DNA of 40,463 bases, from the NCBI GenBank assembly GCA_016282955.1, contig JAEELX010000054.1, forward strand, positions 1 to 40,463, read 5' to 3'. The notes beneath the pieces are model-generated. The model searched no databases. It was not told where the DNA came from and saw only the letters and a list, made by a program, of their open reading frames with translations. The translations under genes and the position numbers were made by a program. The first letter of the stretch is position 1, and each line of letters starts with the position of its first letter. Below, one piece after another: positions 1-40,463 of this stretch. Origin of the DNA: Paludibacteraceae bacterium. GTDB taxonomy: Bacteria > Bacteroidota > Bacteroidia > Bacteroidales > Paludibacteraceae.

Positions 1-291
1 AGAGCCGCTTAGATAGTAGGGCAACAGCCCAAAGACCGAAAAAATGAGCCACACCGCTGCCACGATAACGTATCCTTCACGCTCGCCGACCGTCTTGGGA
101 GCCTTCAAACCCGTAAAATAGCCCCACAAACCGATGATAAAGGTAAAGAGCGAACAATACAAAAAAATCTCAAAACACGTTTCTTTATACAGCCAACTGA
201 CAAGAGTCGCAATAGCCATAAAAAACGCCTCGATGATGAGCAAAATACCCATCGTTTTGAAGATAATTTTTATATTGAAGGTGCGTGTCAT
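1..291 (-). CDS. trkH: TrkH family potassium uptake protein, N-terminal part (runs off left edge)
   Basis: Minus-strand translation from ATG at 291 gives MTRTFNIKIIFKTMGILLIIEAFFMAIATLVSWLYKETCFEIFLYCSLFTFIIGLWGYFTGLKAPKTVGEREGYVIVAAVWLIFSVFGLLPYYLSGS; start codon overlaps the trkA stop (ATGA). Confidence 0.85.
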   Translation of the reverse strand, partial: MTRTFNIKIIFKTMGILLIIEAFFMAIATLVSWLYKETCFEIFLYCSLFTFIIGLWGYFTGLKAPKTVGEREGYVIVAAVWLIFSVFGLLPYYLSGS

Positions 292-1622
292 TGGAAGAAT
301 TTTTCTAATTGACGGATGATTTCACTTTTGCAAAAAACAACCACCTCATCGTCTCGCACAATCTCCGTGTCGCCATTCACCAAAACACCTTCCCCTGCCC
401 GCACTAAACCGCCAATGGTGCAGTTGTAGGGCAAGCCCATGGCTTTGATTTTTCCACGAATAATCTTGCTATGTTCGGTGGCTTTAAAAACGACTATTTG
501 AGCCCCTGCACTCGCCAAATTCCGCACGTTGAGCACGCTCGCATCAAGCAACATTTGGTAGATATAACTCGCCGTAATCGTCTTTTTATTGAGTACCGTA
601 CCCACGTCCAAACCTTCTGCAATTTGGATATAATCCACATTTTCCACGTCCGCAATCGTTTTCCGCACACCGAATCGTTTCGCCGCCAAACACGCAAATA
701 TATTGGCTTCACTACGGTCGGTCAACGCTATAAAAGCGTCCGCATCTTGGATACCTTCCTCTTTGAGCACCTGCATATCCGAGCCGTCAGCATTGATGAT
801 GAGCGAATGAGGTAGCTTTTCGGATAATTGATAGCAGATGTCTCTATTTTGCTCTAAAATTTTGATATTCAAGTTTTTAGGTAAGGTTTGCACGGCTTTT
901 TGGGTTAATTTTCCGCCACCGTAAAAAATGAGAGATTTGACTTCGTGTTCCTCGTTGGCAGTGTGTTCGCGGATATAGTGCATATTCTCTTTGGTGTACA
1001 TAATGAACAGCAAATCGCCCACTTTCACTTCGTCTTCGCCATTGGGAATGAAGGTCTGATTTTCGCGTTTGATGGCAACGATACGGTAAAAACCATGCTG
1101 AAAGAAGCCCGAATTGAACAACTTGCCCGTCATATCGCATTCGTGGTGTATTTTGAGGATACACAGTTGCAATTTATCATCACAAAGCGATAGATGTCGC
1201 CGCATCCAGTTCGTTTTGATGGCTTCGGCAATCTCGGTAGCGGCTAATGCTTCGGGATAAATGAGGTCATTGAGCCCCATGTTAGCGAAAAATTGCTGGT
1301 TGTCAGGCAATAAATACTCGTAATTATCGATGCGTGCCAAAGTCTTTTTTGCACCCATCTGTTTGGCAATCAAGCAGGCAGTCATATTGGCTTCCTCACT
1401 CGTTGTAACCGCAATAAACAAGTCCGAACGGGCTACGCCAATTTCTCGCAAATCCGCAAGGGAAGTAGGACTACCAACTCGGGTGAGTATATCGTAATCG
1501 TTATCAAGTCCTTCTAAGTGTTCAGCCGATTCGTCCAACAAACTAATTTCCATTTTTTCCTGCGAAAGCAGTTTGGCTAAATGGGTTCCTACGGCACCGG
1601 CTCCTACAATTGTTATTTTCAT
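288..1622 (-). CDS. trkA: Trk system potassium transporter TrkA (two RCK/TrkA-N domains)
   Basis: MKITIVGAGAVGTHLAKLLSQEKMEISLLDES Rossmann motif and a second NAD-binding half (KSLIFYGGGKLTQKAV). Start placed at MKITIVG rather than the longer ORF start at 1709. Confidence 0.93.
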   Translation of the reverse strand: MKITIVGAGAVGTHLAKLLSQEKMEISLLDESAEHLEGLDNDYDILTRVGSPTSLADLREIGVARSDLFIAVTTSEEANMTACLIAKQMGAKKTLARIDNYEYLLPDNQQFFANMGLNDLIYPEALAATEIAEAIKTNWMRRHLSLCDDKLQLCILKIHHECDMTGKLFNSGFFQHGFYRIVAIKRENQTFIPNGEDEVKVGDLLFIMYTKENMHYIREHTANEEHEVKSLIFYGGGKLTQKAVQTLPKNLNIKILEQNRDICYQLSEKLPHSLIINADGSDMQVLKEEGIQDADAFIALTDRSEANIFACLAAKRFGVRKTIADVENVDYIQIAEGLDVGTVLNKKTITASYIYQMLLDASVLNVRNLASAGAQIVVFKATEHSKIIRGKIKAMGLPYNCTIGGLVRAGEGVLVNGDTEIVRDDEVVVFCKSEIIRQLEKFFQ

Positions 1623-1642
1623 TTTTCTGCTATTTAACGCGA

Positions 1643-1673
1643 CAAAGATAAGATTTTTCAGTGATACGACAAA
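1643..1673 (-). promoter_or_regulatory. Bacteroidota-type promoter for trkA
   Basis: Minus strand reads TTTG-TCGTATCACTGAAAAATCT(19 nt)-TATCTTTG, an exact TTTG-N19-TAnnTTTG match, about 20 bp upstream of the trkA start. Confidence 0.7.
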
Positions 1674-1726
1674 AAAATAAGAATTGAAGATTATAGATGC
1701 ACTTATCAACGTGATAAATAGTTAGA

Positions 1727-2058
1727 ATGTTTATAAATATTAAAGTTCAACAAGACGAGATGAACTTTGACATTGCTTGTGATGAACATATCAAATATCG
1801 TCTAACGAAACTTGCCACACCAAAAACGAACGGCATGGTGGAAGTGGCAATTCTCACCATCAAAATAACCTTTCTAAATCGCACAAACTACTATAATAAG
1901 CAAGAAATCACCATCAATTTGCAACTTTCAATTACAATGATATAGACGGTAGGTTGGGTTGCTCAAAGAGTTAAAATGAATATACACTGCAAATATGTAT
2001 GAAGGGGTTGAACTGCAACCCAAACTTATTCTCAGAAAAACGCTGATTTTTGAAAAAA
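1727..2058 (+). pseudogene. Decayed transposase C-terminal remnant (IS481/DDE integrase-like)
   Basis: Peptide NFDIACDEHIKYRLTKLATPKTNGMVEVAILTIK resembles the IS481 'GI.HRLT.P.TP.TNGMVER.NGTIK' segment with the catalytic Glu. After stops/frameshifts, LLKELK*IYTANMYEGVELQPKLILRKTLIF resembles the family's C-terminal tail. Confidence 0.65.
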
Positions 2059-2116
2059 ATATCATATCTTTGCAACTGCAAAATGGTCATCAAAAACAGC
2101 AAAAAAAGTTTTTTAA

Positions 2117-2124
2117 TACCTTTG
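2117..2124 (+). promoter_or_regulatory. Candidate -7 element (TACCTTTG) upstream of the methyltransferase operon; a second candidate, TATCTTTG, at 2065-2072
   Basis: Both match TAnnTTTG; no convincing TTTG -33 element at 19 nt for either. Confidence 0.4.
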
Positions 2125-2157
2125 CTAAAGATTTATCTAAAATACCCTAAATGACAA

Positions 2158-3432
2158 ATGTTTACCACACAACACATAATCATTAATGGAGATAGTCGTA
2201 AAATGGACGAACTGCAAGACAAAAGCGTTCATCTAATTGTAACATCGCCACCATATTGGCAGTTAAAGGACTACGGCACCGATAATCAAATCGGCTTCAA
2301 TGACACTTACGAGCAGTACATCAATAATTTGAATTTGGTTTGGAAGGAGTGCTATCGTGTGTTACATGATGGTTGTCGTTTGTGTATAAATATTGGTGAC
2401 CAATTTGCTCGGTCTGTATATTATGGACGATACAAGGTGATTCCCATTCATTCGGAAATTATAAGATTTTGTGAAACTATTGGTTTTGATTTTATGGGGC
2501 AGATTATTTGGCAGAAAGCAACCACAATGAATACAACTGGAGGCGGTGCTGTAATGGGAAGTTTCCCATATCCTCGAAACGGCATTGTGAAACTTGATTT
2601 CGAGTATATTCTTATTTTCAAGAAACAAGGAACAGCTCCCAAACCGACCATTGAACAGAAAAAGCAGTCTGCAATGACAAATGAGGAATGGAATACTTAT
2701 TTTAGTGGTCATTGGTATTTCAATGGAGCAAAACAAGACAAACATTTAGCGATGTTTCCTGAAGAGTTGCCGAAACGCTTGATAAAAATGTTTTCATTTA
2801 CTCACGAAACGGTTTTAGACCCATTTATGGGAAGTGGAACGACAGCCGCCGTAGCAAAAACATTGGGACGTAATTCGGTAGGATATGAAATAAATCCCGA
2901 GTTTATTCCGTTAATAAAAAACAAAATAAGCACAAATAATTTATTGGAAACCTTCCACATCAAAGAATTTAGACAAAATATAAGCATTGACTTTGAAAAA
3001 GAAATCGCCCAATTGCCCTATTGTTTCACTGATGTCCATAAAACCGACAAAAAAATAGATGTCAAAAGACTACAATTTGGTTCTAAAATCGACAAAGACA
3101 GCAGCAGCGAACGCGCAGAAATGTTTAGCGTGAAGCAAGTTATTTCGCCAGAATTGATATTGCTAAACAATGGTCTAATTGTTAGACTGATAGGTATTAA
3201 GCAAAATCCACAAATAAACGGCAAGGCAACAGAATTTTTGCTTTCGAAATTTAAGGGCAAGAAAGTGTTTTTGAAATACGATAATATAAAATACGACATT
3301 GATAATCATCTGATGGTGTATATGTATCTAGAAAACAAGACTTTCATCAATGCCCACTTGCTCAAAAATAAATTGGCATTGGTTGATGAAAGCATTGATT
3401 ATAAGTATAAAACAAAATTTCTTAGTATATAG
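2158..3432 (+). CDS. Site-specific DNA methyltransferase, beta class, probably N4-cytosine, with a C-terminal SNase/OB-like extension
   Basis: Motif IV TSPPYW precedes motif I DPFMGSGTT; C-terminal GLIVRLIGIKQNP...GKKVFLKYDNIKYDIDNHLMVYMYLENKTFINAHLLKNKLALVDESIDYKYKTKF. Confidence 0.9.
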   Translation: MFTTQHIIINGDSRKMDELQDKSVHLIVTSPPYWQLKDYGTDNQIGFNDTYEQYINNLNLVWKECYRVLHDGCRLCINIGDQFARSVYYGRYKVIPIHSEIIRFCETIGFDFMGQIIWQKATTMNTTGGGAVMGSFPYPRNGIVKLDFEYILIFKKQGTAPKPTIEQKKQSAMTNEEWNTYFSGHWYFNGAKQDKHLAMFPEELPKRLIKMFSFTHETVLDPFMGSGTTAAVAKTLGRNSVGYEINPEFIPLIKNKISTNNLLETFHIKEFRQNISIDFEKEIAQLPYCFTDVHKTDKKIDVKRLQFGSKIDKDSSSERAEMFSVKQVISPELILLNNGLIVRLIGIKQNPQINGKATEFLLSKFKGKKVFLKYDNIKYDIDNHLMVYMYLENKTFINAHLLKNKLALVDESIDYKYKTKFLSI

Positions 3433-3434
3433 TT

Positions 3435-4082
3435 ATGGCAAAAGAATGGATATTGAATAGTGCGATGAATCGCTTTCAACTCAATTTCAAACGCAATGTT
3501 GGAGCTACATCTGAATCTATTCGAAAGTGTGCACCAAAATCGTTGGACGAGTGGAGAAACTATTACTACACCAATGTAAAATCAGAGACACATATAGAAG
3601 AATTAGGCAAGAAGTTATACGTCAAAATAACCGAAGTAATTCGATATGAGGTTCAAAATGTAACTGAACAAGACTGTATTGATTATATGAAACAGTTGGT
3701 TATAGATCGAACATACGATGGCTATACTACAGAAATTCAAACAATTTACGGTCAGCTTCAAATTCTGCTGGATGCAAAAATAGAACCTGCACCTGATGAA
3801 TGGGACAGATTGTTCAACGTGGATTTTTTCATAAAAGTGGGTAATACATATATTGGTCTGCAAATTAAGCCAATAAATAATAGTTTACAAATTCCAGAAA
3901 TACACAAAGAATACGCATTGCAAGCCAAGACGCACGAGAAATTCAAGAAACAATATGGAGGAAATGTATTCTATATCTATTCAGAAAAGGTAAACGGCAA
4001 AAAGGAAATTGCCAATAAAGAAGTTATCAAGGAGATTCGGAAAGAAATTGAAAGCTTGAAGAAAGTAATGATGAAAAAATAA
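3435..4082 (+). CDS. Type II restriction endonuclease, probable MjaI family (PF09568-like)
   Basis: Starts 2 nt after the methyltransferase stop; N-terminus MAKEWILNSAMNRFQLN..RNVG and VDFFIKVGNTYIGLQIKP, compatible with a PD-(D/E)xK variant (D...QxK). Family assignment is from memory. Confidence 0.65.
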   Translation: MAKEWILNSAMNRFQLNFKRNVGATSESIRKCAPKSLDEWRNYYYTNVKSETHIEELGKKLYVKITEVIRYEVQNVTEQDCIDYMKQLVIDRTYDGYTTEIQTIYGQLQILLDAKIEPAPDEWDRLFNVDFFIKVGNTYIGLQIKPINNSLQIPEIHKEYALQAKTHEKFKKQYGGNVFYIYSEKVNGKKEIANKEVIKEIRKEIESLKKVMMKK

Positions 4083-4087
4083 GTGAT

Positions 4088-5941
4088 ATGCAACAGACAA
4101 TAAACCCAGACAAGCAAACCGTTGAAAGTTGCTTGAAAAACAAGTCATATTATATTGATTTCTACCAAAGAGAATATGTTTGGTCAAAAGAAACTGTTGA
4201 AATTCTCTTACGAGATATTTTCTATGCTTTTGAGTTGTCTTACGAAGAATATAAGGATGCGGAATTATCTCAAGAAATATTGGAAAATTTCAATTGGTAT
4301 TATCTTAATATATTTATCACCAACAATATAAATGGTAAGGTATTTATCGTTGATGGTCAACAACGATTGTCAACACTCACACTAATAGCCACCAAATTAT
4401 ATCATCTAACAGAAAATGAATTACTGAAAAACACTTTGAAAGAATGCATTTATGGACAGGATAAATGGAAAGGCAATATATTTAGATTAGATCATGAAAA
4501 ACGGCATGTGGTAATGGAAAAAATCCTTAATGGAGATACTGAAACGCCAACATTGTTCAAAAATAAAACGGAAGAAACATTATGGTATCGCTATGCTGAC
4601 ATATCAAAATACATTGAAGACAAAGGTATGGATGCTAAACGATTAGACACATTCATTAATTATTTTCTTGAACGGCTTGTATTAGTTGAACTTACCATTA
4701 CAAAGGATGATACGCCAATGATCTTTGAGGTTATTAATGACAGAGGAGAAGCACTAAAACCTTTTGAAATTCTAAAAGGCAAACTTGTTGGCGCATTGGA
4801 TAAAAACGACACTGAAAAGTATTCTGATTTATGGGACGAAGCTATTTCTTGCCTTTTCAATATGGAAGACGATTTCTTCATAGACTATATTCGTTCAAGA
4901 TTTATTTTCAAACGAAATTCCAAAATTGAAACAGCAATTAACAACTCATATCATAGATATATTTTTGAGAATAATGAAATTGGACAGAATTTAGCTTTTA
5001 GAAAAACCGACAAGAAGCAAATAAATAATATCAAAGAGTTTATAGAGAATTATTTGATGTATTATAGTAAACTATATGCAAAAATCCGCAACAATGAGAT
5101 AAAAGATGAGTTTTTGTCATATTTAAGCAATATACATGATGTAAAAGGACAGTATGCAATTATACTATCTGCATGTGATATAAATGATGTTGAAGAGAAT
5201 AATAAAATTTGTACTATTGCATCGGAATATGACAGACTACTAATGTTATTGAGATTGAATGGCGTATATGATAGCAATACAATCCAAGAAATCTCTTTGA
5301 ACTTAAATGAGATTATAAAAGGTAAAAGCATCGACCAATACCAGTCTATTTTCAACGAAGTACTGAAAAAGGCTATCAGTGAACGTAAGAGCAAAGAAAA
5401 CGTCTCTACTTTGTTGGAATATTCTACATTCAAATCAATGGGGTATCACAATATAGAGAAACGAGCCTTACGGTATTTCCTTGCAAGAATTGAAAAATTC
5501 ATTTGTGATGGATTAAATCAAACTATGCAAGATAATGTTGAATACATATCAACCAAAACAGGATATAAAACAGGGTATCACATCGAACATATATTAAGCC
5601 ATAATGAGACAAATCGAAGATATTTTGATTCCGATGACGATTTCGAGATGTGTCGTAACCAATTGGGTGGGTTGTTACTGTTAAAGGATGCAGATAATAT
5701 AAGTTCAGGTAATGAAGAATATCATGATAAATTGAAAACATATAGTTCTGGACTTGTTTGGGCTCATACTTTGTGTGAAGATTATCACCATATCAATACC
5801 AATTTAGATACATTGAACAATAAGCTTTATGCAATATGTGGTCATAAAATTGAGCCAATTAAAATTTTTGACAAAGATGCTCTTGAACAAAGAAATCAAC
5901 TTCTTTATAGTATTGTGAAAATCATTTGGAAGATAGAATAA
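4088..5941 (+). CDS. DUF262 and DUF1524 (HNH-type) domain protein, GmrSD-like
   Basis: N-terminal FYQREYVW...VFIVDGQQRLSTLTLI (DUF262 DGQQR motif) and C-terminal GYHIEHILSHNETNRRYF...RNQLGGLLLL (DUF1524 HNH-like). Starts 5 nt after the restriction gene stop. Confidence 0.85.
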   Translation: MQQTINPDKQTVESCLKNKSYYIDFYQREYVWSKETVEILLRDIFYAFELSYEEYKDAELSQEILENFNWYYLNIFITNNINGKVFIVDGQQRLSTLTLIATKLYHLTENELLKNTLKECIYGQDKWKGNIFRLDHEKRHVVMEKILNGDTETPTLFKNKTEETLWYRYADISKYIEDKGMDAKRLDTFINYFLERLVLVELTITKDDTPMIFEVINDRGEALKPFEILKGKLVGALDKNDTEKYSDLWDEAISCLFNMEDDFFIDYIRSRFIFKRNSKIETAINNSYHRYIFENNEIGQNLAFRKTDKKQINNIKEFIENYLMYYSKLYAKIRNNEIKDEFLSYLSNIHDVKGQYAIILSACDINDVEENNKICTIASEYDRLLMLLRLNGVYDSNTIQEISLNLNEIIKGKSIDQYQSIFNEVLKKAISERKSKENVSTLLEYSTFKSMGYHNIEKRALRYFLARIEKFICDGLNQTMQDNVEYISTKTGYKTGYHIEHILSHNETNRRYFDSDDDFEMCRNQLGGLLLLKDADNISSGNEEYHDKLKTYSSGLVWAHTLCEDYHHINTNLDTLNNKLYAICGHKIEPIKIFDKDALEQRNQLLYSIVKIIWKIE

Positions 5942-6127
5942 AAAACTTTTTCTCGACTCATTCCTACCAACAGCAGTGCAACTTCTATTTATCAGGTTAT
6001 AAACGATAATGGGTGGTTTCATACTTATGTTCGAGACTGAGGACGATACGCTTACCAACACTTTCAAAGCCAACTATGGTAGCTTTTTTAGATTATCTTA
6101 CAAAGCATTTCATATCTAAGTCAAAAA

Positions 6128-7990
6128 TTACAAATCAAAAAAATGACGCACCGATTGGGTGATTCCTTCGACATCTAAACCCAACAGATGATACAATTCA
6201 TCGGGGCTTCCGTGTTCGACAAATTGATTTTTTATGCCCAACCGCAACACCGAAATGGGCTCATGATGGTCGGCAAAATACTCCACCACTGCCGAACCAA
6301 AGCCACCTTCAACCATCCCGTCTTCAATCGTAATAATTTTTGGGAACTTCTTTCGTATTTCTTCCAACAAGTTCTCGTCCATCGGTTTGAGCCACCGCAT
6401 ATTATAATGTGCTATGTTTGGCAAGGTTTCCAACGCCTTTTCAACGTTGTTTCCGATGGCTCCGAGACTCAAAATCGCCCCTTTTTCGCCCTCACGCAAA
6501 CAAATTCCTTTGCCGTACTCCACCTTGGGCAACTGTTTTTCGCAATAATGTGCCATGCCTCGTGGGTAACGAATGGCAAGCGGATGCTCAAAAGTGCGGG
6601 CAAAATGCAGTATTTCCTGCAAATCTTCGGCATACATCGGGGCAAAAATACGGATGTTCGGAATCGGTCGCAAGTACGCCAAATCCAACAAACCTTGGTG
6701 AGTCGCACCGTCATTGCCCACGATTCCCGCTCTATCAATGCAAATCGTTACAGGCAAATCCAACAAAGCCACATCGTGAACGATATTGTCGTAGGAGCGT
6801 TGTAAAAACGTGGAATAGATGTTGCAAAACGGCTTCAAACCTTCTTTTGCCAAGCCTCCGCTGAACGTGATGGCGTGCCCTTCGGCTATCCCGACATCAA
6901 AAACACGGTTTGGGAACTGCTCGATCGCTTTGTCCATACCGCAACCAGAAGGCATCGCAGGCGTTATTCCCACCACTTTTTCATCCGCTTGTAGCAACTC
7001 CACGAGCGTGTCGCCAAAAATTTCTTGCCAAAGAGCGACTTTTTTGCTGGCTTTGCGTTCGCCTGTTTCGAGGTTAAATTCGCCAGGTGCATGCCAGATG
7101 GTGGGCTCTTTTTCAGCGGGAGCATAGCCTTTGCCTTTCTGTGTGATGAGGTGCAAGACCTTCGGACCCGTGTAGTTTTTGATTTCTGCCAAAATTTTCA
7201 CCAATTTGGTTACGTCATGCCCATCGGTTGGACCAAAATAGCGGATGCTCAGACCCTGAAAAATGTTGCTCGGTTGCTTGGAAAGGATAGATTTGAGGTA
7301 GTTATTAAAACGCAACACTTGATTTTTTTTCTGCTCCGAGATAAGACCCAATTTGTTCAACGTAGAATAGACAATCCAACGGAATTTATTGTATTTTTTG
7401 CTCGTTGACAACTCCAACAAATACTGCGAAAAGCCACCTTGCAAGGCGTTGATTGCCATATTGTTGTCGTTGAGGATAATGAGCATATTATTCTTGTCCA
7501 TCGAAGCATTATTCAAGCCCTCAAACGCCAAGCCACCCGTCATCGCACCATCGCCAATGATAGCGACCGTGTGCTGCGAAGAGTGCTGTAAGTTGTGGGC
7601 TATATCCATTCCTAACGCCACGCTAATGCTGTTGCTCGCATGTCCAGCCACAAACGCATCGTGCTCGCTTTCGGTCGGTGTAGGAAACGGTGCCAAGCCT
7701 TTGAACTGTCGGTTAGTATGGAACTTCTCCCGCCTACCCGTTAGAATCTTGTGGGCATACGCCTGATGTCCCACGTCCCAAACCAACTTATCCTCGGGCG
7801 AATCATAGACGTAATGCAAAGCCACCGTCAGTTCAATCGCACCCAAACTGCTTGCCAAGTGTCCCGGATTATGACTCAATTCTTGCAAAATAAAGTCCCG
7901 CAACTCCGCACACACCTGTGGCAAAGCCTCAACGGGCAGTTTCTTTAAGTCATTCGGACTGTCAATATGTTCGATGTACTGATAGGTCAT
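6128..7990 (-). CDS. dxs: 1-deoxy-D-xylulose-5-phosphate synthase
   Basis: NPGHLASSLGAIELTVALHYVYDSPEDKLVWDVGHQAYAHKILTGRR, GDGAMTGGLAFEGLNNA; full length. Confidence 0.97.
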   Translation of the reverse strand: MTYQYIEHIDSPNDLKKLPVEALPQVCAELRDFILQELSHNPGHLASSLGAIELTVALHYVYDSPEDKLVWDVGHQAYAHKILTGRREKFHTNRQFKGLAPFPTPTESEHDAFVAGHASNSISVALGMDIAHNLQHSSQHTVAIIGDGAMTGGLAFEGLNNASMDKNNMLIILNDNNMAINALQGGFSQYLLELSTSKKYNKFRWIVYSTLNKLGLISEQKKNQVLRFNNYLKSILSKQPSNIFQGLSIRYFGPTDGHDVTKLVKILAEIKNYTGPKVLHLITQKGKGYAPAEKEPTIWHAPGEFNLETGERKASKKVALWQEIFGDTLVELLQADEKVVGITPAMPSGCGMDKAIEQFPNRVFDVGIAEGHAITFSGGLAKEGLKPFCNIYSTFLQRSYDNIVHDVALLDLPVTICIDRAGIVGNDGATHQGLLDLAYLRPIPNIRIFAPMYAEDLQEILHFARTFEHPLAIRYPRGMAHYCEKQLPKVEYGKGICLREGEKGAILSLGAIGNNVEKALETLPNIAHYNMRWLKPMDENLLEEIRKKFPKIITIEDGMVEGGFGSAVVEYFADHHEPISVLRLGIKNQFVEHGSPDELYHLLGLDVEGITQSVRHFFDL

Positions 7991-7993
7991 GCT

Positions 7994-9727
7994 TTATTTT
8001 TCTGGTAACGTAACGGGCAGTCGCCCTACGGCAGGGATTTTCCCCATCATAATATCCGCAACGGCTTCCTCATTGTAGTAGGTGTCCGAATAGCAAACGA
8101 AAAACGCATCGGTGTCCTTGATAAACGGCAATCGAAAAGCCGAATACGGGTTGCCAAAATACAAAACGGCTGTCGGTTTGGTGCGTGCTAATTGCTGCAA
8201 GATCCACGCTTCTTCGGAAGGTATTTTGAGCATATTATGCCGTTGAGCAAGGCAGTCGTGCACCCCAATGATGATGTAATCGTATTGCTGTAATTGCCTG
8301 GAGAGGTCTCTGAGAGCGTTCAAATCCACCTCTTCGGGCAACGCAAAATAGTCCATCGGGTAGCCCGCTTTTTGCATGTGAAGGCACGCAATGACCGAGT
8401 TATCTTGCAACACACCCGACCTATCCGCAAAACCACTTATCTCTTCGGTGGTGCAAAACTTCAATTTGGGTGGTTGATATTCAGCGTGATAGCCGACGTA
8501 TGCGATTTTTTGGGTTTTATCAATGAATGGAGCGTTTTGCACGTTGCGTTTGTTCTGAATAAGCGTCATGGACTGCTCGGAGAGTTGTTTATTGAGCAAC
8601 GAATCTTGCGGACGATGAATCTTTTCCAAAATACCATCGGTTTGGCAATACGGGTCATAATCTTCGTCCAACATCCCGATTTTGGCTTTGAGCGTTAGTA
8701 TCTTGCGGACCCGTTCGTCCAAATCTTTTTCGCGTTGTTCGGATTTAGAAACATACTGCACGATGGCTTTCACGGTTTGCGGAATCTCGTGGGGCATCAA
8801 CAGCAAGTCAACACCCGCTTTATAAGCCGCAATATTCACCTGCACATAGTTGCCATCTTGCACCACACCCTTCATGCCGAGTGCGTCCGTGATAACCAAC
8901 CCCTTGAAGCCAAGTCGTTTTTTCAGCAACTCCGTCACGATAGGGTACGAGATAGACGAAGGCATCGTATCGTATGCTGGAACGTGCAAATGCCCCAACA
9001 TCACCAACTCCACGCCATCGTCAATGAGCCGCTTAAATGGATACAACTCCAACGAGTCCAACCGCTCCTTGCTGAACGGCAAAACGGGCAACGATTGGTG
9101 CGAGTCAACTTCCGTGTCGCCATGCCCCGGGAAATGCTTTGCACAAGCGAAAATACCCGCATCTTGCATCCCTCGCATATACGTACTTCCGTACGAAGCC
9201 ACCTTCTCCCTATCCGAACCAAACGAACGGGCATTGATGACGGGATTAAGCGGGTTGACGTTGATGTCCACATCGGGAGCAAAATTGATATAAATCTTCA
9301 CTTCCTTGCACAACTCGCCCACTGCCACACCCATCTTGTAAATCAACGTGTCGTTTGGCAAGGCTCCCAATTGCATCATCTTGGGGAAAAACGGAAACTC
9401 GGCATACCGCATCGCAGGTCCATATTCGCCGTCCATCGAGATGACTAATGGAATTTTGGCGATGCGTTGGATTTCGTTAATTCGGTCTAAGGCCTTGACG
9501 ATTTCATCTTCCATCACAATCACGCCACCCAAGCCCGCTTGCACCAAACCATCGAACTTGGCGTGTTTGTCGGCAGGCAGATACGAATCCAAACAGGCGA
9601 AAGTGATTTGCATTACCTTCTCTTCCGTAGTCATTCGTTGGAGGACACGCTCCACTTTCTGCTCATTGGAAACCGCACACGAACACATCACTAACCCAAT
9701 CAATAACAACCGTAAATGTCTGTGCAT
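7994..9727 (-). CDS. Glycoside hydrolase family 3 protein (beta-N-acetylhexosaminidase/NagZ-like lipoprotein)
   Basis: Lipobox-like LVMCSC; CAKHFPGHGDTEVDSHQSLPVL NagZ-type motif; GLVITDALGMKGV. Confidence 0.88.
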   Translation of the reverse strand: MHRHLRLLLIGLVMCSCAVSNEQKVERVLQRMTTEEKVMQITFACLDSYLPADKHAKFDGLVQAGLGGVIVMEDEIVKALDRINEIQRIAKIPLVISMDGEYGPAMRYAEFPFFPKMMQLGALPNDTLIYKMGVAVGELCKEVKIYINFAPDVDINVNPLNPVINARSFGSDREKVASYGSTYMRGMQDAGIFACAKHFPGHGDTEVDSHQSLPVLPFSKERLDSLELYPFKRLIDDGVELVMLGHLHVPAYDTMPSSISYPIVTELLKKRLGFKGLVITDALGMKGVVQDGNYVQVNIAAYKAGVDLLLMPHEIPQTVKAIVQYVSKSEQREKDLDERVRKILTLKAKIGMLDEDYDPYCQTDGILEKIHRPQDSLLNKQLSEQSMTLIQNKRNVQNAPFIDKTQKIAYVGYHAEYQPPKLKFCTTEEISGFADRSGVLQDNSVIACLHMQKAGYPMDYFALPEEVDLNALRDLSRQLQQYDYIIIGVHDCLAQRHNMLKIPSEEAWILQQLARTKPTAVLYFGNPYSAFRLPFIKDTDAFFVCYSDTYYNEEAVADIMMGKIPAVGRLPVTLPEK

Positions 9728-9728
9728 A

Positions 9729-11063
9729 CTATTGTTGTGAGTTTAGCAATTCTTGTATGGCGATTGACTCTTTTTCGTAGCCAGGCTTATGCAACAGGGC
9801 AAACATATTTTTCTTGTAAGCCTCCACGCCAGGTTGGTTGAACGGGTTGACGCCCAACATATAACCCGAAACGGCACACGCATTCTCAAAGAAATACAAC
9901 AAAGCCCCCAAGTGGAACAAATCGGCTTTATCCATCGCCACCTGCAAGCACGGAACGCCACCTTGTTTATGGGCTAACATCGTACCTAATTCGGCTTTGG
10001 AGTTGATTTCAAACATCGTTTTGCCAGTTAAAAAGTTCAAACCATCCAAGTTATTTTCATCATCCAGCACGGGCAACGGATAGTTATCTTGTTTGATAGA
10101 AATGAAGGTCTCAAACAGATGCCGAACACCCTCTTGGATATACTGACCCATCGAATGCAAGTCGGTCGTAAAATCGGCTATGGAAGGGAAGATACCCTTG
10201 TGTTCCTTGCCTTCCGACTCACCAAAGAGTTGCTTCCACCACTCGCCCACAAAGTGCAAAGCGGGGTTGAAGTTGGTCAAAATCTCGATACTTTTTTTCT
10301 CGTGCGAATAGAGGTGATAACGGCACGCAGCGTACTGTGCAGAGATGTTTTTATCAAAGCCGTGCTGGCAATCCTTCATCATATCCAACGCCCCAGCCAC
10401 CAACTGCTCTACCTCCTTGCCCACAAAGCAAGCTATCGGCAACAAACCCACTGGCGACAAAACCGAGAAGCGACCTCCGATATTATCATCAATGTTGTAG
10501 GTCTTGTATCCTTCTTTGTCGGCAAGCGTCCGCAAAGCCCCTTTCTTGGCATCGGTGATACAAACAATCCGATTTTTAGCCTCGTCTTTGCCCACCTGCT
10601 CCTCCAAAAGGCTCTTCAACAGTCGGAAAGCGATAGCAGGCTCAGTCGTTGTACCTGATTTGGAGATACAGATAATGCCGAACTTCTTCCGTTTCAACAC
10701 TTGGATGAGACTTTGGTGGTATTTTGCGTCCAAATGATGCCCAGCGTACACCACTTTGGGCGTATCTTTATTTTCTAACCATTCAAACGGGTTCCCGACA
10801 AATTCGTTCACGGCTTTGGCTCCCAAATACGAGCCTCCGATACCGATACAAACGATGATTTCGCAACTCTGACGCAGTTTTTCCGCAGTTGCAATGATGT
10901 CGCTCACTTCATTTTGTATGTTTCGGGGAAGTTCTACCCAACCCAAGAAATCATTCCCTGCTCCTGTGCCTTGCAAGGTCTTTTCTTGGCACTCGTTGGC
11001 TAATTTTGCGTAGGCTTGCAATTCTTCGCTACGCAACGCATTGGCATAATTAAAATGTATCAT
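9729..11063 (-). CDS. pgi: Glucose-6-phosphate isomerase
   Basis: CIGIGGSYLGAKAV, ISKSGTTTEPAIAFR, GRFSVLSPVGLLP motifs. Confidence 0.96.
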   Translation of the reverse strand: MIHFNYANALRSEELQAYAKLANECQEKTLQGTGAGNDFLGWVELPRNIQNEVSDIIATAEKLRQSCEIIVCIGIGGSYLGAKAVNEFVGNPFEWLENKDTPKVVYAGHHLDAKYHQSLIQVLKRKKFGIICISKSGTTTEPAIAFRLLKSLLEEQVGKDEAKNRIVCITDAKKGALRTLADKEGYKTYNIDDNIGGRFSVLSPVGLLPIACFVGKEVEQLVAGALDMMKDCQHGFDKNISAQYAACRYHLYSHEKKSIEILTNFNPALHFVGEWWKQLFGESEGKEHKGIFPSIADFTTDLHSMGQYIQEGVRHLFETFISIKQDNYPLPVLDDENNLDGLNFLTGKTMFEINSKAELGTMLAHKQGGVPCLQVAMDKADLFHLGALLYFFENACAVSGYMLGVNPFNQPGVEAYKKNMFALLHKPGYEKESIAIQELLNSQQ

Positions 11064-11081
11064 AGTTGTAAGGTTAAAAAA

Positions 11082-12626
11082 TTATACTTCGGGTTTCATG
11101 GTTGGGAAAAGCAACACCTCTTGGATACTCTCTTTCCCTGTCATCAGCATCGTTAGACGGTCTATTCCGATGCCTATTCCACTCGTCGGTGGCATTCCAT
11201 ACTCGATGGCACGAATAAAATCGTGGTCGATAATCATCGCCTCTTCGTCGCCTTTTTGAGCCAGTTTCATCTGCTCCACAAAACGTTCATATTGGTCAAT
11301 CGGGTCGTTTAATTCGCTGTACGCATTCGCCAACTCCTTGCCGTTAACCATCAACTCAAAACGCTCGGTTAAGCCTTTCTTGGAGCGGTGCATCTTCGTC
11401 AAAGGCGACATCTCAATCGGATAATCAATGATGAAAGTCGGCTGCACAAAATCACCTTCGCAACACTCGCCAAAAATCTCATCTATTAACTTGCCTTTGC
11501 CCATCGAATCCTGCACTTCCACACCCACTTTTTTAGCAATTTGGCGAATCTCGTCCTCATCTTTACCATACAAATCATAGCCCGTTTTTTCTTTGATGGC
11601 TTCCAAAATCGGCAAACGACGGTACGGGGCTTTGAAATCAATCTCTTTGTCGCCTATTTTAATTTTGGTGGAACCGTTCACGGCGATGGCAATTTTTTCC
11701 AACAATTGCTCCGTGAAACGCATCATCCACTCGTAATCTTTGTACTGCACATACAACTCCATACACGTAAATTCGGGGTTATGCGAACGGTCCATGCCTT
11801 CGTTTCGGAAGTTTCGCCCAATCTCATACACACCTTCAAAACCACCGACAATCAGCCGTTTGAGGTACAATTCGGTGGCGATTCGCAAGTACATATCAAT
11901 GTCCAACGTGTAATGATGCGTGATGAACGGACGTGCGGTCGCTCCACCCGCGATAGCCTGCAAAATGGGTGTTTCCACTTCGGTATAACCCGCTTCATCA
12001 AAGACCGAACGCATAGTCGAAATGATTTTGGCACGCTTGATAAACGTCTCCTTGATGCCCTCATTCACCACCAAATCCACGTACCGTTGGCGATAACGCA
12101 ACTCGGGGTCGTTGAAACCATCGTAGGCAACACCGTCTTTATACTTCACAATCGGCAATGGTTTAACCGACTTCGCAAGGACAGTCAACTGCTTCGCATG
12201 CACCGAAATCTCGCCCATCTGCGTGCGGAAAACAAACCCTTTGATGCCCACAAAATCGCCAATATCCAGCAGTTTTTTGAATACCACATTATACATTTGT
12301 TGCTCTACCGTGGTGGGTTGTTCGCCCTCTGCTACAGGGGCTTGGATGTCGTCCCGACTTACGTACACTTGTATCCGACCTTTCGCGTCTTGAATCTCAA
12401 TGAAGGAAGCCTTGCCCATGATTCGCCTTGACATCAAACGCCCTGCAATAGACACTTCCTTGCCTGTGTACCACTTGGCTGTCGTGTCGTCGTCTTTAAA
12501 ATGGGCTTTAATGTCGTCCGTATAACCCGTAACAACGTACTCTTGGGCTGGATAAGGGTCAATGCCCAACTCCCGTAACGCTTTCAGACTCTCTCTGCGT
12601 ATAATCTCTTGTTCTGATAACTCCAT
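11082..12626 (-). CDS. lysS: Lysine--tRNA ligase (class II)
   Basis: GRNFRNEGMDRSHNPEFTCMELY, GIGIGIDRLTMLMT class II aaRS motifs. Confidence 0.97.
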   Translation of the reverse strand: MELSEQEIIRRESLKALRELGIDPYPAQEYVVTGYTDDIKAHFKDDDTTAKWYTGKEVSIAGRLMSRRIMGKASFIEIQDAKGRIQVYVSRDDIQAPVAEGEQPTTVEQQMYNVVFKKLLDIGDFVGIKGFVFRTQMGEISVHAKQLTVLAKSVKPLPIVKYKDGVAYDGFNDPELRYRQRYVDLVVNEGIKETFIKRAKIISTMRSVFDEAGYTEVETPILQAIAGGATARPFITHHYTLDIDMYLRIATELYLKRLIVGGFEGVYEIGRNFRNEGMDRSHNPEFTCMELYVQYKDYEWMMRFTEQLLEKIAIAVNGSTKIKIGDKEIDFKAPYRRLPILEAIKEKTGYDLYGKDEDEIRQIAKKVGVEVQDSMGKGKLIDEIFGECCEGDFVQPTFIIDYPIEMSPLTKMHRSKKGLTERFELMVNGKELANAYSELNDPIDQYERFVEQMKLAQKGDEEAMIIDHDFIRAIEYGMPPTSGIGIGIDRLTMLMTGKESIQEVLLFPTMKPEV

Positions 12627-12666
12627 AATTCTTTTTTTATAATAACCGAGCGAAAATAGTATTTTT

Positions 12667-13680
12667 TTACCAATTTTCCATCGCTAATTTTAATTCTTTT
12701 TCGGTAACGATTTGGTTGACGTACGGACGCGAGAAATCTGCCAAGAGGGTACAGTTTATTCGGTCGGTTTGCGTGTTTTTCTTGTCTTTATGCGTCCAAG
12801 CAATGATGGTTTCGTAATCCGCAGGCGTGATTGGCAAGGTTTTGTAATACGTAGCCCAAACCTCTTTCAGTTGCTCAAAAATCGTCTGCGGAAAATGCTT
12901 TTTCTCCACACTTAAAAACAACTCTGCCACCATTCCATACATCACCGCAAAACCGTGCGGAATCGTCTTCCCGAGCGACAATTGCCATTCTTCAACTGCA
13001 TGTCCAACCGTATGCCCAAAATTCAGGGCTTTCCGCATCCCATTATCCGCAACATCGTCCTGCACATACCGCTCTTTAATCCAACACGACTGCTCCACCA
13101 AACTCGCAAAAGTATATTTATCCAGGTTGGTCAGGTTTTGCATCGCATGGGTTACTCGCTCCCACTCGTTTGCGGAAAACAGCAAGGCGTGTTTGAGCAT
13201 TTCTGCCCAACCCGAGAGCAACTCTTGGCGAGGAAGCGTCTCCAAAAACGGGATATAATGCCACACTTGCAACGGCATTTGAATCACTCCCACACAGTTT
13301 TTGATGCCTTTGTAATTAAAGCCTGTTTTGCCACCGTTCGCCGCATCAACCATCGCCAACAAGGTCGTTGGTACGTTGATATAAGTCATCCCACGCATGT
13401 ACGTTGAGGCACAAAAACCTCCTATGTCGCACACGATTCCCCCACCGATATTCACCAAAACACTGTTTCGCGTGGCTTGTTTCTCCAACAAAAAATCCCA
13501 AATCTGTTGGACGATTTGCAAGGTTTTATTGGACTCTTGGGCTTCTAAAATGTAGGTGTTTTCGGGCGTGATGCAAGGCGAAAGTTCAAAACATTTCTGA
13601 CGCACCGCACTATCAACCACAAAAAATAGTTGTCGGTCGCCCAATTCGCACAAATGCTCGTGTAAGTTGTCTATAATCAC
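12667..13680 (-). CDS. aroB: 3-dehydroquinate synthase
   Basis: NIGGGIVCDIGGFCASTYMRGMTYINVPTTLLAMVDAANGGKTG and ALNFGHTVGHAVE. Confidence 0.94.
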   Translation of the reverse strand: MIIDNLHEHLCELGDRQLFFVVDSAVRQKCFELSPCITPENTYILEAQESNKTLQIVQQIWDFLLEKQATRNSVLVNIGGGIVCDIGGFCASTYMRGMTYINVPTTLLAMVDAANGGKTGFNYKGIKNCVGVIQMPLQVWHYIPFLETLPRQELLSGWAEMLKHALLFSANEWERVTHAMQNLTNLDKYTFASLVEQSCWIKERYVQDDVADNGMRKALNFGHTVGHAVEEWQLSLGKTIPHGFAVMYGMVAELFLSVEKKHFPQTIFEQLKEVWATYYKTLPITPADYETIIAWTHKDKKNTQTDRINCTLLADFSRPYVNQIVTEKELKLAMENW

Positions 13681-14357
13681 AATGTAATCTCCGTTTTGTT
13701 GACCTCTTCGAGCGAATAATTCAGGAAATCAATCATCGGTTTTGATGCCTGAATAATATCCAAAATCAAATCCGTGAAACTATCTGCCAGCACCTCTTTG
13801 TTGGACAAATGATGCGAAATAGTGAACGTTTTGAGCCGCAACCAATCGGCGTGAATGAAATCCTTATCGAATCCAATCGGCACTTTTTTGAGGGCATAAT
13901 CGTAGTCAAAATCGCTGAAATACTGCTTAAAATGTGGCTCAGCAAAAATTTCTTCCACTTCATCGTAGTTCTCGTAAATATCTTGCCGAATCTTTTTGAC
14001 CAAATTAGATGGCGGACACCACATTCCCCCAGCAAACAGACAGTTATTGGGCTGAATATGCACATAATATCCCGCATACAACCCTTTTTTGCCACCAATC
14101 GCAGGAAACGTGCCAAACCACTCCTTGTACGGCCGTTTATCCTTACTAAAACGCACATCACGGTAGATTCGCCAGATACAATCTTTTGGTGTCAGATGTG
14201 CCAAAGCGGGGTCCATGACGGCTAATTTTTCGAGCAACTGAGCATTCCATTCCACAAACCATTCATGGCAAGCCACGTACTGCTCCTTGTGGGCATTAAA
14301 CCATTCGCGATTATTGTTATGCGACAGTTCGGTTAAAAAGTCAAATATTTTTTGCAT
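13677..14357 (-). CDS. DUF2461 (TIGR02453-like) domain protein
   Basis: FLTELSHNNNREWFNAHKEQY...RIYRDVRFSKDKRPYKEWFG...GYYVHIQPNNCLFAGGMW. Confidence 0.85.
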   Translation of the reverse strand: MQKIFDFLTELSHNNNREWFNAHKEQYVACHEWFVEWNAQLLEKLAVMDPALAHLTPKDCIWRIYRDVRFSKDKRPYKEWFGTFPAIGGKKGLYAGYYVHIQPNNCLFAGGMWCPPSNLVKKIRQDIYENYDEVEEIFAEPHFKQYFSDFDYDYALKKVPIGFDKDFIHADWLRLKTFTISHHLSNKEVLADSFTDLILDIIQASKPMIDFLNYSLEEVNKTEITL

Positions 14358-14394
14358 TCTTTCGTAATTTTAATGTAACTTCGCTTTGTTTTAG

Positions 14395-14464
14395 GTCTCA
14401 TAGTTCAATGGATAGAATACGGGTTTCCTAAACCTTAGATTCGAGTTCGATTCTCGATGAGACT
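14395..14464 (+). tRNA. tRNA-Arg (anticodon CCU)
   Basis: Acceptor GTCTCAT pairs fully with ATGAGAC; anticodon loop TTCCTAA; T arm TCGAG-TTCGATT-CTCGA; CCA not encoded. Confidence 0.92.
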
Positions 14465-14495
14465 ACAACGAAAGCACGACAAAGATATATTTTTT

Positions 14496-15116
14496 ATGTC
14501 AAAAAAAACGACAAAATACTACGTGGTTTGGGAGGGGAAAAATCCTGGCATTTACAACACTTGGGACGAATGTCAAGAGCAAATAAACGGCTATTCGGGA
14601 GCCAAATACCAAAGTTTTCCGTCGTTAGAGTTGGCACAATATGCTTTTGCTGATTCGTATGAAAAACGCAAAGAAGCCATCATTGCTATGGCAAAAGAGA
14701 CGACAGATGGACCTATTTTGCCTGCTATTGCGGTGGATGCAGCTTCGGATAGAATGAACCGAATGGAGTTTCGAGGCGTGGATATTGAAAAAAATGTGGA
14801 AATTTTTCATAGCCCGATTTATCCGTGTTCCAACTCCAACGTGGGCGAGTTTTTGGCGATTGTGAAGGGTTTGGAGTACATCAAAGAGCATAAACTCAAT
14901 TATGCCTTGTATTCCGACAGCGTTACGGCGTTGGCGTGGGTGCGAAACCAGCGAGCTAATGTAACCTTGAAGTTTGACGAGCGTGCTGCCCTTTTGATTC
15001 GTGATTTAAGCCACGCTGAACGGTGGTTGCTGACGAATAATTATTCCAAAATTCCCTTGCTCAAATGGGAAACGAGCAAATGGGGCGAAATTTTGGCAGA
15101 TTTTGGACGAAAATAA
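14496..15116 (+). CDS. Ribonuclease H with N-terminal viroplasmin (caulimovirus-type) domain
   Basis: KYYVVWEGKNPGIYNTWDECQEQINGYSGAKYQSFPSLELAQYAF viroplasmin motif; RNase H-like AVDAASDR...VGEFLAIVKGLEYIKE...ALYSDSVTALAWV. Start moved from 14457, which lies inside the tRNA. Confidence 0.85.
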   Translation: MSKKTTKYYVVWEGKNPGIYNTWDECQEQINGYSGAKYQSFPSLELAQYAFADSYEKRKEAIIAMAKETTDGPILPAIAVDAASDRMNRMEFRGVDIEKNVEIFHSPIYPCSNSNVGEFLAIVKGLEYIKEHKLNYALYSDSVTALAWVRNQRANVTLKFDERAALLIRDLSHAERWLLTNNYSKIPLLKWETSKWGEILADFGRK

Positions 15117-15128
15117 ATTGAAAAAAGA

Positions 15129-15159
15129 TTGTTGTTTTTTAGAAAAAAACATAATTTTG
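15129..15159 (+). promoter_or_regulatory. Bacteroidota-type promoter for gapA
   Basis: TTG(TTG) about 17-20 nt upstream of TAATTTTG (TAnnTTTG, 15152-15159), about 40 nt before the gapA start. Confidence 0.55.
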
Positions 15160-15191
15160 TGATGTAGAAAATAATAAACTTTAATTTTTAA

Positions 15192-16208
<1,017 letters not shown>

Positions 16209-16232
16209 AAAACGTTTTTTATGTAATAAAAG

Positions 16233-16267
16233 AAGGATTACATCGTTTGGATGTAGTCCTTTTTTAT
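16233..16267 (+). terminator. Rho-independent terminator of gapA
   Basis: AAGGATTACATC-gtttg-GATGTAGTCCTT stem followed by a T run. Confidence 0.85.
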
Positions 16268-16406
16268 TATTCGGTGGGTATCCCTCTTGGGATAAACCTT
16301 ATTACGGTTTTGGTGCTTGAGGTCGCAAACATGGGAGGAGGTAGGGTAACGTTTGGGGTACTTCTATTGTGGCAGGATTCTCCTTTATTTTATCCCAACT
16401 CAATCC

Positions 16407-17591
16407 TCAATTCTCTTTGATGTTCGGTAAAAAATACGCCACAATACCCAACAAAGGTAGGAAAGCCGTCATCTGAAACACCTGTTGAATACTCGTCAAG
16501 TCTGCAAGCCACCCAAACAAAGCTGAGCCAATGCCAGCCAACCCAAACGACAAGCCGTAAAATGCTCCCGAAATCATACCTACATTACCCGGCAGAAGCT
16601 CCGTGGCATACACCAGAATAGCCGACATCGCCGATGACATCACCATCCCCACCAGCATAACCAACACAATCGTCCACGTCAAATTGCAGTACGGAAGCAG
16701 CAACGCAAAGGGCGAAGGACCGAGAATACTGACCCAAATGACATATTTCCGCCCATACATATCCCCGAGTTTGCCACCAATAAGCAACCCCATCGCCGTC
16801 GAAACCAAGAAACCAAACAGCACATATTGCGAGGCAGTAACCGACAATCCGAACTTGTCAATCATATAAAACGTGATGTAATTTTGAATGTTGGCGGTGT
16901 AAAAATCCTTGGAAAACATCAGCACCAACAGCACCACAACGGCCACAACGATTTGGCGTTTGGGCAAGTAACTTGTGTTCTCAATATCAAACTTCGATTT
17001 GCCACGCCCATACAACTCAATCTGCTTTTTATACCAACTGCCAATCTTCGCCAATAGCCAAATTGCCACAGCGACCATCAGCCCGAACCAACTGATACTT
17101 TGTTGCCCGTACGGAACCACTATCAGAGCCACTGCAACAGGTCCTAACGCCCGTCCCACATTACCTCCTATTTGGAAAATGGATTGTGCCATACCTTTCG
17201 CTCCACCAGACGCTAAACGTGCCACTTTTGACGATTCGGGATGAAGCACCGACGAACCCATTCCCACGAACGCCACTGACACTAAAACAGCTGCAAAACT
17301 ATCTGCCCAAGCCAACAAAAGCAACCCTATCAGCGTGAAGCACATACCCACCACCAAGCCGTAAGGACGCGGGGTTTTGTCGGAGAGATACCCCACAAGT
17401 GGCTGAAGCAAAGACGAAGTGAGTTGACTGGTCAGTGTGATGGCACCAATCTGCATAAAACTCAACCCCAGCGACTCCTTAATCATCGGGTAAATCGATG
17501 GAATCACCGACTGAAACATATCGTTTAGCAGATGCCCGATGCACACCATCAGTAGCACGGACATAGTCGCTTTATTTTGGGGTTCGTTCAT
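16407..17591 (-). CDS. MFS transporter, fosmidomycin-resistance (Fsr)-like
   Basis: CIGHLLNDMFQSVIPSIYPMIKESLGLSFMQIGAITLTSQLTSSLLQPLVGYLSDK typical Fsr N-terminus; about 12 hydrophobic segments. Confidence 0.85.
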   Translation of the reverse strand: MNEPQNKATMSVLLMVCIGHLLNDMFQSVIPSIYPMIKESLGLSFMQIGAITLTSQLTSSLLQPLVGYLSDKTPRPYGLVVGMCFTLIGLLLLAWADSFAAVLVSVAFVGMGSSVLHPESSKVARLASGGAKGMAQSIFQIGGNVGRALGPVAVALIVVPYGQQSISWFGLMVAVAIWLLAKIGSWYKKQIELYGRGKSKFDIENTSYLPKRQIVVAVVVLLVLMFSKDFYTANIQNYITFYMIDKFGLSVTASQYVLFGFLVSTAMGLLIGGKLGDMYGRKYVIWVSILGPSPFALLLPYCNLTWTIVLVMLVGMVMSSAMSAILVYATELLPGNVGMISGAFYGLSFGLAGIGSALFGWLADLTSIQQVFQMTAFLPLLGIVAYFLPNIKEN

Positions 17592-17765
17592 CGTATTGCT
17601 TTGTTTAACAATGAGTTAGTGTTTTTCCGAAGGCAAAAGTACGAAAATTTATTCGCACAAAAACTAATTTTTGTATTTTTGCGAAAATTAGGCTGTATTT
17701 TTGAAGATACAACTTCCAATATGCAAAAAGATAACAAATTTATTAAATACTAAAAGTTAAAAATT

Positions 17766-18839
17766 ATGCCAAATAATACACAAGAAAGGTCTTTTTATCC
17801 TGACTTTTTAAGAGTGATTGCGATTTTTGAGGTAATTTTACTCCATTTAATTGCAAGTAATTTCGGAACTTTAAATCCCGAGTCTTACGAATGGCAAGTT
17901 TTAAATTTTTATGACGGATTATCTCGTTGGCCTGTCCCTATTTTTATTATGGTTAGTGGAATGTTTCTGTTAGATTTCAGGCGTTATAGTGAAAATGTGA
18001 CTGAAAATTTCCACCGAATTGCAAAGAAAAATATTCTCAGAATGGTTATTGCTTTAGTTTTTTGGAGTACTTTCTATCTTTATTTTGAGATGTTTTTATC
18101 TGGTCAATTTGATCCCAGCCCGATAAAATTAGGTTCTTTTTTATTCCGAAACATAAAATATCATCTTTGGTTTTTGTATCTCATCATCGGACTGTATATT
18201 ATGACACCATTTTTGCAACTTTTAGTGAAAAATTTAAGTAAAAAAGATTTTGAACTTTTGCTTATCATTTTAGCTATTTCTAGCTGTGGTTACGATTTAA
18301 TAAATGTGTATTTGGACTTTTTTGTAAATAGGACGCTGTTTATACGCTCCGAAGTCCCAGAACTTGGTGGTTATGTAATCTATTTTTTAGCAGGATACTA
18401 CTTTGCGCATTTTGAAATTTCAAAGAAAACGAGGATTATATTTTATATTTTGGCTATCGTTTCGTTTATTTTTTCTATTTGTTCCAATTCAGCCTTTGCT
18501 AGCATTTCAGGAAAAGCAAAAGAATTCATTTTTCAATGCAAACTGTTAAATGTGATGTTTCCTGCATTTGGTGTTTTTATTTTCGTTAAGAACTCATTTG
18601 CGAATTTAAAAGATAATAGCAAATTTAAAAATATCATAACCAAACTTTCAGGTTTATCTTTTGGAATTTATCTTATACATGTTGCCGTCCTAGATGTGAT
18701 CGTTAAAAAGTTTCAAATAACAACGCTCTGTTTTAATCCCATCATCTCGGTTCCACTCTTAAACATTGCTATTTTTTTGATTTCAACGATTTTGGCTTGG
18801 ATCATCTCAAAAATTCCAATTTTACGGAAAGTGATTTAA
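17766..18839 (+). CDS. Acyltransferase family 3 membrane protein
   Basis: RSFYPDFLRVIAIFEVILLHL...; many hydrophobic helices; IYLIHVAVLDVIVKK C-terminal motif; markedly AT-rich. Confidence 0.8.
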   Translation: MPNNTQERSFYPDFLRVIAIFEVILLHLIASNFGTLNPESYEWQVLNFYDGLSRWPVPIFIMVSGMFLLDFRRYSENVTENFHRIAKKNILRMVIALVFWSTFYLYFEMFLSGQFDPSPIKLGSFLFRNIKYHLWFLYLIIGLYIMTPFLQLLVKNLSKKDFELLLIILAISSCGYDLINVYLDFFVNRTLFIRSEVPELGGYVIYFLAGYYFAHFEISKKTRIIFYILAIVSFIFSICSNSAFASISGKAKEFIFQCKLLNVMFPAFGVFIFVKNSFANLKDNSKFKNIITKLSGLSFGIYLIHVAVLDVIVKKFQITTLCFNPIISVPLLNIAIFLISTILAWIISKIPILRKVI

Positions 18840-18873
18840 ATTTTTAGGATGTTTTTTGAAGCTTTGAGGCAAA

Positions 18874-19335
18874 TCACTTCCTCATCGCATTCATAATATC
18901 CTTGATATCCCGCTTGTTTTCGCGTTCTTTGATGGCTTGGCGTTTATCGTACTCGTGCTTACCCGTACAAAGAGCAATCTCCAACTTCGCCAACCCTTTT
19001 TCATTGATAAATAGCCGCAACGGAATAATCGTTTTGCCCGTTTGCTCCACATTACGAGCGAGTTTATTCAGTTCTTTTTTGGTGAGCAATAGCTTACGGT
19101 CGCGTTTCTGTTCGTGGTTATAATAACTGCCAAAGCGGTACAGAGCAATGTTCATCCCTTTGACCCACAACTCGCCACCTTGAAACGTACAATACGTGTC
19201 CACCAAACTCACTTTGCTATCGCGAATCGATTTGATTTCCGTGCCAAATAATTGTAAACCAGCAACATACCTATCCAAGATGGTATAGTCAAAAAAGGCA
19301 CGTCTGTTTTTTATGTTCACATGGCTGGTTTTCAT
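18874..19335 (-). CDS. smpB: SsrA-binding protein SmpB
   Basis: [43 protein letters not shown]...[13 protein letters not shown]. Start at [10 protein letters not shown]; the longer ORF start would run through the upstream gene's terminator. Confidence 0.96.
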
Positions 19336-19346
19336 AAACAAAAATA

Positions 19347-19373
19347 GAGCAGTGAACGCTTTATCCACTGCCC
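19347..19373 (-). terminator. Rho-independent terminator downstream of the M3 peptidase gene
   Basis: Minus strand GGGCAGTG-GATAAAGCGTT-CACTGCTC followed by TATTTTTGTTT. Confidence 0.7.
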
Positions 19374-19386
19374 TATGTTATCGATT

Positions 19387-21522
19387 TTACTTCTTTATTC
19401 CGTCACGAATCAAGAGTGCATCCACCGTTGGTTCGCCACCTTTGAATTTCTTGTAGAGGTTCATTGCTTTGTCCGAGCCACCTTTTTCAAGGATATTGGT
19501 GCGGAAAGCGTCAGCCGTCTTCTTGTCAAAAATCGTCTTGCTTTTCTTCGCTGCTTTTTGGAACACCGCAAAAGCGTCTGCTTCTAACACTTCCGACCAC
19601 TTATAACTATAATAGCCCGCTGCATAGCCACCCGAGAAGATGTGGTTGAACGAAGCCTCCATTTGCGTGCCTAACACGGTTGGGAAAACTTGCACCTGTT
19701 GCATAGCATCGTTACCAAATTTCAGCACAGCCTCTTGCACCGTCCTATCGGCAGGCACCACAAACGGCTCTGTGAGCGAATGCCAAGCCATATCCAAGTA
19801 GCCAAAACTCAACTGACGAACGCAAGCGTAAGCCACATGATAATGTTGTGCATTTTTGATTTTATCAATCAACTCTTGAGGGATTTTTTCGCCGGTTTGA
19901 TAGTGCTTTGCAAACATATCTAAGAACTCTTTTTCTTGCAAGAAGTTCTCGTTAAACTGCGATGGGAGTTCCACAAAATCACGTGGCACATTCGTCCCAG
20001 AAACACCTGCATACGTACATTTGGAGAGCATTCCATGCAATGCGTGTCCAAACTCGTGCAAGAATGTTTCTACTTCGTTATACGTGAATAAAGCGGGTTT
20101 TTCAGCCGTTGGACGCGTGAAATTCATCACATTAACGATATGCGGTCTATGGTCAACCTTACCTTCTTTGTATTGCGGTTGATAATCGTTCATCCACGCT
20201 CCACCACGTTTGCCCTCACGAGGATGGAAATCTGCATAATACACTGCCAAAAATGCCCCTTTTGCATCAAAAACTTCGTAAACTGACACTTCGGGATGAT
20301 ATACTGGAATGTTTTTATTCTCCTTGAAAGTCAAACCGTACAACTTTTTAGCCAACGCAAAAGCACCTTGTTTCACATTTTCCAACTCAAAATAGGGACG
20401 CAATAAATCATCTGAAAGAGCATATTTTTCTTCCTGCAATTTCTTGGAATAATAACTCCAATCCCACGCCTGAATGGTTGCATAAAACCCTTTTGAGTTA
20501 GCGTATTCTTGAATCTCTTCCACTTCTTTCTTTGCCACAGGCATATACGCATCGCGGAGTTGGTCTAACAACTTGAACACGTTGTCCTTATTTTCTGCCA
20601 TTCGGCGAATCAACGCCTTGTCGGCAAACGTTTTTTGCCCCAACAATTTTGCAATTTCCAAGCGTGTATTCACAATATCCACAATGTTTTGCGTGTTGTC
20701 AAATTCGCCACCGATGCAACGTGTGTTGTACGCCGTGTAGAGTTCACGACGAATGTCGCGGTTGTCCAAATCCTCCATAACGGGTCCGTATGTGGTAGGT
20801 TTGAGGTTTAACAAATAGCCTTGCAAGCCTTTCTGCTCGGCATTGTCTTTGAGCATCTTTTTGGTGTCGTCATTCAAACCTGCAAGCAAACTTTCGTCTT
20901 TGATGAGCATCGTCCAAGCGTTGGTGGCTTTGAGGACGTTTTGACCAAAGGTGAGAGTGAGTGTACTCAACTTAACAGACAGTTCTTCGTACTTTTTCTT
21001 ATCCTCATCGGACAAGTTCGCACCATTCAACGCAAACGATTCGTAAATATCCTCCAACAAAGTGGCTTGTTCGGTCGTCAATTTGAGCGAAGCACGTTTG
21101 TCATATACTTTTTTGATACGTTCAAATAAACCTTTGTTGAGCAAAATTTTGTTGGAATACTCCGTCATTTTTGGCGAAATCTCAAGTTCCAATTTTTGCA
21201 TCTCAGCGTTCGTTTCGGCACTCGTCAGGTTATAGAAGCACCCTGCAACCATACTCAGCAACTGTCCCGCTTTGTCATACGCTTCAATCGTATTGGCAAA
21301 AGTTGGTTCTGCGGGATTATTCACGATGGCATCAATTTCTGCCAAGCCTTGCTTCATTCCCTCTTCAAAAGCGGGTGCATAATGTTCCATTTTGATTTCG
21401 TTAAATGGATAAGTTCCGTGCGGTGTCTTCCAATTTTTGTAGTTCAAAAATGGATTTTCATTCGCATTTGCACTTAGGGTAAAAACTGTTAAACCCATAG
21501 CAATCAATGTTTTAAAATTCAT
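19387..21522 (-). CDS. dcp: M3 family metallopeptidase (peptidyl-dipeptidase Dcp-like), exported
   Basis: Signal peptide MNFKTLIAMGLTVFTLSANA; TFLHEFGHALHGMLSKCTYAGVSGTNVPRDFVELPSQFNENF. Confidence 0.92.
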   Translation of the reverse strand: MNFKTLIAMGLTVFTLSANANENPFLNYKNWKTPHGTYPFNEIKMEHYAPAFEEGMKQGLAEIDAIVNNPAEPTFANTIEAYDKAGQLLSMVAGCFYNLTSAETNAEMQKLELEISPKMTEYSNKILLNKGLFERIKKVYDKRASLKLTTEQATLLEDIYESFALNGANLSDEDKKKYEELSVKLSTLTLTFGQNVLKATNAWTMLIKDESLLAGLNDDTKKMLKDNAEQKGLQGYLLNLKPTTYGPVMEDLDNRDIRRELYTAYNTRCIGGEFDNTQNIVDIVNTRLEIAKLLGQKTFADKALIRRMAENKDNVFKLLDQLRDAYMPVAKKEVEEIQEYANSKGFYATIQAWDWSYYSKKLQEEKYALSDDLLRPYFELENVKQGAFALAKKLYGLTFKENKNIPVYHPEVSVYEVFDAKGAFLAVYYADFHPREGKRGGAWMNDYQPQYKEGKVDHRPHIVNVMNFTRPTAEKPALFTYNEVETFLHEFGHALHGMLSKCTYAGVSGTNVPRDFVELPSQFNENFLQEKEFLDMFAKHYQTGEKIPQELIDKIKNAQHYHVAYACVRQLSFGYLDMAWHSLTEPFVVPADRTVQEAVLKFGNDAMQQVQVFPTVLGTQMEASFNHIFSGGYAAGYYSYKWSEVLEADAFAVFQKAAKKSKTIFDKKTADAFRTNILEKGGSDKAMNLYKKFKGGEPTVDALLIRDGIKK

Positions 21523-21535
21523 ACAACGTTATAGT

Positions 21536-22207
21536 TTAGTTAATAATTATTTCTCCAAAACAATCTGGGCAGTGGAAATCAGGTTCAGGCAAATCAATCG
21601 GATTCCAACTCAATAAATGTTTGTGCGTTCGCTGAGCACACTTGTAAAAATTCCCGCGTAAGTTCAACGGGAAAGCCGTTTTTTCGTCAATTCCCAACAA
21701 GGTCAACGGAATACCAATCGTCAGTTTATAATCTTCGGATTCGGGAATAATCGTGTGCTTTTTCTTGGGCGTGTAGGCACGAAGGATGCTTTGTCGCTCT
21801 TGTTCATTCAGTCGTTGCACATTTTCCGTGCGGTTCGTTCGCAGTGAGGCATTACAAACGCCGATACGATTAAATTCAAAGTTAAAATACCGTTTTTCGG
21901 TTGCGTGCGTACAGAAAAACTCCACACACGAATCCTCACAAACCGCCTCCATATCCTTGAAATGCTCCACACAAGCGTCTTCTTCCGTCCACATAAAATG
22001 AACGTACAAATAATCATTCGAGCGACCTATTCCAAACGACACTTTGGGCGAATACGGCAACTGCCAATTATTTTCGGCAAGGGCATAAAACGGTACAAAC
22101 GCCTTTTCATACTCGTTATGGATTTGCTCTATCGATTTGCCGTCCAAAATCGGATGGTAATAAACCTGTATTTTTTTTATTTCTTTTTCCACACAAATTG
22201 CATTCAA
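21536..22207 (-). CDS. Carbohydrate-binding family 9-like protein
   Basis: WQLPYSPKVSFGIGRSNDYLYVHFMWTEEDACVEHFKDMEAVCEDSCVEFFC...YFNFEFNRIGVCNAS resembles CBM9-like proteins. Confidence 0.6.
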   Translation of the reverse strand: MNAICVEKEIKKIQVYYHPILDGKSIEQIHNEYEKAFVPFYALAENNWQLPYSPKVSFGIGRSNDYLYVHFMWTEEDACVEHFKDMEAVCEDSCVEFFCTHATEKRYFNFEFNRIGVCNASLRTNRTENVQRLNEQERQSILRAYTPKKKHTIIPESEDYKLTIGIPLTLLGIDEKTAFPLNLRGNFYKCAQRTHKHLLSWNPIDLPEPDFHCPDCFGEIIIN

Positions 22208-22287
22208 AACCGACTATCTACATCGTTCGGCAATAATATCATTGTGCAAAAATACATTTTTTCGGTAAAATAAACATACATTTTTAC

Positions 22288-22318
22288 AAAAAAAAAGCCT
22301 CCACTTTTGTGAAGACTA
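22288..22318 (-). terminator. Rho-independent terminator downstream of the Cys-rich lipoprotein gene
   Basis: Minus strand AGTCTTCAC-AAAA-GTGGAGGCT followed by a T run (stem includes G-U pairs). Confidence 0.7.
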
Positions 22319-22361
22319 TTTTTTTAGTTGGGTATCACTACCCGTTGTTGTGAAAGCAAAA

Positions 22362-22901
22362 TTACTTTGCAGGAGCTTCTTCTTTAGCAGCTTCAGCTGG
22401 AGCCTCTGCAGCAGCTTCTTCAGCAGCTACGAGTGTGAGTTCAGAAACTTCGATGTAGAGTTTTGGACCATCACATTTCTTTTCGCCTTCTTCGCATTTT
22501 TTCTCGTCAGCTTTTGGGCAATCTTTTTTCTCGCCTTCTTTGCACTCTTTTTTGTCTTCTTCGGTGCATTCGCATTTTTTAACGATACCTTTAACTGCGA
22601 TTACTTGTCCAACAAGAGTAGTGTCAAGAGCTTCAGCTGCAACGATTTTGATGCAACTTTCTTCACTTTTAACGAAACCTACTTTGCCTTCTGCTTTTTC
22701 GCATTTGCAAATACCTGCGAGAGTTCCTTCGATAGAAACTTCTTGGTCAATACATGCTTCGCCTTGTGCTAAAACGTCAGCGATTGCCACTTTTTGTACT
22801 TGAACTTCCTCTGCTTGTTCGTTTTCTGCCTTTTTGCTGTTAGAAGAGCAACTTGCAAAAGCAAAAACTGCTACTGAAAAGAATAATAAAAATTTTTTCA
22901 T
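22362..22901 (-). CDS. Lipoprotein with OB-fold-like domain and Cys/Lys/Glu-rich segment
   Basis: Lipobox-like FAFASCSSNSKK; VSIEGTLAGICKCEKAEGKVGFV...VIAVKGIVKKCECTEEDKKECKEGEKKDCPKADEKKCEEGEKKCDGPKLYIEVSEL; Ala/Glu-rich tail. Confidence 0.7.
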   Translation of the reverse strand: MKKFLLFFSVAVFAFASCSSNSKKAENEQAEEVQVQKVAIADVLAQGEACIDQEVSIEGTLAGICKCEKAEGKVGFVKSEESCIKIVAAEALDTTLVGQVIAVKGIVKKCECTEEDKKECKEGEKKDCPKADEKKCEEGEKKCDGPKLYIEVSELTLVAAEEAAAEAPAEAAKEEAPAK

Positions 22902-23133
22902 TGTTTTTATAAATTAAAAATTATTTGTTTTCAAAATTTCCATACGAAGATACTACTTTTTCTGAATTATAAAATTTTTTTTTACAAAACCGCATTTTTT
23001 ACAAATCACGTGTATTTATAAGGCTTATAAGGGGGTATAATTGAAAGAAAAACACATTAGATGATTGAAAAATAAAGATTTTTTGTCCACGATAATTTCG
23101 AATCAAGGTTTCGCTTTGGACATATACAAAATA

Positions 23134-23163
23134 AAATGGGCATAACATTTGTTACACCCATTT
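23134..23163 (-). terminator. Hairpin terminator downstream of the PpiD-like gene
   Basis: AAATGGGTGTAACA-AA-TGTTATGCCCATTT on the minus strand, followed by T-rich sequence. Confidence 0.6.
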
Positions 23164-23182
23164 CGCTTGCATTCAGCCTATT

Positions 23183-25198
23183 TTATTGAAAATTAGAACG
23201 ATTATCTTCTATCTCGGCTTGTTCATTCAAATAATTAAGTGCTTGATACACAAAAGAATACGCAATCGGTGGCGTCAATCGTTGGGCTTCTTGTGCATAA
23301 TTTATTTCGCCAACCGAACCTTTTTTAGGACCTGCTTGCACAACAAAAAGACCCATATTTCCCTCGATTGGCTCGCTAAGTTGGTTTTCTTCCAAAGTCA
23401 TCGTGACACCCACCACCGCAGGTTCTAAACCACTATTTCCAAAGCGTTGGCTACCCAACGTAACGGACTCGGCCGTGTAAATTTCTTCATCGAAGCGATT
23501 TCCAACCTCTTCCAACGTGCTGAATTGTCCCAATTGTTGTTTGAGATACTCGGCTTTTTTCTTGTTCAAAAGCACCTGCTGAAGTTCATATCGAACATCA
23601 CCGATAGGACGATATTCATCTTCGTTGATGTCTACCAAGTTTGCCACAACATATTGGTCGCCACACTCAAAGACATCGCTCACTACGTTTGCTTTTTTAG
23701 CCTCAAAAGCCCAACGCACAATAGCCCGACTGCCATCTAAATCGCCGATTTTTTCTTGGATTTTCTGCACATTGTATGCCGGATAAACGATCAACTCACG
23801 CTCTTTGGCTGCTTCTGAAAAGGTGTTGTCATTAGCGGCTTCCACTGCAAACTGTTTCGCCGTATTATAAATCAACGAATAGGTCGTAGAAGACGGATAA
23901 ACCGTGCGTGCCAAAATCGCCAACTTCACTTTGGGGGTTGGGGCACTTTTTTCTACGATTTGCACCTTTTGTTGCTTCCCTGTTGCGACATTGGTTGCAT
24001 GAAAAACATAATTTTTCGGATGGTTGAAAGCCGAATCAACCAATTCTGGCGTCAAAGTCCGTTCGGTGAACCAACCTAAATCGTTTTCGGGTTGGTCGCC
24101 TTCTGCAAGGATTTTCAGGTGAACCGAATCACTCTTGCTATATCCTGCATCTACTAATTTAGCAATTGAATAGACGTTGTTTTCAAAGGTTACTTCGCTC
24201 ACTTGACCTTTTTTTGCATTTTTGTTGAAGGCAAAATCCTTGTATTGAGCGGGAACGGTGCTTTCGGAATAGTTAATATCTTCGTAGCGAATATCGCTGT
24301 TAGAATTCACTAAATAAGACACATCGTCCGCTGTTTTGAACTCATCCAACAAACTTTCAAAGTATTTTTTTGCGTTGTCGTGGTCGTCTGGCGAAGGTGT
24401 AATCGGAAAAACTACGTATTCCAAAGCCCGATGAGGTCTTTGTTTGTAGAGTTGTTTACGCTCTTTGTATAGTTTTTTGATTTCGGAATTATCAACACTT
24501 ACCAACGAATCGGCAATTGCATAATAAGGTTTGATTACATACCGTGCATCGCGACTCACTTCACGTCCTTCTACTTCGTATTTAAGTTCCACATTGTTCA
24601 ACACATACATCGTAGAAAGCAAATTGGCATATTTTTCCTGCAAAACCGACAGCCACACCATTTTTTCCCAATACAACCAGTAGGTTTGTGCTTGTTGTAA
24701 GTTTTCTGCTTGTGTTTCATCATCGGGTGTCATGTCCAACGAATTAACGAACTGCACGACATTGGCACGATTAAAATTGCCATTTTGGTCCATAAACACC
24801 CTACGTTGTTGTATGAGTGCATGCACATGCGACCCGAAACAGTAATCGCTTAACTCGTTTGCCGTTACCATCATTCCAATTTTTTTGGCTTGCTGTGAAA
24901 GAATTTTATCCGTCAGCATAATTTGCCATGCCTGACTGCGAATAGAAATCTGGGTTGCTTCGTCAAAATCCGAGCGTCCCGACTCTATTTTATACACTTC
25001 GGTGATTCGTTCTCGCAACGTCTCAAAATCGGTGAAATGGATTTTATCACCCTCTATAACGCCGACATACTCCCGATTACGGTTAAGAAAAGTACTTCCT
25101 GAATTAAGGAAATCGCCTAAAACAAAGGCCATCATCGCTACGCCCACAATGATAAGCAGTAGCACTCCATGATTACGAATTTTTTGTAAAACTGACAT
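23183..25198 (-). CDS. SurA N-terminal domain / PpiD-like peptidyl-prolyl isomerase, membrane anchored
   Basis: MSVLQKIRNHGVLLLIIVGVAMMAFVLGDFLNSG anchor; YVGVIEGDKIHFTDFETLRE...; Bacteroidota PpiD-like architecture and length. Confidence 0.8.
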   Translation of the reverse strand: MSVLQKIRNHGVLLLIIVGVAMMAFVLGDFLNSGSTFLNRNREYVGVIEGDKIHFTDFETLRERITEVYKIESGRSDFDEATQISIRSQAWQIMLTDKILSQQAKKIGMMVTANELSDYCFGSHVHALIQQRRVFMDQNGNFNRANVVQFVNSLDMTPDDETQAENLQQAQTYWLYWEKMVWLSVLQEKYANLLSTMYVLNNVELKYEVEGREVSRDARYVIKPYYAIADSLVSVDNSEIKKLYKERKQLYKQRPHRALEYVVFPITPSPDDHDNAKKYFESLLDEFKTADDVSYLVNSNSDIRYEDINYSESTVPAQYKDFAFNKNAKKGQVSEVTFENNVYSIAKLVDAGYSKSDSVHLKILAEGDQPENDLGWFTERTLTPELVDSAFNHPKNYVFHATNVATGKQQKVQIVEKSAPTPKVKLAILARTVYPSSTTYSLIYNTAKQFAVEAANDNTFSEAAKERELIVYPAYNVQKIQEKIGDLDGSRAIVRWAFEAKKANVVSDVFECGDQYVVANLVDINEDEYRPIGDVRYELQQVLLNKKKAEYLKQQLGQFSTLEEVGNRFDEEIYTAESVTLGSQRFGNSGLEPAVVGVTMTLEENQLSEPIEGNMGLFVVQAGPKKGSVGEINYAQEAQRLTPPIAYSFVYQALNYLNEQAEIEDNRSNFQ

Positions 25199-25206
25199 AT
25201 TTTTAA

Positions 25207-25722
25207 TTAAAATTTATAACGCACACCTAATGAAAGAGCCAACAAACCAGGCCCATAAAACTCCGAGCCACCATTGATATAAACGCCCAAAGTCGGTCGC
25301 CAATCAATCGATAACTGCAAAGGAAATTCAAAATTATACTCTACCCCCACATGAGCCAACACACCTGCATAAACGCCCGTGCCTTGCTCCGTATCTTTCC
25401 CAAGCAACGTCCCACCCCCTGCACCTAAGCCGATATACCAATTCCACTCGCCATCTTCATCCCAAGGGATTGGCTTATTAAACGGGTTGAGCCAATCATA
25501 CGAGAGTCCTCCACCTACTCCAAAGCCGTAAGCAGCCGTGGCAGACCACGGGAAACCCGCAAATATATCGATCATATTCTTATCGCCTACCGCAATTTGA
25601 TACGAAAAATCCAAGCCTCCACCCAAGTTACCACCAATAGCACGAGAGCCACCTGCGTAACTCCAAGTGCTCACACTCAATAAGGTTATTATAATCAATA
25701 CAAGGCGTTTCATCTTAGTCAT
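25207..25722 (-). CDS. Outer-membrane beta-barrel-like protein
   Basis: Signal peptide MKRLVLIIITLLSVSTWSYAGG; Gly/aromatic alternating strands; terminal LSLGVRYKF with C-terminal Phe. Confidence 0.6.
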   Translation of the reverse strand: MTKMKRLVLIIITLLSVSTWSYAGGSRAIGGNLGGGLDFSYQIAVGDKNMIDIFAGFPWSATAAYGFGVGGGLSYDWLNPFNKPIPWDEDGEWNWYIGLGAGGGTLLGKDTEQGTGVYAGVLAHVGVEYNFEFPLQLSIDWRPTLGVYINGGSEFYGPGLLALSLGVRYKF

Positions 25723-26321
25723 TATTTTGGTTCTGTTCCGTATGTGTTTCCATCTATTTCTGCGTATTTAACATTTTTTACCCCTGGTAAATACATATAT
25801 TTTTCCAACTTTCCATAAAGCAGAATAGTTTTGGATAAATTTCCTCCATTTTGTGGCAGATTGACACCATTCCTAACTTTTGAGCCTGTTGGTAACTGTG
25901 CCGCAATGATGTTACTTGTTTCACCCGCTTTAATAGCCATCAAAATGTTAGTCCCTACCCCCTTTTCATCAGCCGTAAAAGGTGGCTGAAATTCCGTGTT
26001 ATTTCTCCATGTAGTTTTCCCCGCTTTTATTTGCCCAACGATAACTCCTTGCACCCAAAAAACACCCGTTTTTGTATTATTTAATGCAATCACATCGGTA
26101 ACCGTGAACGGATTCGCTTTTGTCCCGTCACCCGTAATCTGTACGTTTGGATCCACGCCCGTTCCTCCCTTGTCGGAATCCGAGTTGCCTGTTGCTTCCG
26201 TGTTATTTTCGAGGTCGTCTGGGTCTGTTAAACCCTTTGCACACGCACCCCAACCGATTGCAAAAACACAACAAAACAGCAACACACTCAATGACCGAAT
26301 AGAGCCGATGTATTTTTTCAT
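25722..26321 (-). CDS. DUF6359-like (OB-fold) lipoprotein
   Basis: Lipobox WGACAKG; GTKANPFTVTDVIALNNTKTGVFWVQGVIVGQIKAGK matches the DUF6359 'YTV.eAi......WV.GYIVG' pattern; overlaps the next gene. Confidence 0.6.
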   Translation of the reverse strand: MKKYIGSIRSLSVLLFCCVFAIGWGACAKGLTDPDDLENNTEATGNSDSDKGGTGVDPNVQITGDGTKANPFTVTDVIALNNTKTGVFWVQGVIVGQIKAGKTTWRNNTEFQPPFTADEKGVGTNILMAIKAGETSNIIAAQLPTGSKVRNGVNLPQNGGNLSKTILLYGKLEKYMYLPGVKNVKYAEIDGNTYGTEPK

Positions 26322-26435
26322 GTTGATAGGCGATTACTAATTTATCATTACTTTATCCGTGCGAAGATAGTTTTTTTTTCTTTATACAAAGATTTTATTT
26401 TTTAGATTTTATCAAATAATCAAAAATACGATTGT

Positions 26436-26540
26436 ACAACAAAAAAAGTTGCACATGCTATGCACAACTTTTTCCAACATCGAACAAACGATTATTTTAA
26501 CTATCAAATAAAACCTGTTTTTTGCGACCGAATGAACGCT
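26436..26540. repeat. 3' flank repeat (hairpin plus about 60 nt), repeated at 28000-28100
   Basis: aaaaagttgcacatgctatgcacaactttttccaacatcgaacaaacgattattttaactatcaaataaaacctgttttttgc here versus the same with a few substitutions at 28000-28100. Confidence 0.85.
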
Positions 26541-26541
26541 T

Positions 26542-27759
26542 TTATTTACGTGTGACATTTAACGTTACTGTTTTCCCACCACCTTTAAGCTCAAGGGTGC
26601 GACTTTGTGCATTAGGACTACCATTGGGACCCGCTCCAACACATGTAATGGTTACGATATAGCGACCTTTCCCCCCTGAATTTGGGCTAGCAGAAAATAG
26701 ACCTGATATTGCTACCCCGCTAATTGTCCACGAATCCACATTAGAGATAAATTCAAATGTCTGCGTTCCACCACTATGCGGGAAGGTAAAGTCAGTGCTT
26801 TGTGTATATTCAAACTGTGTATAACGATCTTGATTAACCGTGAGAATAAATGTGCTATCCTTCCCCGCAATCGTAATTTGCCCTGTACGCGAATTAGTAG
26901 AACTGGGATTTTCTTGTGCAGTGATGACCAATTCTATGTCTCCTGCAATACCACTTTCTTGGTCAACCGAAAGCCATTCTTTATCCGCTTCAGCGACCGT
27001 TGCCGTCCAATTTACACGTGCACTGAACTTAAACGTTTGTTCGGACTGTACACAACGATAGGAAAGTGTAGTTTCATCTTCGTACTTGAATTCATCTTTA
27101 TTTTCCTGTATAACTTGAATCACAAACGAACTATTGCCACTCTGGACGATTATCGTGCCTGTACGGTCGGTCGATTGCAGGTTTTCTTCCACTTTGATGA
27201 TCAATTTAACCTGACCTTTTACTCCTGACATATCAAGTTTTATCCATTCGTATGTTTCCTCATCTATGCTTGCTGTCCACTCTACGTTCGCATAAAACGA
27301 ATAGGACGTATCCTGCTTACGACTGTCCAAATAGATTTTGATGGTTCCTTCTTCATCACCTTCCAAAATGAAGTCCTCTGCCTTTTGTTTTACGGTAACA
27401 ACGACAGACGTATCGCCCGCATACAACTTAATGCGACCGTATCGGATGTTTTGCTCCTCATTTTTTGTGATACTGAAGTGTATCTCGTGTGTGCCAGGCT
27501 TACCTTGCGTTTGCGAAATGGTCAGCCAAGAAGTCGCCTGTTCTTCCACTTCTGCTACCCACGAAAAATTGGATTCAAACACAAGGGAAGATGTAATCGC
27601 TTCATAACTGAACGTAAGGGTTGTATCCATCTTAAAATCAACTTTGAGTAGCGTCCCTCTTGTGCCAGCAGATGGCATCTCATATTCAATTTTTTCACAC
27701 GCTATGAATAACGACAACGTTATGAGCGAAAGAAAAATAATTCTGATACATCTTTTCAT
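26542..27759 (-). CDS. BACON-type domain lipoprotein, tandem copy 1
   Basis: Lipobox LFIACEKIEYEMP; repeated Ig-like units (FSYEAITSSLVFESNFSWVAEVEEQATSWLTISQTQGKPGTHEIHFSITKNEE...RYGRIKLYAGDTSVVVTVKQ). Confidence 0.82.
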   Translation of the reverse strand: MKRCIRIIFLSLITLSLFIACEKIEYEMPSAGTRGTLLKVDFKMDTTLTFSYEAITSSLVFESNFSWVAEVEEQATSWLTISQTQGKPGTHEIHFSITKNEEQNIRYGRIKLYAGDTSVVVTVKQKAEDFILEGDEEGTIKIYLDSRKQDTSYSFYANVEWTASIDEETYEWIKLDMSGVKGQVKLIIKVEENLQSTDRTGTIIVQSGNSSFVIQVIQENKDEFKYEDETTLSYRCVQSEQTFKFSARVNWTATVAEADKEWLSVDQESGIAGDIELVITAQENPSSTNSRTGQITIAGKDSTFILTVNQDRYTQFEYTQSTDFTFPHSGGTQTFEFISNVDSWTISGVAISGLFSASPNSGGKGRYIVTITCVGAGPNGSPNAQSRTLELKGGGKTVTLNVTRK

Positions 27760-27854
27760 ATGACCAATTTATTTAGTTATTTTTAGGTTTTTATTCTTTA
27801 TCCTTGTATGCAATTTATGCAGTAATGCTGAATCATTCAATCTTAAACTATTGT

Positions 27855-27965
27855 TATTCAATAAATTAAAATCCATTTTACACCGCATTGGTTGCCCCAA
27901 AAAACAATTTATAGCTCCTGTAAAAAAGCACACAACGTGCAAAATTACCTCAAAAAGATGAAAAA
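27855..27965. repeat. Duplicated promoter/leader block, copy A (pairs with 29424-29534)
   Basis: 111 nt aligned by eye with 2 mismatches (cacc/catc and acaacg/acaatg). Confidence 0.9.
27940..27947 (-). promoter_or_regulatory. Candidate -7 element TAATTTTG for BACON copy 1 (TTTT at the -33 position, N19)
   Basis: Minus strand matches TAnnTTTG; same position in the conserved block of all three copies. Confidence 0.55.
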
Positions 27966-28100
27966 TAAAAATTTTATTCAACTATGGCATTTTTTGCGGA
28001 TAAAAAAAAGTTGCACATGCTCTGCACAACTTTTTCCAACACCGAACAAACGATTATTTTAACTATCAAATAAAACCAGTTTTTTGCAACCCGATAAACG

Positions 28101-29327
28101 TTAACCAGTGGTACCTCGTCTACAGTTAAACTGTCTTGTTTGTCCGCCACCTCGCAGGTAAAGGACGCGACCTACTCCCATCCTCCCATACCGATCATCC
28201 CCGGCTTCACAACTAATAGTTATGGTACATGAACCATATGTGCCCTTATTTGGCGTAACGGAAAATGGCGAACTGACTTCCGCTGTCCACTCATCTACAT
28301 TAGAGAAAAATTCAAATGTCTGCGTTCCACCACTAAACGGGAAACTAAACTCGGTGACAGATGATGTAAATGTAAACGCAGGATAAGCATCTTGTGTAAC
28401 ATTAAGGATAAAGGTGCTATCCTCTCCCGTAATCGTAATTTGCCCCATACGTGCAACGAAATTTAGGTTTTCTTCTGCGGTGACTTTCAATTCTATGCCT
28501 CCAGCAGTACCACTTTCTTGGTCAACCGAAATCCATGCTGCATCCTCTTCCGAGAGCGTTACCGTCCAATCTACACGTGCATTGAAACTAAACGTTTTTT
28601 CTGACTTCGAATAAGGGAAGGCAAGTGTCGTTTGAGCATTATTGTAGTCAAATTCATCTTCTACTTTTGCCTGTATGACTTGAATCTCAAACGAATGATT
28701 GCTACTCAGGACGGTTATCGTGCCTGTACGTTCCGCTTGTTTATTTTTTTCCACGCTGATGGTCAGTTTCGTCTCGTCTTTGATTCCCGAATCCTCCGTG
28801 TGCAGCCACTCTTCTGCGGCCTCATTCACGATTGCCGTCCACTCTACGTTCGCATAAAACGTATAGGAGGTGTCCTGTTTCTTACCGTCCAAATAGATGG
28901 TAGCCGATTTGATATTGCCCTCTTCATCGCGTTCCAAAATGAAGTCCCCTGGATTTTGTTTTATGGTGATAACAATTGACGTATCGCCCATATACAACGT
29001 AATGCGGCCATATCGGGTGTCTCGCTCATCATTTTGGGTGAGGCTGAAAGATACATCGTGTGTGCCAGGCTTCCCGTTCAGTTGCGAAAACTTCAACCAA
29101 GGACTCGCCTGTTCATCCAGTTCTGCCACCCACGTATAATTGGACTTAAACGCGAGGGAAGACGTGTTTTCCTCATAACTGAACGCAAAAGTTGTATCCT
29201 TCGTAAAATCGATGGAGAGTCGTGCACCACCAGAGATAGTGGGCATATCATATTGCACTTTTTCACACGCTATAAACAACGGCAACGTCATGAACGAAAG
29301 AAAAATAATTCGGATAATTTGTTTCAT
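28101..29327 (-). CDS. BACON-type domain lipoprotein, tandem copy 2
   Basis: MKQIIRIIFLSFMTLPLFIACEKVQYDMP; same repeat architecture as copies 1 and 3; start taken at MKQ instead of MCRMKQ. Confidence 0.82.
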   Translation of the reverse strand: MKQIIRIIFLSFMTLPLFIACEKVQYDMPTISGGARLSIDFTKDTTFAFSYEENTSSLAFKSNYTWVAELDEQASPWLKFSQLNGKPGTHDVSFSLTQNDERDTRYGRITLYMGDTSIVITIKQNPGDFILERDEEGNIKSATIYLDGKKQDTSYTFYANVEWTAIVNEAAEEWLHTEDSGIKDETKLTISVEKNKQAERTGTITVLSSNHSFEIQVIQAKVEDEFDYNNAQTTLAFPYSKSEKTFSFNARVDWTVTLSEEDAAWISVDQESGTAGGIELKVTAEENLNFVARMGQITITGEDSTFILNVTQDAYPAFTFTSSVTEFSFPFSGGTQTFEFFSNVDEWTAEVSSPFSVTPNKGTYGSCTITISCEAGDDRYGRMGVGRVLYLRGGGQTRQFNCRRGTTG

Positions 29328-29423
29328 ACGACACAATTTACTTAGTTATTGTTAGGTTTGTATTCATTCTTTAATTTTTAGTATGCAACTTTATGCAGTA
29401 ATGTTAAAAAATTAAATTATTGC

Positions 29424-29534
29424 TATTCAATAAATTAAAATCCATTTTACATCGCATTGGTTGCCCCAAAAAACAATTTATAGCTCCTGTAAAAAAGCAC
29501 ACAATGTGCAAAATTACCTCAAAAAGATGAAAAA
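29424..29534. repeat. Duplicated promoter/leader block, copy B
   Basis: See 27855-27965; 109/111 identical by eye. Confidence 0.9.
29509..29516 (-). promoter_or_regulatory. Candidate -7 element TAATTTTG for BACON copy 2
   Basis: Same block position as at 27940-27947. Confidence 0.55.
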
Positions 29535-29618
29535 ACAAAAATTATCCGCATTTTTGGGCGTTTTTGCGAAAAAAAGTTGCATATATGATGCACAACTTTT
29601 GGAACTATGAACGTTTAA

Positions 29619-30860
29619 TTACTCGCTTGCTGAGGTTCGTACACAGTCGAATGTTATGGATTGTCCGCCACCTCTCAGACGAAGGGTGCGTGCTTCCCCT
29701 CCTTGTTCACCCGCTGCTTGATCGCCTGCTGGACAACTAATGGTTAGGGTATGGGGACCACCTTTCCCCCCTGATTTTGGGGTAACCACAAACGGCGGCT
29801 CATCGGCAATTTCCCACGTATCCACATAAGCGGTAAAAGTGAAGGTATACTCCCCACCCGTTGCAAAGGGGAATGAATATTTAATGAGTTTTGATTGATA
29901 TTCAAACGCAGGATGATATATTTGTGTGATATTAACGATAAATGTGCAGTCCCGCCCTGTAATCGAAACTTTTCCTATACGCTGAGAAAAATCCAGATTT
30001 TTTACTACGGTCATGCTTAATTCTATGTTGTCTCCGGCACTACCACTTGCTGGCTCAACCGAAATCCATGCCGCATCTGCTTCAGTAAGTGTGGCTGTCC
30101 AATTTACATGTGCATTGAAATTCAACTTTTTTGGTGACTGATCGTCATAAGCAAAGAAAAAAAACGTTAGATCCCTGTTATACGTAAATTCTTCACCTCC
30201 TTGTTCCTGTATGATGTTAATATCAAACGTATTATTGGCACTCTGGACGGTTACCTTGCCTGTACGTTCCGTTGTTTGCCTATTTTTTTCCACTTTGATG
30301 AGCAGTTGTGTCTTTTCTTTCAGTCCCGAAGCCTCGGTGTGTATCCATTCTTGTGCCTCCTCATTCACGGTCGCCGTCCACTCTACGTTCGCATAAAAAG
30401 AATAGGAGGTGTCCTGTTTGTAGGCATCCAAATGGAGGGTAGGCGTCTTGATGTTGCCCTCTTCGTCGCGTTCAAAAATGAAGTCAGCTGCACTTTGTTT
30501 TACGGTGATAACAAAGGAAGAATCCCCTGCATACAAGGTAATGTGCCCAACTCGGGTGTCTTGCTCCTCATTTTTGGTGACGTTGAAGGTTATCTTGGCT
30601 TCACCCGGTTTACCGTTCATTTGCGAAACAGTCAACCACGAAGTCGCCTGTTCATCCACTTCGGCTATCCACGAGAAATTGGACTTAAAGGCAACGGAAG
30701 ACGTGTTTTCTTCCAAACTGAACTCAAAGGTAGTCTCCGTCGAAAAATCAAAGATGAGTTGCTTTGAACCCGTTGGAAGTTCGTATTGAATTTTTTCACA
30801 CGCTACAAAAAACACCAACGTTATGAATGAAAGAAAAATAATTCGGATAATTTGTTTCAT
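29619..30860 (-). CDS. BACON-type domain lipoprotein, tandem copy 3
   Basis: MKQIIRIIFLSFITLVFFVACEKIQYELP; SLEENTSSVAFKSNFSWIAEVDEQATSWLTVSQMNGKPGEAKITFNVTKNEEQDTRVGHITLYAGDSSFVITVKQS. Confidence 0.82.
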   Translation of the reverse strand: MKQIIRIIFLSFITLVFFVACEKIQYELPTGSKQLIFDFSTETTFEFSLEENTSSVAFKSNFSWIAEVDEQATSWLTVSQMNGKPGEAKITFNVTKNEEQDTRVGHITLYAGDSSFVITVKQSAADFIFERDEEGNIKTPTLHLDAYKQDTSYSFYANVEWTATVNEEAQEWIHTEASGLKEKTQLLIKVEKNRQTTERTGKVTVQSANNTFDINIIQEQGGEEFTYNRDLTFFFFAYDDQSPKKLNFNAHVNWTATLTEADAAWISVEPASGSAGDNIELSMTVVKNLDFSQRIGKVSITGRDCTFIVNITQIYHPAFEYQSKLIKYSFPFATGGEYTFTFTAYVDTWEIADEPPFVVTPKSGGKGGPHTLTISCPAGDQAAGEQGGEARTLRLRGGGQSITFDCVRTSASE

Positions 30861-31029
30861 ACGACACAATTTACTTAGTTATTGTTAGGTTTTTATTCAT
30901 TCTTTTTCCCTGTGTGCAATTTATGCAGTGATATTAAAAACTTAAATTATTGTTATTCAATAAATTAAAATTATTTTTACGCCTCTTTTGCTGCTCAAAA
31001 TACGTTCCTGCATAATAGCACACATCGTG

Positions 31030-31037
31030 CAAAGGTA
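31030..31037 (-). promoter_or_regulatory. Candidate -7 element TACCTTTG for BACON copy 3
   Basis: TAnnTTTG in the homologous leader position; TTTT 19 nt upstream. Confidence 0.55.
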
Positions 31038-31149
31038 CCTCAAAAAGGTGAAAAATAAAAATTTTATCCAACTATGGCGTTTTTTGCGGATAAAAAAAGT
31101 TGCACATACTATGATGTACAACTTTTAAAAATGTTTTATTTATTGCAAT

Positions 31150-32091
31150 TTACTGCACGGAAAAGTCAAATCCAAACGGTTGTTCTTTGAAAAATTCATT
31201 CTTCAAACCGCTTTTGTAAAAGAAACAATACTCGCCTGGTTCCAAGCCGTTGGGGAAAGTAACTTCAAACGTGCTGTTATTGATATCTTTGATTTCAAAG
31301 TTAATCACAGTACGGTTACCAGCACCACTACTTTCAAATCCCATGACGGTGTATGACATCTCATCTGGGAAGGTGCGGAAGCCTCCTTGCCCTTTCTTTT
31401 TGGGTTGTTTGACTTGCATTTTGATTAGTTGGAACTCGTTGGGTGTTTCAATAGAATTCATCACACGCGAGTACCAAAAATCAGCCGTTGTTTCAAATGT
31501 TTCAAAACTATTTGACTCCGTTTTTGGAAAATAAAAACGGAATACGGGATTGCGTCCATTTTCGCCCGTAAGTACCACTCTCGCTGTGGTTCCAGGAAGC
31601 ATCAACTTTTTCACGTCTTTGCTAGTTGACATAAGGCCAATCGTCCCTGCAGTGGCACTCCCTGCACCAACTCCCGAAGGCATGCGTCCTCCTACGGCAG
31701 CACCTACCACCAAGCCTCCTGCCAGCATAGCGGCTCCTGTTTTTAAATTGAGACTTTTTGAATCTCTTTCAAACTGTGTGCGGTACAATTTTTTGGGTTT
31801 ATCACCCGTATTCCACCACATAATACCCTCGTAACCGAAATCCGTTTTGGCGATTTTTTGAATATAAGTAATCAAGTTCGCATCCGCTCCAGCGGCTTTC
31901 AACTCACGCATGTAGTTGATGTCGCAAGTAATAGTACGTTCAGTACTGGTTTCAATAGTACCAATGATTACTTCGGAAGTAAAACCCTCTTTCAGCAAAT
32001 CTAATACCGTCTGATTGGTCATTGCTTCGTTTTGTGCTTGGATGGCAAATGTGATTGCAAGTAAGCACGGAATAAAAAGTAATTTTTTCAT
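31150..32091 (-). CDS. Secreted protein of unknown function
   Basis: Signal peptide MKKLLFIPCLLAITFAIQAQ; N-terminal MTNQTVLDLLKEGFTSEVIIGTIETS helical motif; Gly/Ala-rich hydrophobic stretch AAMLAGGLVVGAAVGGRMPSGVGAGSATAG; C-terminal beta-rich region. Confidence 0.7.
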   Translation of the reverse strand: MKKLLFIPCLLAITFAIQAQNEAMTNQTVLDLLKEGFTSEVIIGTIETSTERTITCDINYMRELKAAGADANLITYIQKIAKTDFGYEGIMWWNTGDKPKKLYRTQFERDSKSLNLKTGAAMLAGGLVVGAAVGGRMPSGVGAGSATAGTIGLMSTSKDVKKLMLPGTTARVVLTGENGRNPVFRFYFPKTESNSFETFETTADFWYSRVMNSIETPNEFQLIKMQVKQPKKKGQGGFRTFPDEMSYTVMGFESSGAGNRTVINFEIKDINNSTFEVTFPNGLEPGEYCFFYKSGLKNEFFKEQPFGFDFSVQ

Positions 32092-32232
32092 AGTTTTTTG
32101 TATTTAAATTTATAATTCCTTTCATTACATATCACAAAAGAACGCTACTGCAGCCATTTTTGCAGCAACGTCCGAATATATGGTTAATTTAAACTGCTTG
32201 TAAATAGCAATTAAACAACTATTTTCGCGATA

Positions 32233-32242
32233 GGGGGGGGGG
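32233..32242. repeat. Homopolymeric G10 tract in intergenic DNA
   Basis: Direct read: cgcgataGGGGGGGGGGtgtaaaatg. Confidence 0.9.
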
Positions 32243-32427
32243 TGTAAAATGTTGATATTCAATAAATTAGCACTATTTTTTAGAGCCAAATTATCGTAAT
32301 ATGTCATTGTGATGTTTCTCATATTTTTGCAAAAGTATAAAAATGGTTTTGAAAATCCAAGCAAAATTCTACATATTGTTTTTGCTCGTTCACAATATAT
32401 GAAAGACAGGAGCCTTTCAGTACCAAA

Positions 32428-33684
32428 TCACAACTCGTTCCACCAATACACATTGAATGGATATTCCACCGATTCGAGTTCGTCGGGAGTTTGGGGCGTA
32501 ATGAACGGGTGTAGTTGCTCCACCACGGCATTGAACTTGGTTTTAATGCTGTCGGGGATAGGCTCCACAGGGGGTGCATCCACCTTCAACGGATTGATTG
32601 GCTTACCTCCCATCCAAACCCTGAAATCAAGGTGCGGACCCGTCGAATGTCCCGTCGAACCCACATAACCAATCAGTTGCCCTTGCGTAACGTGGGTGCC
32701 GACATGGATGCCTTTTGCATACCCTTGTAGATGCAAATAACCTGTCGTGTAAGCCGAGTTATGCTTGATTTTGAGCATATAACCACCTCCTCGGTCGTAT
32801 TTCTTTTCAATCACCACTCCGTCCCCGATACTCACCACCGGAGTCCCTGCTGGAGCCGCATAATCTACGCCCAAATGAGGCCGATAGACCTTGAAAATAG
32901 GGTGTTTACGAGCATACGAAAAATGCGAACTGATACGGCGATAGTTCAACGGGGCTTTGAGGAAGGACTTCTTGAGCGAATTGCCTTTCTCATCATAGTA
33001 GGAATGGAAATGCTCATCTTCGTAGTAGTACGCCTCAAACCACTTGCCACGATGATGAAAATTAGCCGCATGAATCCGTCCGATGCCGATAAAAGTACTA
33101 TCTACATACTGCTCATCGTAGTACGCAAGCACTCGGTCGCCTTGCTGCAAACCAAAGAAGTCAATCGACCAAGCGTACACATCATACAGACTCAACGACA
33201 AAGTCGGTGGCAAACCCTCGTCCACAATCGCGTTCCATAAACTGCTGTGAATGGTGATGTCGGCTTGTCTCGTAGCGGTTGTAATGGGTTTTTCAAAGCG
33301 TTCGAAGCCGAGCGTGTCGCCCAAATGAATGATGTAGGCATCTTTGACGGTCGGCAAATAGATATAATAGCACAAAGTCGAGTCTTGGTAGAACGCCAAG
33401 TAGGTTTTGCCCTGATGGATGGTGTAAAACTCGCGATAATCCTTCTGTTTTTGGGTTAGTTCGACCATTTGCTGAGGCGTTGCACCTAACCGCAAAAAAA
33501 TGGCTCCGAGCGTCTCGTTGCGTTGAACTTGGAAGGTATCAATGCGGAAAGAATCAATAGCGATATGGTTGTAATCGTAACGGATAGTGGGTTCTGTGGA
33601 GTGTTCTTCCTTTGTATGGCTGCCCGAAGAGGTACAAGCCCCAAGGATTACGATAAGGAAAATGAGCCAAAGATTCTTTTGCAT
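32428..33684 (-). CDS. M23 family metallopeptidase lipoprotein
   Basis: HLGVDYAAPAGTPVVSIGDGVVIEKKYDRGGGYMLKIKHNSAYTTGYLHLQGYAKGIHVGTHVTQGQLIGYVGSTGHSTGPHLDFRV; lipobox LGACTSS; start at MQKNLWL. Confidence 0.93.
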   Translation of the reverse strand: MQKNLWLIFLIVILGACTSSGSHTKEEHSTEPTIRYDYNHIAIDSFRIDTFQVQRNETLGAIFLRLGATPQQMVELTQKQKDYREFYTIHQGKTYLAFYQDSTLCYYIYLPTVKDAYIIHLGDTLGFERFEKPITTATRQADITIHSSLWNAIVDEGLPPTLSLSLYDVYAWSIDFFGLQQGDRVLAYYDEQYVDSTFIGIGRIHAANFHHRGKWFEAYYYEDEHFHSYYDEKGNSLKKSFLKAPLNYRRISSHFSYARKHPIFKVYRPHLGVDYAAPAGTPVVSIGDGVVIEKKYDRGGGYMLKIKHNSAYTTGYLHLQGYAKGIHVGTHVTQGQLIGYVGSTGHSTGPHLDFRVWMGGKPINPLKVDAPPVEPIPDSIKTKFNAVVEQLHPFITPQTPDELESVEYPFNVYWWNEL

Positions 33685-33689
33685 AGTCG

Positions 33690-34427
33690 TTATTTTTTTT
33701 GTGGGTATTTTCTGAACCAAGAGGACAATTTAAGTCGCATCACGCCGAATAAGGCTTCTGAAAAGATTCCACCCGACATTTTGGAGGTTCCCAACACACG
33801 ATTGGTAAACACGATGGGCACTTCGACAATTTTGAAGCCACATTGATAAGCTGTAAACTTCATTTCAATTTGGAAAGCATAGCCTTTGAAGCGGATTTTG
33901 TCGCGTTCGATGGTCTCCAAAACCTCTCGTTTGTAGCAAATGAAGCCAGCCGTGGTGTCGCAGATATTCACGCCCAACACAAAACGCACATATCGGCTCG
34001 CAAAGTAGGACAGTAAAACCCGACTCATCGGCCAATTTACTACGTTTATGCCCGACACATACCGACTACCGATTGCCACGTCCGCTTGCCCTTCCGCACA
34101 CGCCTCGTAAAGTCGCAACAAATCGTTTGGATTGTGGCTAAAATCGGCATCCATCTCAAAAATATAATCGTATTTATGTTCAATAGCCCACGCAAACCCT
34201 GCTAAATACGCCGTTCCAAGCCCTTGTTTCCCTGCTCGCTCCACCAAAAAGAGCCGATTGGCATACTTTTCTTGCTGCAACTCTTTCACAATTTGTGCCG
34301 TCCCGTCGGGCGAATTATCGTCAATGATCAACACGTGAAACTCCAACGGCAGAGCCATCACAGCACCGATAATGTTGGCTATATTTTCTTTTTCGTTGTA
34401 TGTGGGAATAATGACTAAACGTTCCAT
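33690..34427 (-). CDS. Polyprenol monophosphomannose synthase-like glycosyltransferase (GT2)
   Basis: MERLVIIPTYNEKENIANIIGAV...LIIDDNSPDGTAQIVKEL...IFEMDADFSHNPNDL. Confidence 0.92.
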   Translation of the reverse strand: MERLVIIPTYNEKENIANIIGAVMALPLEFHVLIIDDNSPDGTAQIVKELQQEKYANRLFLVERAGKQGLGTAYLAGFAWAIEHKYDYIFEMDADFSHNPNDLLRLYEACAEGQADVAIGSRYVSGINVVNWPMSRVLLSYFASRYVRFVLGVNICDTTAGFICYKREVLETIERDKIRFKGYAFQIEMKFTAYQCGFKIVEVPIVFTNRVLGTSKMSGGIFSEALFGVMRLKLSSWFRKYPQKK

Positions 34428-34429
34428 AG

Positions 34430-35266
34430 TTATATTATGTGTATTATTTCGTTATTCAAAATGTAAATTGGCGAAGGATTTAAGCGTTCCAATGCCTGGA
34501 TGTGAATATCTTTCCCGTTTTGGATGCCGATACCAGCAAAGTAGTTTGCAACCGTATTTAAAGCCACTTTCGGGTCGTTATTTTCTTCGCTCAAGTGGCA
34601 TAAAAAGATGTTCCGCATACCCGTATGATAGTTTGAACTCAACAACTGCCCGCACGTGTGGTTGCTCTGGTGCCCTTTGTCCGACAAAACCCGCTCTTTG
34701 AGGTAAATGGGATAGTTCCCGTTGAGCAAAATATCCTCGTCGTGGTTGGCTTCGATAACGATATGATTGGCTTGACGAATGAAGTTGGCAATGTTCTCGT
34801 TAGGGCTTCCGCAGTCGGTCAGGAGCATAAAATGCTGTTCGCCGTTGTCAATAAAAAAGCCCACGCACTGGGTCGCATCGTGGTCGACCTCAAACGAATT
34901 GATGTTCAAGCCCGCTAATTGCCACGGTTCACCAATCTTAAAATAGCGTTTGTTGGCACTAATTTTCTTATGCAAGCCGTGATTTTGTTCCATTCCTTCG
35001 TGAATCAAAGCGGTCGTATAAACGGGAATATGGAACCTATCGGCTAAGGTGCCTACAGAGCGGATATGGTCGGCGTGGTCATGCGTAACCAACAGGCCTG
35101 CGATTTGCGAGGGAGCGATGTGCATCTCGTGCAAACATCGGATAATAGTGCGTGAAGAGATACCTGCGTCAATCAAAATCCCTTTTGTACGGGTGCCTAA
35201 ATAGTAGCAATTTCCACTGCTACCACTTGCAAAACAACGAAATATCAAATCTTCACTTCTATTCAT
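34430..35266 (-). CDS. MBL-fold metallo-hydrolase (YycJ/WalJ-like)
   Basis: FASGSSGNCYYLGTRTKGILIDAGISSRTI...LLVTHDHADHI; start at MNRSEDL, overlapping the end of coaE. Confidence 0.88.
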   Translation of the reverse strand: MNRSEDLIFRCFASGSSGNCYYLGTRTKGILIDAGISSRTIIRCLHEMHIAPSQIAGLLVTHDHADHIRSVGTLADRFHIPVYTTALIHEGMEQNHGLHKKISANKRYFKIGEPWQLAGLNINSFEVDHDATQCVGFFIDNGEQHFMLLTDCGSPNENIANFIRQANHIVIEANHDEDILLNGNYPIYLKERVLSDKGHQSNHTCGQLLSSNYHTGMRNIFLCHLSEENNDPKVALNTVANYFAGIGIQNGKDIHIQALERLNPSPIYILNNEIIHII

Positions 35267-35267
35267 A

Positions 35268-35867
35268 TCAATTTGCGAAGGTAGCAATTATTTTTTTAAT
35301 ATCTTCAAAAAGTTCAGATATGTTTTTGCCCGCAGCATTGACCAACGTGAAATCTGCCATCGATTGTAACTGATTGTTTGATAATTGGTTACGTGTTTTT
35401 TTTATAACTAACGGAAGATGAGCGATTCGTTGCGAACAAGTGGTATAATCTCGGTGCAAGACGCGTCTAATGCGGGTCGTGTAAGGGGCAATAACTGCAA
35501 CCACCTTATCGCATTTTTTGTCAATGCCACTTTCGTACAAAATCGCACTTTCAACAAAGCAAATTGGATGCTTTTTTTGCCACTCGGATAGTTGATTGAT
35601 GACCGCAGGATGAACGATGGCGTTGATTTTGGGCAATAAATCGGGTTGATTGAAAATTTTTTGGGCAACGTATTGGGTTTGATAAACGCCTTGTTGAAAC
35701 GCCGAATCGCCAAGTAAATCCATCAGTTGTTGCTGAATAGTCGAGTCGGTTGCAATCAGATTTTTAGCTTCGTCATCGCAGAAAAAGACAGGGAAATTAT
35801 TTTTCAATAACTCCTTTGCCAACGTGGTTTTACCACTACCTATGCCACCCGTAATGCCGATTAACAT
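35268..35867 (-). CDS. coaE: Dephospho-CoA kinase
   Basis: MLIGITGGIGSGKTTLAKELLKNNFPVFFCDDEAKNL P-loop. Confidence 0.93.
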   Translation of the reverse strand: MLIGITGGIGSGKTTLAKELLKNNFPVFFCDDEAKNLIATDSTIQQQLMDLLGDSAFQQGVYQTQYVAQKIFNQPDLLPKINAIVHPAVINQLSEWQKKHPICFVESAILYESGIDKKCDKVVAVIAPYTTRIRRVLHRDYTTCSQRIAHLPLVIKKTRNQLSNNQLQSMADFTLVNAAGKNISELFEDIKKIIATFAN

Positions 35868-35868
35868 A

Positions 35869-37770
35869 TCAAAATTGGAAATAAATAAACGCCTGTTGAT
35901 CGGATAAATAAAATTGATACACCAAGAAAATGATGACGATAGCGAGCGGAATTTTTGCCCACCACGGCAGCAGGACGAATTTTATCCGATACCATTGCTT
36001 AATTTTGGTGGGTAGCCAATGAATCAACATGCCGACAATGAAAAGCAAAAACACGATTCGATATTGCCACAAAACTTCTGGAATGACGGAACTATTCCAC
36101 GATAAACTGATTTGTTGCACCATCGCTTTGGCGGTTTCCCAAGCCTCTGTGTTGGCGGTTTCGGGGTCGATATTGGAACTGGAGCGGAAGAAAAGACGCG
36201 TGAACGTGATAAAAACAAAGGTTTGTAAAATAGCCCACACTTTCGCCAAAAAACTCGAAAAATCAGTCGTAGCACCATTAAACGCCCAATGTAAATACCG
36301 AATGAGCGTACCAATCCAAATCACCACCACCCAAATGATAAACAAATTCAGAATCGGCAAATTAAATAGGAAAAAGGCCAAAATTAAGCCAATCACCACC
36401 AGCGAAACCAACCCCATACGCACATGCCACGACATATCTTTCCACCATTTATACACAATCATTCCGATGCCGTTTAAGCCACCCCAAATCATAAAATTCC
36501 ACGAAGCACCGTGCCACAAACCACCCAACAACATGGTTATGAACGAGTTCAAATTGGCGTATATTTTTTTGTGTCGTTTGGGGTACAACAAAGCCACTAA
36601 TAAGACGCTTGCACCGATGATGATAACGATTAAACCCATCAAAATAGAACCGCTTAAAATTACCCCCACAATCGCAATCAACGAAATCCAAAAATACGTT
36701 CCAAACGAAGCGTCTCGGTTGCCACCCAACGGAATATACAGATAGGTTTTCAGCCAACGCGACAGCGACATGTGCCACCTTCGCCAAAACTCTTGCGGGT
36801 TGCGGGCTTTGTAGGGCGAATCGAAGTTCTTGGGCAACTTAAAACCCATCAACAGAGCCAACCCAATCGCAATATCCGTGTAACCCGAAAAGTCAGCATA
36901 AACCTGCAACGAATAAACAAAAATCGCAAACAAATTCTCAAAACCCGAGAAAAGATGCGGATTAGCAAAGACGCGGTCCACCAAATTGATGGCTAAAAAG
37001 TCCGACAAGATGATTTTTTTTGCCAAACCATTCAAAATCCAAAACAGCGAGATGCCAATGATATGTTTATTGAGATGAAACGGCTTGTACAGCTGCGGAA
37101 TGAACTCGGTTGCACGCACAATCGGACCTGCCACCAACTGCGGGAAAAACGACACATAGAAGCCAAAATCCAACAAATTATCCACCGTCTTAATGCGACC
37201 TTTATATACATCAACCGTGTAGGAAATGACTTGGAAGAGGAAAAAACTAATGCCCACCGGCAACAAAATCTGGTCAACCAAAAACTGTCCATTGTAGCTA
37301 AAACCGTTGCCGATATACGCAAAAACATCAAAAACACTCCACGAAGTCCCCAATAAATCGTTGAACAGATTGATGAAAAAATAGGCATATTTGAAGTAAC
37401 ACAACAGCCCCAAATCAATACAAACCGACAAAACAAGCCAAATTTTTGCCCGATGGGTGTGGCGTGTGCGAACAATCTGCCGTGCAATAAGCCAATCCGA
37501 AACCGTTACAAAAAGCAGTATGAGCAGAAAAATGCCCGAAGTTTTGTAATAGAAAAACCACGAAGCAAGTAGCAAAAAGACGTTGCGAAGATGCAGTTTT
37601 ACGTGCTGTTTTTGGTGCAGTTGGCGATACGTGTGAGCCGATATTGGAAAATAGCAGATAAAAAGATAAATGAGGTATACCATCAAAAAGAACCCCCAGA
37701 AATACTTTTGCGTAAAGAGTAGGGGTTTATCGGCTGAAAATGAAAATATGTTGCACAACACATGCATCAT
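35869..37770 (-). CDS. MBOAT family O-acyltransferase (AlgI/DltB-like)
   Basis: FFPQLVAGPIVRATEFIPQL...DFSGYTDIAIGLALLMGFKLPKNFDSPYKARNPQEFWRRWHMSLSRWLKTYLYIPLGGNR...GGLWHGASWNFMIWGGLNG. Confidence 0.94.
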   Translation of the reverse strand: MMHVLCNIFSFSADKPLLFTQKYFWGFFLMVYLIYLFICYFPISAHTYRQLHQKQHVKLHLRNVFLLLASWFFYYKTSGIFLLILLFVTVSDWLIARQIVRTRHTHRAKIWLVLSVCIDLGLLCYFKYAYFFINLFNDLLGTSWSVFDVFAYIGNGFSYNGQFLVDQILLPVGISFFLFQVISYTVDVYKGRIKTVDNLLDFGFYVSFFPQLVAGPIVRATEFIPQLYKPFHLNKHIIGISLFWILNGLAKKIILSDFLAINLVDRVFANPHLFSGFENLFAIFVYSLQVYADFSGYTDIAIGLALLMGFKLPKNFDSPYKARNPQEFWRRWHMSLSRWLKTYLYIPLGGNRDASFGTYFWISLIAIVGVILSGSILMGLIVIIIGASVLLVALLYPKRHKKIYANLNSFITMLLGGLWHGASWNFMIWGGLNGIGMIVYKWWKDMSWHVRMGLVSLVVIGLILAFFLFNLPILNLFIIWVVVIWIGTLIRYLHWAFNGATTDFSSFLAKVWAILQTFVFITFTRLFFRSSSNIDPETANTEAWETAKAMVQQISLSWNSSVIPEVLWQYRIVFLLFIVGMLIHWLPTKIKQWYRIKFVLLPWWAKIPLAIVIIFLVYQFYLSDQQAFIYFQF

Positions 37771-39587
37771 TATTCTATTTGAATTTTATGTGCCATTGTC
37801 CATTGGTCATTGCGATTGAGAGAGGACGTTCGAACTCGCCAAAAATAAACACCCGATTGCAATTTTTCCAAACCTACATAATCTTTTGAATACAGAAAAT
37901 CCTGCGGCGTTTCGGTCGAAAAAACGATATGTTCAAACGCTTCATCGGTTGCCACTTGGAACTGAAATATCACGGCTTTGGCACCGCTCCGCCACGAAAA
38001 TTCAATGGGGAAACTTTCTTTACTATGGTTCTTTGGGGAAAGTAATTTGGTCTTTTTGAGCTTAGCATCGGCCGTATTAAAGACGCGAAAAGAGTACTCA
38101 TTATCGTATTTATCCAGCACACTTACGGCAAATTTATGGCTATTATAGGAGATATGGTCGGGTAATTCAAAATAATTTTCATAGGCGATGCCAAGCAAAA
38201 ATTTTGCCTGATTGAATAGTTTATGGACACTATTGGTCTCGTTTGCACTATAAAAATCCTCGTTTGGGATGGCGTAAAGGGCAAAATGTACCTCATTAAA
38301 GTTACCGTTAAAGTCCCAAAAAATAGTGTTGTCTCGAATGATTATATTTTCCACCATCGGCATCAACGTGGCAGGCTTCCAATTGATAGCGGGACAAAGA
38401 GCCGGATACGGGAAAACATAACTAAATTTTTCACGCAAACTATTGTCAAAAATCCAGCCTTTAGTGTTAAACAGAACCGACCCAGCCTGATTTTTGGGAA
38501 CCGCTTGGCGATTTAATAAAGCCTCATTGGGCAATTCATTGATGGAATAAAGCCCGCTATTGTAGCGATAGACAGCCATGCTGGGATACATGCGAAGGTT
38601 ATACGGCTCGCACACCTTCCCCCACCAACGGCACAAAGTCTCATAATCCTGCTCGCTCCCAATCCCCCAATACAACTGGGGTGAAATATAATCCACATAC
38701 CCTCCTTTTATCCACGCAATCGGGTCGCAATAAATTTGCTTGTACATATCTGCCCCGTTCACGTTTGCGGGTAAGGTTAAGCCCTCGTTTTGTGCCACTC
38801 TGTCGTTCATCGTCCAAATCCCAAAAGGAGCCACTCCAAACACCACCCAAGGACAAACCGCTTGAATCGTGTCGTAAAGCGACTTGATCATTGTGTTCAC
38901 ATTATTCCGCCTCCAATCGTGGATAGTTATGCCTGCTGGCTTATACCGTTGTACCGATTTAGCATCTTGTGTAGTGGTTCCATCGTAGGAATAAAAGTAG
39001 TCATCCAAGATGATGCCGTCCACCCGATAATGGTTGATGATGTCTCCGACTATCTTTTTTATTTGTCGCTGAACGGCTGGATTGCCAGGGTCTAAAATGG
39101 TACACGTCTTATACTTTAAAAGCCAATCGGGATGCGTTCGGGCATAGTCATTCCGCAAATCGTCTCGGTGCTTCCAACCTTGTTGTAAGGCATAACGATA
39201 CGGATTGATCCAACCATGACATGACAAACCCCGCTTATGACATTCTTCGATACAAAATTCGAGAGGGTCATAGCCTGGATTCACGCCACGCCCTTTATTG
39301 AGCCACGAAGACCACGGCTCGTATGCCGAATGATAAAAAGCATCACAGGCAGGCCGAATCTGAAAAAAAACAGCATTGAAGTTGAGACTTGCGACAGAAT
39401 CTAAAATCTCACATAACTCCCGCTGCTGTTTTTTTATATCCGTTATTGAATCGGATGGCCAATCGGTGTTGAGTACTGTTGTGAGCCACGTTGCCCGCAT
39501 TTCACGCTTGGGTGATTGTGCAAAAAGCAAACAGGTAAACAAAAGGCAAACAAGGACACAAGCCACACGATGAGCCAACCTTTCCAT
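37770..39587 (-). CDS. Glycoside hydrolase family 10-like (GHL10/YngK-like) secreted protein
   Basis: Signal peptide; KREMRATWLTTVLNTDWPSD...FNAVFFQIRPACDAFYHSAYEPWSSWLNKGRGVNPGYDPLEFCIEECHKRGL; VDGIILDDYFY. Confidence 0.9.
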   Translation of the reverse strand: MERLAHRVACVLVCLLFTCLLFAQSPKREMRATWLTTVLNTDWPSDSITDIKKQQRELCEILDSVASLNFNAVFFQIRPACDAFYHSAYEPWSSWLNKGRGVNPGYDPLEFCIEECHKRGLSCHGWINPYRYALQQGWKHRDDLRNDYARTHPDWLLKYKTCTILDPGNPAVQRQIKKIVGDIINHYRVDGIILDDYFYSYDGTTTQDAKSVQRYKPAGITIHDWRRNNVNTMIKSLYDTIQAVCPWVVFGVAPFGIWTMNDRVAQNEGLTLPANVNGADMYKQIYCDPIAWIKGGYVDYISPQLYWGIGSEQDYETLCRWWGKVCEPYNLRMYPSMAVYRYNSGLYSINELPNEALLNRQAVPKNQAGSVLFNTKGWIFDNSLREKFSYVFPYPALCPAINWKPATLMPMVENIIIRDNTIFWDFNGNFNEVHFALYAIPNEDFYSANETNSVHKLFNQAKFLLGIAYENYFELPDHISYNSHKFAVSVLDKYDNEYSFRVFNTADAKLKKTKLLSPKNHSKESFPIEFSWRSGAKAVIFQFQVATDEAFEHIVFSTETPQDFLYSKDYVGLEKLQSGVYFWRVRTSSLNRNDQWTMAHKIQIE

Positions 39588-39612
39588 CTTTTATTCGTTA
39601 CCTATCAATATG

Positions 39613-40463
39613 TTAACGACGAGTACTACTACTGCTTCCACGCGACGAACTGCTACTGGACGAACTGCTTCGCGAAGAACTTCCGCCAGATGAATAACTC
39701 CCACGTGATGATGAACCACTCGAGAAACTGCTTGACGAACTCGAAGTGCTTCTTGACGAACTACCCGTATAACTACGTGACGAGGTCGAACTGCTCCGCG
39801 AACTACTGCTGGACGAGTATGAAGGAGCAGAAGACGAACTCCGCGATGACGTAGAGTAGGAAGCCGAACGCGAAGGAGAGCTGGACGTACTATAACTTGA
39901 GCCACCGACTGAGCGTGTCGAAGAACTGGATACCGAACGCGATGAAGCAGCACTACTGCTGCCGCTCGAACGGGTTGTCGTATAGCTGGTGTTTGAACGA
40001 TTAGAAGCCGTTGACACACTACGAGAAGGTGCACTCGTTGCACTGGCACTTCGACTGGAGGCCGTCGCACGCGAAGAACTCTCTACAGAACGACTCGAAG
40101 CCGTGTAGGAACTGCCGTAGGTTGTGCGAGGAGCCGCAGAACGAGTCGAGGCTGCACTACCCACCCTTGTCGTACTACCCGAATAAGCCGAACGATTAGT
40201 CGCTGCCGAACGGTTTGAAGCCGCACTACCTGTCGTACCACGAACGCTATATAAATCTCTTGCATTCGAGATGGAACGGCTTGTAGGAGTAGCATAACGA
40301 ACCGAGCGAGATGCGAACGAACGGTCAGGATACCGCGTTACATAGTCCCTCCGAGAAGGAGACGCTGCACGCATCGAAACATAAGTCGGACGCGGTCTAT
40401 ATGCATAACAGTACGAGCAAAAGTGGTGATGATAGAGGAAATCATAACAACGACCGTAGAAAA
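39613..40463 (-). CDS. Ser/Arg-rich low-complexity protein, C-terminal part (open to the right edge)
   Basis: Frame stays open upstream of M at 40374: FYGRCYDFLYHHHFCSYCYAYRPRPTYVSMRAASPSRRDYVTRYPDRSF..., then about 200 aa of mostly Ser with Arg/Thr/Gly/Tyr. Confidence 0.65.
   Translation of the reverse strand, partial: FYGRCYDFLYHHHFCSYCYAYRPRPTYVSMRAASPSRRDYVTRYPDRSFASRSVRYATPTSRSISNARDLYSVRGTTGSAASNRSAATNRSAYSGSTTRVGSAASTRSAAPRTTYGSSYTASSRSVESSSRATASSRSASATSAPSRSVSTASNRSNTSYTTTRSSGSSSAASSRSVSSSSTRSVGGSSYSTSSSPSRSASYSTSSRSSSSAPSYSSSSSSRSSSTSSRSYTGSSSRSTSSSSSSFSSGSSSRGSYSSGGSSSRSSSSSSSSSRGSSSSTRR

Follow-up and report, generated by a model that had tools for sequence, protein, structure and literature searches.

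A GmrSD-family nuclease gene joined to an MjaI-type restriction-modification pair: a probable two-module defence cassette in a Paludibacteraceae genome

A short insertion in the genome of a Paludibacteraceae bacterium carries a type II restriction-modification (RM) pair of the MjaI family followed directly by a gene for a GmrSD-family nuclease, and is best read as a horizontally acquired defence cassette in which two independent modules have been joined. We put the probability of this reading, which takes the pair itself to be an ordinary and widespread type II pair of the MjaI family, at about 0.75. The DNA analysed (the window) is a stretch of 40,463 nucleotides from a metagenome-assembled genome (G000) of 1.53 Mb that is about 91% complete. 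The three genes lie head to tail on the + strand: gene 1 (M, 2158-3432) encodes a methyltransferase of 424 aa, gene 2 (R, 3435-4082) an endonuclease of 215 aa and gene 3 (D, 4088-5941) the nuclease, of 617 aa. A reading made from the letters of the window without database searches (the sequence-only reading) had described three tight same-strand genes with gaps of 2 nt between M and R and 5 nt between R and D, and these coordinates hold exactly. We infer co-transcription, D probably sharing a transcript with M and R, and with only 5 nt between them D is likely to be translationally coupled to R.

Type I RM and BREX already offer established examples of layering (PMC4619093, PMC11411939, PMC8565348). 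GmrSD-family proteins are co-located with type I RM, as is RloF in Campylobacter (PMC4619093); TgvAB, inside a type I RM cluster on VPI-2 of V. cholerae, protects against modified phages (PMC11411939), and BrxU does the same within BREX (PMC8565348). What is new here is a type II MjaI pair as the partner of a GmrSD-family layer, in an isolated join, the earlier examples found being type I RM and BREX. The ancestry of the modules shows that layers of this sort arise when independent units are joined.

Insertion site

The cassette sits in a low-GC segment of 4.5 kb (1623..6127, without strand) between trkA (288-1622, - strand) and dxs (6128-7990, - strand). Its genes have a GC content of 31-36%, against 44-47% on both flanks. 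In all 11 congeners examined trkA and dxs abut or overlap, their aligned ends lying 3-46 nt apart, which constitutes an empty site; because the two genes abut there, the segment is read as an insertion of 4.5 kb. A chimaeric assembly is unlikely, since a single contig has the insert with dxs on one side and trkA on the other, the two halves of the congeners' gene pair. A search of the insert borders for transposon ends or duplicated target sites gave only a 7-nt chance match, and the left flank has no second copy elsewhere in G000.

Two features lie 5' of M. An ORF of 72 aa (1727-1945) contains a TPKTNGMVE stretch that recalls IS481-type transposases; it has no Pfam match, and may be what is left of the element with which the cassette arrived. 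The sequence TATCTTTG (2065-2072) fits what we take to be the Bacteroidetes -7 promoter consensus, TAnnTTTG.

The MjaI-family pair

M and R had been proposed as an MjaI-family type II RM pair and D as a GmrSD-like protein. Profile searches bear out both assignments, with PF01555, PF09568, PF03235 and PF07510 all matching above their gathering cut-offs, at levels that chance would not give. R (3435..4082, + strand) matches PF09568 (RE_MjaI) with an E-value of 7.7e-49 and 166.1 bits against a cut-off of 22.7, and the PADLOC model REase_II at 1.5e-25. Two short stretches, V129 D130 F131 and Q143 I144 K145 P146, are invariant in alignment A1, and D130...Q143-x-K145 is likely to be the active site, as a plausible variant of PD-(D/E)xK. 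The nearest named relatives of R are mostly from Bacteroidales; viral contigs and plasmids gave no match to R as a single-sequence query, and an alignment query against viral contigs found one remote contig.

M (2158..3432, + strand) is a beta-class DNA methyltransferase. It matches PF01555 (N6_N4_Mtase) with an E-value of 2.5e-46 and 158.9 bits, the PADLOC MTase_II model PDLC03259 over its full length (E 6.9e-172) and the structure 2zie in the PDB (E 2.6e-55). The catalytic motif SPPYW (residues 30-34; 2245..2259, + strand) precedes DPFMGSGTT, which is the beta-class order; both motifs are conserved among relatives, SPPYW at 99% or more in 82 aligned sequences. SPPY-type motifs are those of N4-cytosine methyltransferases, and by its motifs M is probably one of these. 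With an endonuclease over the cut-off and an adjacent methyltransferase that carries the catalytic motifs, the pair belongs to MjaI-family type II RM, and it shows the M-R order of 100 of 107 loci of this family. The characterised CTAG methyltransferases, M.MjaI included, have 303-364 aa (PMC5867850), whereas M has 424 aa and ends in an additional domain. Scarcity of CTAG was considered as a sign of specificity and dropped as uninformative: the window has a ratio of observed to expected sites of 0.13, and the ratio is equally low, at 0.05, in congener loci, whose genomes yielded no full-length M homologue.

An SNase-fold tail on the methyltransferase

The last ~105 residues of M (about 318-424; 3109..3429, + strand) form an SNase-fold domain that the earlier reading had overlooked. 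Its match to PF00565 (SNase; E 0.0015, 19.4 bits) is below the cut-off of 21 bits. Because a sequence search of PDB chains with the tail gave no match, a fold comparison was needed to assign it. An AlphaFold model built from an alignment of 54 relatives (A2) has a pLDDT of 86, with values above 90 for most of residues 19-125, and Foldseek matches this model to staphylococcal nuclease with an E-value of 4e-6, a probability of 1.00 and a TM-score of about 0.7. By eye, the metal-binding and catalytic side chains of the nuclease have been lost (a lysine, for example, replaces the aspartate of the RLxGID-like motif), and for this reason the tail is probably a non-catalytic domain that binds DNA or protein.

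Judged by a length of 400 aa or more, 91 of 100 M proteins carry the tail, which is a conserved and general feature of the MjaI-linked RM family across several phyla. A literature search for a description of an SNase-methyltransferase found none. Candidate roles include target recognition and contact with the endonuclease, among others, none of which was found described. The tail is a by-product of this analysis and may interest specialists more than the cassette does.

The GmrSD-family nuclease

D (4088..5941, + strand) consists of a DUF262 NTPase domain, a helical linker and a DUF1524 HNH domain. The first domain matches PF03235 (GmrSD_N) over residues 17-233 (4136..4786, + strand) with an E-value of 1.3e-22 and 81.3 bits against a cut-off of 33.2, and includes the DGQQR motif at residues 89-93 (4352..4366, + strand). 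The second matches PF07510 (GmrSD_C) over residues 448-567 (5429..5788, + strand) with an E-value of 1.1e-9 and 38.8 bits against a cut-off of 23, and includes H501 (5588-5590), N524 and N537. In A3, an alignment of ten sequences with D among them, Q27 R28, D89-R93, F213xxxN217, E500 H501, N524 and N537 are all invariant. The PADLOC models that D matches are GmrSD-like (Orf5, HEC-06, SspE). Orf5 and HEC-06 are among the best of them, at ~89-90 bits over most of D; HEC-06 is described inside Hma clusters (PMC11411939), whereas there is no Hma cluster at the window.

How close is D to enzymes that have been characterised? Against solved structures, D as modelled by AlphaFold (mean pLDDT 82) has a single significant whole-chain match, to DndI (9jfl; E 6e-13, probability 1.00, TM-score 0.54). 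DndI, from the IscS-DndBCDE-DndI system of Salmonella, likewise carries DUF262 and DUF1524 on one chain of ~600 aa; it restricts DNA that has no phosphorothioate, and self DNA that bears the mark is released (PMC11662687). Its neighbours are dnd genes, whereas those of D are a type II RM pair, and DndC (TIGR03183) was found neither in G000, at 91% completeness, nor in six genomes with relatives of D. With BrxU and GmrSD, D has in common the domains and the QR, DGQQR, FxxxN and HNH residues, and with BrxU also the company of another restriction-type system, which for BrxU is BREX (PMC8565348) and not a type II pair. BrxU is not among the fold matches listed for D. TgvAB and RloF are DUF262 proteins embedded in RM operons for which complementary layering has been proposed (PMC11411939, PMC4619093), but there the RM is of type I; TgvAB moreover is two proteins where D is one, and the gene after D is dxs, so that no tgvA-tgvB pair is formed. 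DNA that carries modified cytosines is cut by GmrSD, BrxU and TgvAB (PMC4619093, PMC8565348, PMC11411939). It is possible that D cuts modified phage DNA; its response may be directed towards modified or towards unmarked targets.

Recurrence and ancestry

Within the order, 38 of 393 genomes carry RE_MjaI. A genome-wide scan gave 305 relatives of R, of which 80 loci were readable, and with others added the R loci come to 107 distinct ones. The 100 loci already mentioned, which span several phyla, have M upstream of R on the same strand, 68 of them with a gap of at most 25 nt. The third gene shows no such regularity. Since phmmer with D is blind to divergent DUF262 proteins, a regular expression and a home-made HMM were added, and among the 83 loci with room downstream an intact DUF262 gene adjoins R in two: the window and L108, also from Paludibacteraceae, where it lies 123 nt downstream of R. 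The protein at L108 belongs to a different subfamily from D and is not detected by phmmer with D at 1e-3. At a further locus (L125, on the same contig as L046) a broken DUF262 gene and then a HEPN (MAE_28990) gene stand between M and R (5897-7670). Random placement, with DUF262 density taken from 39 genomes, would give ~0.09 cases among the 83 loci. The two observed, or three with the broken copy, exceed this, and MjaI pairs may thus have a weak functional preference for DUF262 neighbours, a point against the joined-modules reading; without the window, which prompted the question, the excess has a P of ~0.09 and is not significant.

A conserved three-gene M-R-D system was rejected on this survey, with two of 83 loci and unrelated subfamilies. 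The suggestion of a recurring triad, or of D as a third subunit, is accordingly not supported, the closest relative of D also being without an RM partner; by the refuting condition that the sequence-only reading had set, the DUF262 gene does not regularly neighbour the pair. Among 61 other congeners M has a match in two, of which only G420 has a full-length homologue (66% identity). The R of G420 is from another branch than that of the window, and the gene order there is an XRE-like regulator (by eye), M, a 109-aa gene, R, a C5-methyltransferase, a GHKL ATPase and Vsr, with no DUF262 gene. Neighbours at other R loci include an AAA_15 (OLD-type) ATPase, putAbiC (L080), an AAA protein that weakly matches Mrr_cat and housekeeping genes, of which GatB (L111) and NIF3 (L081) occupy the slot downstream of R.

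The two parts of the cassette have different relatives at the DNA level. Positions 2166-4063 of the window share 76% identity with L075, a locus with M and R but not D, and positions 4087-5942 share 75% with L184, a locus with D but neither M nor R, placing the join at about 4064-4087. D is read as independently acquired because the DNA similarity splits at the boundary between M-R and D, between two relatives. At the protein level too the nearest relative of D is that of L184 (80% identical), among pst-type phosphate transport genes and beside a Fic gene; no restriction or methyltransferase gene is its operon partner. The relative in L185 (60%) lies directly 3' of another DUF262 gene, and those in L186-L188 (35-39%) are lone genes or lie within mixed islands. 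Among the relatives in A3 at 23-32%, four are in type I RM operons (L189, L190, L191, L193); these calls rest on Pfam for HsdM, HsdS and HsdR in L189 and for HsdM in L190, and were otherwise made by eye.

Proposed working and alternatives

M would methylate a short site, probably to N4-methylcytosine, and R would cut the same site when it is unmethylated. D would be a self-sufficient single-chain enzyme of the GmrSD/DndI type and not an RM subunit. Its DUF262 domain would bind and hydrolyse NTP according to the modification state of the DNA, and in this way gate the DUF1524 HNH nuclease. Protection would then probably be complementary, R acting on unmodified DNA and D on DNA that escapes recognition by R. 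Most economically, D would be a nuclease that senses modification autonomously, as a complement to the pair.

Could D instead read the mark that M leaves? In an integrated three-part system D would sense M's methyl mark, and either spare M-marked self DNA or be licensed by it. The whole-chain fold match of D is to a nuclease that senses a self mark (PMC11662687), no DndC was found in this 91%-complete genome, so that another mark would be needed, and the genes are just 2 and 5 nt apart. However, a relative 80% identical to D has no methyltransferase as operon partner, nearly all M-R loci are without D, and M-R and D are of separate DNA ancestry, so such a system is very improbable. By analogy with phosphorothioate for DndI, the methyl mark of M could be the self-signal of D, for which we see hardly any chance; the cassette would then be a type II pair onto which a methylation-sensing, NTP-dependent second restriction arm had been grafted. 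Selection may nonetheless have acted on the combination of M, R and D, given the likely coupling of D to R, and this would count against two modules that are simply joined.

Two further explanations give D a different relation to the pair. As a guard or abortive-infection back-up it would kill or stall the cell once RM is blocked or lost, and thereby stabilise the cassette. Abortive or toxin-type neighbours at other MjaI loci (putAbiC and HEPN) fit this idea, as does the recurrence of DUF262 proteins in RM operons (PMC4619093), but BrxU showed no toxicity, not even on over-expression (PMC8565348), the cassette has no antitoxin-like partner, and relatives of D occur without RM; we consider this role quite improbable. 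D might also be a passive hitchhiker, functionally unrelated to the pair, that landed downstream of it in a shared insertion spot. That unrelated genes such as GatB and NIF3 fill the slot downstream of R elsewhere, and that the DUF262 excess loses significance once the window is excluded, would suit a hitchhiker, whereas the reading frame of D, all its catalytic motifs and the 5-nt spacing are intact, which leaves this explanation unlikely. The joined-modules reading, with D as a second and complementary layer, is the one that we prefer.

Other observations

The space between M and R varies within the family. In about a fifth of the loci it holds a small gene of 99-123 aa that looks winged-helix-like by eye (L037:8721-9020, L104:7674-8000, L148:6105-6431 and L198:7314-7643 are examples; one was tested with Pfam and had no match). 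Of 100 M-R gaps, 20 measure 201-400 nt, and the small gene is possibly an RM regulator. Some loci have in the same position a gene of 217-232 aa that looks GIY-YIG-like by eye (L038:8161-8814, L152:7346-7999, L052:2006-2704), without a Pfam match for that of L038. In L078 and L079 a second methyltransferase gene lies 9 nt downstream of R, so that methyltransferases flank the endonuclease on both sides, and one locus (G105:C84:6111-7212) has a tandem pair of different MjaI-type endonuclease genes. Elsewhere in the window, at 26542-30869, three similar genes stand in a row; they encode lipoprotein-like products of 405-416 aa in which the eye makes out BACON-like repeats, and are apparently tandem paralogues.
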